Source: Niastella vici (lineage in GTDB: Bacteria > Bacteroidota > Bacteroidia > Chitinophagales > Chitinophagaceae). Taken from it: a stretch of 64,000 nucleotides of DNA. The translations under genes were made by a program, and so were the position numbers. Shown here piece after piece: positions 1 through 64,000 of the stretch. The stretch covers positions 1-64,000 of the forward strand of contig NZ_LVYD01000072.1 in NCBI RefSeq assembly GCF_002077945.1, written 5' to 3'. Each line of letters begins with the position of its first letter. The first letter of the stretch is position 1. Under the pieces are notes generated by a model. It did not search any database. It was not told the DNA's origin and was given only the letters and a program-made list of their open reading frames with translations.

Positions 1-33
1 TTCACGGGCTTTGCACAGCGCGATAGATATATG

Positions 34-66
34 GTCCTCACGGCGAAAGCTGTGAGGACTTTTTTT
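34..66 (+). terminator. Rho-independent terminator of an upstream gene
   Basis: The arms GTCCTCAC (34-41) and GTGAGGAC (52-59) form a perfect 8-bp stem with a 10-base loop, followed by seven T. It ends a plus-strand transcript that starts outside the window. A separate run of about 15 T lies at 90-104. Confidence 0.8.
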
Positions 67-227
67 ATAACCCATGGTTCCCAATGCTCTTTTTTTTTTT
101 TTTTGCAGGTTATAATGCGTTGACTTTCATATGGGCTTAAAAATACCAGTCTATAAGAACAGTATTTTATGTAAATAACACATTCTCAACCACAAACAAA
201 GCATAACAACATTAAAACAGGGAACCC

Positions 228-235
228 TATATTTG
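228..235 (+). promoter_or_regulatory. Possible Bacteroidota -7 promoter box
   Basis: TATATTTG matches the Bacteroidota consensus TAnnTTTG. It lies only 5 bases before the ATG at 240, so a transcript from it would be nearly leaderless. No clear TTG/TTTG box is seen 19-21 bases upstream, so the match may be chance. Confidence 0.35.
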
Positions 236-239
236 CGAA

Positions 240-1433
240 ATGCTAACACTTAGTAGTCGCGGCCAGCTGATGCCGCCATCGCCTATTCGTAAACTGGTAC
301 CTTTTGCAGAAGCTGCAAAAAAGAAGGGCGTCAAGGTATTTCATTTAAATATTGGCCAACCCGATATTGAAACACCCCAGCCCGTTCTGGATGCCGTTCG
401 GCATTCCGACTTTAAAGTGCTGGAATACAGCCACAGCGCCGGCAACGAAAGTTATCGCCGCAAACTGGTACAATACTATAAAAAGGCTGGTATTGAAATA
501 GATCATACCCAGATCATCGTAACCACCGGTGGTTCAGAAGCGATCTTATTCGGTTTTATGGCCTGCCTCGATGTAGGTGACGAAGTGATCATTCCTGAAC
601 CATTTTACGCCAACTATAATGGATTTGCCGTTGCTGCCGGTGTTAAGGTAGTACCGGTAACTTCAAATATTGAAACCGGTTTTGCCTTACCGCCCATTGC
701 TGATTTTGAGAAACTGATCACGCCCAAAACCAAAGCGATCCTCATTTGCAATCCCAATAACCCCACCGGTTATTTATACAGCCGGGAAGAAATGGAAACG
801 CTTAAGCAGATCGTTCAAAAGCATAACCTGTATTTGTTCTCCGATGAAGCGTACCGCGAATTCTGCTACACCGGCGAACCGGTAAGCGCCATGCAGTTAC
901 CCGGTATTGAAGAAAATGTGGTGCTGATGGATACCATCTCAAAACGCTACAGCGCCTGTGGCGGCCGTATAGGTGCCCTGGTGACAAAGAACAAACAGGT
1001 GCTTGACAGTGTGATGAAATTTGCACAGGCGAGGTTAAGTCCGCCCTCCTTTGCGCAGATACTGGGAGAAGCAGCCGTTGACCTGCCCGACAATTATTTT
1101 GATGCTACCAAAGCAGAATATCTGAAACGCCGCAATACGCTGGTAAAGCGGTTGAATGAAATGCCGGGCGTAACCTGCCCCAACCCCGGCGGTGCGTTTT
1201 ATGCCATGGCGCGTTTACCCATCGACGATTCAGATAAGTTTTGTCAATGGTTGCTGGAATCATTTTCTTACAACGGCCAAACCGTGATGCTGGCCCCGGC
1301 CAGTGGCTTTTATGGAACTGCCGGATTAGGAAAGAATGAAGTGCGGTTAGCCTATGTGTTGAATGTGGGCGATCTCAATAGTGCGATGGATTGTTTGCAG
1401 CAGGCGTTGAAGGAATATCCGGGCAAGAAGTAG
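240..1433 (+). CDS. Pyridoxal-phosphate-dependent class I/II aminotransferase
   Basis: Cytosolic fold-type I aminotransferase, 397 residues, the usual full length. The N-terminal HLNIGQPDIETP segment, the NPNNPTGY motif near residue 171, SDEAYREF near 202 and the SKRYSACGGR motif with the PLP-binding lysine at 235 are all present. It transfers an amino group between an amino acid and a 2-oxo acid; the exact substrate cannot be read from the sequence. The start at 240 is preferred over the ATG at residue 11 because, as I recall, relatives also carry the short leader before MPPSPIRKL. It stands alone, with a strong terminator at 1459-1490. Confidence 0.9.
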   Translation: MLTLSSRGQLMPPSPIRKLVPFAEAAKKKGVKVFHLNIGQPDIETPQPVLDAVRHSDFKVLEYSHSAGNESYRRKLVQYYKKAGIEIDHTQIIVTTGGSEAILFGFMACLDVGDEVIIPEPFYANYNGFAVAAGVKVVPVTSNIETGFALPPIADFEKLITPKTKAILICNPNNPTGYLYSREEMETLKQIVQKHNLYLFSDEAYREFCYTGEPVSAMQLPGIEENVVLMDTISKRYSACGGRIGALVTKNKQVLDSVMKFAQARLSPPSFAQILGEAAVDLPDNYFDATKAEYLKRRNTLVKRLNEMPGVTCPNPGGAFYAMARLPIDDSDKFCQWLLESFSYNGQTVMLAPASGFYGTAGLGKNEVRLAYVLNVGDLNSAMDCLQQALKEYPGKK

Positions 1434-1458
1434 TATAGTAACATGTACGTATACCTGA

Positions 1459-1490
1459 GGCCGCTTTCGAAAGAAGGCGGCCTTTTTTTT
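1459..1490 (+). terminator. Terminator of the aminotransferase gene
   Basis: GGCCGC (1459-1464) pairs with GCGGCC (1477-1482), followed by eight T, 25 bases after the stop codon. Confidence 0.8.
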
Positions 1491-1611
1491 AGTTGGTTGC
1501 CGGTCATACCCTTTACTTATTAAGTCTGGTTAAAATATTATCGAAATATTAATCAGTTCGCTAAAATGGTTATGCGAACCCGGTTTCCTGTCTTTATTCA
1601 TAAACCTATTT

Positions 1612-2592
1612 ATGAAAAGACAAACCTTACAGCTATTCATTTTTATTTCAACATGTACGCTATTACTGATCGGTTGTAGAAAAGACCTGCAACAGGAACC
1701 CGTTTCAACCAATGAACAGGCATCAACTGCTCCACAAGCCAGGATCGCTGCAGCTACTTTCAGCGCAACCAGCTGGATGCAATCATTGCCCGACGGTTAC
1801 CTCCTTTCTCAATTATCTGTTCCTGGTTCGCATGATGCGGGCGCCCGCTTTGAACCGGTTGCAGGTACCGCCAAATGCCAGTCGCTGACCATCGCCGATC
1901 AATTAAATGCAGGTATCCGCTTTCTCGATATCCGTTGCCGGCATATAGACAATGCCTTTGCCATTCATCATGGATCAATATATCAGAATCTGAACTTTGA
2001 TGATGTATTAAATGCCTGCTTTAGTTTTTTAACCAGTAATCCCGGCGAATGTATTATCATGTGCGTTAAAGAAGAATACGACCCCTCAAACAATACCCGC
2101 ACCTTTGAACAAACATTTGATACTTACACACAAAAAAATCCTTCACACTGGTATCTCGGTGCTACCATTCCATCATTGGGTGCTGTGCGGGGTAAAATTG
2201 TTTTAATAAGAAGATTCGGCGCCACCACAACGCCTAAAGGAATTGCAGCAACCAGCTGGGCCGATAATACAACCTTCACGATCAACAACAGCGAATCGCA
2301 ATTGCGGGTGCAGGACAATTATGTTGTTCCGGATAATAATGGTAAATGGACCAACATAAACAATCTGTTAACTGAAGCAAAAAGCGGGAACAGCAATACA
2401 CTGTATATCAATTTTACCAGTGGGTATAAATCACTCATCTTTAGCATACCCAGCATCACAACCGTTTCGAATAACATTAACCCACGCGTTATCTCTTACT
2501 TTACAACAAATACGCAGGGAAGATTTGGAATTATACCGATGGATTTTTCAGATGCGCAAAAAGCAACGCTGATTGCACAAACAAACTTTTAA
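1612..2592 (+). CDS. Phosphatidylinositol-specific phospholipase C domain lipoprotein
   Basis: Predicted exported lipoprotein of 326 residues: a hydrophobic signal ends in LLLIGC with the lipid-attachment cysteine at residue 22. The PI-PLC X-type fold is recognised from PGSHDAG with catalytic His74, the QLNAGIRFLDIRC strand, and IHHGS with the second histidine (119/120). Enzymes of this family cleave the phosphodiester of phosphatidylinositol by acid-base catalysis; bacterial ones need no calcium. Both histidines are kept, so activity is plausible. The gene is monocistronic, between the aminotransferase terminator and a convergent hairpin. The true substrate is unknown. Confidence 0.85.
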   Translation: MKRQTLQLFIFISTCTLLLIGCRKDLQQEPVSTNEQASTAPQARIAAATFSATSWMQSLPDGYLLSQLSVPGSHDAGARFEPVAGTAKCQSLTIADQLNAGIRFLDIRCRHIDNAFAIHHGSIYQNLNFDDVLNACFSFLTSNPGECIIMCVKEEYDPSNNTRTFEQTFDTYTQKNPSHWYLGATIPSLGAVRGKIVLIRRFGATTTPKGIAATSWADNTTFTINNSESQLRVQDNYVVPDNNGKWTNINNLLTEAKSGNSNTLYINFTSGYKSLIFSIPSITTVSNNINPRVISYFTTNTQGRFGIIPMDFSDAQKATLIAQTNF

Positions 2593-2602
2593 GTTATCTA
2601 AC

Positions 2603-2636
2603 GTGTGGATCTGTATTAGTATGGGTCCACACTTTT
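2603..2636. terminator. Terminator hairpin between convergent genes
   Basis: GTGTGGA (2603-2609) pairs with TCCACAC (2626-2632), followed by TTTT. It closes the PI-PLC gene and sits at the stop codon of the convergent small gene. Confidence 0.65.
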
Positions 2637-2637
2637 A

Positions 2638-2868
2638 TTATGCAGCCGACTGGTTTACGGTTCTTCCCAACAACGCTCCTACGACCTTGAAATACCGGTG
2701 CGGGGTGATCTCATTCACCGTTTTATAATCAGGAATAAAACCGGTACCCCGGCACATATCCTGAATAGAAACCATGGCTTCCGGTTTTCCTCTTGAAACA
2801 ACTACCAGCTTCCTGCGCCGTTTGGCGCCAGCTTTATTCTCCTTCACTGTTACAATAAAATAAGCCAT
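2638..2868 (-). CDS. Small basic protein of unknown function
   Basis: A 76-residue frame starting with ATG, rich in Lys/Arg in its first half (KENKAGAKRRRKLVVVSRGK) and without a signal peptide or membrane segment. I do not recognise the family. It may be real because it ends against a convergent terminator and its upstream region (2869-2990) is AT-rich and promoter-like. No neighbour suggests a function. Confidence 0.5.
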   Translation of the reverse strand: MAYFIVTVKENKAGAKRRRKLVVVSRGKPEAMVSIQDMCRGTGFIPDYKTVNEITPHRYFKVVGALLGRTVNQSAA

Positions 2869-3035
2869 TATGCAGGGATTTAATCGTTATTGGCACACTT
2901 CTGTCCAATATTATTTAATCCCCTGTTTCTAACGGTTACCGGTTTATTTATTTCCGGCACAATAAGCACTTCCTTTTAGTACCTCGTAAACAATTTGATC
3001 ATTTAGAACTTGTAAAAACCGTTAGTTGCAAACGC

Positions 3036-3057
3036 AAAAAGGCTCCCCGGGGAGCCA
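3036..3057 (-). terminator. Perfect-stem minus-strand terminator
   Basis: GGCTCCCC/GGGGAGCC forms a perfect 8-bp inverted repeat; on the minus strand it is followed by TTTTTGCG. It lies about 20 bases past the stop of a dubious 86-codon frame. Confidence 0.7.
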
Positions 3058-3501
3058 ATTATTGAAGGTATAAGTTTTCAGATTGAAGCAACACGTTGTG
3101 CGTTCAGGCTACAGCAAAAAACTGAAAGCCGAACGCTACCAATCACAAAGGCCGGGCATTTCAACAATTTTGCCTTAAGCCTTTTTACAAAAAAGGTTCT
3201 GTCATCATACACAAAAATTAACCAAGGTGTATGCATGATGCGGGTACAGGATCCAGGAAGTAAGCGTATATATTTTGAAAAGATATTGGTTTTAAAAAGA
3301 GGGGGCCAGATAAAAATAACGCCCCCGATTAAATCCAATATCCTTTGAATATCCTGTTCCTTACATTACAAATTACATTCCAACTGTGTTGCATTTCTAC
3401 TCTTTCTTACAGTAAATTCTTATAAACGCATTTTTATTTACACAACAGCTTACTGCTATCGTAATATTACGAAGCCTGAACGCATTGCCAGGTGTATAAT
3501 G

Positions 3502-3536
3502 AAAAAGCCAGGCTCCCCATATACCGGGACCCTGGC
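3502..3536 (-). terminator. Terminator of the truncated T9SS cargo gene, now serving namZ
   Basis: On the minus strand GCCAGG pairs with CCTGGC across an imperfect inner stem, followed by TTTTTC. It lies 25 bases past the stop codon of the sorting-domain remnant, so that gene's 3' end is preserved intact. Confidence 0.7.
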
Positions 3537-3561
3537 CATTCTATATTGCTCTTTATATCTA

Positions 3562-3762
3562 TTAAGGTACGATCAATTTATAAGTAGCCGAAGTGCCATC
3601 AACTGTATTAATGTTCAACAAATACCAGCCACCCGGCCAGCCGGTGGTTGAAATATCAGTTACCGCATCACTGAATGTAAACCGGTGGAACAAGGTGCCG
3701 TTGCTGCCAATACGATCTTTCGCTATTGGTAAATAAGAAAGGGTTGAATTCGTAATAACCAG
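3562..3762 (-). pseudogene. 3' remnant of a type IX secretion system cargo (C-terminal sorting domain)
   Basis: On the minus strand a frame without a start codon encodes PIAKDRIGSNGT...GGWYLLNINTVDG..TYKLIVP and then stops at 3562-3564. The pattern (basic-residue patch, GWYLLNI, final KLIVP) is that of a T9SS type A C-terminal sorting domain, which sends outer-membrane-translocated cargo to the surface. The frame is open only back to a TGA at 3763-3765 and overlaps the end of the muramidase gene in another frame. I infer that the body of a large secreted protein was deleted, leaving its last 60 codons and its terminator. Confidence 0.75.
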
Positions 3763-4910
3763 TCACTGCATGTAGTATATGTTTTTATGTCTTCTGCAAA
3801 ATCAGCCAATGGTATATCGAACAGGGTTGCGGAGTTGGAAATGCCCGATAACAGATCAAGATGCTTTTTACCTGATGGATTTACATGAGTGGGATAAGTA
3901 GCCCATTGAAACAATTCCGGATGCAATTCCTTAATGATCCGGATGAGCAGCCAGCCGGCCGCCACCGGCATAAAGGAAGCAGTACTGGTAACATGCAACA
4001 TAACACCAGCACATGGCATAGCAGCATATTTCCCTTCAGTTGGTGTAAATAGAACTGGCCTGGCATGTACGCTGCCCGACAGGGTTGGGATCAGCGTATT
4101 AAATAGCCGGGCCGTTTTATTGGCCAGCAACCAGGGCGCGCCAGCCACTCTGAATGGAATTGCTGTTCCCCTGCCCTCGCTGCAATTCGTTGCTTCCAGA
4201 AAACAAAGCCCGGGATATAATAAAGCCGATTCAAAAACCGGAATAGCAGGCGATAGTGGAACAAAAGATTGACACCAATCGGAATAAAACATACCTCGTT
4301 CCCAATTGAGGCATGAAACAACCGTAAGCCGGCAATTTATTGCATGCGTTTCATTAAAGAAGCGGGCCAATTCACCCAGCGTACAACTATGCCTTACTGG
4401 TATCGACCAGCGCCCGATGAAACTGCTGCAATTAGTTTCATCCAATAGTGGCCCTTCGGCCAATAACAAATTTCCTGAAAGCGGATTGGGCCTGTCGGCC
4501 ACAACAAAAGGAATATCAAAAGCGGCACAAGCTTCCATCACATGCGATAGCGTCCATAAGTACGTATAAAAACGACTGCCCACATCGGGGATGTCAAAAA
4601 GTACGAGGTCGATACCGGCAAGATCAGCCTGCGCCGGCGCCAGTTTATCACCGTACAAACTAATGACCGGCAAATTTGTGAGCGGATCAATAGTATTATC
4701 AATTGAATGCCCATCTGCCCCGGTAGTATCGAGTCCATGTTCCGGCGAGAATAATTTCACGATATTAAAACCGTGTTTCAATAAAGACACGCGTGATGGA
4801 ATAAACCGGTTGGTGGTTGCAGCATGGTTGGTTACCAACGCTATATTGCGGTTCTTCCAGTCAGGATGCTGAGTCAGCAATACATCTATTCCAAATTGAA
4901 GTGGAGGCAT
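3723..4910 (-). CDS. namZ: DUF1343 / NamZ-type exo-beta-N-acetylmuramidase
   Basis: About 395 residues from the preferred start MPPLQFGIDVLL; the frame extends 27 codons further upstream, but that extension lacks family features. Recognisable blocks are ALVTNHAATT, FSPEHGLDTTGADG, LVLFDIPDVGSRFYTYLWTL, VVADRPNPLSG and LPFRVAGAPWL-like segments. The family (NamZ) removes terminal N-acetylmuramic acid from peptidoglycan fragments and is typical of cell-wall recycling. No signal peptide is visible with this start. The 3' end overlaps the frame of a degraded sorting domain, so its present terminator is borrowed from the neighbour. The region upstream leads directly to the AraC gene. Confidence 0.85.
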   Translation of the reverse strand: MPPLQFGIDVLLTQHPDWKNRNIALVTNHAATTNRFIPSRVSLLKHGFNIVKLFSPEHGLDTTGADGHSIDNTIDPLTNLPVISLYGDKLAPAQADLAGIDLVLFDIPDVGSRFYTYLWTLSHVMEACAAFDIPFVVADRPNPLSGNLLLAEGPLLDETNCSSFIGRWSIPVRHSCTLGELARFFNETHAINCRLTVVSCLNWERGMFYSDWCQSFVPLSPAIPVFESALLYPGLCFLEATNCSEGRGTAIPFRVAGAPWLLANKTARLFNTLIPTLSGSVHARPVLFTPTEGKYAAMPCAGVMLHVTSTASFMPVAAGWLLIRIIKELHPELFQWATYPTHVNPSGKKHLDLLSGISNSATLFDIPLADFAEDIKTYTTCSDWLLRIQPFLIYQ

Positions 4911-5066
4911 ACAGGAAAAGTAAGGAAAAATTGGCGACTGATCACCGGTTTGTTGTTCCTTCCGGGCAATTAACAACTTAATTTGCGCCACAGCCTGTTG
5001 AAGCCTTTCTTCCCAGTTTCCTTTTATTACTACTCACAGCACCGGAGCAAAGGTTTTCAGCACAAA

Positions 5067-5873
5067 TCAGATCTTCGAGGGCGCCACCCCGTAGGCATTC
5101 TTAAAGGCATACGAAAAATGCGACAGGTCTTCAAACCCAACTTCCAGGTAAACATCTGAAGGTTTGTTTCCCTTTTCTTTAATGAGATAATGGGCTTCCT
5201 GCAATCTTTTCTGCAACAGCCAGTTGCCGGGTGAGGCATGAAAGATCTTTTCGAAGTCGCGTTTAAAGGTAGCCAAACTTCTCCCCGTTAAATAGGCAAA
5301 GCGGTGAAGGCCTACATTGAACTGGTAATGCTGCAGCATATATGCTTCGAGATCGATCTTGCCCGGTTCTGTAAAATCGAAAAGCGTATCCTTCAATTCA
5401 GGCTGGTTGCGCAATAATAACAATACGGCTTCTTTTACTTTCAGGGCAAATAATGGGGCGTTTTCTTCAGGTGATAACTCTTCATATGGTAGTATAGAAT
5501 CCATAAAACTCTTAAAGAGCGGATGAGGTGTCAATTTAACAATCGCAGACGAAGTATGCGATTTAGTGGCCGTATAGCCATGTTCGATACTTATTTTGCG
5601 CAGCGTTTCCTGATCCAGCATGATAGAAACCGATTTGAAAACACCGCCTTCCGGCGGATGTTTTACAAATTTCGCCAACTGGTTCCTTTTTACGAACCTG
5701 AAATCTCCCGGTTCAAACCGGTGTTCCCTGCTACCATCGTTCACCAGTAAAGTGCCTGCAAGATGGTAACTGAACACATGGTCCTGAATAAATTGTTCAC
5801 CCCCGCGACTCACCTGGTGGTAGCAGGAGTAAACAATTCCAGGATTTGAGGGCTGTTGAGCCATAGCTTTCAC
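5067..5873 (-). CDS. AraC family transcriptional regulator
   Basis: 268 residues. The N-terminal half resembles a cupin-like sensor (LAGTLLVNDGSREHRFEPGDF). The C-terminal half is the double helix-turn-helix domain, with RSLATFKRDFEKIFHASPGNWL and the typical closing helix SDVYLEVGFEDLSHFSYAFKNAYGVAPSKI. It lies 24 bases downstream of a short-chain dehydrogenase on the same strand, so the two are probably cotranscribed, and it may control that enzyme. The ligand is unknown. Confidence 0.9.
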   Translation of the reverse strand: MKAMAQQPSNPGIVYSCYHQVSRGGEQFIQDHVFSYHLAGTLLVNDGSREHRFEPGDFRFVKRNQLAKFVKHPPEGGVFKSVSIMLDQETLRKISIEHGYTATKSHTSSAIVKLTPHPLFKSFMDSILPYEELSPEENAPLFALKVKEAVLLLLRNQPELKDTLFDFTEPGKIDLEAYMLQHYQFNVGLHRFAYLTGRSLATFKRDFEKIFHASPGNWLLQKRLQEAHYLIKEKGNKPSDVYLEVGFEDLSHFSYAFKNAYGVAPSKI

Positions 5874-5897
5874 TTTAAATATGCGTTATGGCAAAGG

Positions 5898-6782
5898 TCA
5901 ATTTTTTTTGCCAAGCAATTGCTTCCCGTAACTTGTTTCCAGGAAATTGCCGGCTTCCTCATGATCGGTGGAAAGCGTTACGGGCAGCCATTTTTCAAAC
6001 TCTCCTTTTCTGATCTCATCTGCACTCCGTAACATACCAGCCGCTTCACTGCCCAATATAAGATGAACCGGCGGTTCGGGATGTTCAACCAGATCGAGCA
6101 TCACCTTCGCTGCTTTTTCCGGATCGCCTACGGGCACAAATTTACCGCTTTGAAAGAACTCAACCCGCTGGTCAACCGTGGTCTCGTACCCTTCAACAAA
6201 AGGAGCATAGGTCATGGAAGCACCAGCCCAATCGGTACGGAAACCACCGGGCTCAACCGAAGTTACCTTTATGCCTAATGGAGCTACTTCCTTTGCCAGC
6301 GCTTCGGTAAACCCGCTTACGCCAAACTTGGCAGCCTGGTAAATAGAAACGCCTGCATTACCCACACGACCACCTATGGAACTGATCTGCAAAATGCGCC
6401 CGCTCCGTTGTTTACGCATATGTGGCAATACCGCACGCGTTATATGAATGGGGGCAACCAAATTTGTTTCGAGCTGACTGCGAACCTGTTCATCGGTGAA
6501 TGCTTCTGCCGCGCCAACAATTCCGAAACCGGCATTATTAACCAGCACATCAATACGGCCAAAATGTTTTACCGCCTGTTCTACAGCATGGGTGATAGCT
6601 TCCTGATCAGTTACGTCTAACTGCAGCGGAAGTATCTGCGAAGGGTATTTAATTACAAGATCAGCTAACTGTTGAGGCTGACGGGCAGTGGCGGCAACCT
6701 GATCTCCTTTTGCCAGCACCGCTTCGGTGAGTGATCGTCCCAACCCGCGGGAACTGCCTGTGATAAACCAAACTTTAGTCAT
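5898..6782 (-). CDS. Short-chain dehydrogenase/reductase
   Basis: Classical SDR of about 294 residues from the ATG at 6782 (an earlier TTG adds eight residues). The cofactor motif TGSSRGLGRSL, the NNAG motif (VLVNNAGFGIVG), the catalytic Ser (QISSIGG) and the YQAAK motif are intact, with EPGGFRTDW after them. Such enzymes use NAD(P)H to reduce carbonyls or oxidise alcohols; the substrate cannot be assigned. It sits between a second SDR and the AraC gene, all on the minus strand; 92 bases separate it from the upstream SDR. Confidence 0.9.
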   Translation of the reverse strand: MTKVWFITGSSRGLGRSLTEAVLAKGDQVAATARQPQQLADLVIKYPSQILPLQLDVTDQEAITHAVEQAVKHFGRIDVLVNNAGFGIVGAAEAFTDEQVRSQLETNLVAPIHITRAVLPHMRKQRSGRILQISSIGGRVGNAGVSIYQAAKFGVSGFTEALAKEVAPLGIKVTSVEPGGFRTDWAGASMTYAPFVEGYETTVDQRVEFFQSGKFVPVGDPEKAAKVMLDLVEHPEPPVHLILGSEAAGMLRSADEIRKGEFEKWLPVTLSTDHEEAGNFLETSYGKQLLGKKN

Positions 6783-6874
6783 GGTATTAATTTTTTGATA
6801 CCACAAAGTTGGTGTTTACCGGCCTCCACAGGTTTGTTTAAAAGCTCAAAGGTGGTTTGTTAAAAAGCTCAGGC

Positions 6875-7621
6875 CTATGCCCCTACTCCATTGAATTGAT
6901 TCAGTGTAGCTTCCGGTGCCTGCAGGAATGAGAAATATACTTCTTTCGTTCTGCCCGGTCTTACCGCATATTCGTTCTTTTGCAAGGCGTTGAAAATGTC
7001 CTGCGCCACTTCATCGGGCGATAATTTTTCGGCAGTGAAATCTTTCGTCATGTCGGTATCAACAAACGGTGGAAACACTTCAAACAGTTTTACATGCGGA
7101 TGCGTTCTTTGCAGCACCAGTCTTAATGCCTGGGAATAAGAGTGCAGCGCCGCTTTTGTCGCACTGTAAGTTGCTATTACCGTAGCAGGCAAATAGGAAA
7201 CGATGGATTCAATATTGATAATGGCGGCTTCTTTGCTGGCCTTCAGGAAAGGCAATAACTTTTCTGTTAACCGTACTACCGACAGGTAATTCAGGTCCAT
7301 TTCAAACTTTGCCTTTTCATACACCCCATTTTCACTGTCGAGCGGATAAGCAGTCACTACACCGGCGTTGTTCACGAGGATATCGAGCCCGCCGAATTTT
7401 GATTTAACCTGCTTAACCAGGTTCTCAACATCCGCTTCATTGGTAATATCAGCAACTACGTACGATGTGCCGGGCAATTGGGCTACGGCCTCTTTGAGTT
7501 TATCTTCACGCCGGCCGGCCAGAATAAGCTGGTTACCTTTTCCTGATAATTTTTTTGCAATAGAAAAACCAATTCCGGTTGCACCACCTGTAATAAGAAT
7601 GGTTTTGTTTTCGATGTTCAT
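6875..7621 (-). CDS. DltE-like short-chain dehydrogenase, probable TetR target
   Basis: 248-residue SDR with TGGATGIGFSIAKKL, DILVNNAGVV, the catalytic segment NIESIVSYLP and YSATKAALHSYSQALR. The overall pattern is that of the DltE-like oxidoreductase group. A perfect palindrome (TATACCGATCGGTATA) lies 28 bases before its start and is almost identical to one before the adjacent TetR gene, so I infer repression by that regulator. The inducer could be an electrophile or aldehyde, but nothing in the sequence proves it. Confidence 0.88.
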   Translation of the reverse strand: MNIENKTILITGGATGIGFSIAKKLSGKGNQLILAGRREDKLKEAVAQLPGTSYVVADITNEADVENLVKQVKSKFGGLDILVNNAGVVTAYPLDSENGVYEKAKFEMDLNYLSVVRLTEKLLPFLKASKEAAIINIESIVSYLPATVIATYSATKAALHSYSQALRLVLQRTHPHVKLFEVFPPFVDTDMTKDFTAEKLSPDEVAQDIFNALQKNEYAVRPGRTKEVYFSFLQAPEATLNQFNGVGA

Positions 7622-7649
7622 ATTGTATGTTTTTAATTTATCAATTTTT

Positions 7650-7665
7650 TATACCGATCGGTATA
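7650..7665. promoter_or_regulatory. TetR operator upstream of the DltE-like SDR
   Basis: TATACCGATCGGTATA is a perfect 16-bp palindrome 28 bases before the SDR start. It matches the site before the TetR gene except at the two central positions. Confidence 0.8.
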
Positions 7666-7685
7666 TTTTAAGTCAAAAAAAAGGA

Positions 7686-8276
7686 CTATTTGCAATAGTC
7701 ATTAATTTCCTGTTTCAGGGCGTCAACAATAACCTGCATCTGCTTTGTGTTACCCTGTAAGCGGGCAATCCACATGCCGCCTTCAATCATGGCAAAGGCT
7801 TTTATGGAGAAGACTTCTGCATCAAAAGATGGCTTGAACTCACCAGCATCAATACCAGCCTTTACGATCTTTGCGATCAGGTTTTCTGTGGTCTGGATGG
7901 CCTTACTCACTTTATGCTTTACTACCGGATTGGTATCATCAGCCTCGGTACCAAAATTCATGAGCGGACAACCGTAATTACCCTCCTGCTGCGCTACGGT
8001 GTTGAAGTAATAATCAAACAGGGCAAACAGTTTATCGCGATTGGTAGAAGCGCGCGACATGGCCATGCTCATATCGGCCACCACTCTTTTCACCAGGTAA
8101 TCAAAAGCTTCGAGACAGATCTCATCTTTACTCTCGAAATTACCGTACACGCTTCCTTTCGTAAGCGCCGTCGCCTCCACAATATCATTGATAGAAGTTG
8201 CAGCCATGCCCTTTTTATTTATAATAGGAGCTGCTTTTTCAACAATAAAATGTCTGGTGCGCTCTGCTTTTGTCAT
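7686..8276 (-). CDS. TetR family transcriptional repressor
   Basis: 196 residues with an N-terminal TetR helix-turn-helix (RHFIVEKAAPIINKKGMAATSINDIVEATALTKGSVYGNFESKDEICLEAF). The C-terminal half has the family's ligand-binding style with the CPLMNFGTEADDTNP segment, as in the C-terminal domain of AcuR/YxaF-like regulators. It is upstream of the SDR on the same strand. One operator-like palindrome overlaps its own promoter and a second precedes the SDR, so autoregulation and control of the SDR are likely. Confidence 0.9.
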   Translation of the reverse strand: MTKAERTRHFIVEKAAPIINKKGMAATSINDIVEATALTKGSVYGNFESKDEICLEAFDYLVKRVVADMSMAMSRASTNRDKLFALFDYYFNTVAQQEGNYGCPLMNFGTEADDTNPVVKHKVSKAIQTTENLIAKIVKAGIDAGEFKPSFDAEVFSIKAFAMIEGGMWIARLQGNTKQMQVIVDALKQEINDYCK

Positions 8277-8283
8277 AACACCA

Positions 8284-8305
8284 CAAAAATATACCGAATG
8301 GTATA
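8284..8305 (-). promoter_or_regulatory. TetR promoter and overlapping operator
   Basis: On the minus strand TATTTTTG (8284-8291) fits the TAnnTTTG box, and the palindrome TATACCATTCGGTATA (8290-8305) overlaps it by two bases. A bound repressor would cover the promoter, as expected for autorepression. Confidence 0.75.
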
Positions 8306-8359
8306 ATTTACCAAATATTTCTTTTTGCCTGCTCTTTCTGCCTGGTAAGCGACTGATTA

Positions 8360-10819
8360 TTAATCTTCGAAATAATGATTTAATTTCCTGAGGCGGGAAA
8401 TGATGGCTCCTTTTGTGCGGCCGAAGTGGGCGGCTATTTTACCGAGGGCCGTTCCATTGTCGTAATGAATTTTTAATTCATCATCCTGTTCATCAGACCA
8501 GGGTTTGTAGGCATCCTTGTTTACTTCCCGTTTATTCCAAACGGTATAGGCCTTTTCTTTGGCGCCGGGGGAAACAGCTCTCTTTTTAGCAGGTGTTTGT
8601 TTGGCAGTTGTTTGTTTGGCAGTTGTTTGTTTGGCAGTTGTTTGTTTGGCAGTTGTTTGTTTGGCAGTTGTTTGTTTGGCAGTTGTTTGTTTGGCAGTTG
8701 TTTGTTTGGCAGTTGTTTGTTTGGCAGTTGTTTGTTTGGCAGTTGTTTGTTTGGCAGTTGTTTGTTTGGCAGTTGTTTGTTTGGCAGTTGTTTGTTTGGC
8801 AGTTGTTTGTTTGGCAGTTGTTTGTTTGGCAGTTGTTTGTTTGGCAGTTGTTTGTTTGGCAGTTGTTTGTTTGGCAGTTGTTTGTTTGGCAGTTGTTTGT
8901 TTGGCAGTTGTTTGTTTGGCAGTTGTTTGTTTGGCAGTTGTTTGTTTGGCAGTTGTTTGTTTGGCAGTTGTTTGTTTGGCAGTTGTTTGTTTGGCAGTTG
9001 TTTGTTTGGCAGTTGTTTGTTTGGCAGTTGTTTGTTTGGCAGTTGTTTGTTTGGCAGTTGTTTGTTTGGCAGTTGTTTGTTTGGCAGTTGTTTGTTTGGC
9101 AGTTGTTTGTTTGGCAGTTGTTTGTTTGGCAGTTGTTTGTTTGGCAGTTGTTTGTTTGGCAGTTGTTTGTTTGGCAGTTGTTTGTTTGGCAGTTGTTTGT
9201 TTGGCAGCAGCTCTTTCAGCCAGATAACTGTTTTGATCTAGGCTGGGTTCCTTCGGTTTTACTTTTACAATGCGTGCAGAAGCCGGAAAATCTTTTGGTA
9301 ATAAGGTTTCCGGAATATGCAAAATATTCTTTGTGCGGGTAATGGCTACGTACAATAAATTGATCTCTTCATTGAGCCGGGCGCTGTCGAATTGGGCGGT
9401 TTTGTCGCTGGCCTGTTTTTCCTTCAGTTCTTTCAGTTTTCCTTCCGACAGAAAATCATTTACCAGGTGCACCACATCATATTCCATTCCTTTGGCGCGG
9501 TGCACGGTTGAAAAGATCATTTCGGCTTTGTTGCGGTCTTCATCACCGGTATGCAGGTCTTTGAGCGATTTGATGATGCCATGCACTTCATTTCCATATT
9601 CACGAACGATCTCGATCATGGTGGCCAGCTGATGGTCTTCGGTTTTCTCAGCATATTCTTCCAGGTCGTCGATATCTTTCATGGAACCAACCACCTGATC
9701 GCGGATGCGATCATGATTGCCATTGTACAAACTCAATACATCATATAATGAGGCGCCATCATCGGCATACATATAGGAGCTGATGTTGCCTTCGAAGTAA
9801 ATATGTTTCACCTTGCTGTTGTCGGTAATAAAATCAATTGCTTTCAACAGCAAGCCCAGGTTGGTGCGGGCAATGGTAGCTTTAACGAGTTCTTTTTTGC
9901 CGGCGCCTTTGCCGGCAATGGCTACGGGTTTGCATTCGAACAAATGATTTTTCCACGAAAGCACTTCGATGGCGAGATTGGCAATTTCCTGCGGAAACCG
10001 GAAACTGGTTGACAGTTGTAAGGTATTGAAATTGGTTCTATCCAGTGAATTCACGGCGTGGCGCCAGCCATAGATCTGTTGGTGGGTGTCGCCAACAATT
10101 ACTTTGGTGGCTTTTTGTTTCGTCACCACATCGAGCATGGCGGCGGATGCATCCTGCGCTTCATCAAACAGGATATAATCATAAGGAAGCACCGGGTTCG
10201 ACAATTGAAATTTCTTCAGATAAAAATCATGGGTGATCTCTATTTCTCCCCTATCCATTTTCGCCAACAGCAAGCGGGTGCCATCTTCAATGAATTTATA
10301 AAAAGTGTGCGCGAATGATCTGGCATTGGTGTCAACGAGGGTATCGAGATAATTCAGCTCCTGCACTTTTGCTTTATCGCTGTTACAGAAGTACGCCGCG
10401 AATTTGCTGATGTGATTGGCAATTACAAATTCGGCATGCTTTTCCCCATTACCCCTGATATCGAGCAGCTGGCAGATCTCACTGTTCTTATACCCCTGCG
10501 CTTTTACTTTATAATTATGTTTGAATACGATATGTTTGTAAGCCAGCGAGTGAGCGGTTTCTACCTTTACATTTGCAAGACCATAGTCGGCAAACTTGCG
10601 CACAGCTTCCAGCTTCACCGATTTATTGAACGCGAGGTACAGGATGCGCGCATTACCAGGGCGGGAAGCCGCATATTCAATGATGGTGGTAGTTTTGCCG
10701 GAACCGGCTACCGCGTTGATGCGGAGATCACTGCCAGCGTTAATGATAGCAGTTTGTTGTTTTGTCAACGTTTTTTTATTGAACACTTCTCCTGAATTTT
10801 TACCTGCAGCAGTAGACAT
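8360..10819 (-). CDS. UvrD/Rep-type superfamily 1 helicase with a (TTAKQ)n linker and a Myb/SANT-like C-terminus
   Basis: 819 residues in three parts. Residues 1-530 form an SF1A helicase: AVAGSGKTTT (Walker A), ILFDEAQD (Walker B), VGDTHQQIYGWR, FSTVHRAKGMEYD and LLYVAITRTK are all present, so it should be an ATP-driven 3'-5' DNA translocase of the UvrD/FBH1 kind. Residues about 537-741 are 41 tandem TAKQT pentapeptides. Residues 755-818 form a small helix-turn-helix-like domain (WSDEQDDELKIHYDNGTALGKIAAHFGRTKGAIISRLRKL) resembling Myb/SANT or GcrA-type DNA-binding modules. The linker is lysine-rich, hydrophilic and probably disordered. Length without the repeat, about 615, is normal for the helicase. 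Role is presumably DNA repair. Confidence 0.9.
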   Translation of the reverse strand: MSTAAGKNSGEVFNKKTLTKQQTAIINAGSDLRINAVAGSGKTTTIIEYAASRPGNARILYLAFNKSVKLEAVRKFADYGLANVKVETAHSLAYKHIVFKHNYKVKAQGYKNSEICQLLDIRGNGEKHAEFVIANHISKFAAYFCNSDKAKVQELNYLDTLVDTNARSFAHTFYKFIEDGTRLLLAKMDRGEIEITHDFYLKKFQLSNPVLPYDYILFDEAQDASAAMLDVVTKQKATKVIVGDTHQQIYGWRHAVNSLDRTNFNTLQLSTSFRFPQEIANLAIEVLSWKNHLFECKPVAIAGKGAGKKELVKATIARTNLGLLLKAIDFITDNSKVKHIYFEGNISSYMYADDGASLYDVLSLYNGNHDRIRDQVVGSMKDIDDLEEYAEKTEDHQLATMIEIVREYGNEVHGIIKSLKDLHTGDEDRNKAEMIFSTVHRAKGMEYDVVHLVNDFLSEGKLKELKEKQASDKTAQFDSARLNEEINLLYVAITRTKNILHIPETLLPKDFPASARIVKVKPKEPSLDQNSYLAERAAAKQTTAKQTTAKQTTAKQTTAKQTTAKQTTAKQTTAKQTTAKQTTAKQTTAKQTTAKQTTAKQTTAKQTTAKQTTAKQTTAKQTTAKQTTAKQTTAKQTTAKQTTAKQTTAKQTTAKQTTAKQTTAKQTTAKQTTAKQTTAKQTTAKQTTAKQTTAKQTTAKQTTAKQTTAKQTTAKQTTAKQTTAKQTTAKQTTAKQTTAKQTPAKKRAVSPGAKEKAYTVWNKREVNKDAYKPWSDEQDDELKIHYDNGTALGKIAAHFGRTKGAIISRLRKLNHYFED
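8596..9210. repeat. Minisatellite: about 41 tandem copies of a 15-bp unit inside the helicase gene
   Basis: The plus-strand unit TTTGTTTGGCAGTTG repeats with period 15 across 615 bases; all but the terminal copies appear identical. It reads TAKQT on the minus strand. Because the period is a multiple of three, copy number can change without breaking the frame. The unit has no stop codon in any plus-strand frame, which explains long spurious antisense frames here. Confidence 0.97.
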
Positions 10820-10837
10820 AATACGGGAATTAGCAAT

Positions 10838-10865
10838 AAAAAAGGCTCCTGCCCCGAAGCCTTTT
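10838..10865 (-). terminator. Terminator of the WG-repeat gene
   Basis: On the minus strand AAGGCT pairs with AGCCTT around a GC-rich loop and is followed by TTTTTT. It lies between the WG-repeat gene and the helicase start. Confidence 0.65.
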
Positions 10866-10936
10866 ATCTGGATGCGAAGATGGGCGTTTTTGGAGTTTTT
10901 AGCAAGAAATGTTGCTCACTGTTAGTGTTGAAAAGT

Positions 10937-12154
10937 TTATCGCATTTCAATGATACCCCATTTACCGTTGAATTTAACCCAGGCGCGCTTTTTGTAGAAT
11001 GGACCGGCCTTTTCGAAAACAATTTCTGACAAAGGTTTCCCCTGTTCATTCAGATAACCGTATTTACCATTAGACCTGGCGATCAACAGGCCATTGCCGG
11101 CACTTTGTAGATCCTCATATTCAAGGGGTATGGAAATCGCCTTTTTTGTGAGATCAAACACCCCATATTTTAAGTAGGTATTCTCGTACGCCCACAATTT
11201 GGCAAGATCGTCGTATTGCGTTTTGAAAAAGAACTTCGAAACGATCAATTTATCAATTGTATATTCATTGAATTCGTTGAACTCAAAGGGGATTATGACT
11301 TTACCGGTGCTATCAATGGCGCCATAATCGCCTTCCTTAGACACAACGTATAACCCGTTGTGTCTTTGTCTGTAGGCGCTGAATTGCGGCTCTACCACTA
11401 TTTTAAAATTCCGGTCAATGAAGGCAAAGCCTTTTGCATCTTTAATATTAATTAACGCAAGGGGGCCGTCGAAAGAATTTACACTGGTCCAGTTATCGGG
11501 ACAGGCAAAAACAGTATTCCCCTTTTTATCAATAATGCTCCATTTGTAGTTGTCTGGATTCATAACTCCAGCGATACCACCACTAAAGGGCGTATTATAC
11601 ATGTATTTAAAATCTGTAAGAGAATTACCAGTTGGGTCAATATATCCGCCCGCCGTTTTTTCATTGGGCAGATACACTTCTACAGGCAATGCATTTTCTT
11701 TGAAAGCATCACCTTTGATACTTCTAATAGGGAACGCTGTTTTAAGCCTGGAGCCATCGCCCCTGAACAGGAGAATTTCGCCGCTTACAGACAGCGCATA
11801 AAAATCAGGCTTGATGAAAGAGAAAGAATAAGCTTTGCAGGGGTATACTGTATCACCTTTGAGATTGATAAGACCAATATTGCTACCTTGTTTCACAGGG
11901 ATCAGTCCTTTTTTGTAAAGCGGCTCAGCGCTGATGGTGTCGACCTCCAGGTGCCCTTCAAAATCTATGAGCCCGTATTTGTGGTTATTGACAATATAGG
12001 AATATCCTTCATCCATAACAGGACCAATAAAACCATTTTCCAGTTCGAGAAAAGGTTCCTTATACCATTTAAAATTTTTACCAGGGATATTTTGGGCAGA
12101 CAGATCAGAACAAAGGAAAAAGGAAAATAGAACCCATAAAAATTTGTGGACCAT
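10937..12154 (-). CDS. Secreted WG-repeat protein
   Basis: 405 residues with an N-terminal signal (KFLWVLFSFFLCSDLSAQ) and about eight WG (KWG) repeats, seen as units such as YGLIDFEGHLEV, IGLINLKGDTVYP, WSIIDKKGNTVFA, FAFIDRNFKIVVEPQF, YGAIDSTGKVIIPFEF and WGIIEMR at the end. WG-repeat proteins are predicted beta-propeller-like envelope proteins; no enzymatic role is known to me. It has its own terminator. A helicase gene follows on the same strand but is probably separately transcribed. Confidence 0.85.
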   Translation of the reverse strand: MVHKFLWVLFSFFLCSDLSAQNIPGKNFKWYKEPFLELENGFIGPVMDEGYSYIVNNHKYGLIDFEGHLEVDTISAEPLYKKGLIPVKQGSNIGLINLKGDTVYPCKAYSFSFIKPDFYALSVSGEILLFRGDGSRLKTAFPIRSIKGDAFKENALPVEVYLPNEKTAGGYIDPTGNSLTDFKYMYNTPFSGGIAGVMNPDNYKWSIIDKKGNTVFACPDNWTSVNSFDGPLALINIKDAKGFAFIDRNFKIVVEPQFSAYRQRHNGLYVVSKEGDYGAIDSTGKVIIPFEFNEFNEYTIDKLIVSKFFFKTQYDDLAKLWAYENTYLKYGVFDLTKKAISIPLEYEDLQSAGNGLLIARSNGKYGYLNEQGKPLSEIVFEKAGPFYKKRAWVKFNGKWGIIEMR

Positions 12155-12297
12155 ACCAGGGAGGACTTTATTGTAAATATATGAGGATTGGGTGATTGAA
12201 GAACTGTCAGGATCTTATGGGATGAGGGTATTTTACTGGGGCGATAAGGAATTCTTCGGAAATGCTTCGGGATTCCTTTGGAGCAACACTGGGGCTG

Positions 12298-12315
12298 CTT
12301 CGCAAATTTGCGAAG
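12298..12315. repeat. 18-bp perfect palindrome
   Basis: CTTCGCAAATTTGCGAAG reads identically on both strands. It lies in gene-free DNA rich in CTTCGG-type words. It could be a protein-binding site or part of an intergenic repeat family. Confidence 0.8.
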
Positions 12316-12447
12316 AAATCCAAAGCCTGGTATGAGTGAGGCAGGAATTAGGTGCAGCTAAGATCCGAGGGATGGTGAATATTGGTCATTTCAAGGATTG
12401 GATGACTCTGTTCTAAATTGTTCCCATTTAGAGAATACTTTCAGGAA

Positions 12448-12488
12448 AGCTACGGTCAAGCTTCGGTCAAGCTTCGGTCACGCTTCGA
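12448..12488. repeat. Tandem 11-bp repeat, about four copies
   Basis: Successive units AGCTACGGTCA, AGCTTCGGTCA, AGCTTCGGTCA and CGCTTCGAT lie end to end. No coding frame is associated. Confidence 0.75.
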
Positions 12489-12816
12489 TTGTCCCGGGCT
12501 GGGAAAAGTGGGCTAAAAAGCGGGGAAATTAGCTTGTGGAGACTTATACCAATCCCCAACAATTAGACTTGATGCAGAGCCCGTCTCACCAAACCCCATG
12601 CTTTTGGCTGGAAGGAATTTGTGAATAATTGAATGGGTTGGAGGATTATTTGCGGTCAGAAGGGCTTTAAGGAATTTTTACTAAGGATTTACAAATTAAA
12701 CACCCGATTTAACCTTAAACAGGTTCTTTAAAACCTGTAAAACGATATTTTTCGGGATTTTCGTAAATAATTGTACCATAAGGCCTAATAAAATTTTCCC
12801 GGAAGCGATTTTTTTC

Positions 12817-12824
12817 TATTTTTG
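12817..12824 (+). promoter_or_regulatory. Probable -7 box of the tRNA-Met transcript
   Basis: TATTTTTG matches TAnnTTTG and lies about 100 bases before the tRNA. A transcript from here would also include the decayed tRNA-like copy at 12869-12910. Confidence 0.5.
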
Positions 12825-12868
12825 CACCCCATTATTTCACCCCCATGATAAATGGAGAAATGATGGAA

Positions 12869-12910
12869 AGCGTTGGATTCATGCCGCCAATTGGCGGACC
12901 CGGGTTCAAC
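12869..12910 (+). pseudogene. Decayed tRNA-Met-like copy upstream of the real tRNA
   Basis: AGCGTTGGATTCAT (12869-12882) and CGGGTTCAAC (12901-12910) are identical to the anticodon-arm start and T-arm of the adjacent tRNA. The acceptor stem and D-arm are missing, and the middle is replaced by the palindrome CCGCCAATTGGCGG. It cannot fold as a tRNA. Confidence 0.7.
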
Positions 12911-12920
12911 AAACATAATC

Positions 12921-12994
12921 GGCGGGATAGCTCAGGTGGTTAGAGCGTTGGATTCATAACCCAAAGGTCTCGGGTTCAACTCCCGATCCCGCTA
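12921..12994 (+). tRNA. tRNA with CAU anticodon (tRNA-Met, possibly Ile2)
   Basis: 74 nucleotides fold as a standard cloverleaf: acceptor GGCGGGA/TCCCGCT, D-stem GCTC/GAGC, anticodon loop TTCATAA, T-arm TCGGG-TTCAACT-CCCGA, discriminator A. The first acceptor pair is G:U and CCA is not encoded. The CAU anticodon fits elongator Met; a lysidine-modified Ile2 tRNA cannot be excluded by reading alone. A terminator follows at 13002-13027. Confidence 0.95.
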
Positions 12995-13001
12995 CAGAGG
13001 A

Positions 13002-13027
13002 AAGGCTTCAGTTTTGAAGCCTTTTTT
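13002..13027 (+). terminator. Terminator of the tRNA transcript
   Basis: AAGGCTTCA pairs with TGAAGCCTT around a short loop, followed by a run of T, starting 8 bases after the tRNA. Confidence 0.85.
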
Positions 13028-13291
13028 ATTTGCTCGTTGTCAAGTAGTTAGCGATTAGGTATTGGTTCGACTTTATAAGATTTTGGTTCAACTCCTGATA
13101 ACGTAACAAATAAAAAACGTGAAAAAAACACTTTCGCACCTCGCAGTGATAAATGAAAGTAATTTATAGATTATTAATGTTTTAGTGTAATCGCGATACT
13201 TCAATTTGGCCATAATTAGGTTTTAATTTGGAATAGAGGGACGAGATTGTGCAGGCCATGATTTTTGAGAGAGGTATCGTGAGAAAAGTCT
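13028..13291. other. Intergenic region with a second tRNA-like fragment
   Basis: No gene is seen. The segment 13085-13108 (GGTTCAACTCCTGATAACGTAACA-like, written here only as its pattern) matches the T-arm and 3' acceptor side of the tRNA-Met with a few changes, suggesting a decayed 3' copy. Confidence 0.5.
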
Positions 13292-13330
13292 TCAAAAAAT
13301 GCATCCGGCTTTTGGCAGGATGCATTTCCT
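13292..13330 (-). terminator. Terminator of the SusC/SusD/fasciclin operon
   Basis: AAATGCATCC (13297-13306) pairs with GGATGCATTT (13318-13327); on the minus strand a T run follows. It lies 40 bases after the last gene of the operon. Confidence 0.8.
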
Positions 13331-13366
13331 AAAGATAGCAAAGCGTTGAGATGGCTAAGTCTATGC

Positions 13367-14347
13367 TCAGTTTGTCCGGGTGACATCTGTCAGCCTTAGC
13401 TCGATGATATACGTGCCTTCCATTTTCAGGGTAAAGGCAAAGCGGGGATTAACCGAATACAAGCCGGGTGTAAAACCATCTATGGTTGCAAACTTGCTGG
13501 GTATGCGGTAATAGATCAGGTGCCCCCAATCGGTGGTAGGGGTTATATATTTTGCCAATGGGAAAGGCGCTACTTCAAAGTCGCAGATCATAGCCGTATC
13601 GGTGAATTGTACCGGGGTGAATCGGGCATAGTTTTCAAAGGTTGGGCGGTCGCCACGCCGGATGATCTCGCCGGCTTTGGGATTGAAGGGTTTGCCGTTC
13701 TTGTCAGAGATCTTCAGGATGATCCGGGCGCCATCGTTAGATACTTTGGTAAAGGTGAGCTTTGGATTTTTGTGTGCTGTTGCAACGCCGGTTACATCGT
13801 GAAAGGCGTTGGAAACATTGTCTTCCTGCAGGAAGATATCTTCGGGAAGCGGGTCCACAATATTGATAGTGCCGAATGAAGGAAACAGTTTGGTGCCATT
13901 TACATTGGTCGCCTGCAGGTCGAAGATATATTTGCCCAGGGGAATGTTTACGGAACCACGGTTGAAGCTGATCTGTCCGCTCACGGGATTGAACTCCATA
14001 GGCGTCACAATTCTCTTTTCCCTTTTCTTATTCAGTTCGGCTACGGTGGTATCGGTTTTAATATCGAAAGTCATTCCGGGTTTGAACATGAGCACTTCAT
14101 ATTCCCTGAAAAACTCTTTCGGCGCAGGATCTCCGTTTTCATAGCGCAGGTTCTGCATGTCAAAGTTAATGGGCGGGGTAGAGCCATCGATATCTATTCG
14201 TTGCGATTGCACCAGTGGCAGACCGCGCAGGCAATAGATATTCTTATCGATATAGCGCATGGTATCGCTCAAAAAACCTTCCTGTATTTTTTTACAGGCC
14301 ATACCGGTTATTATAAGGACCAGCAGCAAGTAGATTATTTTTCTCAT
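13367..14347 (-). CDS. DUF5007-like lipoprotein, last gene of a SusC/D operon
   Basis: 326 residues. The signal peptide ends in IITGMACKK, giving a lipid-attachment cysteine at residue 18. The rest looks all-beta, with segments such as FDIKTDTTVAELNKKREKRIVTP and IPLGKYIFDLQATNVNGTKLF that recall bacterial Ig-like or carbohydrate-binding modules. I place it in the DUF5007 group from its look and its company: such proteins sit beside fasciclin-domain lipoproteins in SusC/D operons. It is 47 bases downstream of the fasciclin gene. A role as a surface glycan-binding accessory protein is inferred, not shown. Confidence 0.7.
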   Translation of the reverse strand: MRKIIYLLLVLIITGMACKKIQEGFLSDTMRYIDKNIYCLRGLPLVQSQRIDIDGSTPPINFDMQNLRYENGDPAPKEFFREYEVLMFKPGMTFDIKTDTTVAELNKKREKRIVTPMEFNPVSGQISFNRGSVNIPLGKYIFDLQATNVNGTKLFPSFGTINIVDPLPEDIFLQEDNVSNAFHDVTGVATAHKNPKLTFTKVSNDGARIILKISDKNGKPFNPKAGEIIRRGDRPTFENYARFTPVQFTDTAMICDFEVAPFPLAKYITPTTDWGHLIYYRIPSKFATIDGFTPGLYSVNPRFAFTLKMEGTYIIELRLTDVTRTN

Positions 14348-14394
14348 GGTGTAATATCTTGTTTGTAAGAGAATAGTGATAATGTATGTTCACA

Positions 14395-15081
14395 TTAAGG
14401 CAGCGGTTCGGTATTGAAGAATAACCGGTGAAAGTTGCTCAACACATGGATGGTGCCGGTGTTGGTAATAATACCAGTGGTTTGGCAATCATATCCCATG
14501 TCCTTATCTTTTGCCGGGATGGTGGTTTGATCGGGCTCTGTTTCGTCGCGTGTGCCGATCACTTTGGTAAAACGGATGTAATCCACATGATCGATGTAAC
14601 TGCCGTAATCCTGTGTTCGCCTGAGGTTGATGTAAAACGATGCATTGGGAATGGGACCCAGCAGGTTTTGATAGTACTTCCCTTCCACTGTTAGCTTATC
14701 GCGGCCCAGGTCGCCATAGAACATATACATCTTCAGCGAGTCCTTCACTTCCTGCAATGGAAGACTGTCGAGCGTATAAATAATATTTTCATCATGCAGC
14801 TCAATGGCCCTTCTGTAGTAGCGTGCTCTTACAAACTCATCCACACTGTAGTTGGTGCAGGCAAAGAATGTAATGTCGCCATTGACCGTCTCTTTTAGTC
14901 CGGCCCTGTCTATTAAATGCACCAGGGAAGAGAATTGGGGTTTTGACTTCAGGTAATCGTATGTGGTCATATCGACCTTTGGGTTGTGCGTGCCGCCATC
15001 TGCTTTATAGCTGTTTTTGTTGCAGGATACAATACTGCCGGCCATAACAAGTATAAGTAGTGATACTATAATATTTTTCAT
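14395..15081 (-). CDS. Fasciclin (FAS1) domain lipoprotein
   Basis: 228 residues with a lipoprotein signal (LVMAGSIVSCNK, cysteine at about residue 20). A single FAS1 domain is recognised from TTYDYLKSKPQFSSLVHLIDRAGLKETVNGDITFFACTN near the start and GIITNTGTIHVLSNFHRLFF at the end, the hallmark closing strand. FAS1 domains mediate adhesion or ligand contact. It is the third gene of the SusC-SusD operon, 31 bases after the SusD stop, so it is likely a surface-exposed accessory of the same importer. Confidence 0.85.
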   Translation of the reverse strand: MKNIIVSLLILVMAGSIVSCNKNSYKADGGTHNPKVDMTTYDYLKSKPQFSSLVHLIDRAGLKETVNGDITFFACTNYSVDEFVRARYYRRAIELHDENIIYTLDSLPLQEVKDSLKMYMFYGDLGRDKLTVEGKYYQNLLGPIPNASFYINLRRTQDYGSYIDHVDYIRFTKVIGTRDETEPDQTTIPAKDKDMGYDCQTTGIITNTGTIHVLSNFHRLFFNTEPLP

Positions 15082-15112
15082 AATAAAAAGATAATTGAGT
15101 TAAACACAATGA

Positions 15113-16690
15113 TCAAATCTTGCCCAGCCAGTAAGAAGTTTGTACCAGGAACCTGTTTTCCTTGAACAGGGAAGGGCTTACCGGCCAATAAAAACCACCC
15201 CTTGCAAAACGGCCTTCAGAAAGCCAGTCAACAAAGTTGGGATACATCCTTGTTCTGAGCAGGTCGAAAAAGATATGACCTTCCAGGTACATCTCCTTTC
15301 CACGCTCCACAATGTATTCATTCATCAGGTCGTCGCGGGTATATGTATCATCAACCCGGTTAGCAGGATTGGAGCCATTGCGCTGCCGCGATTCATTGAT
15401 CACCTGTATCGCCGTATTGAGGTCATTTTTATAAAGCGCTATCTCTGCCTGCAGCAATTTCATATCGGAGTAGCGAAAGATGACCATATCATTACTTAGA
15501 TAGGCGTCGAGGTTTTGTCCGGGATTCCGGTATACTACATTACTGTATTTACGGCACATGGGTTTAGCACTATTCACATAATCGAAGTTCTTGCGGTAAC
15601 GAACATCGAGCGTATCAAGAGGGCGTGTCCACTGGCTGCCATCCCAGTACCAGAACTGGTAATTGTTGTTGAAGTAAGAATTGGGCACCCAAAAGCGTGC
15701 GTTGTTGCCGAAGTAAGATACATATTCGGCACCGCGAAGGAATTCCAGGCCGATGTGCGCACTGGAACCTTCCTGTGTTCTATCGTCCATGTATAGTTGG
15801 AAAATGCCTTCCGGTGAAGTGGCGGTGTTGCTGCGGCCGACAAAGGTCATGTAATAATTGGACGTATCGGTATAGGAATAACCGCCCTCGGCCAGTAGTC
15901 TGGTAAGGGTCGTATCGGCATTTTGCACATCCGCCGGGTTCGGCACTTTCGAGTTGAGATCGGCCATGGTGGCGCGCCACAGATACAGGTGCGTCAGCAG
16001 TGCATATACAGAACCTTTATTAGCCGTGACTGCTCTTTCCGATTTTACGGTATAACCCCAATTCAGCAGGGCTGCGGCTTCTTTACAATCCTTTTCGATC
16101 TGCTTTTGTACGTCGGTGGCTGAAGTACGCGGTAACTGGGGCGCAGTGATCGGATCTTCGTATGCTTCGATAACGAGCGGTACATCGCCCCAAACGCGCG
16201 TCATTTCAAAATAAGTGAAAGCCCGGATAAACAGTGCCTGTCCCTTTATTTTCTTCCTGAATTCTGTGATATTGTCTATATCGGAAAGATCTTTGTCGGT
16301 TGCCTTATCAATCTTGCTGATGATGAGGTTGCTCATGGTAATGGTCTTAAAAAACAGCGTCCAGTCGCCCAGGCTTTGCACATTGTACTTGAATGTAAAA
16401 TCGCCATTTTGAATACCTTCCAGCCCATCGCCATTATAATCGATGGTGAAATAATTCTTGGCAACCGCATCGCCATACAAGTAATAGCGGTTGTTTTTAT
16501 TGGTTAGTGTATTTCGCAGTAAGGCATAATTGCCGGCCAGGGCCGATTGATAATCGCGGCCCGACTTCCAGAACACCTCATCGTAGGTCGAGTTCTTCGG
16601 TGTTTGTTCCAGGATCTTTTTGCACGCACTGCCTGTGACAATGCATACTAATAGTAGTAGAATGGTATATATTGATAATTTGCGTTCCAT
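15113..16690 (-). CDS. RagB/SusD family nutrient-binding lipoprotein
   Basis: 525 residues, typical SusD length. Lipoprotein signal ending in IVTGSACKK, then TPKNSTYDEVFWKSGRDYQSALAGNYALLR, the TPR-like helix with FIRAFTYFEMTRVWGDVPLV, and the C-terminal IVERGKEMYLEGHIFFDLLRT block that is diagnostic of SusD. It binds the substrate over the pore of the partner SusC. It follows the SusC gene by 24 bases. The substrate is unknown because no hydrolase is linked. Confidence 0.95.
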   Translation of the reverse strand: MERKLSIYTILLLLVCIVTGSACKKILEQTPKNSTYDEVFWKSGRDYQSALAGNYALLRNTLTNKNNRYYLYGDAVAKNYFTIDYNGDGLEGIQNGDFTFKYNVQSLGDWTLFFKTITMSNLIISKIDKATDKDLSDIDNITEFRKKIKGQALFIRAFTYFEMTRVWGDVPLVIEAYEDPITAPQLPRTSATDVQKQIEKDCKEAAALLNWGYTVKSERAVTANKGSVYALLTHLYLWRATMADLNSKVPNPADVQNADTTLTRLLAEGGYSYTDTSNYYMTFVGRSNTATSPEGIFQLYMDDRTQEGSSAHIGLEFLRGAEYVSYFGNNARFWVPNSYFNNNYQFWYWDGSQWTRPLDTLDVRYRKNFDYVNSAKPMCRKYSNVVYRNPGQNLDAYLSNDMVIFRYSDMKLLQAEIALYKNDLNTAIQVINESRQRNGSNPANRVDDTYTRDDLMNEYIVERGKEMYLEGHIFFDLLRTRMYPNFVDWLSEGRFARGGFYWPVSPSLFKENRFLVQTSYWLGKI

Positions 16691-16714
16691 GCTTTTTCTA
16701 TTTATGCGGTTACA

Positions 16715-19700
16715 TTAGAATTGAACTTCGAGGCCCAGGGTGATTTTTTTAGGAATAGGATATCCTGCACCGCTGTATTCACCGTATGAATTAACAGCTT
16801 CGGCATCGGGCAGGTCATGTGACCGCTGGAATATCGCCAGATTGTCGACAACGCCAAATACCTTGAACCGGTCGATCTTGAACCTGCTAAGGAACTTCTG
16901 GGGAAGCTCATAGCCCAGCGTAACGCTTTTGATCCTGAAGTAATCTCCTTTTTCAAGAAAGAAGGTCTGGGCTGATGTATAATAGTAGCGATAAGTGCCC
17001 AGGTCGTATTTGGCATATTGCGCATTATCACCTGATTGGCGCCATATATTGATCTTATTGAGATCGGGAATGGAGTATCGTACAAAGTTATTATACGGGT
17101 CGCCATCGGTGGAGTTGGAGAAGCGGTCGGCTTTGAACAGGTTCAGCACATCGCGGTCGAAGGTAAAAGTGCAGAATACGCCGAGGGAAAAGTTCTTCCA
17201 GGAGAAATTGTTCGTAAAGCCACCGGTGATCTTTGGATTGGGATCGCCGACAGGCATTTTATCGGGGTTGAGACCATCGTTGAATACGTCAATGAGATAA
17301 TCGCCATCGAGATCTGCAAACTGGAAGTCGCCCCCGCGGTACTCGCCATTGGGATTCCTTAAGTGGGTGCCGGTATAAGGATTGATGGGAACGTCCTTAT
17401 CAGTAGAATATACGCCAAGCGTTTTGTACAGGTAAAAGGCATTGATAGGGCTGCCAACAGAAAGGATATGTGATTTGTCGAAACGGTCCCCACTCAATAC
17501 CAGGTCTCGGCCGCCATTGGGCAGGTTCATGATCTTATTCTTGTTATAGGCGATATTGAGCCGGCTGAACCATTTGAGTTGGCTCTGTTTTGGCAGGAAG
17601 TTAGCTGCCAGGGTTAATTCCACACCTGCATTCCGCACACCTATTGAATTGGTTTTGGCCACATCATAGCCCGATGTCACGGGCAGTATAACTGAGAACA
17701 AACCAAAGGAATTTTCTTTGTTGTAAAAGTCGAGCGAGGCGGAATATTTGCCATTCAACACCTCTATATCGGTGCCTATATTCCATTGTTTTGATTTTTC
17801 CCAGCTCAATCCTTTCTGGGCGGCTCCATTGTAGAAGTTGGGTGTAATAGCGGTGATAGCGTTGTAGGTGCCTGCGCTGCCATTACCATTAAATCCGCCG
17901 GCATTTACATTATACAGGTTGTATTGCAGGTAGTTTTCGGTGGGCATGGCGCCGGAAGTTCCAAGGCTTGCGCGAAGCTTGATCATGGAGAACGTATTCG
18001 CCACGGCTTTCATCCATGACTCTTCCGTCAGGATCCATGCCGCCGATACAGACGGAAAGAAACCCCATTTGTTGTTTTCACCAAAACGGGAAGAACCATC
18101 GGTACGTATACTACCCGAAAGCAGGTATTTGCCATTGAAGTCATACGCCATACGCGCATAGTACGACAATAAGCCATAAGCCTGGTAGTCGGAATACGCG
18201 CCTATTTTTAATTGCTGGAAGCCCTGTACTACCTGGATCTGGTCGGAGGCGCCACCAAATCCCGATGCCTGGGTGTTCTGGTATTGATCGTAGGTGAATT
18301 CCTGGCCAGCTACCACGCTGAGGTTATGTTTGCCAAAAGTATTTACATAGCTCATGTAATTGGATGACAGGATGTTGATCTCATTGTCGGAGAAGGTATA
18401 GGAATAATTACCATTACCATTCTGCAGTTCATTGGTTCGGTTATAATCGCGGCGGGAATTCTTATTGAGATAAGAAGTGAGCGACGTAATTTTCAGGTGA
18501 TTACTGATGGCATAGCTCAGGTTCAGGGTAAAGTTGAACTGGTTTGAAATGTTTTTGTCGAGGTTGTCATCGTATTGCCCCAGCAGGAATGCCTTTTTAT
18601 TCGGGTCGAGGTTAAACAGGGATGATGGCATATTACTGGCGCCAAGGCTGATGGGGCTATTGCCATCGCCATTGCCGCGAGCTTTATCGGTACGCGAGTA
18701 ATTGATGATGGGATTAATGTCCAGTTTACCACCCAGTGCACGGGCGCCCAGGTTCAGGCGCATGGTATATCTTTTAAAGCCGGTAGCTTTGATGATACCT
18801 TTTTCATCGTAGTAGTTCGTGCTGAAGCGGTAGGAGGCACCGCCTTCACTGGCGCCGCTAAGGCTCAGATCGGCATTCTTTACATTACCGGATTGGTAGA
18901 ACATGTCCTGCCAGTCGGTATTTCCATTGAAAGCAGGATTCAGGCTATCTGTAATAAGCGCCGGCAATCCCCTTTGCTGGTTATAATCCAGTTGTTGCTG
19001 CAGGATGGCCAGTTTGGCCCTTCTTTCCTCCACGCCGAGCGTAACGTCACGGAGTTTGGGGCGTTGCACAATACCGGCATAGCCCGATAAGATCACTTTG
19101 GGAGCGCCCGTCCTGCCTTTCTTAGTGGTAATGAGGATAACGCCATTGGCGGCGCGGGAACCATAAATAGCAGCTGCTGAAGCGTCTTTCAAAACGTCGA
19201 TAGACTCGATGTCATTGGGGTTTACACCGCCGAGATAGTTAAGGCCAGTGCCTGTTCCAGGCCCTACATAGGTTTCGGTAGGCTGGGGCACCCCGTCTAC
19301 TACATATAAAGGACTGTTGAGCACATTATTTTCATCGTAAGCTGAGCTCAGCAACGAACTTCCCCGTACACTTACAGAAGGAGAGGCGCCGGGCGCGCCG
19401 CTGAAGTTTTGTACGTTTACACCGGAAAGCCGGCCTTGCAATAGCTGGTCAAAACTGGAGGCGGGCAGGTTCGCCAGTTCCCTCCCCGAAATACTGGAAA
19501 CCGCAGCGGTATTCTTCTTACGGGTCACTTTTTGATAACCAATGATCACGGTTTCCGACAGGTTGCTGTTCGATTCAGTCAACTTAAGGGAAAGCTGCTT
19601 ATCGCTGGTGATCTTTACGGTTTGAGCGGCATAGCCCACCGAAGATATTTCCAGCACGGCATTGATGGATGTTGGAATAGAAAAGAAACCCTTGTCGTTG

Positions 19701-19858
19701 GTAGTAGTTCCCTTGTCGGTGCCCCTGATTTTTACGCTGGCATTTGGGATCGGTGCATTTCCCGGGTCAGTAACGACTCCTGTGATTATAACCTGCTGAG
19801 CATGAGCATAGAAAAGCAGGCATAGCAGTACACATGATAAAAAAAGCTTTTTCATCAT
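16715..19858 (-). CDS. SusC/RagA TonB-linked outer membrane receptor
   Basis: 1047 residues. Signal peptide (KLFLSCVLLCLLFYAHAQ), N-terminal carboxypeptidase-regulatory-like beta-sandwich (ITGVVTDPGNAPIPNASVKIRGTDKGTTTNDKGFFSI), plug domain with SVRGSSLLSS and IESIDVLKDASAAAIYGSRAANGVILITTKKG, then a 22-strand barrel ending in KKITLGLEVQF with a terminal Phe. With SusD it forms a TonB-driven pedal-bin importer. It is the first gene of a four-gene minus-strand operon. No ECF sigma/anti-sigma pair is adjacent, so regulation is probably elsewhere or through the inverted repeat upstream. Confidence 0.95.
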   Translation of the reverse strand: MMKKLFLSCVLLCLLFYAHAQQVIITGVVTDPGNAPIPNASVKIRGTDKGTTTNDKGFFSIPTSINAVLEISSVGYAAQTVKITSDKQLSLKLTESNSNLSETVIIGYQKVTRKKNTAAVSSISGRELANLPASSFDQLLQGRLSGVNVQNFSGAPGASPSVSVRGSSLLSSAYDENNVLNSPLYVVDGVPQPTETYVGPGTGTGLNYLGGVNPNDIESIDVLKDASAAAIYGSRAANGVILITTKKGRTGAPKVILSGYAGIVQRPKLRDVTLGVEERRAKLAILQQQLDYNQQRGLPALITDSLNPAFNGNTDWQDMFYQSGNVKNADLSLSGASEGGASYRFSTNYYDEKGIIKATGFKRYTMRLNLGARALGGKLDINPIINYSRTDKARGNGDGNSPISLGASNMPSSLFNLDPNKKAFLLGQYDDNLDKNISNQFNFTLNLSYAISNHLKITSLTSYLNKNSRRDYNRTNELQNGNGNYSYTFSDNEINILSSNYMSYVNTFGKHNLSVVAGQEFTYDQYQNTQASGFGGASDQIQVVQGFQQLKIGAYSDYQAYGLLSYYARMAYDFNGKYLLSGSIRTDGSSRFGENNKWGFFPSVSAAWILTEESWMKAVANTFSMIKLRASLGTSGAMPTENYLQYNLYNVNAGGFNGNGSAGTYNAITAITPNFYNGAAQKGLSWEKSKQWNIGTDIEVLNGKYSASLDFYNKENSFGLFSVILPVTSGYDVAKTNSIGVRNAGVELTLAANFLPKQSQLKWFSRLNIAYNKNKIMNLPNGGRDLVLSGDRFDKSHILSVGSPINAFYLYKTLGVYSTDKDVPINPYTGTHLRNPNGEYRGGDFQFADLDGDYLIDVFNDGLNPDKMPVGDPNPKITGGFTNNFSWKNFSLGVFCTFTFDRDVLNLFKADRFSNSTDGDPYNNFVRYSIPDLNKINIWRQSGDNAQYAKYDLGTYRYYYTSAQTFFLEKGDYFRIKSVTLGYELPQKFLSRFKIDRFKVFGVVDNLAIFQRSHDLPDAEAVNSYGEYSGAGYPIPKKITLGLEVQF

Positions 19859-19877
19859 AGCATTAGTTTGGTTTAAT

Positions 19878-19910
19878 CTAAAGTTAGCTTTAACGTCAGG
19901 ATAACTTTAG
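19878..19910. promoter_or_regulatory. Inverted repeat upstream of the SusC operon
   Basis: CTAAAGTTA (19878-19886) and TAACTTTAG (19902-19910) are perfect 9-bp inverted arms separated by 15 bases, starting 20 bases before the susC start codon. It also holds a TAACTTTA word close to the promoter consensus. It may be an operator or a leader hairpin. Confidence 0.5.
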
Positions 19911-20405
19911 GCTAAACTTAACCGATAGTTGACCGATTTTGCCAAACCAATCCCATTTAGCATTGAAAATATCTGGTAAAAACCGCCCGGCGCGGGGGAA
20001 TAACGACGTATACTTACACGTGAACAGTATATGAGTTGGTTATTAGAGCTTGGAAAAAACAACCACCTTCTTGAAAACAAATCTTTAGTTGATAAACGAA
20101 TCGGTTATCTGTTTTTACGGTTCATTGTGGAGAGTTGCACTTTTTGATGGATCACCAACAAAAGCGGAGATGCCACAATGTCCTCAGCTAAACAAAAAAA
20201 CCTTTGTAGGAGAGGCATTGCGGGAACGGGAAACCCCGATGCCGAAGGAACTTGCACATATTCGAGCGCTACCGCTTTGCTTGTTTAAGTTCATTTGAAC
20301 ATCGAGGTTTTAAAATATATTTCGCTGAACTATGCACTATAAACCTCACAGGGCAATGCTTATTTATGTACTTACCTGTCAGCCAGGATGATGCTGGCAG
20401 TGTTT
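19911..20405. other. Gene-free region between SusC operon and ScyD remnant
   Basis: About 490 bases. Short frames are present, but none has a recognisable motif, plausible start or composition like the neighbours. Confidence 0.5.
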
Positions 20406-20588
20406 CTAGTGAGCCTGACCATACGGCGGACTGGCGATGTTATCTATAGTCCATATTTCACCGACAAGTGTGATGACGTATGCAGTGTTCCCGATTATTT
20501 CAAGTGAGGTGGGTCGATCAAGTTTGTCGGCGATGACGCTGAACGTACCATCCGCATTTACCCTCACAAGTGAGCCGGTTACCTGTTC
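20406..20588 (-). pseudogene. 3' remnant of a ScyD/ScyE-like beta-propeller gene
   Basis: The minus strand encodes GSLVRVNADGTFSVIADKLDRPTSLEIIGNTAYVITLVGEIWTID and then stops at 20406-20408. The pattern of VRVNADGTFSVIAD.L.RPTSLEI..NTAYV is the repeating blade motif at the end of ScyD/ScyE and NHL-type proteins. No start codon exists in frame, and the frame runs into the 3' end of the AsmA-family gene upstream. Only about the last 60 codons of a gene normally near 350 codons remain. Confidence 0.7.
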
Positions 20589-20623
20589 AGCTTGAGTTGT
20601 TCGTCTATTTTGGAAATGTGATC

Positions 20624-23041
20624 TTAACCGGTCACTTTATAGTTTAAAACCGTATCTGCTTTCTTTTCCTTGTTATACCATTTAAACAGGTCAAGTTTAA
20701 ATTTTATATTTCCATCTTCACCCGGCCTGCCGCGGATAAAAATGCTTTTACCCCCTTTTTTATTAACGCCAATATTTTCCGGGTTATAATCCTCATCACG
20801 CTTTTTAAGGTTGCTCAATGGAACCTGTATGCTTAGATCGGTAGTACCTTTTTTACTGTATACTCCCTCTACGAATATTGACATGACACTGGATTGAATT
20901 TCCATTCGGTTGATCCTGACTTCCTGGTTACTTATTTCCAGCCGATCCTTTAATTCGGCAAACCGGATATTGTCAAAATTCCTTTTCTTAAATATAAAGT
21001 GCTGTAATTTTTTTATAGGTTCATAATTATTGAGGGCGCCGTCTTTCAGGGAGAAATCTACCTGGCTTACGATGGTAGAAGGAATAATATGGCCGTCATT
21101 TGCAATTTTCATGGTGGCTTCAACGTGTGCACTTAGTTTTCCTTCGAGACTTTGAGCTGTAAGTCCATCCTGTCCAAAATTGTTGAAACCGGCAAACACT
21201 TTGCGAACATCTACATTATCCATATTTACTTCCAGGTTAGCCATATGAAAACTTGTTTGGTTCAACAGGCTACCTTTTAATGCGATATGTCCTCCTGAAT
21301 GATCCATACTCACGTTGTTGATAATATAGCGATCATTGAGGAGCGTAATATCGGCCAACGCATTCCTTCCTTCAAAATCTTTATAGATAAGCTTGCCTGC
21401 ATTTAATTTCACCTGAAATCTTCCACGTTCTATGAAATCATCGATTTTATCAGCAATGGCCTGCAAAGTAGATTTTTTTGCCAATTGCCGCCTGCCCGGT
21501 TCTTTTGATTTGAACATGTATAAGAATGCGCCCAGTTTCATTACGGGCATATGAATGTTCCAATTAATATTTGCGTTATCAGGTTGTGTATTAATAAGGG
21601 TAAGCAGGCTTTTGGCCTGTCCATCCATAGTAATGGTATTATTAAATACTTCACATTGCAGGTTCTCAACAAACACATCCGAGTTTTTGAAAACCAGCTT
21701 GCCACTCACTTTTTTCATTTCTACCTTTCGCGGAAGATATTCAATAACGGCATTTTTAAATGAAACGGTACCATTTAAAAATGAATTCGTATTATCATTT
21801 TTAACCAGCGGTCCTACGTAATTTAATTGTACGTTTCCTTCTCCCTGGTTTAAATATAAGGTGTTGCTTCCTATCAGTTCGTTTAATTTGGTAAGGGAAA
21901 AATTTGATGTCAGATCGCAGGTAAGTAAAGGCTGATATAAATTAAGGATCCTGATCTTTTCAGATCTTACAGGTAACCCATGCCACCTGGCCGTAAAATC
22001 ATTTATTTCTATCTCCGAATTAGGGTCTTTTCTGGACAGGCCTGCCACCACTTCATTGCTGTAAAAACCACTGAAGGTGGCCTGTTCAAAATCCATGAAA
22101 AGTGTATTTAAATTAGCATCTTTGGCATGCCAGGTTACATATACTTTAGGTTCACCACCTTTGAGCGGTCCGGTTATAGCCGCGTTTGCATCCAATGAAT
22201 TATTGATATCAACAATGGAGAGGGCCCTGATTAGTTTTTGCGGCAGGGCAGATTTGATAAAATCGTATGATACTTTGTGCGTGTGTATACGCAGTTTGTA
22301 TTGCGGTTGAGCGCCTGCCCACTCAAATTGTGCGCTCAAATTAAATGGTTGCCCGGATAATTGTATATTAATACTATCGAAGGAAAGGAGTTTGAGTTCC
22401 TTTTGATATAACACATTAAAATGGCCAAGGAAGACTTTGTCTTTCACAAAGCTTCCCCTTGCTGTATTAAAGGCAAGACTTTTTACCAGGATATTGACCC
22501 TGCTGGATAATACAAGACCGTACTCCTTATTGTAAACACCCACTTTAAGCTGATTAATTACCAGGTCATACAATTTTGCTTTTTTTCGATCATCAACAAT
22601 AAAGCGAACATCTTTGAGAACCAGGTTCTTTAATTCATTTTTTGCTTCACTTTGCCGGGTGCTGCCTGACGTATCTCTTTTTAAACGAAGCAGGTAAGTA
22701 TTGGTATACCCTGTTGAATCGGTGTACAAATGTAGTTCACCTGTTTTAAGCCAGATGCCTTTAATAGGAGGTTGGTTATTGATCAGTTTTAAAACATTGA
22801 TGCTGACAAATATTTCCTTCCCCTTAAAAAATGTATAATGGTGAATATTAAACAGCGAATCTGTAATGCTGACGTTCTGGAGTAATACAGATACATGGGG
22901 GAAATTTCTGAGAAAGCTAAGTTCAATATTTCCAATGTTAACCCGGCCGTTTATCTGGTCACTAATTTCCATAGTCACCTGCCGGATGATCCTTTGCTTA
23001 TTAACAGAAACATACAAAACAACTGTAATAACCAGCACCAA
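20624..23041 (-). CDS. AsmA family protein, inner-membrane anchored
   Basis: At least 805 residues: one N-terminal transmembrane helix, then a long beta-rich region with repeated AsmA-type units (GRVNIGNIELSFLRNFPHVSVLLQNVSI, LSGKLSAHVEATMK, DGALNNYEPIKKLQHF) and the closing segment SKKGTTDLSIQVPLSNL. AsmA proteins are thought to bridge the periplasm and carry lipid or regulate envelope assembly. The start is uncertain: there is no in-frame ATG before the helix. TTG at 23041 is given, but the frame is open to a stop at 23103-23105 and CTG/ATC codons earlier would restore a longer membrane segment (LKKHLTYLFRVLKIFLAVIL). Confidence 0.85.
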   Translation of the reverse strand: MVLVITVVLYVSVNKQRIIRQVTMEISDQINGRVNIGNIELSFLRNFPHVSVLLQNVSITDSLFNIHHYTFFKGKEIFVSINVLKLINNQPPIKGIWLKTGELHLYTDSTGYTNTYLLRLKRDTSGSTRQSEAKNELKNLVLKDVRFIVDDRKKAKLYDLVINQLKVGVYNKEYGLVLSSRVNILVKSLAFNTARGSFVKDKVFLGHFNVLYQKELKLLSFDSINIQLSGQPFNLSAQFEWAGAQPQYKLRIHTHKVSYDFIKSALPQKLIRALSIVDINNSLDANAAITGPLKGGEPKVYVTWHAKDANLNTLFMDFEQATFSGFYSNEVVAGLSRKDPNSEIEINDFTARWHGLPVRSEKIRILNLYQPLLTCDLTSNFSLTKLNELIGSNTLYLNQGEGNVQLNYVGPLVKNDNTNSFLNGTVSFKNAVIEYLPRKVEMKKVSGKLVFKNSDVFVENLQCEVFNNTITMDGQAKSLLTLINTQPDNANINWNIHMPVMKLGAFLYMFKSKEPGRRQLAKKSTLQAIADKIDDFIERGRFQVKLNAGKLIYKDFEGRNALADITLLNDRYIINNVSMDHSGGHIALKGSLLNQTSFHMANLEVNMDNVDVRKVFAGFNNFGQDGLTAQSLEGKLSAHVEATMKIANDGHIIPSTIVSQVDFSLKDGALNNYEPIKKLQHFIFKKRNFDNIRFAELKDRLEISNQEVRINRMEIQSSVMSIFVEGVYSKKGTTDLSIQVPLSNLKKRDEDYNPENIGVNKKGGKSIFIRGRPGEDGNIKFKLDLFKWYNKEKKADTVLNYKVTG

Positions 23042-23518
23042 TATAACCGCCAGAAATATTTTTAATACCCTAAAAAGATATGTAAGATGCTTTTTCAGAC
23101 GGGAGATTTAGTGGTGACGATGTATGACCTATTATAGGAATATAAAAACCATGCCTTGCCTGCACCAACCGTTCCTGTACAAAAGGTCAACCTTCCGAAA
23201 CAGGAAAATCACTCAAGGGCTTCTCTAACAAGAGAAGCCCTTTTTCTTTGATGGTGTTGTAGTTGTGAATGAGGGCTCGGTGGAGCCGGGGTGTTCGAAG
23301 TGTACCCCATCATATATGAGACCACCTTCGAACACCTTCCCCGTTCACCTGGTTACCGGCGACATACTCTGGGCAAATTTGCACTTCCTGTTTTGGTTGT
23401 CACTGGTACCCTTTTATTTATCGTAACCTGGCCAACAGTTGGCGGATGGGCTTTGGAATTTTCTGTCATTCTTTAAGCCGGAACATATTGATGAAAAATC
23501 CTATACCCCCTCAACGTT
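23042..23518. other. Intergenic region between AsmA and AraC genes
   Basis: It contains an orphan plus-strand terminator (23217-23245) and a 61-codon GTG-start frame (23291-23476) with one hydrophobic stretch but no other support. I call no gene here. Confidence 0.5.
23217..23245 (+). terminator. Orphan plus-strand terminator
   Basis: GGGCTTCTC and GAGAAGCCC form a perfect 9-bp stem with a 6-base loop followed by TTTTT. No plus-strand gene precedes it except a 25-codon frame from an ATG near 23151, so it may end a small RNA or a very small gene. Confidence 0.7.
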
Positions 23519-24376
23519 TCAACCTGATCCCAATTTTGCTTTTCTGAACTCAGTAGGGCTCATACCCCTGTATCTTTTGAATAGTTTATTCAAATGACTT
23601 ACATCGGCCAGGCCAAAATCGCTGGCAATTTCATTCAGCCGGGAAGAAGTATGTAATAGCCGCGCCTCTATCAAATGTAGCCGGTAGGCATTAATATAAT
23701 TCTGTAAAGTCTCGCCCGTTTGCCGTTTAAAATAATCGCTCATATAACCAGGCGACACATTAAAATGCCCTGCCAACTTTTCTATTCGTAAGGCTTCTGG
23801 CGTATAAATATTCAGGTGTATATAACCCACAACCGACATAGGTTGGGAAGGAAGATATGTTGTAGCGGATTGTTGCAGCGCGATGTTGGTTGCGGAAATA
23901 GTAATGATCGTATTCAGCAATTGCTGTATGACTTCCTGCCTCGCTGTACTCATCCTTTGCTGCTCCTTTAACAAAGCTTCGGCCAGCGCCCTGATCAAAG
24001 GCTTGTCTTCTACATTTTTAAGGATACAACCTGGCAGGTGATTGTGATTATTAAAAATGTATTCCAGCTTCTGCAGCCATTCCTTAGACTGCGTCTTCAA
24101 ATAGCTCTCATTAAAACGCAAAAAGAAAAAGCGGGTTCTTTCATTTATCTCGAAGCCATATGTATCCTGCGGAAAGATCAGGAACAATTTATCAGGGCTG
24201 TAAGGCAACTTATGCTTATTAATAACCTGAACCCCGTTGCCTTCCAGGATAAACACCAACTCAAAATAGGTGTTCTTATGCTCGGCTACCGTGTACGTAT
24301 CGGATTCGAAAACACCTAATTCGAATGGTTTATGAAGATTACTGACTTGCATCCTTCCAAAGTACAAATTTTTCAA
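23519..24376 (-). CDS. AraC family transcriptional regulator, divergent from DoxX
   Basis: 285 residues. The N-terminal part is a cupin-like sensor (NTYFELVFILEGNGVQVINKHKLPYSPDKLFLIFPQD). The C-terminal double helix-turn-helix includes IEKLAGHFNVSPGYMSDYFKRQTGETLQNYINAYRLHLIEARLL and NEIASDFGLADVSHLNKLFKRYRGMSPTEFRK. It is transcribed away from the DoxX-deacetylase pair, 70 bases apart, which makes that pair its most likely target. Confidence 0.92.
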   Translation of the reverse strand: MKNLYFGRMQVSNLHKPFELGVFESDTYTVAEHKNTYFELVFILEGNGVQVINKHKLPYSPDKLFLIFPQDTYGFEINERTRFFFLRFNESYLKTQSKEWLQKLEYIFNNHNHLPGCILKNVEDKPLIRALAEALLKEQQRMSTARQEVIQQLLNTIITISATNIALQQSATTYLPSQPMSVVGYIHLNIYTPEALRIEKLAGHFNVSPGYMSDYFKRQTGETLQNYINAYRLHLIEARLLHTSSRLNEIASDFGLADVSHLNKLFKRYRGMSPTEFRKAKLGSG

Positions 24377-24446
24377 TTAAAAGTACAAATCTATCAGGGT
24401 ACGCAAACGGAATTTTGTTCTATTAATAACATCAAAACTCAATACG

Positions 24447-24839
24447 ATGAGCACTATTTCTTTCTTACTACTTCGGCTGGCTATTGGTGTCAGTTTTTTT
24501 GGGCATGGCCTCGTCCGTTTTCCCAAGCTCAAGGCCTTCAGCAATTGGATGGCTGATAATTTCACAAGGTCTATTCTGCCGCAAGCCCTGGTTATACCAT
24601 TCAGTTATGCGCTTCCCTTTGTGGAGTTTGCCATCGGCTTCCTGCTGCTTGCCGGTTTTTTGACTAAGTATGCACTGGTAGCTGGCGGCATGGTAATGCT
24701 GCTGTTATTGTTTGGAACAACCATGATCGAAAATTGGGAAGCCGTTCCTTCTCAGATCATTCATCTGGCGCTTTTGGCGGTTCTTTTACATTTTCTTGAT
24801 GCGAATGCCTTCGCGCTGGATCATTTATTAAAAAAGTAA
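24447..24839 (+). CDS. DoxX family membrane protein
   Basis: 130 residues with four predicted transmembrane helices (SFLLLRLAIGVSFFGHGLVRF; YALPFVEFAIGFLLLAGFL; LVAGGMVMLLLLFGTTMI; IIHLALLAVLLHFLDANAFALD). The GHGLVRFPKL motif is typical of the family. DoxX-like proteins are often linked to redox or sulfur stress; the function of this one is not known. It is followed after 11 bases by a polysaccharide deacetylase, so the two form an operon under the divergent AraC regulator. Confidence 0.85.
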   Translation: MSTISFLLLRLAIGVSFFGHGLVRFPKLKAFSNWMADNFTRSILPQALVIPFSYALPFVEFAIGFLLLAGFLTKYALVAGGMVMLLLLFGTTMIENWEAVPSQIIHLALLAVLLHFLDANAFALDHLLKK

Positions 24840-24850
24840 AATTATAAACA

Positions 24851-25795
24851 ATGCAGTCGCGCAGAACATTCATGAAAATGACAGGTACAATTGGTATCGG
24901 TGGCATAATGCCCTTCAAGGATCTACTTCAACAAAACTCAACACGTCAATCAATGAATATACGGTCAAAATGGGCCGATGGCTCAAGATTAGTGGTCTCC
25001 ATTTCCATGCAATTTGAAGCAGGTGGTCACCCTGATAATGCAGAGAGTCCGTTTCCCGATAACCTGGAAAAAGGATACAAAGATCTGCCCGCTGCTACGT
25101 GGTATGAATACGGCTATAAAGAAGGAATTCCAAGAATGTTGGATAATTGGGATAGATATGGCATCAAGGTTACTTCTCACATGGTAGGTACTGCCGTGTT
25201 GAAGAATCCGCAACTTGCAAAAGAAATCGTGGAGCGGGGACATGAAGCAGCTGCGCATGGAATGAACTGGAGCTCCCAGTATAATCTCTCGTATGATCAG
25301 GAAAAAAAGTTTATCAGTGATGGCGCAGATGCCATTAAAAAAATTACCGGTGCAACGCCGGTAGGTTATAATGCAAACTGGCTCCGCAGAGGAGAAAACA
25401 CCTTAAAAATTTTACAGGAGCTTGATTTCAGGTATCATATTGACGACCTGAGCCGGGATGAACCTTTTATTATTCAGGTAAATGGCAGCGATTTTGTTGT
25501 AGTGCCTTATACCCTTCGCAACAATGATATTCTTTTGATTGAAGGAAAAAACTTTTCAGTAGACCAATTTTTCAATCAGGTAAAACAGGAGTTTGATCAA
25601 CTATATGCAGAAGCTGAATTTAAAAGAAGGCAGCTATCTATGAGTTTTCATGACCGCATTGGCGGTACGCCGCAGATGGTGAAAATAACCGGAGATCTCA
25701 TCAGATACATGCAACAACATAAGGGCGTTTCCTTTAAAAGGAAAGACGAAATTGCAGCATTAACGCTGCACGATAAAACCAGCATACGCGAATAG
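24851..25795 (+). CDS. Tat-exported polysaccharide deacetylase (NodB/PuuE-type)
   Basis: 314 residues. A twin-arginine signal is visible (SRRTFMKMTGTIGIGGIMP). The mature part has the NodB-like beta/alpha barrel of the PuuE-like branch: GHEAAAHGMNW with its histidine pair, GYNANWLRRGENTLKILQELDFRYHIDDLSRD and SFHDRIGGTPQMV near the end. Such enzymes remove acetyl groups from glycans or act on small amides such as allantoin analogues. Export by Tat implies a cofactor- or metal-loaded fold in the cytoplasm. It is the second gene of the DoxX operon. Confidence 0.87.
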   Translation: MQSRRTFMKMTGTIGIGGIMPFKDLLQQNSTRQSMNIRSKWADGSRLVVSISMQFEAGGHPDNAESPFPDNLEKGYKDLPAATWYEYGYKEGIPRMLDNWDRYGIKVTSHMVGTAVLKNPQLAKEIVERGHEAAAHGMNWSSQYNLSYDQEKKFISDGADAIKKITGATPVGYNANWLRRGENTLKILQELDFRYHIDDLSRDEPFIIQVNGSDFVVVPYTLRNNDILLIEGKNFSVDQFFNQVKQEFDQLYAEAEFKRRQLSMSFHDRIGGTPQMVKITGDLIRYMQQHKGVSFKRKDEIAALTLHDKTSIRE

Positions 25796-25828
25796 TTTGC
25801 AAACAGTCAATAAACTGCAATTTGGGGA

Positions 25829-28366
25829 TCACTCCACCAACTTCTGCGCCCTATACAGGTTATCAGTAGTTTGCAGGATCTTCGCTTTCAGCTTCGGGTT
25901 ATAGCCGGGGTGTTGCTGCAGGAATTGTTGCACCACCTGCCAGGCCTCTTTCGTTTGATAAGCGCCAAAAGTAGCCCCCAACCAGCTTTGCGGAAAAAAG
26001 ATATCTCCCGTGCGCTGGATCTCTTCTACCAACGCAAGACTTTGTGGTAAATATTTGTAAGCCGTAGATTGCCGTAATGGATGATGAAGATATCCCTGTG
26101 CAGTAACTACCCAGGCCTCTTTTGTCCTGTTTTTGCGGTCGCTGAGGCTGGTGAAGAAACTATCTCTTACCGCAACACTGGATGATAACGCTGGCAGCAG
26201 AAAATTCAACCGAGCTTTTTTATCCGCATCCTTCAGGCGATCGCGTTGCTGCGTGATAACGGAGGATGCGGTATCGTTCTTCAATGCAATAGTGAGCGCC
26301 AGTGAAATGTAATCTTCTTCCGCCAGCTTTATACCTGCCGGGGGTTGCTGTTGCTGCCATATATCATAGATCCGTTTACCTGCCTCATTGCTCACATATA
26401 CATTCTGGTAAGCCCTGAATAATATCTTTTTATTATTCGGTGGCGTTTGTGCTTCCATGGCCTTCCACAGGGTTTCTTCCAACTGAGGCGCAAATGCTGC
26501 GCGGTTGTTGGGTGAATTGAAAATCCAGTTAAGACTGGCAATATACCCCGTAAGCAATTTGAGGTTCGTTTCCTCTTTTTCGATGACCAAACTCTTTGTA
26601 AACAGGGCAAGCAGTTCACCCGGCGACATATACCGGCCCGACAGCACATTCTCATAAACGTTCACATACGCAGCCGCACGGCTCACAGCACTTTTCAAAC
26701 TGAAGATCTGTTCCTGCATGGCTTTATCTGCCGGAAAAAGCCCATAACCAATGCCATCTGAGTTGAACAGCATGAACTGTGGTTTCATCAATCCTGTCGC
26801 TGCTTTCAGCTCCATGCTGGCGGTGTTCATGTTCACCCGAATGGTGCGAATACTGTCTGCATACACCAGTGTGATGGCAAAAGCCTGCGGCCAAAAACGC
26901 TGCGCGCCTGTTTCAGGGCGTTGTGTGATATTGAGTCTATCTATTTTATCTCCCTTGTAGCTGACCGTATAATCGAAAACAGGACGGCCGGGTTGGTTAA
27001 CCCAAACCTTGTTCCAACTGAACAGGTCATACCTGCTGTACCGGGCCAGAATTTGCACGAGGTCATTCCAGGTGGCATTGTTGTAGGCGTATTTATGCAA
27101 ATATTCCTGTACACCTTTCCGGAAATTGTCTTTCCCCATCAGTAATTCCATCTGGCGCATCATGATGGGTGCTTTATGATAGATGATGCTACCGTACATG
27201 GATCCGGCCTCCTGTAAATTATCAAGCTGCTGGCGTATTGGATTGGCGCCGGGCGTGCGGTCTACTCCATAAGCGCTGGGGTAATGGTCTTGCAGAAATT
27301 GAAGGTTGAAGGTTTCGCTACCCATCAATTGTTCCACTACTTTATCGGCCATGAAGTTAGCAAACACCTCTTTCATCCACACATCATTGAACCATTGCAT
27401 GGTCACCAGGTCGCCAAACCACATATGCGCTGTTTCGTGAGAAATAAGACCTGTACGGGCAATGAGCTGGTCTTTCGTAGGTTCTTTCAGAAAGAGCGAT
27501 ACAGCTTTATACTGCACCTCGCCCGGATGCTCCATGCCGCCGAACTGAAAATCCGGAATGGCTGCAAAGCCCACTTTCTGGAAAGGATACCGTATGCCCG
27601 TCCATGATTCAAGAAAGCGGAGCGCATCGGCGTGCGCCTGGAATATGGAATCTACGTTGCTGCCTGGATCGGTTTCCCGGTAAAGGAACTCCGCATTAAA
27701 CTGCCCGATCTGCTTCCGGGCAACGGAATATTTTCCGGCGGTGAAAGAGAAGAGATAAGTAGGCAGCAGGTCAGAATCGGCAAATTCATAAATGGTTTGC
27801 GAACCATTAGTGGTGCTGTCTTTCAGCGTACCATTGGCCAGTGCTTTCCAACCGGATGGTACCCGTAGCGTCAATGCAAAATGCGCTTTCAGGTCTGGCT
27901 GATCGAAGCAGGGAAATACGGTGCGGGCGCGGTCTGGCACAAACAAAGCGTATAGATAATCTTCATTCCGGTTCAGCGACGCATCGCCGGCGATGAATTG
28001 CAGTTCAACGGCATTTTTGCCTTTTCGCAGCAATGAGGGGGCAATCACAATGTGCTCATTTTCCAACCTGGGTTTAATCGTTTTGCCGTTAACGGAGATT
28101 GCCTGTATGTGATCTGCGTTCTGTTTGAAATCGATCTGTAATGGTTGTGCATTGCTCTTCAGCCTGCAATAAATAGTTTCCGTACCGCGGATGCTTTCGC
28201 TTTTGGCGGCAGTTACCTGGAAGTCGAGCTGGTAGCGGATATCCCCTATCTCCGTTCGGCGCCAGGCAGCCAATTCACGGGAAACGCCTGGTGTCACGGT
28301 CTGCTGTGCAAACGCTGAAGCACTCATAGCCAGCAGGAGAATTATATTTTTGAAGGTCTTGATCAT
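25829..28366 (-). CDS. M1 family metallo-aminopeptidase, secreted
   Basis: About 845 residues from MIKTFKNIILLLAMSASAFAQ, a good signal peptide; the frame extends upstream but without support. The exopeptidase motif GGMEHPG (variant of GAMEN) and the zinc site HETAHMWFGDLVTMQWFNDVWMKEVFAN (HExxH-18-E) are intact, with an ERAP1/TricornF3-like C-terminal helical domain. It removes N-terminal residues from peptides in the periplasm or outside. It lies 88 bases after a methyltransferase on the same strand and converges with the deacetylase. Confidence 0.95.
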   Translation of the reverse strand: MIKTFKNIILLLAMSASAFAQQTVTPGVSRELAAWRRTEIGDIRYQLDFQVTAAKSESIRGTETIYCRLKSNAQPLQIDFKQNADHIQAISVNGKTIKPRLENEHIVIAPSLLRKGKNAVELQFIAGDASLNRNEDYLYALFVPDRARTVFPCFDQPDLKAHFALTLRVPSGWKALANGTLKDSTTNGSQTIYEFADSDLLPTYLFSFTAGKYSVARKQIGQFNAEFLYRETDPGSNVDSIFQAHADALRFLESWTGIRYPFQKVGFAAIPDFQFGGMEHPGEVQYKAVSLFLKEPTKDQLIARTGLISHETAHMWFGDLVTMQWFNDVWMKEVFANFMADKVVEQLMGSETFNLQFLQDHYPSAYGVDRTPGANPIRQQLDNLQEAGSMYGSIIYHKAPIMMRQMELLMGKDNFRKGVQEYLHKYAYNNATWNDLVQILARYSRYDLFSWNKVWVNQPGRPVFDYTVSYKGDKIDRLNITQRPETGAQRFWPQAFAITLVYADSIRTIRVNMNTASMELKAATGLMKPQFMLFNSDGIGYGLFPADKAMQEQIFSLKSAVSRAAAYVNVYENVLSGRYMSPGELLALFTKSLVIEKEETNLKLLTGYIASLNWIFNSPNNRAAFAPQLEETLWKAMEAQTPPNNKKILFRAYQNVYVSNEAGKRIYDIWQQQQPPAGIKLAEEDYISLALTIALKNDTASSVITQQRDRLKDADKKARLNFLLPALSSSVAVRDSFFTSLSDRKNRTKEAWVVTAQGYLHHPLRQSTAYKYLPQSLALVEEIQRTGDIFFPQSWLGATFGAYQTKEAWQVVQQFLQQHPGYNPKLKAKILQTTDNLYRAQKLVE

Positions 28367-28454
28367 GCGTTTAAAATTGGAAGCAGCAATATTAACCGTT
28401 TTGGGAATTATTTCAACTGATATTATTAAGAAACAACCCCACAGAAAAACCAGC

Positions 28455-29240
28455 CTATATTTTCTCTGCAACAGTCAACGACATTGAAAACCATTTTTCT
28501 ACTTTACCCTGAAATTCATTATTTATCAGGTTTTCCATTTCTTCGTAAAAGGCTTGCTGAACTTCTTTTGGAGCAGCAAGGTGATTGGAATAGGTATTTA
28601 ATAACTTCACAAATTGCGTAACATTATAAGTTATAGTTGTTGGAAAAACCTGAAAATGGGTAAGTTTAAATAAGTGTTCATCAATATCGCTTGCCTTTAG
28701 CTCTTTATTTTTAAGAAATTTTGGCTTTTGGTTTTTGTCAGTAAAATCGTAGCGGTCATATATAGCTTGTGAGGCATTAAAAAAATGATCCCCCTTTTCA
28801 TCTGAGATATGATGGGTGTGAATAATAGCCAGGTGTCCCTTATCCTTTAGCAAGCTGTGTGGCTTCGAATATCTGACTGAAGGATCAATCCAATGAAAAG
28901 CAGTTGCGGCAAAGATCAGATCGAACGAATTTGCCGGCAATGTTATTTCTTCAAATGCGCCAGTAAATATCTCTACATTTTTATAGTCGCGCAATTCATA
29001 TTTTGCAACTTCCGATAAAGCAACTCCTAATTCAATAGCTGTAATAGCAAAGCCCCTTTTTGCCAATGGCCTTGTTGCCTGTCCGGTTCCCGGACCAATT
29101 TCCAGCAATTTTGATTCCTCATGCAATCGGGTAACATCGATCAATGTTGAAAATAATGCTTCAGGATAGCGTGGCCTTATTTCATTATATAATAAAGCCA
29201 CTTCATCAAAACTGTGCTTACGTGAATTGTCCTGACTCAT
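28455..29240 (-). CDS. Class I SAM-dependent methyltransferase
   Basis: 261 residues. SAM-binding motif I is KLLEIGPGTGQATRPLAKRGFAITAIELG, followed by FDLIFAATAFHWIDPSVRYSK, the motif common to ubiquinone/trans-aconitate-type methyltransferases. The N-terminal SFDEVALLYNEIRPRYPEALF segment is also typical. The substrate is unknown. The M1 peptidase is the only co-directional neighbour. Confidence 0.88.
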   Translation of the reverse strand: MSQDNSRKHSFDEVALLYNEIRPRYPEALFSTLIDVTRLHEESKLLEIGPGTGQATRPLAKRGFAITAIELGVALSEVAKYELRDYKNVEIFTGAFEEITLPANSFDLIFAATAFHWIDPSVRYSKPHSLLKDKGHLAIIHTHHISDEKGDHFFNASQAIYDRYDFTDKNQKPKFLKNKELKASDIDEHLFKLTHFQVFPTTITYNVTQFVKLLNTYSNHLAAPKEVQQAFYEEMENLINNEFQGKVEKWFSMSLTVAEKI

Positions 29241-29502
29241 AAATGCCGGAAATTATATATATTGTCAATATGAAATTAAGCTCCGGGGCAGGTTAAATAA
29301 TCACTAAAAGTAATGTAAATATCCAATAATGAAAGGCCAATCGGCCACTACTGCTCAGTAGCCTATGTTTTTAAATTTACATTGCTTCTTCTACTTAGTC
29401 ATTTGCAAATGTGCTACCACGGAAGGTTACGGCCAGTAATTGCTTTTGATCCGGATCACGGAAACTACTAATCATTTATTAAAAAAATCAAACACCTTGC
29501 CA

Positions 29503-30861
29503 ATGAAAAGGGTATTATTCAACCTATGCGCAGTTGTGAACAATCGATTGCTGCTATTTCTGCTTATAACAACTTTTTCAGCCACCGCCTGCAAAAAAAC
29601 AGGTGCCAGGTCTGAAGTGGCAACTAACGATAACCCGCCGGTAGAAGAAACCACTACATTCAACGTATCTAACAATTCCCAGTTGAATACAGCCATGTCA
29701 TCTGCCGTATCGGGCGATAAGATCGTGCTGGCCAATGGAACATACGCAGGTTTTACCGTCACCAAAAGTGGCATTACCATTCAGGCTGCCAATAAAGGCA
29801 GCGCTACTGTTTCTTCTGGCATTATCCGGCTGAGCAAGGTTTCCTCGGTTACCATCCAGGGATTGAAGGTCACCACAGCCGGTTCAACCCAAACGGTGGA
29901 TGGCGAATCGTTCCCGGTAGCAGTATGGATGGAGGCCAGCAACAGTTGCCGCCTTGCCGGCAACACGTTTAAGCTTAGCGGGCAGGCCAGCGGCACCCAA
30001 TGGGTAATGTTGAGCGGGAATAGTAATAATAACCGTGTTGATCACAATGAATTTGGTTCTAATAGTGTAAAGGGTCATTATATTTTTGTGCGTGGAAACC
30101 GTACCGGTATAACGGTCCCGTCAGACCGTACCAGTTGGGCCAATGGCAACGGGCCTAACAATCCCAATATGGCCCGCAATACGCGGATTGATCATAACTA
30201 CTTCCATGACATGGCCGCCAGTACTGGTGAAATAATGGTACTTGGCGGTATTGGTGTGGCCGGCGACTATCAGAATACCAGTACCGTGGTGGAAAGCAAT
30301 CTTTTTGTGAACTGCGATGGCGATGCAGAGATCATTTCTATCAAAAGTTCTAACAATACGGTTCGCACCAATACCTTCCGCACGTCGATAGGTACCATCT
30401 CTTCCCGGGCAGGTAACAGTAACACCATCTCCGGCAACCTAATGCTACAGGCAGGAAAAACAGGTACTGGTGGCATAAAGATCTATGAAAAGAACCATAC
30501 TGTCACAGGGAATTATGTCGATAATCCCCAGGATTATGGATTTGTGCTGGGTGCCGGAGACAGCTATACCAGTTCAAACTTTAGCCATGCGCAGGTATTT
30601 AACGCCAGTATTACCGGCAATATTTGGATCAATATGAATACCCGTGGAGTTATCATTGGCCATGGCAGCAACGATTTACTGCCGCCAACCGGTTGCACGT
30701 TTTCAAACAATGCACTCCGGGGCAGCGCCTCTCCATTGCTCGACTTGCGGTTACCGGGCAATACTGTATTTTCCAACAACAGCACCAGCGGATCAAATCC
30801 GGCTATGCCCAGTGCGCCATTAACGACATCCGATACCGGCCCGGGCAGCTATAGTTATTAA
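29503..30861 (+). CDS. PL6-type (chondroitinase B-like) polysaccharide lyase lipoprotein
   Basis: About 452 residues from the ATG at 29503, which gives a signal ending in TTFSATACKK (lipid cysteine at about residue 30). The mature protein is a right-handed parallel beta-helix with the family signatures TRIDHNYFHDM, STVVESNLFVNCDGDAEIISIKSSNNTVRTNTF and NTISGNLML. PL6 enzymes cleave alginate or dermatan/chondroitin by beta-elimination, using Lys and Arg; the segment SIKSSN and the RAGNSN segment fit the catalytic region. No SusC/D or alginate genes adjoin it, so it is a solitary cell-surface lyase. It ends at a strong terminator. Confidence 0.85.
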   Translation: MKRVLFNLCAVVNNRLLLFLLITTFSATACKKTGARSEVATNDNPPVEETTTFNVSNNSQLNTAMSSAVSGDKIVLANGTYAGFTVTKSGITIQAANKGSATVSSGIIRLSKVSSVTIQGLKVTTAGSTQTVDGESFPVAVWMEASNSCRLAGNTFKLSGQASGTQWVMLSGNSNNNRVDHNEFGSNSVKGHYIFVRGNRTGITVPSDRTSWANGNGPNNPNMARNTRIDHNYFHDMAASTGEIMVLGGIGVAGDYQNTSTVVESNLFVNCDGDAEIISIKSSNNTVRTNTFRTSIGTISSRAGNSNTISGNLMLQAGKTGTGGIKIYEKNHTVTGNYVDNPQDYGFVLGAGDSYTSSNFSHAQVFNASITGNIWINMNTRGVIIGHGSNDLLPPTGCTFSNNALRGSASPLLDLRLPGNTVFSNNSTSGSNPAMPSAPLTTSDTGPGSYSY

Positions 30862-30899
30862 GTAAGGCTATTGATTCAACTAATTCACGCAATCAATAA

Positions 30900-30930
30900 A
30901 AAACCTGCAATAGATTATTGCAGGTTTTTT
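30900..30930. terminator. Bidirectional terminator
   Basis: CCTGCAAT (30904-30911) and ATTGCAGG (30917-30924) flanked by A and T runs serve the lyase gene and the convergent metallophosphoesterase gene. Confidence 0.85.
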
Positions 30931-30939
30931 ATTGGTCAC

Positions 30940-32070
30940 TCAATGTTTCATTCTCTGACCGCAGGAAATTTGAAATCTGTCTGTCAGAAATGAGGTTATT
31001 TCCTCACCAAAATGATCTACATGCGGTATCGAAAAATATTCACCGGTTAGCATCAATCCCTGATTGGTTTTTTCAATGGCTATCTTCAAAAAGCCATGCT
31101 TGTTGTCGCAGTATTGTTCAAGATGCACAGCTGCAGCTATAGAAGGATCCGCAAAAAAGTCTTTACTGCCCTCTATAACCAGTGGGTGCAAATCATCATA
31201 GCCACCGGCGCCTGCAACAACAAATGGAACAACGGAACCTTCTGAATAATGGCGGCTGAATCGCTGATAATTGTGTACATGTCCACTAAAAACTATATCA
31301 GGAAGTACTCCGGTTTGCTTAAAAGCTTCTTCAAGAAACTCAATCATAACAGGACTGGAAGCGTGATTACTGTCTGCAGAATAGGGTGCATGATGAACAC
31401 AAACAATGATTGCCTTTTCCGGCCTCTGCCGTTGAGCAGTCTTCAGTTCTTCGTAAAACCAATCTTTCTGTTCTTTTGTAATCATCCCATATTTTGGGAC
31501 GTTGCCATATAACCCCAACATGTTTGCAAGAGGTGTTTCGAGCGTCCAGTAAACATTCGGCTGTATTAAACTTTTTCTAGCAGCATCTTTACTGAAAATA
31601 ACAGGCCGCGCTTCCTCATCGCAGAAGACCTTCATAAATGCGTCGAGACTTTTATAAGGCTGCCTGGCAGGATTTACATCTGCATCATGGTTACCAGCAA
31701 TAGCAAACACAGGTGCGGGGTAATTGCTGTAGGGAGCAAAAAATTGCGAATAATAATTTTCTGCCTCTCCAAAGGAATATACCACGTCGCCCAGATGGAA
31801 CAGGAATTGTGGCCTGTCTTCCACAGCAGCGTCACTATATTGTTTTATCATTTCCCCGGCAACGAGGCGCTGAAATTGTGATTGCTTCACACTGCCGGTA
31901 TCACCTACCATATGAAAGATCATTTTGTTGGAACTTACAGGATGCAACAAAGAATGTAAATTCAAATGAAAAGGATACATGCCTGATGGCTGTGGCAACG
32001 GTTGAAATTTGAAGGTATCGTCAGGCTGGTCTTTTTTGAAAACCGGGTAAGTAACTTTATTTAAGCCCAT
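30940..32070 (-). CDS. Calcineurin-like metallophosphoesterase
   Basis: About 376 residues; ATG codons at 32076 and 32070 are better starts than the TTG at 32091. The dimetal site is complete: MVGDTGS (variant of DxH), FHLGDVVYS (GD), AGNHDAD (GNHD), VCVHHAPYS (H) and FSGHVHNYQR (GHxH). The DTG in place of DxH in motif I is unusual and may change metal binding. No signal peptide is seen. Purple-acid-phosphatase-like enzymes of this layout hydrolyse phosphate esters; the substrate is unknown. Confidence 0.85.
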   Translation of the reverse strand: MGLNKVTYPVFKKDQPDDTFKFQPLPQPSGMYPFHLNLHSLLHPVSSNKMIFHMVGDTGSVKQSQFQRLVAGEMIKQYSDAAVEDRPQFLFHLGDVVYSFGEAENYYSQFFAPYSNYPAPVFAIAGNHDADVNPARQPYKSLDAFMKVFCDEEARPVIFSKDAARKSLIQPNVYWTLETPLANMLGLYGNVPKYGMITKEQKDWFYEELKTAQRQRPEKAIIVCVHHAPYSADSNHASSPVMIEFLEEAFKQTGVLPDIVFSGHVHNYQRFSRHYSEGSVVPFVVAGAGGYDDLHPLVIEGSKDFFADPSIAAAVHLEQYCDNKHGFLKIAIEKTNQGLMLTGEYFSIPHVDHFGEEITSFLTDRFQISCGQRMKH

Positions 32071-32113
32071 GGTCATCACCAAAGGTAGCAAACAGGTATT
32101 AAAGTCATGTTAA

Positions 32114-32299
32114 GTAGTTCCTATTTATTATATCAAATGGCTGACTTACAAACCTGCCATTACGCTCCTGGTTGCCAGTGCGCTCATTACGCTCGACCAG
32201 TACCTACAGGACACGGAAATTGAAGCCGAACCCTGCAAAAGCACCTTGAACATTTTGTATAATAAGAAAAGGTCTCACGACTGTAAGACCTTTTTGTAA
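32114..32299 (+). other. Unexplained open frame with terminator, no start codon
   Basis: 61 codons are open from a stop at 32111-32113 to TAA at 32297-32299, encoding a segment like YIKWLTYKPAITLLVASALI..LDQYLQDTEIEAEPCKSTLNILYNKK. There is no ATG, GTG or in-frame early TTG. A terminator hairpin (32268-32296) lies inside its 3' end. It may be a gene remnant. I do not recognise a family. Confidence 0.3.
32268..32296 (+). terminator. Plus-strand terminator
   Basis: AAAGGTCT pairs with AGACCTTT and continues into TTTT. It implies a plus-strand transcript between 32092 and 32268. Confidence 0.65.
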
Positions 32300-32665
32300 T
32301 GTTAGCATCCCTGTTCCGGCAATACATAGTTTACTTACAGGAAATGAAATTCCTTATGGCAGGCTACCCTGCCATTGGTTCTAACAATAAAATAATTATA
32401 TCCTTAGATACAAAGGATGATAATGTACTCAACAGTTGATAATGAGTCCATAGTTTAAAATGGTTTATAGAAATTAAGAATAAGAGATCTACCCTAAAAT
32501 ACCTTCCTGGAGATTGCGGCTGGAATATTGCCGGCTTGTAACAAATATAAGGGGACCGGCCGAGCAATCAAAATAAATAGTACACCTGATATTCACACCA
32601 GCACACTGACATTTATAAGCGTACATTAGACAAATTATTTATATTATATTCGCCAAAAGTAGAAA
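32300..32665. other. AT-rich intergenic region
   Basis: Nothing coding is seen. The last 60 bases, with several TATATT words, probably contain the promoter of the secreted protein gene that follows. Confidence 0.5.
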
Positions 32666-34189
32666 ATGAAGTTAACCCTAATCCCTCTATTATTACTTGC
32701 GCTTTTTAATTCCGCATTTGCCCAACAAATAAACGTTACCATTTCTGATGAATTAGAAGCTGGTTATGGCCCCTCGACCATTAAAGCCGGCAATCACTTT
32801 ATAAGATATTTACCAATGGGGAGTACCAATCATTTAAGTTATGGATTTGGTTGGAACAAAGTAAGGCTGGCTATTACAGTAATACAACATGACAGCAATA
32901 TGGTAATGCTGCAAAATAAATCGCTGTCAAATGGCGACCGTGTTTACGGTCCTTTTTTTACAGATATCAGAAAAATAAACGGAAAAGTTTATATCATATA
33001 TCATGAGGTGCAGGAAAAAAATACAATCGGTAATGTAATGGCCGTAGAAATAAATCCGGAAACGCTTGAGGCGGGTACGCCTAAAATAATAGGGGCCATC
33101 GCCAATACCGATTATAAATTAAAATTCTCAGAATCACTTCAAAATTCACTCAAATACATCTGTAAGCCTTCGCCCGATGGCAAACGAAATCTTTTATTGC
33201 TCACGGCAGGAGGAGACAGCAAGTGCTTCATCTCAGTTCTTGACGAAAACATGAATGTTACCTGGAGCAAATTACAGGACATTTCTACCTCAACAGACTA
33301 CAATTTTAAATCAGCCTGTATTGACAATAGCGGCAATGTTTATGTGGCATATAAAATAAGTGGCCCCAAAAACGATAACAGGGTCGCTGTCATCAAAAAA
33401 GAAGCATCAAAGCCGCACGATATACCGCTTAACCTGAACTTTACAATATCAAACATGGAGGTGTTTTCTTCCAAAGACAACAAAACAATTCATGTAGCCG
33501 GCACTTATATGGACAACCCGAATTCTTCCATGTTGAAAGGGGTTTTTCACACAAAAATAGATGCAGGGGAGTTCAAATTAGCAGGCATGACAACAACTGC
33601 CTTTCCTGATACGCTGATAAAACGATTCGAACAGGATGGTTGGGGAGACTCCAGAAAAAATATCGGTATAAACCCTGGGTTTTCACCTCGCTTTATTGAA
33701 AAAGAAAACGGTGTTCTAAACATGATCGGTGAATTCAGGAGCATGGTATGGGGTACAAGGGCAGCGGCTTATATTTCCGGAGATATTTTAAACGTGTCAT
33801 TTGAAGAAAGCGGAGCGGTATTCGCCCGCATACCAAAAATCAGGAAAAGCATGGAGTCTACAATCGGCGACTCCTTTGTCGCTTTTCCGTTTCAAAACAA
33901 AGTGGTTGTCTTTTATGATGACAACATTGTTAATTTGAACAAGAGTATTACTGAAAGCCCCACTGGTTCTGATGTATATAAAAGTCTCATCATGGCAGGT
34001 GCGATCATAGAAACCGACGGAACAGTGAACAGAAGTATTCTGATAGACCTGAAGAAAGAGAATTATCTTGCTGTAACTGAATACCTGATCCCGGTAGACG
34101 CGCACTCAATGATAATACCATTACAAAAGATCAAAGGTTTAGGAGGCATATCCGACAAAATTCGCTGGGCCAGGATCAGGATCAATTAA
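32666..34189 (+). CDS. Secreted protein of unknown function
   Basis: 507 residues with a clear signal peptide (LTLIPLLLLALFNSAFAQQ). The mature part is rich in beta strands and loops such as NKVRLAITVIQHDSNMVML, GKVYIIYHEVQEKNTIGNV and NKVVVFYDDNIVNLNKS, which look like blades of a propeller-type or sialidase-like scaffold. I recognise no family. It stands alone, ending at a bidirectional terminator. Confidence 0.75.
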   Translation: MKLTLIPLLLLALFNSAFAQQINVTISDELEAGYGPSTIKAGNHFIRYLPMGSTNHLSYGFGWNKVRLAITVIQHDSNMVMLQNKSLSNGDRVYGPFFTDIRKINGKVYIIYHEVQEKNTIGNVMAVEINPETLEAGTPKIIGAIANTDYKLKFSESLQNSLKYICKPSPDGKRNLLLLTAGGDSKCFISVLDENMNVTWSKLQDISTSTDYNFKSACIDNSGNVYVAYKISGPKNDNRVAVIKKEASKPHDIPLNLNFTISNMEVFSSKDNKTIHVAGTYMDNPNSSMLKGVFHTKIDAGEFKLAGMTTTAFPDTLIKRFEQDGWGDSRKNIGINPGFSPRFIEKENGVLNMIGEFRSMVWGTRAAAYISGDILNVSFEESGAVFARIPKIRKSMESTIGDSFVAFPFQNKVVVFYDDNIVNLNKSITESPTGSDVYKSLIMAGAIIETDGTVNRSILIDLKKENYLAVTEYLIPVDAHSMIIPLQKIKGLGGISDKIRWARIRIN

Positions 34190-34210
34190 TGACTACAGAA
34201 CTAATAAAAA

Positions 34211-34240
34211 AAGCCTTAGATCAATTTCTAAGGCTTTTCT
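34211..34240. terminator. Bidirectional terminator
   Basis: AAGCCTTAGA (34211-34220) and TCTAAGGCTT (34227-34236) form a 10-bp stem, with A and T runs on both sides, between convergent genes. Confidence 0.85.
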
Positions 34241-34265
34241 TTTTATAAGAAGTGAAGTTCTCAAA

Positions 34266-35087
34266 CTATTTTCCTGCTGCTTTTCCCCGCTCCACGCTTT
34301 TGATATCCTCATCCCGGTTCTTTTTAAAATCGAACTGATCAAACTCGCTGGTTGAGGGCACATTGATCGTATAGCTGTCCAGTTTATCGATCTCAATGGT
34401 AATGCTGTCGGTTTTTAGATCTATGATATGTCCGCCGGCATCTTTTTGAGCCGATAAAAAATGGAAATGATACCCTGAAATATTCGTATTATCCATAAAG
34501 GCAGGCAGGCGGTAGCCTATGAGGTCACCCTGTACAGTACTAAATTCAAAGAAATGCTGCAATGGCAGCATGGCCGCCAGGGGTGTATGCTCATGTTCCT
34601 TTACCGGCGGAAAAGCCCTGGTCTTTATATAGCTGAACTTTCCACTGATGTGAATGGCATAAAGGCCATTCATACTGGTGAGTAGGCTATCCAGATAATG
34701 AAAAAGCGACTCTTTGTTCATGGCACTGTTAACCGTGATCTTTTTGTCGGGCTGAAAGAAATTAACCATCGCAAAGGGCGTTAGCTGCCGGTCATCTATC
34801 TCAACTGTTTTTCCGGTGTGTTGGGTTTGATAGATCTTTCCCTGGAATACAACCAGTTCGCCATCTAATTTATCGGGCGCACCCAACCCAAAATTTCCAT
34901 GCTGTTTCAATAACCGGTAAGGGTAATTGCCGTCGTACAACCCGCCTATTAATCCGGCGCCAACACCTACCGTGTAAAGGTGGTTATGAAGGGTATCGGT
35001 TCGATTATGTGGTGTTTGGGTAAATGAAGGGATAGAAAATACAGTTGTAAACAGGGTAGCGATCAATAAAGTAATAGTTAAGCGCAT
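34266..35087 (-). CDS. budA: Alpha-acetolactate decarboxylase with signal peptide
   Basis: 273 residues, about 30 more than usual cytosolic forms because of an N-terminal signal (ITLLIATLFTTVFSIPSFTQ). The family is recognised from GLGAPDKLDGELVVFQGKIY, the conserved TPFAMVNFF strand, and the zinc-binding ISGYHFHFLSAQKDAGGH (HxH...H). It converts 2-acetolactate to acetoin. No acetolactate synthase is nearby. Export is known in some Gram-positive enzymes, so activity outside the cytoplasm is plausible. It has a well-formed promoter of its own, separate from the P450 operon. Confidence 0.9.
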   Translation of the reverse strand: MRLTITLLIATLFTTVFSIPSFTQTPHNRTDTLHNHLYTVGVGAGLIGGLYDGNYPYRLLKQHGNFGLGAPDKLDGELVVFQGKIYQTQHTGKTVEIDDRQLTPFAMVNFFQPDKKITVNSAMNKESLFHYLDSLLTSMNGLYAIHISGKFSYIKTRAFPPVKEHEHTPLAAMLPLQHFFEFSTVQGDLIGYRLPAFMDNTNISGYHFHFLSAQKDAGGHIIDLKTDSITIEIDKLDSYTINVPSTSEFDQFDFKKNRDEDIKSVERGKAAGK

Positions 35088-35109
35088 GTTTGCCTTGATA
35101 TTTAGAAGG

Positions 35110-35140
35110 CAAATATATCATGGAAATAATATCATTGCAA
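35110..35140 (-). promoter_or_regulatory. Bacteroidota-type promoter of the acetolactate decarboxylase gene
   Basis: On the minus strand TTG (35138-35140) and TATATTTG (35110-35117) are separated by 20 bases, fitting the -33 TTG / -7 TAnnTTTG pattern. The expected start of transcription is about 15 bases before the start codon. It overlaps the end of the ABM gene. Confidence 0.6.
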
Positions 35141-35488
35141 TTTTGTATGATACGCCTTACTGTCTGCAGGCGCTTCAATTCTGTTAACCAGGCCGTAATC
35201 ACGAATAACCCCAGCAATCCTTAATCTATAGTCTCTAAATACATCCTTTCTCCCTCTTGCCTGGGCAAAACGATGTAATTCCATATTACGCCATTTCTCT
35301 ATACTTTCTTCATCGCGCCAGAACGAGAGCGATAGAATTTTTCCATTATTGGCAAGGCTTTGAAAGCGTTCAATGGAAATAAATCCATCCACTTTCTCTA
35401 ATACAGGCATAAGTTCGGCCGCTATTGATAAATATTCCTGTTTTTTCGCTTCGTTGGCAGGTTCTACCTCAAAAATAACAGCGATCAT
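35132..35488 (-). CDS. Antibiotic biosynthesis monooxygenase (ABM) domain protein
   Basis: 118 residues with an N-terminal ABM fold: MIAVIFEVEPANEAKKQEYLSIAAELMPVLEKVDGFISIERF, then SLSFWRDEESIEKWRNMELH. ABM proteins include cofactor-free oxygenases (ActVA-Orf6, YgiN) and heme-degrading enzymes. The gene is 10 bases downstream of a cytochrome P450, so the two are surely cotranscribed and may act on one substrate. This is inference from context. Confidence 0.85.
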   Translation of the reverse strand: MIAVIFEVEPANEAKKQEYLSIAAELMPVLEKVDGFISIERFQSLANNGKILSLSFWRDEESIEKWRNMELHRFAQARGRKDVFRDYRLRIAGVIRDYGLVNRIEAPADSKAYHTKLQ

Positions 35489-35498
35489 TCTTTATAGA

Positions 35499-36656
35499 TT
35501 AGGTTAAAGAGATAATTAAATTCTTTGGCAACCGCCCATTAACGGCAGCCTCATATTGAATAGGATCGGAATACAGCTTCGCATTTGGATATTGATCAAA
35601 GAAACAATGTATTGCGGCCATCGTCATGCCTATGGCAAAGTCTGCGGCCAGGCAGGCGTGTGCCCCGGTTCCAAAGGTCAAATGATCGGTATTATTGCTT
35701 CTATGTATATTAAAAGTATCCGGATCTGAAAAATGACTTTCATCGCGGTTAGCCGCAGCCAATACGATCAGTAGCATTTCCCCTTTTTTAATTTTCCAAT
35801 CCGCCAAAACAATATCATCCCCCGCTATCCTTCTCGTATTTTGCACGGGCGGGTCGTACCGTACCGTTTCTATTACAAACTTCTTCAAATTGGATCTGTC
35901 ATTGACAATTTGCCGCAAAGAAGTGCTGTAATTCAGCATTTGGATCATTGCATTACCCAATAACCCGCGGCATGCATCATAACTTTGAATCAATAAACCC
36001 GCCAGGTTACTTACACATACCGCAAGCCATTCATCCTTGTTCAAACCATCGCCAGGAATACCTGTGTTTAATACCCTGCTGAGCAAAGGGGAGTTAAGAA
36101 TATGTCTTTCAATAATCTGGTAAATACAGGTTGCCACTTCATTTATCCCGGCAATCTGTTCTTCGCTTTTGCCCGGATGCATTATTTTAACAATATGTTC
36201 AATGCGGGCTGTTAGCTCTTTACAGTCATCCTTACTAAAATCAAAGCCCTTTAGTAGCATCAGCACCGGTAGTTGTTTGCAAACAACATCAACCCAGTTT
36301 ATTTGCGGGCTATCACTGTTACCTGCCAGCAACTCTTTTACGAGCTGTGAGGCGGGATAAGGCTTTGCGCATGTAAGCATACCCGTTGCTGCCTGCCGGG
36401 CTGCAGCATGAGCAGGCGGATTTCTTAATCTTGCAAACCTGTTTACCATTATCAATGCCTGCTCATTCAATCCCGTATTGTTTATGGAAGGGATCAACGC
36501 CAATGGGTTATTGAGAATAGCCTTACAATACCCATAAGAATAAATACCGGTAATCTTATTCGCGTCATCCCGGAAGACGGGGGTTGTTGACCGCATACTT
36601 TTATACAGGGCATACGGATCCGGTTCCTCTGATTGAAGAAATAATACTGATCTCAT
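35499..36656 (-). CDS. Cytochrome P450
   Basis: 385 residues, a normal bacterial P450 length, soluble. The heme-thiolate motif is LTFGTGAHACLAADFA (FGxGxHxC), and the K-helix ExxR is ETVR in KKFVIETVRYDPPVQNTRR. The I-helix segment is AGLLIQSYDACRGLL, without the usual acid-Thr pair, as in some carrier-protein-tethered or atypical P450s. It is the first gene of a P450-ABM operon and is divergent from an ArsR-type regulator 79 bases away. The redox partner is not encoded here. Confidence 0.93.
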   Translation of the reverse strand: MRSVLFLQSEEPDPYALYKSMRSTTPVFRDDANKITGIYSYGYCKAILNNPLALIPSINNTGLNEQALIMVNRFARLRNPPAHAAARQAATGMLTCAKPYPASQLVKELLAGNSDSPQINWVDVVCKQLPVLMLLKGFDFSKDDCKELTARIEHIVKIMHPGKSEEQIAGINEVATCIYQIIERHILNSPLLSRVLNTGIPGDGLNKDEWLAVCVSNLAGLLIQSYDACRGLLGNAMIQMLNYSTSLRQIVNDRSNLKKFVIETVRYDPPVQNTRRIAGDDIVLADWKIKKGEMLLIVLAAANRDESHFSDPDTFNIHRSNNTDHLTFGTGAHACLAADFAIGMTMAAIHCFFDQYPNAKLYSDPIQYEAAVNGRLPKNLIISLT

Positions 36657-36735
36657 TTTTTGAATTTAATTTCCCTGGCAAGATTATTTAATTTTACTTA
36701 CTAATACTTCATTCTATATTGAAGTGTAATTGCAT

Positions 36736-37419
36736 ATGGAAGATCAGTTTAAAAAGATGGCAGGTTTGATCGGCGAACCGGTAAGGGCCGCTATCATGTG
36801 GGCTTTATTAGATGGCAAAGCCTTAACGGCAACTGAACTGACGATCGTTACCGGCACTACAGCCCCCAATTTAAGCATGCATATTGCCAGGTTGGTGCAG
36901 GCGGATCTATTATCTGTAGAAACCCAGGGGCGTCACAGGTACTATAAATTTTCCAGAAAAGAAATTGCCTATGCTATTGAAGCGATGGCCAATCTGATAC
37001 CACCTGGTTCTACCACCACTATATCTACCAATGACAATAATTCAGCTATAAGAAATTGCAGAACCTGTTATGATCACCTGGCCGGTAAGGTTGGAGTTGC
37101 CCTTACTGACAGCCTTTTACGTGAAGGCATTATCACAGAAAACGGCAAGACCTTCGAACTTACCCCAAAAGGAGGAACTGTTTTTTCAGATCTGGGAATG
37201 AATATTGACGAGATCAAAAAAAAGCGACGATCATTCCTACGCCCCTGTCTTGACTGGAGCGAACGGCGTTACCATATAGCAGGCGCCCTCGCGGCAGCAT
37301 TGCTGGAACATATGATCGCATCGGACTGGATCCGAAGACAAAAAAACTCAAGAGCGATCACTATTACTTCGAAGGGTCAAAGAGAATTTTATAGATATTT
37401 TAAATTAAACACTGAATAA
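36736..37419 (+). CDS. ArsR-type winged-helix regulator, divergent from the P450 operon
   Basis: About 227 residues from the ATG at 36736. The N-terminal winged helix is GEPVRAAIMWALLDGKALTATELTIVTGTTAPNLSMHIARLVQADLLSVETQGRHRYYKF. The C-terminal part has CRTCYDHLAGKVGVALTDSLL and FLRPCLDWSERRYHIAGALAAALLEHM, a conserved extension with paired cysteines and charged residues found in a larger subgroup of ArsR proteins. It probably responds to a small molecule or redox cue and represses the P450-ABM operon. Confidence 0.9.
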   Translation: MEDQFKKMAGLIGEPVRAAIMWALLDGKALTATELTIVTGTTAPNLSMHIARLVQADLLSVETQGRHRYYKFSRKEIAYAIEAMANLIPPGSTTTISTNDNNSAIRNCRTCYDHLAGKVGVALTDSLLREGIITENGKTFELTPKGGTVFSDLGMNIDEIKKKRRSFLRPCLDWSERRYHIAGALAAALLEHMIASDWIRRQKNSRAITITSKGQREFYRYFKLNTE

Positions 37420-37481
37420 TATCCAGCCCGGGTTAGCCGCTGCAGGAACTGTTGCACTCCGGTTCATCTTATATACGCAAT

Positions 37482-38429
37482 CTATTGGGTTTGCTGTGTA
37501 AAAGCCACAGGTTGTTTTATTTTGTAACGCAATTTCCTGTTGTGTGAAACAGCAGGCTCCCATTTGGGCGATTTGCGAATAACCTCAAGCGCTATCTTAT
37601 CAAAAGCAGGAAAAAAAGGCGTGCTCACGGTAGCATCTGTTACATTTCCTTCTTCATCGATGATGGCTTCTACGACAACAATGGCCCTATCGCCATTGAC
37701 AATTTTGTATTGGGTGGGAAAATATAATTTATTGTTCAGGTATTTTTGCCAGCCTTTGAGCCCGCCGGGAAACTGCGCACTCCTGTCTCTATTCACTGTA
37801 TCCATTGAGTTTCCCTGTTCATCATAATATTGTTTGTCGATCAATTTTCCATTCTCATACATTTCGGCAGCACTTGGTTTTCCGTTACGATGAAAATACA
37901 TCCATTTACCCTGCATTTTTTCACCGGGGCCATAGCGGCCGGCATAGGAAGGGTTACCATTATTGAACCAGCCAACTGCTACTCCACTGCCATCGGGGTT
38001 CCAGGAAGATGAATCAGACATATTACCGTTTTCGTACCACCCATAGCAGTTACCAGTCTTATGTCCTTTATCGTAACTGATAGAATCATCCATCACTCCG
38101 TTATAATGATAGCTCACCCAAAGACCATCCCGTTTTCCATGAACATAATTCCCGGCCGACCATAAATTTCCGTTGGGATGAAAATACCGGAAATGCCCGT
38201 TCGCTTTTTTACAGGTACTGTCCTCATAGGTACCATCCATCTGCAGCAATTTTTCCTGAATAAAATAATCACGCCGGTGCCAGCCAGAATCTGTTTTTTC
38301 AGTTACTCCCAGAAAGCGGGCCATATTCGGGGTTGTTTCCTTCCACCGGTAATCGTAATAGGTTTCCATTTTCTGGGCAAAGGTGGCAGACGAAAAAATA
38401 ACGGTCAATAATACAAGAAGGGGTTTCAT
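37482..38429 (-). CDS. Secreted MORN-repeat protein with TonB C-terminal domain
   Basis: 315 residues with signal (LLVLLTVIFSSATFAQ). Residues 60-200 carry YwqK/MORN-like repeats (GHFRYFHPNGNLWSAGNYVHGKRDGLWVSYHYNG). The last 100 residues form a TonB C-terminal-like domain (RAIVVVEAIIDEEGNVTDATVSTPFFPAFDKIALEVIRKSPKWEPA). Such hybrids are common in Bacteroidota periplasm; the MORN part may bind envelope surfaces while the TonB-like part may be structural. The gene is convergent with the ArsR gene. Confidence 0.88.
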   Translation of the reverse strand: MKPLLVLLTVIFSSATFAQKMETYYDYRWKETTPNMARFLGVTEKTDSGWHRRDYFIQEKLLQMDGTYEDSTCKKANGHFRYFHPNGNLWSAGNYVHGKRDGLWVSYHYNGVMDDSISYDKGHKTGNCYGWYENGNMSDSSSWNPDGSGVAVGWFNNGNPSYAGRYGPGEKMQGKWMYFHRNGKPSAAEMYENGKLIDKQYYDEQGNSMDTVNRDRSAQFPGGLKGWQKYLNNKLYFPTQYKIVNGDRAIVVVEAIIDEEGNVTDATVSTPFFPAFDKIALEVIRKSPKWEPAVSHNRKLRYKIKQPVAFTQQTQ

Positions 38430-38605
38430 CTGGCTAAGATAAAAACAAATAAAAAACCAATACCATCGGCTAATGCTTTTTTATTACAGGACAGAAATGC
38501 CCTGTTCCTGCCTGATAATTTGAATCTTATATCTTCAAATTCTATTTAAGATGTCGGGAGATGAGGACTGTGGGAAGTAATCTTATATTTATCAAAATAT
38601 CAGCA

Positions 38606-38989
38606 ATGGAAATACGAAAAAACTTTAATACGCCAAAAGTGCCGCGCAGCACCACCATTTTCCCACAGGCTGTTGTAGCAGATAAATTTATATTTCTTTC
38701 CGGCACTACGGGTGTTGATCCTTCAACCGGTAAGCTCATTAGTGATAATTTTGAAGAACAGGCCCGGCAAGCCTTCCTGAATATTAAAACCATACTGGAA
38801 GAAATGGGAAGCGGCCTGGAAAAAATAGTTAAGACAACCATCTTTATGGTTAGTGGAAACGACTTCAGTGCAATAAATAAAGTGTATGAAGCATTCTTTC
38901 CAGACAATGCGCCGGCGCGCAGCGTTCCGCAGGTGATGCCTTTCCCAGGCGGTATTTTAATTTCCGTGGAATGTGTGGCGCTTTTATAA
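38606..38989 (+). CDS. RidA/YjgF family enamine/imine deaminase
   Basis: 127 residues from the ATG at 38606 (a start 45 bases earlier adds a non-family leader). Conserved features are FIFLSGTTGVDPSTGKL, NIKTILEEMGSGLEKIVKTTIFM and the active-site segment ARSVPQVMPFPGGILISVECVAL with Arg and Glu. RidA hydrolyses reactive 2-aminoacrylate and related imines. Its end overlaps that of the convergent methyltransferase gene by 6 bases. Confidence 0.9.
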   Translation: MEIRKNFNTPKVPRSTTIFPQAVVADKFIFLSGTTGVDPSTGKLISDNFEEQARQAFLNIKTILEEMGSGLEKIVKTTIFMVSGNDFSAINKVYEAFFPDNAPARSVPQVMPFPGGILISVECVALL

Positions 38990-39886
38990 ACCCTCTTTTA
39001 CTTTCAACATCCAGGTAGCCTGTATTTTGGGCGGGGGATTCTTACTGTTACGAAATTCGGGCGGCATGGTATTGAGTAAATGCGGCAACACGCTTAACTC
39101 TTTATAGTTCGGTGTGGCTTCTTTTACCAATTCAAATCCCTGTTCTTGAAAGAACGCTTCAGCAGCTTCATAGCTGTCGAATTTATTTTCCTCAATATTA
39201 TGCTGTTCAAAGAATGCAGCTTCACCCCTGGTGTGGGGCATAGCCCGTTGCATTTCGGCAGAACGCTTGATATACACATCGGCAGTGATCCAGCAACCGC
39301 CGCGTTCTTTCAGCAAATGATGTATTGTTTGGCAAAGCTCCTTTTTCTCATCCACACCCAGGTACATTAACAATCCTTCATTCACGATAGTAACAGGGCC
39401 GCTTTTGAACCGGTTTACGACGTTATTAAATGCCGCTGTATCCATGGCATTCAGCGGCAACAGCTCGAGCTGGCCTACAAGGTCATTATTGGGCAACTGG
39501 TTGCTGATCATTTGTTGTTTGGTGGCAATAACCGCAGGCAGGTCGGTATCAATATAGTGAACGGCTTTGTGCGTGCACATCTCCAGTCCGCGCAATGAAT
39601 AACCTGATGACAACTCCAGGATATTTTTATTATCTGTTTGTTGTAGTAATTGATCTATACTCCAGTAGCGGCTTTCGAAATGCATAACGCGGATCCAGAA
39701 CCAGAAATCTTTATCATCAAAGTTGAGGTCGAAGGGCTCGGGTCCCTGAATAAGCGCCGCTGTTTCCCTTGCGTAAGGGATGTTGGTATACCCTTTCATC
39801 ATTAATAATGACTTTGCAGAGGGGCTTATGCTGCTATAATCGCGATTTTCATCAAATGTGTGCTTTATATTATCTGTCATATGCAA
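38984..39886 (-). CDS. Leucine carboxyl methyltransferase-type SAM methyltransferase
   Basis: 300 residues of the LCM/PpmP fold: NILELSSGYSLRGLEMCTHKAVHYIDTDLPAVIATKQQM (SAM site), GPVTIVNEGLLMYLG (post-I motif NEGLLMYL) and WITADVYIKRSAEMQRAMPHT. Bacterial members methylate carboxylates or small metabolites; the target is unknown. Confidence 0.85.
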   Translation of the reverse strand: MHMTDNIKHTFDENRDYSSISPSAKSLLMMKGYTNIPYARETAALIQGPEPFDLNFDDKDFWFWIRVMHFESRYWSIDQLLQQTDNKNILELSSGYSLRGLEMCTHKAVHYIDTDLPAVIATKQQMISNQLPNNDLVGQLELLPLNAMDTAAFNNVVNRFKSGPVTIVNEGLLMYLGVDEKKELCQTIHHLLKERGGCWITADVYIKRSAEMQRAMPHTRGEAAFFEQHNIEENKFDSYEAAEAFFQEQGFELVKEATPNYKELSVLPHLLNTMPPEFRNSKNPPPKIQATWMLKVKEGL

Positions 39887-40161
39887 GAATATCTACCTCA
39901 AAAGTAGAGAAATTCTTTTAAGTGGGCAGCAACTGTGTGCAGCAAAGTAGTTGCACAAATTTAACGAGGATGATAAACCGAAATTTGATTGATTAGAATC
40001 AACAAATGCAGGGGGATATAAAAGTGTTTATTTTGATTTGTAGTTTTGGGCAAATAGCAATAACCTATGCCTTTGTAGTGCCGCTCTTCACAAGAAAGAA
40101 AAGTCCAGAAACCTATTGTATAAATCGCAGGGGATTTTTTTAACCTTTTAAATCATTTTGA
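39887..40161. other. Intergenic region before a possible tiny gene
   Basis: AT-rich non-coding sequence; a CCTTTG-bearing stretch at about 40065-40078 could be part of a promoter. Confidence 0.4.
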
Positions 40162-40239
40162 ATGACCAACATTCTCTTGCTTTGCATGGTCCTGATCATG
40201 CTGTGCATACTTGTCAGGCTCACAGAAAGGTTGGGATAA
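40162..40239 (+). CDS. Candidate 25-residue hydrophobic peptide
   Basis: An ATG-start frame encodes a single strongly hydrophobic segment (ILLLCMVLIMLCILVRL) with a charged tail (TERLG), the layout of a small one-pass membrane protein. A perfect-looking terminator (40265-40294) begins 25 bases after the stop, and no other gene on this strand could use it. No strong ribosome-binding site is seen. Confidence is modest because of the size. Confidence 0.45.
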   Translation: MTNILLLCMVLIMLCILVRLTERLG

Positions 40240-40264
40240 ACCACCCTTTATTGAGTCAATTCTT

Positions 40265-40294
40265 GCACCTGGCGATGGCCGCCGGGTGCTTTTT
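40265..40294 (+). terminator. Terminator after the 25-codon frame
   Basis: GCACC-T-GGC pairs with GCC-CC-GGTGC-like arms (GCACC 40265-40269 with GGTGC 40285-40289) and is followed by TTTTT. Confidence 0.7.
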
Positions 40295-40537
40295 GCATTT
40301 CAAATGCGCAATAAATGATTGATCTTTCTTAATATCAATCATTTATTTTATTTTCATATAGATAATCTAAAGCAAAGATTACCCTTAACTAACCTTTACA
40401 GCCATGTTAATTAGAAAACATTCCAATTCCTGGAGTGCAGGAATTACTCATTTGCCTTTTCAGCATCATACAACAATAAGTGTAAGCCCTCTTAATGGGG
40501 CAGCTTTTTATATAATAATTCAAAGATAAGAAAACAT

Positions 40538-40573
40538 TCCATTTTCCAATTCATTTTCTGGAAATATTGGAAT
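40538..40573. promoter_or_regulatory. Cluster of TTCCA/TGGAA half-sites before the S24-like gene
   Basis: Motifs ATTCCA, TTCCAATT and GGAAATATTGGAAT lie within 36 bases, arranged as imperfect inverted repeats. Related TGGAA words occur before the two other S24-fold regulators. They may be operators. Confidence 0.4.
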
Positions 40574-40576
40574 TAG

Positions 40577-41527
40577 TTGACTTTAATCAAGTCTCGTGAA
40601 GCCAAAAATTTTGAAGACTTCCTTAATTATTTCACAATGGGCGAAGAGCTGCAAAGCGCGGATTTTATTGCATTAAAGACAGATATACTGGACACCATTG
40701 ATCGCTTAAACAATGATTATCAAATGTTTAATGAAGAAATTGCGGCAGCTATCCGAATTTCAAAACATTCTTTTCATAAATATTCCCGCGGGAAATTGCC
40801 TCCAACTAAAATAGGAAAATGCAAGAATATATTAAAGAAACTCACCAGACTTGAGAATAGAAAAAAATTGGAAAAAGTGGAAAATAAGGAAGAGGCAGCG
40901 CAAAACGTCCCAAATCCGAATCCTCTAACGGAACAAATAAAAACAAAAGCGGAAGAAGCTAAAGACCCGGTCAATAAATATTTTGTATGTAATTATTACT
41001 CACTCAATATTAACCCAGAACCATATAAAGGATATGTACATAAAATAGGAGTTCGTACTATAGTTAAAGGGTTAGATGCCATTATTGGATATCCTAATGA
41101 CTCTATTCAATTTGAGGATGCTGACACTCTTGTTCCGATGCTCGACCGTGGAGGGGAACCATCTGTTAGATTCGAGTCGTTAATAGCTATTAAAAAGATC
41201 AATATCAATTCATGTAAACCGGGAAACCAATATTACTTTTTTGACAGCATTCATCAGCCTTATTTAAGAACATTATATAAAATAGACGGCGACACATATA
41301 AATTCATAGCCGAGGATCCAGGAAAGTTCCCTGATATTGAACTTAAGCGGGAAGAAATATTAGTCATATTCACAGTAATAACCAGTGTCAATAAACCCAA
41401 ACCCAATATTACATTTATTGTCCCTCTGGATAATCAGGCAGATGTAACCAAAGAAATTAAAGGCAATCAGGACGGAAACACCAATGACAATGAGTCAATG
41501 ATTGAATTAAACAACCCTGAGGGTTGA
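40577..41527 (+). CDS. S24-fold (CI/LexA-like) regulator lacking the catalytic serine
   Basis: Up to 316 residues from a TTG at 40577; ATG at 40637 is an alternative. An N-terminal HTH-like segment (FNEEIAAAIRISKHSFHKYSRGKLPP) is followed by a lysine/glutamate-rich linker (about 95-130) and a C-terminal half that aligns without gaps to the S24-type domains at 58 and 59.5 kb: VPMLDRGGEPSVRFESLIAIKKI corresponds to IPITDDSMEPDYKNGGHIALKKL there. The DSM serine is replaced (DRGG), so it should not self-cleave. A 50-residue polar tail is additional. Probably a DNA-binding repressor using the domain only to dimerise or sense. Confidence 0.65.
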   Translation: MTLIKSREAKNFEDFLNYFTMGEELQSADFIALKTDILDTIDRLNNDYQMFNEEIAAAIRISKHSFHKYSRGKLPPTKIGKCKNILKKLTRLENRKKLEKVENKEEAAQNVPNPNPLTEQIKTKAEEAKDPVNKYFVCNYYSLNINPEPYKGYVHKIGVRTIVKGLDAIIGYPNDSIQFEDADTLVPMLDRGGEPSVRFESLIAIKKININSCKPGNQYYFFDSIHQPYLRTLYKIDGDTYKFIAEDPGKFPDIELKREEILVIFTVITSVNKPKPNITFIVPLDNQADVTKEIKGNQDGNTNDNESMIELNNPEG

Positions 41528-41535
41528 CAATTCCC

Positions 41536-41748
41536 CTACTCCCCATCCGGGTCCACCACATCTATTTCGGCTACCCGCCCTACCTGCCCATCCTGTAACC
41601 GCACTTTTATTCCCCTTGAATGATACGCCGCTGAAGTAAGCAGGTCTTTCACAATACCATACGTTAATTTACCGCTTCGTTGGTCTTTTTTAAGAATAAT
41701 TGCCACTTCCTGCCCGGGATAAATGTCTTTTCGGTATTGACCGTCCAT
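41536..41748 (-). CDS. ywbE: YwbE family protein
   Basis: 70 residues from the ATG at 41748; the frame extends 24 codons upstream without family similarity. The whole protein matches the YwbE (DUF2196) pattern: YPGQEVAIILKKDQRSGKLTYGIVKDLLTSAAYHSRGIKVRLQDGQVGRV. The family is small, basic and of unknown function, likely RNA- or DNA-binding beta-barrel in style. It is convergent with the S24-like gene. Confidence 0.85.
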   Translation of the reverse strand: MDGQYRKDIYPGQEVAIILKKDQRSGKLTYGIVKDLLTSAAYHSRGIKVRLQDGQVGRVAEIDVVDPDGE

Positions 41749-41921
41749 ATGTATTTTAATTATCAGCTGTAAAAATATTGCAGTTGAGCTTTGTAACAAA
41801 ACCAGACATTTTCGTACCAAAAGCGAACGGTTCTGCCCAATAACAAAACAGCAACTGCCTGATTTCCATATAAAAGCTAAATTGGCTTATTATAGGCCTT
41901 ACTAAACGAAAGCCCTTCCCC

Positions 41922-42511
41922 ATGTTCAAAAATTACTTCACCACCGCCTGGCGGCACTTAATAAAGCACAAAGTATTTTCCTTTATTAATATTTTCGGCC
42001 TCGCATTGAGCCTTACGGCAGTGTGGCTGATCGCGCTTTTTGTGGCTGATGAAGTAAGTTTTGACCGGTACCATAAAACCCTTTTGAATATCATTACCTT
42101 GATCAGAACTTTGCCGCACAATACCGGGGTGAACAAAAACAGGGACAAATATTGCTGGCGTTTACCATCCTCACTATTGTTATTGCCTGTTTGGGCTTGT
42201 TTGGACTGATCTCTTTCACCGTTGAAAAACGGATTAAAGAAATTGGCATTCGCAAAGTACCTGGCGCTGGCATAGGCAGCATGGTTACCCTGTTAACGAC
42301 CAGTTTGTTAAAAGTCGTTTTAATATCCCTGTTAGTGGCCGTTCCCCTTTCGTGGCTGGTGATGAACAAATGGTTGGAAGATTTTGCCTACCGCATTCAA
42401 CTGCAATGGTGGATGTTCGCCCTGGCAGGCATTATTTCCATACTCATTGCATTGACTACCTTAAGTTTTCAGGCAATAAAAGCAGCCCTTGCCAACCCGG
42501 GGAAAGCCTGA
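41922..42511 (+). pseudogene. Collapsed FtsX/MacB-type ABC transporter permease
   Basis: The first about 57 codons are a perfect N-terminus of the Bacteroidota MacB-like permease (MFKNYFTTAWRHLIKHKVFSFINIFGLALSLTAVWLIALFVADEVSFDRYHK). The last about 140 codons, in a different frame, are its C-terminus (PFEYHYLDQNFAAQYRGEQKQGQ then LLAFTILTIVIACLGLFGLISFTVEKRIKEIGIRKV). The normal family length is about 790, so some 600 codons are missing at a junction near 42080 and the frame is shifted. Split this way, it cannot make a working permease. Two separate short frames cover it (41922-42209 and 42152-42511). Confidence 0.85.
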
Positions 42512-42568
42512 GATCGGAATAAATAGATGCCGTAATTACTCAATACGGGGCAAATTTTCCCAGCTAGG

Positions 42569-43024
42569 TTAACCGCCCTTTTTGTAATGGCCCATCAGCT
42601 CGCCCTTAGCCAGTATATGGCCTTTCATTGCCTGCTGCAATTCTTTCTTATGCGATCCGGCAAGCAGGTCGAGCTTTGTATCTATCGCAAATACTTTAAA
42701 AAAATACCGGTGTGAGCCCGAAGGCGGACAAGGCCCGCCATACCCTGTTTTGCCAAAACTGTTAGTGCCATTTATGCCAGGCCTGCTGTTTTCAGCAATG
42801 TGCTCATTAGGTGGAATATTCCAAACCAGCCAATGATCAAATGTTCCGTGTGGTGCATCAGGGTCTTCCACAATAATTGCTACCGTTTTTGTCTCCGCAG
42901 GTAAATTGCTTATTTCAAGCGGCGGGTTAATATCATCCCCTTCGCAGCTATATTTCTCAGGTATTTGCCCGCCCTGGCTAAATGCTGCACTGTGCACATT
43001 TAACACGGCTGTTTTTACTGCCAT
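42569..43024 (-). CDS. YbhB/YbcL family Raf kinase inhibitor-like protein
   Basis: 151 residues, PEBP fold: IPEKYSCEGDDINPPLEISNLPAETKTVAIIVEDPDAPHGTFDHWLVWNIPP and GYGGPCPPSGSHRYFFKVFAID. The ligand-binding DPDAP and GPCPPSG-HR motifs are intact. The bacterial function is not known. It starts a small group of stress-type genes. Confidence 0.92.
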   Translation of the reverse strand: MAVKTAVLNVHSAAFSQGGQIPEKYSCEGDDINPPLEISNLPAETKTVAIIVEDPDAPHGTFDHWLVWNIPPNEHIAENSRPGINGTNSFGKTGYGGPCPPSGSHRYFFKVFAIDTKLDLLAGSHKKELQQAMKGHILAKGELMGHYKKGG

Positions 43025-43044
43025 AAAAAAATGTTTGAATGTTT

Positions 43045-43230
43045 TTAATGGTCTCTATTCTGAAAAGTCTTTTTATTTTTTTTGTCCTTTTTGTTATGCG
43101 TAACATCATCCCCTTTAAAATCCTGTTCTTCATTTTTCCTGCTGTCGAGGTTATCCTTATTCTCCGGCCTCAGATGCCTGTCTTTTTGCGTTTTAGCATT
43201 TTGTGAAGGCATTGCTTCATTCTTTTTCAT
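43045..43230 (-). CDS. Small hydrophilic protein of unknown function
   Basis: 61 residues, highly charged (KKNEAMPSQNAKTQKDR; KNEEQDFKGDDVTHNKKDKKNKK), with no hydrophobic core, so probably disordered. The NLDSRKNEEQDFKGDDVTHNKK block looks like one I remember in small proteins of other Chitinophagaceae and Sphingobacteriaceae. It lies just upstream of ybhB on the same strand. Confidence 0.6.
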   Translation of the reverse strand: MKKNEAMPSQNAKTQKDRHLRPENKDNLDSRKNEEQDFKGDDVTHNKKDKKNKKTFQNRDH

Positions 43231-43393
43231 ACAACACTATTTTAATTAAAATGAATTGCATCAATTCACTTGCCATATACAGTATTGATCTTCAAAGCAT
43301 GCAGCTAAACCATTGTTCCGCCATTTATATGGCCTGGCTTTTGTGCTCCTACTTTAAGGATACTATTTTGATAACCATTTAAATAGTAAAACT

Positions 43394-43987
43394 ATGAGAC
43401 GCTTAATTTGTTTAATGCTGATCACAGGCGCATTGGCCTGTAAAAACAATCAACACGATAGTGTTAAAATTGCCAAAGAAGTAAACAGGGATAAAGATAA
43501 AGTTACCCAAACTATGGCCGTTGAAAAATCAGATGCTGATTTCGCGGTTGAAGCAGCAAATGGCAACATGATAGATGTGCAGTTGAGCGCGCTTGCCAAA
43601 ACCAAAGCGGCTAACAGCAGGGTGAGGCAATTTGCCGCCATGATCATTGCCGACCATGCAACGCTCAGCAGCCATCTTCAACAGATAGCTACTGACAAAA
43701 ATATCACCTTACCACAGGAACTCAGTGGTGAAGCCAAAAATGATATTACCCGGCTGAACCGGAAAGACAGGGCAACATTTGACGGCGCGTATATGCATAT
43801 GATGCTGGCCGATCACAAAAAATACGTTGACAATTTTGAAAAGGCAGCAAAGGATTGTAAAGATGCGGCACTGAGGAATTATATTCATGAAGCATTACCC
43901 GTGCTGAAGAAACAACGGGATTCAGCTGCAGCCATTGATCCATACTTTGTTGAAAGAACACCAACACCAGCACCAGTATATCCTTAA
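43394..43987 (+). CDS. DUF4142 domain lipoprotein
   Basis: 197 residues, signal ending in LITGALACKNN (lipid cysteine near residue 16). The DUF4142 helical bundle is complete: DADFAVEAANGNMIDVQLSALAKTKAANSRVRQFAAMIIADHATLSSHLQ and FDGAYMHMMLADHKKYVDNFEKAAKDCKDAALRNYIHEALPVLKKQ. The ferritin-like helices carry conserved D/H residues. The function is uncertain; expression under envelope or osmotic stress is often suggested. A 53-base gap leads to the DUF6496 gene. Confidence 0.92.
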   Translation: MRRLICLMLITGALACKNNQHDSVKIAKEVNRDKDKVTQTMAVEKSDADFAVEAANGNMIDVQLSALAKTKAANSRVRQFAAMIIADHATLSSHLQQIATDKNITLPQELSGEAKNDITRLNRKDRATFDGAYMHMMLADHKKYVDNFEKAAKDCKDAALRNYIHEALPVLKKQRDSAAAIDPYFVERTPTPAPVYP

Positions 43988-44039
43988 ATCAATACAGTGA
44001 CGGCATATCAATTGCAAAGCATTTTTATAAAAAGTAATT

Positions 44040-44543
44040 ATGCCAGAAAAGAAAACAATCAGGCGTGCACGACGCGATAAACGTGCAGGTAAATCGCCAG
44101 GCACACAGGCCGGTGAGTTTGTACATGATGAAATAAAAAAGATCAGAAGAGGTGAGCATGGAGCAAGATCAGCCAAACAAGCTATTGCCATCGGCCTGTC
44201 TGAAGCCCGGCGTGCAGGGGTGAACCTGAAACCACCCAAAAAGGGAACTGTTTCAGAAAAAACCCGTAAGAGTGCAGAGCATGCCTATGAAAAAGGACAA
44301 AAGCATGAACCAGTTACCAAAACACGGTCACGTGCAAGGGTAAAGGCATTGAAACGGGAACCTACTTCTACTGTTTCGCGCAAAGCGCTTTCCAAACAGG
44401 CAAGAACAGCCGCCGGCAAACGTACCGCTGCAGACCGTTCTGCCGCAGCAAAGAAAGCAGCGAGAACAAAAGGACCGCGTGAGCGTGCTGCAGCCGCCCG
44501 GAAAGGGGCACGTACCCGAAAGCGCCATGCAGGCAAAGCCTAG
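44040..44543 (+). CDS. DUF6496-like basic protein
   Basis: 167 residues, very rich in Lys, Arg and Ala. The N-terminal half carries AGEFVHDEIKKIRRGEHGARSAKQAIAIGLSEARRAGV, the core of the DUF6496 group; the second half is a histone-H1-like tail (SKQARTAAGKRTAADRSAAAKKAARTKG). It presumably binds DNA or RNA; no direct evidence. The neighbours are stress-type genes. Confidence 0.8.
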   Translation: MPEKKTIRRARRDKRAGKSPGTQAGEFVHDEIKKIRRGEHGARSAKQAIAIGLSEARRAGVNLKPPKKGTVSEKTRKSAEHAYEKGQKHEPVTKTRSRARVKALKREPTSTVSRKALSKQARTAAGKRTAADRSAAAKKAARTKGPRERAAAARKGARTRKRHAGKA

Positions 44544-44600
44544 TTCCTTTTGTCAATATCATATAATCAATTTAGTTTGCAGCAAAGCTTTTTTTTCATC

Positions 44601-45149
44601 ATGAAGATCTTTGCTGAAACCGAACGACTTATCCTTAGAGAATTCCTTCCATCTGATGTGGAAGGTTTTTTTGCGCTTGATTCGGACCCCGAAGTTCACC
44701 GGTACCTGGGTAGCACTCCCATTCAAAACAGAGAACAGATCGTTGGCGCCATAGAATTTATAAGGCAACAATACCTCGACAATGGCATTGGCCGGTGGGC
44801 AATTATCGATAAAAACACCAATGACTTTATTGGCTGGGCCGGTTTGAAGTTAATCAGGGAATCAACAAATAAACATATTAACTACTATGACCTGGGCTAC
44901 CGGCTTAGAAGAGAATACTGGCGCCAGGGCATAGCGACAGAAGCGGCATTTGCGTCGCTCGACTATGCTTTTGACATCCTTCATGCCAGTGAAGTATACG
45001 CCATGGCCAATTGTGAAAACACCGGTTCAAATAAGGTTCTAACCAGGATTGGACTAACGCTTATTGAAACATTTGTTCTTCATGAAACAAAATGCAACTG
45101 GTATAAAATTGACAGCGCCACCTTTGAAAGTAAAAGAAAAGACCGCTGA
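44601..45149 (+). CDS. GNAT family N-acetyltransferase (RimJ/RimL-like)
   Basis: 182 residues from the ATG at 44601. RimJ/RimL pattern: TERLILREFLPSDVEGFFALDSDPEVHRYLG, DLGYRLRREYWRQGIATEAAFASLDYAF (acetyl-CoA motif A, RRxYWxQGIATE) and ENTGSNKVLTRIGL. It acetylates an amine, either a protein N-terminus or a small molecule. It is convergent with an erythromycin-esterase-like gene. Confidence 0.92.
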   Translation: MKIFAETERLILREFLPSDVEGFFALDSDPEVHRYLGSTPIQNREQIVGAIEFIRQQYLDNGIGRWAIIDKNTNDFIGWAGLKLIRESTNKHINYYDLGYRLRREYWRQGIATEAAFASLDYAFDILHASEVYAMANCENTGSNKVLTRIGLTLIETFVLHETKCNWYKIDSATFESKRKDR

Positions 45150-45161
45150 CCGCAACCTTTC

Positions 45162-46412
45162 TTATACCCCAAACGGATATGTTTCCGGCATTTTATGCCC
45201 GGTTGGTAAATGCAGGGCATGTAAGGCCCTGGTGGTATTCAGATACAAAAAAGCATCATAACGCTGGCTCATAATCGTAGGTACATAGTTGCTGTATTGC
45301 TCCCTTTCCGGATCATACACCACGCCAATGGCACGATGTCCTATTTTCAGGTTGAACAGGTTATCGCTCTCTTCCTCAAAAAGCATATACCGGTTGTTGG
45401 CGCCACGCAGGTTTAATGCTTCTTCTATACTGCCTTCCCGGGCCCGCGGCACTTCCATTTCTTCCATAGGCGCGCCCCAGGCTTCTCCTGCTATAACACT
45501 GCCGCTATAACTGCCTAAACCAACAAGGTATACGTTATCGACCCCGTATTGCTTTCTGGCCAGTTCGCCAATATTTACCATCCCTGCCCGCTTCATATCT
45601 GTTGCCCTTGCATCGCCAATATGCGTATTGTGTTCCCACACAATGCCCTTCGACCCTGCGCCATGGAATTTTAGTAACCGGTCTAACGTTTCCATCATAT
45701 GCATATCGCGGATGTTCCAGCTTTCATTATCAAACCCGATCATACTGCTATAATACTTTTCTGCATTCACCGCAATGAGGGCATTCTGCTCGGTATTGAA
45801 ACCGGCTTCCCGGTCACCATCCAGGAATTGCGCCTTCATTCTTATTTCTTTCAGTAAGCCTAGCACCTGATCGCGGCAATTATGTTCCTTTAATGAATAA
45901 GCATACTGCTGCTCGGCTTCCCGAAATGGTTCAAAACATCGCATGGCTTTTTTTACAGATGAAGCCGCTGCCGGGTCTTCTTTATCGAGGTATTTTACCA
46001 TGGTATCCATAGAGTCCCACAAACTATACACATCCAATCCATAAAAGCCGGCCTTCTTTTCAATAGATAAATGGTTGTTGTGCTCGCGCAGCCATTCAGC
46101 AAGAGCCGCCGTTTCCCAGTTGGCCCACATCCAGGTAGGCCAGCGGTCAAATGTCTGTAACACATTGTGAATATCAGCGCCTGCATCTTTATATCCTTTT
46201 ACATACCGGTTTATTTTATAACAGTCGGGCCAGTCGCCTTCAACAGCAATAAAATTAAAGCCATGTTCTTCAATCAATCTTTTTGAGATCGCCGTTCGCC
46301 AGGTGTAATATTCGTGGGTGCCATGCGATGCTTCGCCCAGCATTACCACAAGCCGGCCACCGGCAGCTTTGATCAAAGCATCGAGGTCCTTTGCGCCGGA
46401 TAAATTATACAT
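45162..46412 (-). CDS. Erythromycin esterase family protein
   Basis: 416 residues: VVMLGEASHGTHEYYTWRTAISKRLIEEHGFNFIAVEGDWPDCYKINRYVKG with the catalytic GEASHGT histidine and EGDWPD motif, then VWEHNTHIGDARAT near residue 250. The family includes EreA/EreB macrolide esterases, but most members, like this one, act on unknown esters or are succinoglycan-biosynthesis-type proteins. A function in macrolide resistance should not be assumed. Confidence 0.9.
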   Translation of the reverse strand: MYNLSGAKDLDALIKAAGGRLVVMLGEASHGTHEYYTWRTAISKRLIEEHGFNFIAVEGDWPDCYKINRYVKGYKDAGADIHNVLQTFDRWPTWMWANWETAALAEWLREHNNHLSIEKKAGFYGLDVYSLWDSMDTMVKYLDKEDPAAASSVKKAMRCFEPFREAEQQYAYSLKEHNCRDQVLGLLKEIRMKAQFLDGDREAGFNTEQNALIAVNAEKYYSSMIGFDNESWNIRDMHMMETLDRLLKFHGAGSKGIVWEHNTHIGDARATDMKRAGMVNIGELARKQYGVDNVYLVGLGSYSGSVIAGEAWGAPMEEMEVPRAREGSIEEALNLRGANNRYMLFEEESDNLFNLKIGHRAIGVVYDPEREQYSNYVPTIMSQRYDAFLYLNTTRALHALHLPTGHKMPETYPFGV

Positions 46413-46453
46413 GTTCTAAATTTTCAGGAAATGCCACAATTTTTGCGCCATGC

Positions 46454-46502
46454 CCCTTCGGCTACGCTCAGGACGCTCATTCTTCGACTTTCCGCCGAAG
46501 GG
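46454..46502. repeat. REP-like intergenic inverted repeat
   Basis: CCCTTCGGC (46454-46462) and GCCGAAGGG (46494-46502) are perfect 9-bp inverted arms around CTACGCTCAGGACGCTC-type sequence, a wording typical of extragenic repeats that are multi-copy in some Bacteroidota. Confidence 0.6.
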
Positions 46503-46585
46503 CGGACGCGCGCTCAGGGCAGGTACAAAAGTTGTAGCATAGCATATAGCGCTGGATAGATAATCAGGGTAAAAAAGTTTGAACA

Positions 46586-46948
46586 GTGAAAAAGGAAATC
46601 GACATTCAATTAAACGAGGTAACGCTTAAAGCAAACCTTTCTCAACCTGCTGATGCCAATGGGCTGGTGATCTTTGCTCATGGTAGCGGCAGCAGCCGGT
46701 TGAGCCCGAGAAATAATTTTGTGGCAGCCGTTTTAAACAGACAGCATTTAGCCACCTTGCTGGTTGATCTGTTAACACCGCCTGAAGATGAAGTGTATGA
46801 GAACCGCTTTGATATTCTATTATTAAGTAAAAGATTGATAAAGGTTACCGAATGGGCGCTTACCCAAACTTCTCTACAACAGTTACCCGTAGGTTATTTT
46901 GGCGCCAGAACGCCGCCTTTATCTTTCCAGCTTAAACCCCGGTTCTAA
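46586..46948 (+). pseudogene. Truncated dienelactone hydrolase-like alpha/beta hydrolase
   Basis: GTG-start frame of 120 codons. The first about 105 match the start of a dienelactone hydrolase-like protein (GLVIFAHGSGSSRLSPRNNFVAAVLNRQHLATLLVDLLTPPEDE.YENRFDI) up to LPVGYFGA, just before the position of the nucleophile elbow. The remaining codons (RTPPLSFQLKPRF) are antisense to the end of the M28 peptidase gene. The nucleophile, Asp and His are therefore missing. It is a 5' fragment left by a deletion at about 46905. Confidence 0.8.
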
Positions 46949-48406
46949 CCGTGGCCTGCTGGCGGCATTGGCCACCGCAAACCCTGTTGCATACATCCAC
47001 CGGGTCATTTTAGTAAGCTTTTCTATATTGATAGCTGTAGCTTCATCGGCCGGGGTATGATACAGGGGATGTGGCAAAGTGCTGAAAAATATGGCGGGGA
47101 TATTCTTTTTCGCATACGGAAAATGATCGCTGCGGAAATACCAGCTTTCATAATGCGAGGCTTTGTCCCACAAGGTATCGAGTTTGAACTTAGGTCCTTT
47201 GGCATTTTCCTGCAGGGCCACCTTTACCAGGTCGCCTGAGCTGAGATGCGGTGGAATAACACCCAGTAAGGCCGCGCTGTCGGCTGCGTTCATGCCAATC
47301 ATATCGCCATTTAATACTGCCACCAGCGATTCGCGCGGTACAGTGGGATGCTCAGCATACCAGGTGCTTCCAAACAAACCTCTTTCTTCTGAACCATGCC
47401 ATACAAACAACGCACTTCGTTTACCCGGTTGTTGATGAAATGCCCGGCCAATGGCCAGCAGGGCAACACTCACCGTGGCGTTATCATCGGCGCCATTGAA
47501 AATAGTATCGGTATTGCCTTCAATATTGCGAACGCCATCATGGTCCTGGTGGCCGCTGAACAATACATACTCTTTGGCAAGCACCGGATCGGTGCCTTTT
47601 ACTTTTGCCACTACATTCACCGACGGATAGGTGAACGATTCGGAATATATTTTTGCATCGAGGTGTTGACCAGGCTTGCGTACCAGATCGAGCGCTTCCC
47701 TGCGCACCCAAATGATGGGAATGCCTTTTAGCAATTGCCGGCTTGTGAACAGGCTGCCTTCTATTTGGTAAGAACCGCGGTTGGAATATTGCGCTGCTCT
47801 TGGCCAGGCCTGCTCGGCCAGCTCGTCTGATACAAACACAATGGCTTTTACGCCTTTGGCGCCCAGTTTGCGCGCCCAGTTTGAAACTACAAAACCACTG
47901 TACCGCCAGGCGATGGTCTTGCGCGGATCGGTTAACCCCTGTGGCGTGAACTGCAACGCCACTACTTTTCCTTTTATGGTTTCTTCTGCTACGGTATCAG
48001 GATTTTCAACAAATACGATGGGCGCATCTACGGTAGCAAAGGAGGGTTCATATACCACTACATCCTTCCACAGGTTAAAGGAGCGATCGCCTATTTTTAT
48101 AGAGCTCTGCGCGCTTACCCGTTCGCGTATCAGGGAGAAGAACTGGAAATACGAGCCGTCGTCCCCCGCCGGTTCCAACCCCGCTTTTCGCGCTTCCCCG
48201 GCCAGCCAGGCACTGGCTTTTAATTCATCGAGGGTACCAGCTTCGCGGCCACGGAAGTGGTCAGCAGCCAAAATAAAGAGGTCGCGCTTTATGTCGGCCT
48301 GCTTAATGGCCTCAATGGGCGCTTTTTTTGTTTGGCCAGAAATTGTAGCTGATAACAGTGTCAAAACGCATATTGCCGGGAGAAAATAATTTGCGTGTTT
48401 TCTCAT
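46919..48406 (-). CDS. M28 family zinc peptidase, secreted
   Basis: 495 residues with a signal (YFLPAICVLTLLSATISGQ). A PA-type insertion occupies the first half. The M28 catalytic core shows FSGHQDHDGV (His and Asp ligands), FNGADDNATVSVALLAIGRAFHQQPGKRSALFVWHGSEERGLFGS (ADDNA, EE) and YFRSDHFPYAKKNIPAIFFSTLPHPLYHTPADE, so both zinc sites look complete. It probably acts as an aminopeptidase outside the cytoplasm. Its last codons overlap the truncated hydrolase frame. Confidence 0.93.
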   Translation of the reverse strand: MRKHANYFLPAICVLTLLSATISGQTKKAPIEAIKQADIKRDLFILAADHFRGREAGTLDELKASAWLAGEARKAGLEPAGDDGSYFQFFSLIRERVSAQSSIKIGDRSFNLWKDVVVYEPSFATVDAPIVFVENPDTVAEETIKGKVVALQFTPQGLTDPRKTIAWRYSGFVVSNWARKLGAKGVKAIVFVSDELAEQAWPRAAQYSNRGSYQIEGSLFTSRQLLKGIPIIWVRREALDLVRKPGQHLDAKIYSESFTYPSVNVVAKVKGTDPVLAKEYVLFSGHQDHDGVRNIEGNTDTIFNGADDNATVSVALLAIGRAFHQQPGKRSALFVWHGSEERGLFGSTWYAEHPTVPRESLVAVLNGDMIGMNAADSAALLGVIPPHLSSGDLVKVALQENAKGPKFKLDTLWDKASHYESWYFRSDHFPYAKKNIPAIFFSTLPHPLYHTPADEATAINIEKLTKMTRWMYATGFAVANAASRPRLEPGFKLER

Positions 48407-48431
48407 GCTCTTCTATTTTATGCGGTAAATA

Positions 48432-48468
48432 TAAAAAAGAAAGGTGAGCCCCGCGATGAGGCTCACCT
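48432..48468 (-). terminator. Terminator of the OmpA/PD40 gene
   Basis: AGGTGAGCC (48442-48450) and GGCTCACCT (48460-48468) form a 9-bp stem; on the minus strand TTCTTTTTT follows. It lies 28 bases after the stop codon. Confidence 0.85.
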
Positions 48469-48496
48469 TGTTTGTAGTTCTTAGTTTATTGTTCTC

Positions 48497-50107
48497 TTAG
48501 TTCTTAGTGATCTTGAATTCAACACGACGGTTCAACTGCCTGCCCTCATCGGTTTCGTTTTCGGCCACCGGCATGCTTTCACCATAGCCTTTCGAAACGA
48601 TCCTGCTGGCCGAAATACCTTTCGAAATTATATATTGCACGCAACTTTTGGCACGGTTATCACTCAACTTGAAGTTGTATTCATCACTACCCTTACTATC
48701 GGTGTGCGCACTCAGCTCAATTTCAATGGCCGGGTTTTCTTTCAACAGTTTTACTACCCGGTCGAGCTCAACATCCGACTCAGGACGCAGGTCCCATTTA
48801 TCAAAGTCGAAGAACACGTTGTTCAACCGCACCACCTGGCCAATTTCAATGGGCACCAGGTACAGGTCTTTGTGTATTTCTTTATAACCCGCCTTCACCA
48901 TAGAGTCGAGGTTCAGGTTCTCTGAAATGGCGAAGAATTTATCGGCGCTGGCGCGAATGCTGTAGTTCTTATCGTACGGCAATACAATTTTGAAAGCGCC
49001 ATCTGTTGGGCTCGAAAGCCCATTCCCCGCCTCTACCCCATCGGGCAGGGTTTCATAAATAAGCGAAGCGGTGAGGGGTTGTTTTGTTTTGGCATTATAT
49101 ACGTTGCCACTCACCAGGATCACCGGGTTTGGTTTCTCACGCTCTAACAGCTTTACGCGTACGATATCGCTTTCGCCATAGGTATCTTTATTACTTGTTA
49201 AGTAAGCATATTCGCCACCGGCATCAAGCGTGAAGAAGGCATCCCAACCTTCGGTGTTGATGGGACTTCCTAAATTCACGGGTGTGCTCCATTTGGTCCA
49301 GGTTTTATCGAGGCGTTTGGTCATCCAGATATCATTATCGCCCAAACCGCCGGGGCGGTTGCTGCTGAAGTACATGGTAACGCCATCGGCCGCGATGTAG
49401 GGCGTCATTTCATCACCGGGTAAATTTATTTGATTACCGAGGCTCTTTGGCTCCGACCAGGTGCCATCATCTTTTGGAAAGCAAACGTACAGGTCGTTGT
49501 TCGAGCTGCCTGGTTCGGGCGTCATATATAAGATCAGCGCCTGCCGGTCGTGCGTCATGGTGGCGCCTGAAACAAGCCCGCGGTCATATTTCTGGTAATT
49601 CCTGATGCGTAATTCTTCCGGTTCTCCCCAACGGCCATCGGCCTGGCGCGTACAAAGGCTTACGCCTTTTCCAAAATAAGCGCCGCCATTGCCAAAAGCA
49701 CCGCGGATCAAAATGCGGTTATTGTCGGGCGAGATCCAATACACCGCATTGTACTGACTTGTGTTCAATGGAAATTTCAAATGTTTGGCTTCCTGCCATA
49801 CTCCATTTGAATCGCGAACAGCATACCAGATGTCCTGCGAATTGGGCACAGAATTGTATTTGGTATTAGCCGGATGGTTCTCACAAATAAAGAAAAGCAG
49901 ATTGCCATCTGCAGAAATGGTAGGCCGTAATTCGGGCAGATCGGAATTAATGTTCTCGCCTAAATTTTCGATCTTGATGATCGTGTTGTTCGTAATGACG
50001 TTATCCTTTTGCGCTACTAATTTTCCAGTATCGCTTCCAAGGCTCATTTGGGCAGTTGCCTGATGCAGGCAAAAAGCCAGGGCCAAAAAGGGTACAACTC
50101 TTTTCAC
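48497..50107 (-). CDS. OmpA family protein with PD40 (WD40-like) propeller
   Basis: About 536 residues from a GTG at 50107, which gives a clean signal (KRVVPFLALAFCLHQATAQ); the frame runs 30 codons further upstream without support. PD40 beta-propeller repeats follow (RPTISADGNLLFFICEN, YWISPDNNRILIRG, MTPYIAADGVTMYFSSNRPGGLGDNDIW, FFTLDAGGEYAYLTSNKD), then a carboxypeptidase-regulatory-like module and the peptidoglycan-binding OmpA domain (NVFFDFDKWDLRPESDVELDRVVKLL...IELSAHTDSKGSDEYNFKLSDNRAKSCVQYI). It should link the outer membrane to peptidoglycan, in the style of PorE and similar proteins. Confidence 0.93.
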   Translation of the reverse strand: MKRVVPFLALAFCLHQATAQMSLGSDTGKLVAQKDNVITNNTIIKIENLGENINSDLPELRPTISADGNLLFFICENHPANTKYNSVPNSQDIWYAVRDSNGVWQEAKHLKFPLNTSQYNAVYWISPDNNRILIRGAFGNGGAYFGKGVSLCTRQADGRWGEPEELRIRNYQKYDRGLVSGATMTHDRQALILYMTPEPGSSNNDLYVCFPKDDGTWSEPKSLGNQINLPGDEMTPYIAADGVTMYFSSNRPGGLGDNDIWMTKRLDKTWTKWSTPVNLGSPINTEGWDAFFTLDAGGEYAYLTSNKDTYGESDIVRVKLLEREKPNPVILVSGNVYNAKTKQPLTASLIYETLPDGVEAGNGLSSPTDGAFKIVLPYDKNYSIRASADKFFAISENLNLDSMVKAGYKEIHKDLYLVPIEIGQVVRLNNVFFDFDKWDLRPESDVELDRVVKLLKENPAIEIELSAHTDSKGSDEYNFKLSDNRAKSCVQYIISKGISASRIVSKGYGESMPVAENETDEGRQLNRRVEFKITKN

Positions 50108-50199
50108 AAGGTTTGGATTTAATACCTTAATAACGTACAATTTAGCCTGGGATTGCACGGCCGGGCCGCATAAATTTAATTCTAATCTACCGCTCACAC

Positions 50200-50243
50200 A
50201 GAATAAAATTCTAAAGTGTATATTTTTTACTGAATTTTATTCT
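50200..50243. promoter_or_regulatory. 12-bp inverted repeat between the OmpA and HGSNAT-like genes
   Basis: AGAATAAAATTC (50200-50211) and GAATTTTATTCT (50232-50243) are perfect inverted arms 20 bases apart in the divergent promoter region. The word ATTCTAATA also occurs here and before the S24 repressor at 60 kb. It may bind a shared regulator. Confidence 0.5.
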
Positions 50244-50328
50244 AATAACACCTATCTTCACAGAACAAAGTACCACGCTTCCGACTGGCCTCCGGGCATT
50301 TTTATAAACACCAACATATCAACTATTT

Positions 50329-51528
50329 ATGGGAACCCTGTCAACGGCTGTACCGGTACAACCGGTTAAAAGCAAGCGTATTCATTCCATCGACCTGCTG
50401 CGGGGAACAGTTATGATCATCATGGCGCTTGATCACGTGCGCGATTATTTTCATGCCGGCGCCTTTCAATTTGACCCCACTGATCTTTCGCGTACCGATG
50501 TACCTTTATTTTTTACCCGGTTGATCACGCATTTTTGTGCACCGGTATTCACTTTCCTCGCCGGCACATCGGCCTTTTTAAACGGAACAAAGAAGACGAA
50601 AAAAGAACTGTCGTTCTTTCTTTTCACCAGGGGTTTGTGGCTGGTAGTGGCCGAAATGCTGATCGTTACCCTGGGCTGGAGCTTTAACCCGGCATACCCT
50701 GTGCTGATACTACAGGTAATTTGGGCGCTGGGCGTTAGCATGATGGTTTTATCGGTCCTGATCTTTCTGCCGCAAACAGTGATCTTAATAACCGGACTGG
50801 CAATAATAGCAGCACATAATCTGCTCGATGCACCGCCTTCGGAATCGACCTCTTTTTTGATGGCCACCCTGCACGAGAGCCACTTCTTTTTTATGAAACC
50901 TTTTTCCGTTATGTTGGGCTACCCTGTTCTTCCCTGGATAGGTATTATGCTTACCGGCTATGGGTTCGGCCGCTTATACCTGCCTACCTTCGATGCAGGC
51001 AAAAGACGAAAACTACTGATTGCCCTGGGACTGGGCGCCATTGCACTGTTCATTATCATACGATCTATTAATATTTATGGAGACCCAAGGCCCTGGTCGT
51101 TCCAGAAAACAGCGGTATTCACTTTTATGTCGTTCCTGAATACCACCAAGTACCCGCCTTCCTTATTATATATCCTGATGACGTTAGGGCCCTCGCTGCT
51201 GTTCCTTGCTTTTTCAGAAAAGCCATTGAACCGGTTTTCCGAAAAGCTCGTTATATTTGGCAGAGTACCCATGTTCTTTTATCTGTTACATATTTACCTC
51301 ATACATACACTCGCAGTAATAGCGGTTGCGGCATCGGGCCATAAATGGAGCGATATGGTGTTGACCGGCTGGGTAAGCGCCAATGAACAGTTGAAGGGTT
51401 ATGGGTACAGCCTGGCATTCGTGTACGCATTATGGATCATCATTATCATTGCCGTTTATCCGCTATGCAGGTGGTACGATAACTATAAACGGGTGAATCG
51501 CGAAACGTGGTGGTTGAGTTATATTTAA
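50329..51528 (+). CDS. HGSNAT-like (DUF1624) membrane acyltransferase
   Basis: 399 residues with about ten transmembrane helices. The hallmark N-terminal segment is RIHSIDLLRGTVMIIMALDHVRDYFHAGAFQFDPTDLSRTDVPLFFTRLITHFCAPVFTFLAGTSAFLNG, containing the conserved active histidine in LDHVRDYFH. The last helices include MFFYLLHIYLIHTLAVIAV. Relatives acetylate glucosamine groups across a membrane using acetyl-CoA; the bacterial acceptor is not known. It is divergent from the OmpA gene. Confidence 0.9.
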   Translation: MGTLSTAVPVQPVKSKRIHSIDLLRGTVMIIMALDHVRDYFHAGAFQFDPTDLSRTDVPLFFTRLITHFCAPVFTFLAGTSAFLNGTKKTKKELSFFLFTRGLWLVVAEMLIVTLGWSFNPAYPVLILQVIWALGVSMMVLSVLIFLPQTVILITGLAIIAAHNLLDAPPSESTSFLMATLHESHFFFMKPFSVMLGYPVLPWIGIMLTGYGFGRLYLPTFDAGKRRKLLIALGLGAIALFIIIRSINIYGDPRPWSFQKTAVFTFMSFLNTTKYPPSLLYILMTLGPSLLFLAFSEKPLNRFSEKLVIFGRVPMFFYLLHIYLIHTLAVIAVAASGHKWSDMVLTGWVSANEQLKGYGYSLAFVYALWIIIIIAVYPLCRWYDNYKRVNRETWWLSYI

Positions 51529-51571
51529 AGGAGCTATGTTTATAAGGAATTAATTAGTGATGTATAGTCGC

Positions 51572-51630
51572 AGAAGTAAGAAGTACGAGGTAGGAAATTC
51601 GCGATCTTCCTACTTCCTACTTCTTATTTC
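51572..51630. repeat. Imperfect intergenic inverted repeat
   Basis: The arms 51572-51596 (AGAAGTAAGAAGTACGAGGT...) and 51606-51630 (its near-complement, TTCCTACTTCCTACTTC...) differ at a few positions. The AAGTA/GAAGTAGGAA wording recurs in Bacteroidota intergenic repeats. It may also act as terminator of the DUF1624 gene. Confidence 0.55.
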
Positions 51631-51706
51631 AGTTTCTAAAATAATCAGAACTCCACTCCTTATACAAAAGCTGGTTAGCTAATTCAGGCAATAAAACCAA
51701 CACATC

Positions 51707-52132
51707 ATGGCCAAATCAACCAACAAAACAACGGAGACCAGCAACAGCGTTGACAATTTTTTGAACGCAGTAGCTGATGAAGCCAGGCGCAGCGATTGTT
51801 TTAAACTGGTGCAGCTTATGCAACAACAAACCGGCTTTACAGCTAAAATGTGGGGCCCCGCCATTGTTGGTTTTGGCAGCTATCATTATAAATATGAAAG
51901 CGGGCGGGAAGGCGATGCGCCATTGGTCGCCTTCTCGCCCCGGGCCAGGGAGATCGCCCTTTACCTCGCCATGGACCCAACCGAAAAAGTACAATTGCTG
52001 TCGAATTTCGGTAAACACCGGGCTAGCGGAGGCTGTGTATACCTAAAAAAGCTGCAGGACATTAATATTGAAGCACTTGGTAAACTCATAACGACTTCGG
52101 TAAGGCACCTGAAGCAAAAATATCCCGCATAA
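51707..52132 (+). CDS. DUF1801 domain protein
   Basis: 141 residues with the full DUF1801 pattern: VDNFLNAVADEARRSDCFKLVQLMQQQTGFTAKMWGPAIVGFGSYHYKYESGREGDAPLVAFSPRAREIALYL and GCVYLKKLQDINIEALGKLITTSVRHLK. Small cytosolic proteins of unknown function. There is no operon partner. Confidence 0.93.
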   Translation: MAKSTNKTTETSNSVDNFLNAVADEARRSDCFKLVQLMQQQTGFTAKMWGPAIVGFGSYHYKYESGREGDAPLVAFSPRAREIALYLAMDPTEKVQLLSNFGKHRASGGCVYLKKLQDINIEALGKLITTSVRHLKQKYPA

Positions 52133-52419
52133 TTCCCCAATTATTTCCCTGATCACCGTCATATTAACTGCCATAAATGCAGCAGTTGCGAACAACTGTT
52201 TGTCATTATAAGTGCGAGGCCTTCGCTACTCACAGGCAAAGCTCAATATTCACTAGTCTTACAAGTATTCGAATTCAGGTGAATTCGACCTCATCTTGGC
52301 ACTTCCATTTTCAATCCCTGCCCGCGGCAATCTTACCCGGAAAATCAGAATGGTTATGGTAATCTCCGTGCTTGTCATTACCGGGGGAACTTTTATTCTT
52401 TAACCAATAACATGAGACT

Positions 52420-55400
52420 ATGAAGAAACTGTTAGCATGTCTTTTAATGACTTGTATGCTATCTACAGCATACGCGCAAACAAAAACAGTAACGGGAAAA
52501 GTTACTGACGCCACCGGCACCCCATTGCTGGGGATCTCTGTAACCATCAAAGGCACTATGTCGGGCACCACCACTGCAGAAGACGGAACGTTTAAACTAA
52601 CGGTCCCTGAAAATGCGGTGCTGGTTGTTTCGGGCATTGGTTTTGAACCAACGGAATTGAGTGTACGAAACAAAACCGCTTTTGATGTAATGTTGACCAC
52701 CGAAATTAAATCGCTCAGCGAAGTGGTAGTAACCGGTACCGGGGTTGCTACGGAAAAGAAAAAATTATCAATCGATGTAGCGAGTGTAGGTAACAAAGAC
52801 CTTTCCAAATCGGCCATTTTATCAATTGATCAGGCGCTGATAGGGAAAGTGGCCGGCGCGCAAATTCAAACCAATTCAGGCGAACCCGGGCAAAAAGCGA
52901 ATATCATTCTGCGTGGCATCAATTCCCTGGGCTCTTCAACCCCCATTATACTGGTTGATGGCGTTCAGGTAACTGATATCAATGGGCTCGATGTATCGAA
53001 CGTTGACAAAGTGGAAATTGCCAAGGGACCTGCAGCCGGTATGCTGTATGGTGCACAGGGCGCTAATGGCGTTATTCAAATATTTACCAAAAAGGGCAGC
53101 CGCAACAAAGCACCCAGCATAACGCTGCTGTCGAAGGTAAGTATCGATAAGGTCATACTGGGGAAAGACAAAACCCTCAGCGCCAAAAACCACCACTTTC
53201 AACAGGATGCCAATGGCAATATCCTCGATCGCAACGGCGCCATTTTAAAACCCGATAGCCTGGGTATGTGGCCCGAGCCAGCCGAGCTGGATTTTAATAC
53301 CGATTTCAATTTGAAGAACGACAAAACGTATCCTTCCAATTTACCCCTGTACAATCACCTTGAACAAGCTTACCAAACAGCCGTTTCAACCACCAATTCA
53401 TTAGGTATTTCGGGCGGTGGCAATAAAACAGATTATTCATTTACGCTTTCGCACATTGATCAACAAAACGTATTAAACAACCACCTCCGCCGTACCAACC
53501 TTTCGGCCAACCTGGGCTTTGAATTATTTAAAGGATTCACTGCCCGTAACAGCACACAGGTAATTTTACAGGATGAAAATCTTTTATCAGGAACTTACAA
53601 CGTTACAGACCGTATTAAATTCAACGTTGACGACCTGTTCAAAGGAACCAACAACAACCGGTTCGAGATGATCAACTCCTACCCCTGGATCGATTTTAAA
53701 TCAAAATATGCGGGTACCGACTTAACGGTTGTACGTCCGCGCGATGAAAACCAGTTGAATGTATTATCAGAAAAAGACTGGCACTCAAGGTACAGTAAAG
53801 ATACCCGCATCATCAACAACAGCAACCTGAACTATAAGTTCCCGCACTTTCTTGAGCTCGACTTTAAATATGGGATAGAATTATGGAATTCAGAATACCA
53901 GGACCTGTACAAGAACCAGGAAAAGGCACCCCAGGTGGCACTCGGCTTTTGGGGAGCTACGCCCAAGGGCTCTGTACGCGATGACCATTCGAAATCAATT
54001 TATCAGAACGCATTGTCGACCGTATATGTAAGGACCGATTTCAAAAAAGATTTCAAAATGGATGTGCCCATCACCACCACCACCCAGGTATCTTATGACT
54101 GGCGCAAACTGGAATACAATTCCTTTTATGCACAAGGACTTAACCTGCCGCAATATCCACCGGCCAATATTTCATCGGCCGCACTCAAAACCAGTGGCGA
54201 TGGTAGTTTTGAATACATCACCTTCGGTTACCTGGTAAACCAGACCATTGACTTCGGTAGTTTATTTGGTATAACAGGCGGCTTGCGATCCGACTACAAC
54301 TCGCAATTTGGCGATCAAAAGAAACCATTCACGTTTGGCCGCGGAACCGCTTATTTCAGGCCTTCTGAAATATTACAGCTGCCTTCGCTCACTGAGTGGA
54401 AGATACGGGCTGCTTATGGCGCCGCCGGTATTCCGCCCAATGAATTTGACGGACAGTATTATTCGCGCCAAACCACCCTCAGTTCGCAACAACTGGGCGA
54501 AAGCGTTGGGCTTTACCTGCCGAATATTCTCGGAAATAAAAACCTGCAGGTACAGGAAGTGCGCGAAATGGAAGTGGGTACCGATATTACCATCGTTCCT
54601 AAATCAAAAGAATGGTTTAACCGGATCAATTTGTCGGTTACCTACTGGCATAAAAGCAACAAGAACAATATTCAATATGTAGATCTGGCTCCTTCCAGTG
54701 GCGCTCAGCAAATACCCGATAACCTGATCGACCTTACCGTAAAAGGCGCCGATGTTAGCCTTGATGCCAATATGTTCACCAATAAAACGGTTGACTGGAC
54801 GCTGGGCGTACGTTTTGGCACATTCAAGACCAAAGTAGATAAGGTAGCCAATGGCCGTGATTTTGTAAGTGGTTTGTTCATTGTAAAACAAGGCGAATCG
54901 CTGGGTAATTTTTATACGGTAACGCCGCTGACAAGCATCGATCAAACCCGGCCCGCCGATAAAACCAGGTATATATCTGATGCACAGGCCAGCAATTACG
55001 AAATTGCAGATGGTATTGTAGTGAATAAAACCACCAAACGTGCCGTGCTTACCGATGCCACCGACCAACGTATAGTCGGTAATGCCTATCCTGATTTCAC
55101 CATGACGTTTATCAACAATGTTACGCTGTGGCAGAAATTGAATATTTCCATGCAGTGGGACTGGTACCATGGCAATGAAATTTACAACCTTACCAAACAA
55201 TGGATGTACCGCGACAGATTGCAAAAAGATTTTGATAAGTCCATCACCATCAATGGAGAAACAGGGGCCTTTGTGAATTTTTACAACAGTTTGTACAATA
55301 GCGTTCAACGTACCGGCTGGTTTGTTGAAAAAGGGGCCTTCTGGCGCATGCGCGACCTCACGGTGACCTATCAGCTAGGCAGTGCATTGAAAGTGCCCTG

Positions 55401-55599
55401 GATAAAAGGCATTGCCATTACCGCTTCAGGCAGAAACCTGTTAACGATCACAGATTATGAAGGATTGGACCCCGAAGCCACTTCGGCCCAGGACAGTCAG
55501 GGTAACCGCACCGTTGGCGCAGGATCGAATATTGGGGCAGACTATTTTTCAATCCCCAACCTGCGTTCGTATCAGTTTGGCATTAACCTTCAATTCTAA
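52420..55599 (+). CDS. SusC/RagA TonB-linked outer membrane receptor
   Basis: 1059 residues with signal (KLLACLLMTCMLSTAYAQ), N-terminal carboxypeptidase-regulatory-like domain (VTGKVTDATGTPLLGISVTIKGTMSGTTTAEDGTFKLTV), plug (IILRGINSLGSSTPIILVDGVQVTDINGLDVSNVDKVEIAKGPAAGMLYGAQGANGVIQIFTKKG) and a barrel ending in LRSYQFGINLQF. It belongs to the less typical branch with VDKVEIAKGPAAGMLYGAQGANG at the plug end. The SusD gene follows after 13 bases. No sigma factor or hydrolase is linked. Confidence 0.95.
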   Translation: MKKLLACLLMTCMLSTAYAQTKTVTGKVTDATGTPLLGISVTIKGTMSGTTTAEDGTFKLTVPENAVLVVSGIGFEPTELSVRNKTAFDVMLTTEIKSLSEVVVTGTGVATEKKKLSIDVASVGNKDLSKSAILSIDQALIGKVAGAQIQTNSGEPGQKANIILRGINSLGSSTPIILVDGVQVTDINGLDVSNVDKVEIAKGPAAGMLYGAQGANGVIQIFTKKGSRNKAPSITLLSKVSIDKVILGKDKTLSAKNHHFQQDANGNILDRNGAILKPDSLGMWPEPAELDFNTDFNLKNDKTYPSNLPLYNHLEQAYQTAVSTTNSLGISGGGNKTDYSFTLSHIDQQNVLNNHLRRTNLSANLGFELFKGFTARNSTQVILQDENLLSGTYNVTDRIKFNVDDLFKGTNNNRFEMINSYPWIDFKSKYAGTDLTVVRPRDENQLNVLSEKDWHSRYSKDTRIINNSNLNYKFPHFLELDFKYGIELWNSEYQDLYKNQEKAPQVALGFWGATPKGSVRDDHSKSIYQNALSTVYVRTDFKKDFKMDVPITTTTQVSYDWRKLEYNSFYAQGLNLPQYPPANISSAALKTSGDGSFEYITFGYLVNQTIDFGSLFGITGGLRSDYNSQFGDQKKPFTFGRGTAYFRPSEILQLPSLTEWKIRAAYGAAGIPPNEFDGQYYSRQTTLSSQQLGESVGLYLPNILGNKNLQVQEVREMEVGTDITIVPKSKEWFNRINLSVTYWHKSNKNNIQYVDLAPSSGAQQIPDNLIDLTVKGADVSLDANMFTNKTVDWTLGVRFGTFKTKVDKVANGRDFVSGLFIVKQGESLGNFYTVTPLTSIDQTRPADKTRYISDAQASNYEIADGIVVNKTTKRAVLTDATDQRIVGNAYPDFTMTFINNVTLWQKLNISMQWDWYHGNEIYNLTKQWMYRDRLQKDFDKSITINGETGAFVNFYNSLYNSVQRTGWFVEKGAFWRMRDLTVTYQLGSALKVPWIKGIAITASGRNLLTITDYEGLDPEATSAQDSQGNRTVGAGSNIGADYFSIPNLRSYQFGINLQF

Positions 55600-55612
55600 A
55601 ATCTAAGATTGT

Positions 55613-57241
55613 ATGAAACGATATTTGATATATATAACAATTATTGCCATCATAGCAGGCGCCTGTAAAAAGAGCACCCTTGAATTGAACGATCCCAATA
55701 ATCCAACGCCCGACCAATCATTGATCACCGAGGCCGGGTTACAGAATTTTTCATTGGGCATTCTTCAAAAAATGATGGCGAATGTACCCGACGAGGGTAA
55801 AACCAATATTTTCCATATAGCATTAACCAACCACAGCATCATGGGCGATGAGGCCTATGTTCCTTATGGCAATTATGGATTGCGGTGGGTTGACCAGGTT
55901 TACAAGATCACACTGCCCAGCGGTACGGTGATCACTAACCCCAATGGTGTTGATCAAAAAACACAGCTGAAAGGATTTGATTCAAGAGATGCGGGGGAAC
56001 GCAATGCGTTCCTGTACGAATGGGCTTCCTGTTATTATATCATTGGGCAGGCCAATCAACTGCTGGCAGCGCTCGATAACCCGGCCCTCACCCTCACCGG
56101 GGATGCTACAAACAAGAAGAACATTTTCAAAGCCTGGGCATTATGGTGGAAAGGCTATGCTTATTCGCGCATTGGCTCCATGTACCTGGCCGGTGTTATC
56201 ACCAATGATGTTGGTAAAACAAACGGTGATTTTGTTGACCATACAGCCATTATGGCCGAAGCAGATAAAGTATTGACCGATTGCCTCACCACGTTAAATT
56301 CGGTTTCAGCAGGGGCCGACTACAATACTACCATGACGGCCATTGTAGCTTCTTTTGATGATAACAAGAAGATTGTAACAACCGATATGTGGAAACGGCA
56401 GGTGTATTCATTACAAGCCCGCAATTTACTGGTGAATAAGAAAATACCGGAGATGACCACAGCCAACTGGCAGCAGATCATAACGCTTACCAACCAGGGC
56501 ATACAGGCCACTGATAATGTCTTTAAGTTTGGGATGGACCCCAGCGGCAGCAATGATGTAAGCCTGGGATTCTACCATCCCTATGCATTTATTGGTGAAG
56601 TGCAACAATTTTCATTTGTAAGCGAACGCCTGGTACAGGAATTTAAGGCCAATGATAACCGGTTGAAGAAAGGGTTTGTTCCTTTTTCGGTACCTAAAGT
56701 AAATGAAAGAGGCCGCGGCTTACAGTTTGGTACGCGGTGGAATCCGGTATTTATTGAAAATGGCGGGTTGTATGCCACCGGGGATAACAGGGGTACCGTT
56801 CCCTGGGCATGCAGTTATGAAGAAAATGCACTGATGAAAGCAGAAGCGTTGATACGTACCGGTAGTACAGAGCTTGGTTTGCAACTGGTTGATGCGGTGC
56901 GTGATTTCCAGAATTCCGGTCTGGCGCATGTGGCCGGCACCAGCTTAAATGCAACGCAGGCCCTCGAAGAATACAGGCGCGAAAGAAGAGTTGCGCTCTT
57001 CCTGTGGGGCACCGCATTTTACGATGCAAGGCGCTGGGGTGTTACCAAACCAGCTGCACAAGGCGGTGGCAGGGCCAATGCCATAGTTATTGTTCCCGGC
57101 AATTTGTTGAGCCCCCCACAATCGGGTTCAATACCCACCCCCTGCTTTATGGAGTATAATTATATGGATTACTGGGATGTGCCCCAGAACGAACTTGATT
57201 TTAATACACCGGGGAATATCAATATCCCGTTAAAGAATTAA
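55613..57241 (+). CDS. RagB/SusD family nutrient-binding lipoprotein
   Basis: 542 residues with a lipoprotein signal (IYITIIAIIAGACKK, lipid cysteine at about 18). The helical TPR-like scaffold includes SCYYIIGQANQLLAALDNPAL and FKAWALWWKGYAYSRIGSMYLAG; the C-terminal EEYRRERRVALFLWGTAFYDARRWGVTKP is the SusD C-terminal block. Partner of the preceding SusC. The substrate is unknown. The pair ends at a long terminator. Confidence 0.93.
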   Translation: MKRYLIYITIIAIIAGACKKSTLELNDPNNPTPDQSLITEAGLQNFSLGILQKMMANVPDEGKTNIFHIALTNHSIMGDEAYVPYGNYGLRWVDQVYKITLPSGTVITNPNGVDQKTQLKGFDSRDAGERNAFLYEWASCYYIIGQANQLLAALDNPALTLTGDATNKKNIFKAWALWWKGYAYSRIGSMYLAGVITNDVGKTNGDFVDHTAIMAEADKVLTDCLTTLNSVSAGADYNTTMTAIVASFDDNKKIVTTDMWKRQVYSLQARNLLVNKKIPEMTTANWQQIITLTNQGIQATDNVFKFGMDPSGSNDVSLGFYHPYAFIGEVQQFSFVSERLVQEFKANDNRLKKGFVPFSVPKVNERGRGLQFGTRWNPVFIENGGLYATGDNRGTVPWACSYEENALMKAEALIRTGSTELGLQLVDAVRDFQNSGLAHVAGTSLNATQALEEYRRERRVALFLWGTAFYDARRWGVTKPAAQGGGRANAIVIVPGNLLSPPQSGSIPTPCFMEYNYMDYWDVPQNELDFNTPGNINIPLKN

Positions 57242-57294
57242 GACTATGAAATAAAGATCTTTTCCTGTTGATGTAAGGTTGTTTGCGAAGGCCA

Positions 57295-57346
57295 GCTCTC
57301 CTGCCACTCCTCTCAAAAGGAGTTATTGGTGGGAGAGCTTTTTTAA
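57295..57346 (+). terminator. Terminator of the second SusC/SusD pair
   Basis: AGCTCTCC at 57295-57302 pairs with GGAGAGCT at 57333-57340 through an inner CCA/TGG and CTCCT/AGGAG stem; TTTTTT follows. Confidence 0.85.
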
Positions 57347-57378
57347 TATAGTAGGTTGAACGGGCGTCAACGGGCTCA

Positions 57379-57741
57379 TTAACCGATCATGCTTTTAACC
57401 GTTGAAACGAGTTGATCGCCCACTGCATCTTTTGACAGCAAGGCAGTAGCGCCCGACCGCTTCAGATAGTCGGCATCGTGGGCATTGTTTGAATCGAATA
57501 ATACGATAGGAATATGTTGATAGGCAGCATGCAGGCGAATGGAATTAATAAGCCCCAACCCATCGAGCTTTGGCATATTCAGGTCTGTAATGACCAGGTC
57601 AATATGCTGGCCGTCGAAATGCTTCAGGGCATCCTGACCATCAATACCAGCCAGGGTAGTATAGCCTTCCTGCTCAAGGGTGAACCTTATCATCTGCACT
57701 ACAAAATCAGAATCATCAACTATCAGAACGGTTTTATTCAT
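57379..57741 (-). CDS. Stand-alone response-regulator receiver protein
   Basis: 120 residues, a single CheY-like domain. The acidic pocket (IVDDSD) and phospho-acceptor (LVITDLNMPKLDG) are intact. The usual Thr/Ser after strand 4 is changed: IPIVLFDSNNAHD has Asp where T/S is expected, and the conserved Lys-Pro is Lys-Asp (LLSKDAV). These two changes should alter phosphorylation-driven switching. No histidine kinase is nearby. Confidence 0.88.
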   Translation of the reverse strand: MNKTVLIVDDSDFVVQMIRFTLEQEGYTTLAGIDGQDALKHFDGQHIDLVITDLNMPKLDGLGLINSIRLHAAYQHIPIVLFDSNNAHDADYLKRSGATALLSKDAVGDQLVSTVKSMIG

Positions 57742-57987
57742 AAAAAGGAGATTTGGATTTCAACAGGCCGTTACAACATTGTTGTTGCAGCAACTGTAAA
57801 AACAATCTAACGCCTGAGATGGCCGGAACTCCTATTTGCGGGATGGTAATTATTAAGCGGTTACTGGTTTATATGTAGCCTGCCAATGTGTAACCACTAT
57901 AGTTGAGATGTGTATGAAAAGCGAGATGTGCTGACGGCAGCGAAAGCAAACGGTAACCGGCAGGGGGGCAACAATTAGGGTAAGTAC

Positions 57988-58656
57988 TTATTTTAAAAAA
58001 CGGGCTTCCACACTAAAGATGGCCAGCACATCGTCCCAATTACGGCTGATCTCAGGATAATTTTTATTTTCGGCCGTTAGTATAATGCTGTTGGTTTCGG
58101 ATGAAGGGCGCACCTTCCTTAATAGGCCTTTTTTGTTCTTATCAACTATATAATAACAATAACCGGCGTTAATGATCCTGGTAAAGCGTAGTTTTTTGAG
58201 TGCAATATGGCCGCCGTTCTTATAATCTGGTTCCATGCTATCATCCGTGATGGGGATCACACAATCCACAACGCCTATAAATGGTGCTTCAATTTTCCAG
58301 CCAACCAAAACGGGTTTATCCTTTACCGTTATAACAGAACCGGGAGCGTTATTATTATCAGTTATAGAAAGGGCGTCATCGTCCTGGGCCAGAAAAATAC
58401 CGCACAGGGCAGCAGGAGCAGCTTGAATACGTTGGGTAGAACCGTTGGAGCGGGGTTCTTCATAAACATGGCCAGTAGCATTTTCCATTTTATCGAGATA
58501 CTGAACCAGTTTAGTATATAATGTAAAGTCGCTGGGCTTGGTACCTTTTTCCCACTTATAAAGATTCTCTTTAGAAATGCCGGTTGCCGCAGCAACAGCG
58601 GGCATTTTTATTTTCTTTCGTTTCCTGAACTCTTTTAACCTGATGCCAATTTCCAT
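57988..58656 (-). CDS. XRE-type repressor with S24-like C-terminal domain
   Basis: 222 residues. HTH domain: MEIGIRLKEFRKRKKIKMPAVAAATGISKENLYKWEKGTKPSDFTLYTKLVQYLDKMEN. The C-terminal half is S24/LexA-like: VIPITDDSMEPDYKNGGHIALKKLRFTRIINAGYCYYIVDKNKKGLLRKVRP. The serine (DDSM) is present, but the lysine expected in V-K-R-like strand is R-K here and no Ala-Gly cleavage site is obvious, so autocleavage may be lost. It is divergent from a small Cro-like gene with a palindrome between them, a phage-type switch. Paralog of the gene at 59277-59936. Confidence 0.9.
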   Translation of the reverse strand: MEIGIRLKEFRKRKKIKMPAVAAATGISKENLYKWEKGTKPSDFTLYTKLVQYLDKMENATGHVYEEPRSNGSTQRIQAAPAALCGIFLAQDDDALSITDNNNAPGSVITVKDKPVLVGWKIEAPFIGVVDCVIPITDDSMEPDYKNGGHIALKKLRFTRIINAGYCYYIVDKNKKGLLRKVRPSSETNSIILTAENKNYPEISRNWDDVLAIFSVEARFLK

Positions 58657-58712
58657 TGATAAGAATCAATTAAGTGAGAATTAGTAAGAAATTACACTTA
58701 CACATTATACAA

Positions 58713-58730
58713 AATGGAATATTTTCCATT
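58713..58730. promoter_or_regulatory. Candidate operator in the repressor/Cro-like divergent promoter
   Basis: AATGGAA-TATT-TTCCATT: perfect 7-bp arms around a 4-base centre. It directly precedes the word TATCTTTA (58730-58737), near the promoter consensus, in front of the Cro-like gene. It is the most likely binding site of the S24 repressor. Confidence 0.6.
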
Positions 58731-58770
58731 ATCTTTATATAGCAAAATTACTGTACCAAATTAAGAAATA

Positions 58771-58977
58771 ATGAAACTCAGCCAAAAAGCATTAAAGGCA
58801 ATCAATAATCCAGTTACCCGTCGCCGCTTGATGGATGTGCTTGGCTGTACGGAGTTCACTATTGCCAGATACATTCAAAAGAACAGTGATAACCTTACCA
58901 AAGCAGCAGCTTTACAGGTAATTAGAGAAGCAACCGGGCTACGGGACGAAGAGATACTGGAAGTGGAAAAAAGTTAG
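58771..58977 (+). CDS. Small Cro-like helix-turn-helix protein
   Basis: 68 residues, fully helical: NPVTRRRLMDVLGCTEFTIARYIQKNSDNLTKAAALQVIREATGLRDEEILE resembles small phage-type DNA-binding proteins with a recognition helix TEFTIARYIQ. It is divergent from the S24 repressor, with 114 bases between start codons. I infer a CI/Cro-like pair, though no phage genes follow. A terminator lies about 85 bases after its stop. Confidence 0.75.
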   Translation: MKLSQKALKAINNPVTRRRLMDVLGCTEFTIARYIQKNSDNLTKAAALQVIREATGLRDEEILEVEKS

Positions 58978-59060
58978 CCGGTATATCAATAAAGGGCAAA
59001 ACGATTAAACCATTCCATGATCCGTTCTCTATTGGTTTGTTTTCCAATTTCTTCCACACT

Positions 59061-59112
59061 GTTTAAATGAATAAAACAGGCCCAAATATTTCTGGACCTG
59101 TTTTATTTAAAC
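59061..59112. terminator. Long-stem bidirectional terminator
   Basis: GTTTAAAT and ATTTAAAC enclose AATAAAACAGG and CCTGTTTTATT, giving a long nearly perfect stem with T runs on both strands. Confidence 0.85.
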
Positions 59113-59276
59113 AAATTACAATTTGCATTGAAGCACGCACGGTACACTTTACCAGAGAATTTCTATTACTTAAAACAATTAAGCAATCGTGCTGTACTAA
59201 AAAGCTTAAAAAAAAAGTTGTGTATTTAGTTTAAACCGGGAAGAAAAGGGTCAACTTTATGAAATTGTTATATATT

Positions 59277-59936
59277 TTAATATTTTAATATTCCTGCAAT
59301 GACGCGGAAGATAGCTTCAATTTGCGTCCATTGGCGGTGAATAGGCGGGAACTTTTCCTGATCGGGGTTATCAGAGACCAATCGTAAGCTGTTATCAGTT
59401 TCGCCCTGGTAAATGCGCCGGACAATGCCCTGCCAGTTTTTATCGATGAGGTAGTAGTGTAATCCCCAATCAAGAATTCTGTAATCGTTCAGGCGAATGA
59501 TGCCTACCCGGCAACCGTTTATAAAAGTGGGCGCCATGCTTTCGCCGGTTACTTCTATTACGCCTTCTACCGGCCCCAGGAAGGGCGCATTGATGCGGTC
59601 GACAATTAGTTCAGGTTCATTATTGTGGAAGGTAATGGTGCCGGCAAGGGCTTTGCCTTCGGTTTGCGGAACAGGTAACCGGTTGCGGTTCAACGGCAGA
59701 CGCAGGGTAGCAGGTTTTTGGTTCTCTATTTCAAGCTGTTCTTCTTCCAGCTTGTTTTCCAGTTTATCGAGATATGCCTTCAATTTGAAGTAATCGTTCA
59801 GGTCGCTTGGTTTGGTACCTTTTTCCCATTTATATAAAGTTTCCTTTGCAATACCGGTGAGGGCTGCAATGAAAGGCATCTTCATCTTTGACCTTTCCCG
59901 GAAGGCTTTCAGTCTTTGTCCGATGTGATAATCCAT
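59277..59936 (-). CDS. XRE-type repressor with S24-like C-terminal domain (paralog)
   Basis: 219 residues from the ATG at 59936. The 45 codons of frame upstream do not look like the family. HTH: MDYHIGQRLKAFRERSKMKMPFIAALTGIAKETLYKWEKGTKPSDLNDYFKLKAYLDKLEN, closely parallel to that of the other repressor. S24-like half: VIEVTGESMAPTFINGCRVGIIRLNDYRILDWGLHYYLIDKNWQGIVRRIY. The serine is kept (GESM), while the lysine position reads Arg (VRRI). A promoter-like box and a motif shared with other promoters precede it. Confidence 0.9.
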   Translation of the reverse strand: MDYHIGQRLKAFRERSKMKMPFIAALTGIAKETLYKWEKGTKPSDLNDYFKLKAYLDKLENKLEEEQLEIENQKPATLRLPLNRNRLPVPQTEGKALAGTITFHNNEPELIVDRINAPFLGPVEGVIEVTGESMAPTFINGCRVGIIRLNDYRILDWGLHYYLIDKNWQGIVRRIYQGETDNSLRLVSDNPDQEKFPPIHRQWTQIEAIFRVIAGILKY

Positions 59937-60068
59937 TGAATTGTAATTCAGGGCTACAAGGGTTAACCAGCAAATACGCTTGACCTGGAGCAAATAATGT
60001 AATTCTTTACAAAATATCAGTAAAACAGGGTTTAATTGTAAACCCGTCCACTGACCTGGTTTCCAATA

Positions 60069-60095
60069 CAAAGGTATAAATTCTAATAAATTCCA
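60069..60095 (-). promoter_or_regulatory. Promoter box and possible operator of the second S24 repressor
   Basis: On the minus strand TACCTTTG (60069-60076) fits TAnnTTTG. Directly upstream of it lies TGGAATTTATTAGAATT (60079-60095), containing a TGGAAT half-site like that at 58.7 kb and the word ATTAGAAT/ATTCTAAT shared with 50.2 kb. Confidence 0.5.
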
Positions 60096-60096
60096 C

Positions 60097-60733
60097 TATT
60101 TATTCCGGCAAATCTGGAACTTTATTGATCGCCGTCATTTATACACTTCCTGAACAGGTTCTTTAAAATAATATAATATCCCTGTTACAACCACTACAGA
60201 ACGTTCAGGCAATTAACAGGCTGGTGCAGGGAGTACGCCAGGGATCACAAATTGTTAACCGATGACAATTGTCAGAATGGTGCCAAAACACCGGCGCCTG
60301 GTGTGGGCAAAGATGCAAGCACTAACGGTATCGCTGAGCAGAAATAGCTGGTAATGGGCGCATTGTGGGCCACCATGGCATCACGCATCTGCGCCAGCGC
60401 TTTGAGCCGAAGCATCGGTTAGCGCAAGGCAGGTGAATATGTGCAATAAAAGGTTAACAGAGAACGAATAACCGAAGATTGGCATTAGTATGCTGAAAAT
60501 GAAAAAATTAAGTATACCGGTGTTGCGTATCCCTACCGCGCCGGTATACTTTTAATATTTAATTAAATAAATGACCTTTATCATTATCAGAAAAAAAACT
60601 ACATTTGATTTGTAGCGACTCCTCCCCTGCTAATAAATGTCCGTCCTTATAAAACAGTATTTCCGGTATTGATATAGTGACACAGTTCAAGGCATAAGCG
60701 CACAATAATAAACCTTTATCTTAAAATTATCGT
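60097..60733. other. Gene-free region before the minimal AraC gene
   Basis: About 640 bases. The part 60230-60440 is GC-richer than its surroundings and has open but start-less frames on both strands, so it may be a decayed gene. I could not name one. A strong hairpin lies at 60511-60550. Confidence 0.45.
60511..60554. terminator. Hairpin with 10-bp perfect stem
   Basis: AGTATACCGG (60511-60520) and CCGGTATACT (60541-60550), followed by TTTAAT on the plus strand and TTAATTTTTT on the minus strand. No gene on either strand clearly uses it. Confidence 0.65.
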
Positions 60734-61111
60734 ATGAGCCAGAAACGTTTGAGGAGCACATTCCAGGAGGCCATTCATTCCATTAAAGACTACATTGACC
60801 AGCATCCGCTGGAAATTAAAACGATCGAGGAACTCATTCTCAAAACACATTCACAAATCGGTATCAATTTGCTTCACCAGGGATTCCGGCAGTTGTACGG
60901 GACCAGGATCAAGGAGTATGAGCTTAGGAAAAGGCTGGAAGCCGCGGCAAGTTTGCTGCAGAACGATGAGTTCACCATGCAGGAGATCACTGCCAAATGC
61001 GGTTACAGTTCACAGAGTTCGTTTGTACGGGCGTTCAAGGACGTACATGGTATTACACCGGGGCAATGGCGTAACCGGTACGTTCAACTGTTATTTCAGG
61101 ATCCATACTAA
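60734..61111 (+). CDS. Minimal AraC-type DNA-binding protein
   Basis: 125 residues consisting only of the double helix-turn-helix, without a sensor domain: NLLHQGFRQLYGTRIKEYELRKRLEAAASLLQNDEFTMQEITAKCGYSSQSSFVRAFKDVHGITPGQWRNRY. Like SoxS/MarA-sized proteins it is probably controlled by its own level. It is the nearest regulator to the small exported-protein genes that follow on the same strand, so it may control them. Confidence 0.9.
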   Translation: MSQKRLRSTFQEAIHSIKDYIDQHPLEIKTIEELILKTHSQIGINLLHQGFRQLYGTRIKEYELRKRLEAAASLLQNDEFTMQEITAKCGYSSQSSFVRAFKDVHGITPGQWRNRYVQLLFQDPY

Positions 61112-61149
61112 CCATCACAAACTTATTGGTATTGTATCAACAAGCTGTT

Positions 61150-61195
61150 GCAGGCAGATCATTATACATGCAATGGGGGGTGATGATTTGCCTGC
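61150..61195. repeat. Long stem-loop downstream of the AraC-type gene
   Basis: GCAGGCAGATCAT (61150-61162) and ATGATTTGCCTGC (61183-61195) pair over 13 bases with one mismatch, around a loop containing six G. No T run follows, so it is not a normal terminator. Confidence 0.5.
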
Positions 61196-61277
61196 GGCAG
61201 TGATGCGTGATACATTGTCTACTGCTTTTCGCTGAACTGCAGATGGGGATTGTATTGTGCAAATAGAAGAAACAAAG

Positions 61278-61306
61278 GTGTGATTTTGTATAAAAAAAGT
61301 GCAAAC
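61278..61306 (+). repeat. 29-bp direct repeat, copy 1
   Basis: The motif GTGTGATTTTGTATAAAAAA followed by AGTGCAAAC recurs at 61895-61923 with one substitution. Both copies lie upstream of short plus-strand frames, so it may be part of a promoter or leader. Confidence 0.75.
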
Positions 61307-61434
61307 GGGAGAAATTCACGGTCGTAACTTAAGCCCCGGTGAAAACGAATACAATTTAACTTTGTATAACAGGGCGGGCCGAAAACCTGTAAGAGAGTAG
61401 GCGTATCGTTAACTATTAAAACCTTATCATTATT

Positions 61435-61884
61435 ATGAAGCGCTTGAAAGTTCGTTTAGCTTCTGTAACCTTTTCTCTTCTAATTGTGTCAGCTTTCCCC
61501 TATGCTACACATATTAAAAAACCAACTACAACAGTTACCTATTATTATAACTGTGGCACAGGCTTATCACGTGGTACAATTAATCCAGGCACTCAGGTCT
61601 TAATTGAAAGCGAAGTAAAGAAGGCCGCTAATTGGGTCACTGCATTCCATGCAAGCAGCCCGGGTGGCAATCTTAACTCCATAACATTTGACCAGGAAAC
61701 TGACAATGTTTCTGATGGAATCGCAGATGGTCAATATTCACTTCAGGAAGCAATTGATGCTGTATGGACAGAATATACCAGGAGTTCACAATTTAATCTG
61801 CCTGCAAATGGCAACTGTTTTACACCGCCTGTAGAAGGCGCATCAGCAATCTGTATTGGAAGAGCGGCTGGTGATTGCAGATAA
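61435..61884 (+). CDS. Small exported protein of unknown family
   Basis: 149 residues with a signal peptide (VRLASVTFSLLIVSAFPYATH). The mature part carries four cysteines (YYNCGTG, GNCFTPP, AICIGRAAGDC), which could form disulfides outside the cytoplasm, and the helix SLQEAIDAVWTEYTRSS. I do not recognise a family. The sequence before its start (GAGTAGGCG ... TTAACTATTAAA) resembles that before the exported protein at 63348. It is the first of a small group of exported or membrane proteins. Confidence 0.7.
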   Translation: MKRLKVRLASVTFSLLIVSAFPYATHIKKPTTTVTYYYNCGTGLSRGTINPGTQVLIESEVKKAANWVTAFHASSPGGNLNSITFDQETDNVSDGIADGQYSLQEAIDAVWTEYTRSSQFNLPANGNCFTPPVEGASAICIGRAAGDCR

Positions 61885-61894
61885 AATAATCATC

Positions 61895-61923
61895 GTGTGA
61901 TTTTGTATAAAAAAAATGCAAAC
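61895..61923 (+). repeat. 29-bp direct repeat, copy 2
   Basis: Second copy of the 61278-61306 motif, 11 bases after the stop of the exported-protein gene and 23 bases before the short frame at 61946. Confidence 0.75.
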
Positions 61924-61945
61924 AGCGAAAATGTAGGAATGTAAA

Positions 61946-62062
61946 TTGCAACAGCTAATTGATAGAGCAATTGAAACGGATCTAAGAAAAGAAATCACAG
62001 AAAGAAACAACAGTCATCAGGAGATATACCAATCAACAACGGCCTTTCTTGATCTATTATAG
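61946..62062 (+). CDS. Candidate 38-residue helical peptide
   Basis: A TTG-start frame encodes an amphipathic, charged helix-like sequence (QQLIDRAIETDLRKEITERN...HQEIYQSTTAFLDLL). Codon use and composition look protein-like, and a T-rich stretch follows. The start codon is weak and the frame is preceded by a stop, so it could be a gene remnant instead. Confidence 0.35.
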   Translation: MQQLIDRAIETDLRKEITERNNSHQEIYQSTTAFLDLL

Positions 62063-62194
62063 AAGGTTTTTAACAGTGGCTTGCTGTGCTGCCTTTTTTA
62101 TTTAATTAAGGCACCCTGCAGTAAGCTAGACTAACCAACAGCAGTACTTTTGAAATTATAACGCCAATATCTATCACACTTGAAACGTGTAAAA

Positions 62195-62350
62195 ATGGTA
62201 AAAAAAAATGCAAATGCGATAAATTTAGTGAGCTATCTTGCATACACAATAGCACGCACAAGTACAGAACCGATTATAATATTTCAACTACCAAAACGCG
62301 GTTCACGAGATATAAGCCTTCTAATAATGAATGATTCAGTTTGCAATTAA
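62195..62350 (+). CDS. Candidate 51-residue small protein overlapping the 194-bp repeat
   Basis: ATG-start frame (MVKKNANAINLVSYLAYTIA...) with a mildly hydrophobic middle; its second half lies inside repeat copy 1. A TACTTTTG box (62145-62152) lies 43 bases upstream. In copy 2 the matching frame has no start and its stop codon is changed, so coding is uncertain. Confidence 0.3.
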   Translation: MVKKNANAINLVSYLAYTIARTSTEPIIIFQLPKRGSRDISLLIMNDSVCN

Positions 62351-62485
62351 TTTCCGTAACGCCAGCCCATAGATTCTTAGGCAGCAATGCCAGCCGTAAC
62401 AAGCAGAAGAACCTTTACATACATACTCATTAAACTATTATAGAAATAGTTAACCGGGATGATTTTGCCCGGAGATAAACCTTAG
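62292..62485 (+). repeat. 194-bp direct repeat, copy 1
   Basis: From CAAAACGCGGTTCACGAGAT to GATAAACCTTAG; about 90% identical to copy 2. It ends with a hairpin CCGGG...CCCGG just before a short ATG frame. See copy 2. Confidence 0.9.
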
Positions 62486-62489
62486 TGAT

Positions 62490-62555
62490 ATGAAAAATAA
62501 AACCTTATCAGGCAAAACGCGGTTCACGAGATATAAGCCTTCTAATAATGAATGA
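62490..62555 (+). CDS. Candidate 21-residue basic peptide between the repeat copies
   Basis: ATG-start frame reading MKNKTLSGKTRFTRYKPSNN then Glu and stop. It starts 5 bases after repeat copy 1 and ends inside copy 2. It may be a real very short gene or the result of repeat duplication interrupting a longer one. Confidence 0.3.
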   Translation: MKNKTLSGKTRFTRYKPSNNE

Positions 62556-62706
62556 TTCAATTTGCAATTATTTTCCGTAACGCCAGCCCATAGATTCTTA
62601 GGCAGTAATGCCAGCCGTAACAAGCAGAAGAGCCTTTACATATATACTCATTAAACTATTAAATAGTAATAGTAACCGGGTGGATTGTGCCCGGAAATAA
62701 ACCTTA
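62513..62706 (+). repeat. 194-bp direct repeat, copy 2
   Basis: Second copy, 221 bases downstream of the first. The hairpin stem CCGGG/CCCGG is kept while its loop has changed bases (GATGATTTTG versus TGGATTGTG). It lies just before the MauE-like gene and probably supplies its leader. Confidence 0.9.
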
Positions 62707-62726
62707 TCTAAGTCAATTCCTTTATT

Positions 62727-63200
62727 ATGGAAAACATTATCACTGTAAGAAATTACCGAAAAAAAAGGATCTTTATTGAAATAGCTGCTGCGATCCTTTT
62801 ATTATTTTTTGCACACACCGCTATTGATAATTTTCTAAATAGATTAAGTTTAAGAAACTTACTTAGAATTTTACCAATTACTTATAATAAAGCTGACTTT
62901 CTCTCGTGGGCAATTCCTATAATAAAATCAATTACAGTGTTATTATTATTTTTTCCACGCACCCGGATATCAGGAATAATTTTATCGATTATAATAACTA
63001 TGATTTTCACTGGCTATTTACTTTATACACCGAGACTGCCTCATGAATTTGGAGGAATACTTAATTATATAAATTTTACGCAGCATCTAATTCTAATTAG
63101 TTTCTTAAGTATCTTATCAATATCTATGTTTATTCTAAATAGGAATACGTTGAATAATGTTGATAAGAAAGCAAACAATGGCACGGCAATATTTACCTAA
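62727..63200 (+). CDS. MauE/DoxX-like four-helix membrane protein without the cysteine pair
   Basis: 157 residues, four predicted transmembrane helices (IEIAAAILLLFFAHTAIDNFL; LSWAIPIIKSITVLLLFF; SGIILSIIITMIFTGYLLY; HLILISFLSILSISMFIL). The stretch LPHEFGGILNYINFTQHL matches the place where, as I recall, Bacteroidota MauE-like proteins carry a CxCGG motif before WxQHL. Here no cysteine exists in the protein, so a thiol-redox role is unlikely. It is flanked by genes for exported small proteins, an arrangement often seen with the DUF6520/MauE-like clusters. Confidence 0.65.
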   Translation: MENIITVRNYRKKRIFIEIAAAILLLFFAHTAIDNFLNRLSLRNLLRILPITYNKADFLSWAIPIIKSITVLLLFFPRTRISGIILSIIITMIFTGYLLYTPRLPHEFGGILNYINFTQHLILISFLSILSISMFILNRNTLNNVDKKANNGTAIFT

Positions 63201-63347
63201 ATAAAAACTGATTGCGCAATATAAACTTGTCTTAGTTGCAAATAGGACAAACGGAATAGCCTGCTTCCGAACGCATTATGTAGGCAAGGCGTTATGCTGA
63301 AAAGCCTTAATAGAGTAAGCAATTCATTAACTATTAAATTATCTTTT

Positions 63348-63701
63348 ATGAAAAAGTATTTCTTCAGCTTAGCAGCTTTAGCATTGGCAATTGGATTTAG
63401 CTCATTTACAGGAAAAAGAGCAATTGACCAATGGTTCAGCTATACTCTTTCTACTAATACTGGCTTCGATGTTCCTTCAAACTATAATTCTAGCGTAAGC
63501 GAACCATCAAATCCTGGTGGTGACAACAATGTAGTCAACGCTATTAAAGTTGATAGTGGTACTGAAGTTTATGGAGACCTGGATACATATCCTGGCAAAC
63601 CTAAAGTAGATGTTACTGGTTCTGGTACTATCAATGCAGCTATATCTTCTGCAATAAGCAGCCACACAGAGCAAGCAAACAGAGTAACTTTGAAGCCATA
63701 A
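63348..63701 (+). CDS. Small exported protein, DUF6520-like in layout
   Basis: 117 residues from the ATG at 63348 (18 codons of upstream frame are not supported). Signal peptide KKYFFSLAALALAIGFSSFTGKRA, then the QWFSYTLSTNTGFDVPSNYNSS segment and a Ser/Thr/Asn-rich body without cysteines, ending in an SAISSHTEQANRVTLKP helix. The MKKxxFSLAALALAIGFSSFT plus QWFSY start is like small exported Chitinophagaceae proteins annotated as DUF6520, but the usual cysteine-rich end is absent. It ends at a very strong terminator. Confidence 0.65.
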   Translation: MKKYFFSLAALALAIGFSSFTGKRAIDQWFSYTLSTNTGFDVPSNYNSSVSEPSNPGGDNNVVNAIKVDSGTEVYGDLDTYPGKPKVDVTGSGTINAAISSAISSHTEQANRVTLKP

Positions 63702-63731
63702 GATAATTGTATCGTATAGATGCAATTTTAA

Positions 63732-63770
63732 GCACAAAGCTAGAAAGGTAAAACCTTTCTAGCTTTGTGT
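63732..63770. terminator. Very strong bidirectional terminator
   Basis: An 18-bp, nearly perfect stem (GCACAAAGCTAGAAAGGT with ACCTTTCTAGCTTTGTGT, loop AAA) lies between convergent genes. Confidence 0.9.
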
Positions 63771-63802
63771 TTTCAAATTTTATAGACCGTAGAATAGATT
63801 TA

Positions 63803-64000
63803 TCATTTCATTTCCAAAGCCTTTTTTAAGCGATCACGCACATCTACCAAATGGTCTTTTGAAATCTCATCTTTGTATAATGGCAGTACAGCATTGATTT
63901 TCAAAATCAAGTCCCTCATATTGGCTTTTAATAGAGATACGATATCAGTCATATTGTTCGCAGTATAGAAATTATAATAACCCAAATTATCACCTTTATA
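63803..64000 (-). CDS. 3' end of an unknown gene cut by the window edge
   Basis: The frame stays open to the window end (reading YKGDNLGYYNFYTANNMTDIVSLLKANMRDLILKINAVLPLYKD...RDRLKKALEMK), so the TTG at 63985 need not be its start. The visible C-terminus is a helical, charged segment. No family is recognised. Confidence 0.6.
   Translation of the reverse strand, partial: YKGDNLGYYNFYTANNMTDIVSLLKANMRDLILKINAVLPLYKDEISKDHLVDVRDRLKKALEMK

Follow-up and report, generated by a model that had tools for sequence, protein, structure and literature searches.

A 15-bp in-frame tandem repeat in the linker of an FBH1-like helicase gene of Niastella vici

The helicase gene and its surroundings

The window, which is the whole stretch of 64,000 nucleotides of Niastella vici DNA that was analysed, encodes on its minus strand a helicase in which a tandem array separates the enzyme core from a small C-terminal domain. 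The following features could be distinguished:

8360-10819, minus strand: whole open reading frame (819 aa, ATG start, stop included), an FBH1-like SF1 helicase with an expanded linker and an HTH-like tail (ORF list, Pfam and FBH1 match)
9260-10819, minus strand: helicase core, approximately residues 1-520 (Pfam matches at residues 20-257 and 364-502, invariant residues in 52 sequences; boundary set by the analysts)
8594-9208, minus strand: tandem array of 41 units of 15 bp, residues 538-742 (TRF and unit-by-unit reading; exact period-15 run at 8594-9207, 614 bp)
8579-8593, minus strand: 15 PAKKR-coding bases following the array, 10 of which agree with its first unit and which may be left over from a seed near-repeat
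8522-8593, minus strand: remaining linker from the array to the HTH-like domain, alignable with that of congeners (alignment)
8363-8521, minus strand: small C-terminal HTH-like (GcrA/Myb/D5-like) domain (profile, sub-cutoff Pfam and a match of an ortholog to phrog_323)

The core belongs to the UvrD-type SF1 helicases, with Pfam matches to UvrD-helicase (52.2 bits; cutoff 23) and UvrD_C (47.9 bits; cutoff 25.6). Residues G39, G41, K42 and T43, D219, E220 and Q222, and R495 are invariant across 52 aligned sequences and correspond to Walker A, DExx and late motifs, respectively. Comparison of the window core alone against solved structures gave FBH1 (PDB 9xzj chain F; E 1.9e-44 over residues 18-503) followed by Rep (8.9e-5), while the core profile matched FBH1 at 3.6e-72, GajB at 1.3e-11 and PcrA at 9.5e-10, so that the core is more similar to FBH1 than to the other SF1 helicases of known structure. 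No F-box family occurs among the Pfam matches to the window protein at E-values up to 1, and the protein is therefore classed as FBH1-like and not as FBH1. The Gabija protein GajB, with a best PADLOC match at 5.6e-15, was rejected as an identity since FBH1 is far closer by profile. The nearest genes, as read by eye from the ORF list, encode TetR-, SDR- and AraC-like proteins; these neighbours are conserved and do not include a gajA partner. Translocation in the 3'-5' direction and removal of recombinase filaments are described for Fbh1 and UvrD (PMC4999840, PMC4148199), and both the direction and the role would be expected of the window protein by analogy.

The helicase family is represented mostly by Bacteroidota records and has phage relatives (285 of 50,697 records, each with <60% identity), and one ortholog matches phrog_1967 (DNA helicase) at 1.1e-85. 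The result points to a bacterial helicase family with a core that is nearest, among solved structures, to that of eukaryotic FBH1.

The tail is conserved, with 69-83% identity in the five congeners compared. Its profile matches 2lvs with a whole-sequence E-value of 5.1e-7 (0.014 for the best single stretch) and the GcrA DNA-binding domain at 0.0022, and the tail of an ortholog matches phrog_323, a family of D5-like phage regulators, at 2.5e-10. The window tail scores under the Pfam cutoffs for both GcrA (21.7 of 26.9 bits) and Myb (16.6 of 24.4 bits). The profile matches thus support an HTH-like domain, which by the curated models would be no closer to GcrA and Myb than a resemblance. The layout proposed in an earlier sequence-only reading, namely an SF1 core, the repeat tract and then a Myb/GcrA-like HTH, agrees with these assignments; the resemblance of the core to FBH1 was not part of that reading.

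A WG-type repeat gene (named by eye; 10937-12154) lies between the helicase and a tRNA-Met gene (12921-12995), and gave no tblastn match at an E-value of 1e-5 in eleven relative loci with short flanks. The segment at 13294-15680, near the tRNA-Met gene, shares 97.1% DNA identity over 2387 bp with Niastella caeni. Since the nearby helicase shares approximately 80% identity and the tRNA-Met gene is close by, this gene cluster may have undergone recent transfer or conversion. The only other TRF entry in the window is an 11-bp tandem repeat, AAGCTTCGGTC, with 3.7 copies at 12447-12487.

The tandem array

TRF reports a period of 15 bp with 41.5 copies and 99% matches at 8585-9207 (score 1232). Read unit by unit on the minus strand, the array consists of one GCTGCCAAACAAACA followed by 40 consecutive ACTGCCAAACAAACA, giving 41 units of 15 bp over 8594-9208, of which 40 are identical and the first differs by one base. 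About 41 near-identical units had been recognised in the sequence-only reading, with coordinates (8596-9210) that were two bases off, and the approximately 205 TAKQT residues described there correspond to residues 538-742 of 819, comprising one AAKQT and 40 TAKQT. This 205-residue tract is composed of 81 threonines, 42 alanines, 41 lysines and 41 glutamines, with no acidic residues. The reading frame continues through the array and remains open into the conserved C-terminal domain. The array is thus an in-frame coding minisatellite, since its unit length is divisible by three and it lies inside a coding frame, and changes in unit number are frame-neutral, as had been pointed out from the letters. 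The plus-strand ORFs across the array were dismissed as by-products of a stop-free repeat.

A search of the 10-Mb window genome with a 27-base array pattern, allowing up to three mismatches, gave 40 matches, every one of them inside the array, while the reversed control gave none. Chance origin of the pattern is therefore excluded. When the array was sought in the window genome, ten genus genomes and 395 phylum-sample genomes (with its own genome in each set), only the window array was found; the pattern thus occurs in one of the ten genus genomes, that of the window itself, and the sole further match in these searches was a single two-mismatch match in one genome (G518). A protein search with the repeat plus tail gave matches in 50 of 294 family genomes, the own genome included, and among the 55 places listed, for some of which the sequences were read, multiple matches occur in the own genome only. 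Elsewhere in the own genome (L213, 7021-7119), an imperfect repeat encodes a lysine/alanine-rich AKKAAKK-type stretch that is H1-like in composition.

The linker in related helicases

The core search gave a match in 18 of 59 genomes, the own genome included. Of 275 relatives found in named genomes, 80 were taken; the genus sample includes Niastella and Longitalea. Linker length was taken as the distance between a YVAxTRT-type motif and the tryptophan of the HTH. It was measured in 83 distinct tails of orthologs, which were retained after duplicates and several loci had been dropped. The latter include loci of the own genome (L001-L004, L104-L112), loci that were cut off or fragmentary (L012, L029, L019, L022), two in which frame extension stopped at once (L037, L094) and two that lack the measuring motif (L039, L042), the ends of which still show an HTH-like tail. 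At L029 (607-1890; Longitalea luteola) the helicase ends after approximately residue 442, with linker and tail missing, and a TetR gene match starts 73 bp later.

The linker spans 55-96 residues (median 77) in the 83 tails and 284 residues in the window protein, and its net charge, which ranges from 0 to 14 (median 4) among these tails, is +48 in the latter. No exact tandem longer than six residues was found in the 83 distinct tails. An alignment with orthologs had been proposed in the sequence-only reading as a check on whether the tract and the C-terminal domain are always present. The two fared differently: the tract is carried by none of the 83 tails, and is therefore no conserved feature of the helicase, while the loose motif by which the HTH was placed (tryptophan, then D or E within 4-6 residues) occurs in all of them. 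Congeners contain one pentad-like stretch at the array site, for example AKTKTTPAKKK. Because the 83 tails have short linkers without a long tandem, the tract is, as far as can be judged from these sequences, a private expansion of a linker kept short in relatives. Against seven congener loci, the core has a dN of 0.07-0.10 and a dS of 1.2-1.9 (dN/dS well below 1), while the dN of the tail against congeners is 0.10-0.21.

Length of the array in the assembly

The window assembly comprises 134 contigs, and 17 of the first 20 are only 491-1220 bp in length, which suggests that short reads were used. A scan of the window genome for exact periods of 2-59, which covered 96 stretches totalling 1.54 Mb, revealed one long run, a heptamer array of 637 bp, and three others of 55-62 bp, with no exact runs between 62 and 637 bp in this sample. 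Two more heptamer patterns were searched afterwards and gave one long array each, so that three long exact arrays are known in the own genome besides that of the helicase gene:

L216, 5455-6091, contig C13: exact heptamer array, 637 bp
L243, 512-1133, contig C48: exact heptamer array, 622 bp
L247, 248-744, contig C24: exact heptamer array, 497 bp

Four exact arrays with unrelated units in one assembly, of 497, 614, 622 and 637 bp, thus lie within a factor of 1.28 of each other. Such tight lengths have a probability of 0.002-0.008 under three log-uniform nulls, for four arrays and with ranges chosen by the analysts. In congeners the same heptamers occur in short arrays, many with variant units, and no exact run of at least 50 bp was found in 400 kb of a single-contig congener, a sample one quarter the size of that taken from the own genome. 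The assembly or the library therefore probably shaped the lengths of the four arrays.

It is accordingly possible, although we consider it distinctly less likely than a real expansion, that assembly produced most of the long array, with an assembler or gap closer extending a shorter real repeat to approximately 500-640 bp and erasing its variants. The four arrays thereby raise the possibility of an assembly artefact, which had been named in the sequence-only reading. The clustered lengths of the four unrelated arrays, the absence of exact runs between 62 and 637 bp in the 1.54 Mb scanned, the small size of most of the first contigs and the short, often impure heptamer arrays of congeners all speak for this explanation, as does a review which describes that repeats exceeding the read length can be massively misjudged (PMC6868369). 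However, the known arrays number only four, of which two came from a targeted search, real arrays of this size could just as well have been selected by a limit on library insert size, and any tandem path through an assembly needs some repeat beyond a single copy. Exact runs of 50-62 bp occur elsewhere in the assembly, and the real array is therefore likely to be longer than these. The true unit number is probably more than a handful, with 41 being the figure of the assembly. If the length is real, the window protein provides a clear natural case of a helicase in which the link between the motor and the DNA-binding tail is stretched several-fold. If the length is not real, the arrays serve as a warning that exact arrays of approximately 500-640 bp in draft assemblies can be shaped by the method.

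Origin and possible effect of the expansion

The explanation we favour, with some reserve, is that the array is an in-frame coding minisatellite that expanded within a tolerant, fast-evolving basic linker, and that the change was near-neutral in a protein which is still a working helicase. The starting point would have been a pre-existing lysine-containing pentad in the linker between the FBH1-like core and the HTH-like tail, from which the minisatellite may have grown by slippage or unequal recombination. Growth in this lineage from a near-repeat is the most likely course given the single pentad-like stretch of congeners and the 10/15 match that follows the array. Gain or loss would be restricted to whole codons, because the conserved downstream tail must remain in frame. 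The product would probably be a working helicase with a longer, presumably flexible and strongly basic tether, and the effect would most likely be close to neutral. The conservation of the tail in congeners and the core dN/dS well below 1 count in favour of such minisatellite growth, although the low ratio reflects the long past and not the time since the expansion, and 41 added positive charges may not be neutral. DNA hairpins as the driver of slippage were considered and rejected, as eight units gave a weak fold on the plus strand (z -1.32) and none on the minus strand.

If the purity of the array is real, the absence of differences across 600 bp of units sets a divergence bound of approximately 0.005 per site, which, against a core dS of 1.2-1.9, indicates that the array is very recent or has been homogenised. 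If the purity is an effect of assembly, the bound is meaningless. The recent expansion that had been proposed from the sequence therefore fits the letters, with 40 units that do not differ and a pattern absent from the other nine genus genomes, but assembly could also have erased the divergence.

Other explanations give the tract a function or deny one to the gene. The tract may form a basic, histone-H1-like DNA-binding arm that raises the affinity or processivity of the helicase, in line with its 41 lysines and lack of acidic residues in 205, with the Pfam HC2 match of 81.3 bits (cutoff 40) and with the DNA binding described for peptides of the KPAA-repeat tail of AlgP (PMC9239181). The charge of the linker makes such binding plausible. 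However, the HC2 match probably reflects composition, the NCBIfam Hc2-type models remain under their cutoffs (46.6 bits against 80 and 45.1 bits against 135), each pentad has a single lysine and no such arm occurs among the 83 orthologous tails, and we regard this explanation as unlikely. Decay of the gene, with the array growing under relaxed selection, is if anything less likely still: one congener genome (L012/L029) has a copy cut off after approximately residue 442 and the core is matched in just 18 of the 59 genomes, but the window gene has an intact frame and retains the SF1 residues shared by all 52 aligned sequences. Instability is expected of pure 15-bp units, and every unit change keeps the frame, so that the copy number could act as an adjustable tether, differing from cell to cell and adjusting the reach from motor to HTH. 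This was considered very improbable, as the array is known from one genome and the linker length of orthologs is confined to 55-96 residues.

The most far-reaching possibility, for which we hold out hardly any expectation, is that the tract is real and long and that an FBH1-like, possibly anti-recombinogenic helicase has an H1-like arm that grows and shrinks by pentads, with a link to wider repeat growth. When four repeat units were tested in ten genus genomes, long pure arrays were found only in the window genome, and an altered helicase and wider repeat growth may thus be linked. In that case, a protein which limits repeat recombination would carry an expanding repeat of its own.

Comparison with known systems

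A title-level search, mainly outside subscription journals, returned no recognised account of this helicase repeat. The window protein shares the helicase core with FBH1 over residues 18-503, but has no F-box match, starts near the core and ends in an HTH-like tail preceded by a repeat linker. PcrA/UvrD helicases with a C-terminal Tudor domain similarly combine an SF1 core, a region deleted from or disordered in earlier crystal structures and a small domain, as described in PMC5397179, whereas the small domain of the window protein is HTH-like and not Tudor-like, and its linker is repetitive. Lysine-rich pentamers, like those of the window tract, and in-frame size differences are described for Hc2, its Burkholderia relatives and BpH1, and the Hc2 of Chlamydia varies in size by 36-residue elements (PMC2848022). 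These, however, are small proteins that bind DNA and lack an enzyme core, while the window protein is an 819-aa helicase and not a stand-alone small basic protein of the Hc2/H1-like kind. AlgP of Pseudomonas aeruginosa is a DNA-associated protein with a basic tandem-repeat segment that is predicted to be disordered (PMC9239181), but this segment is a C-terminal tail in which four-residue units occur with variants, and no helicase is attached to it. The window tract thus belongs with the in-frame coding minisatellites, its length being uncertain, and here the repeat forms an internal linker of an enzyme.
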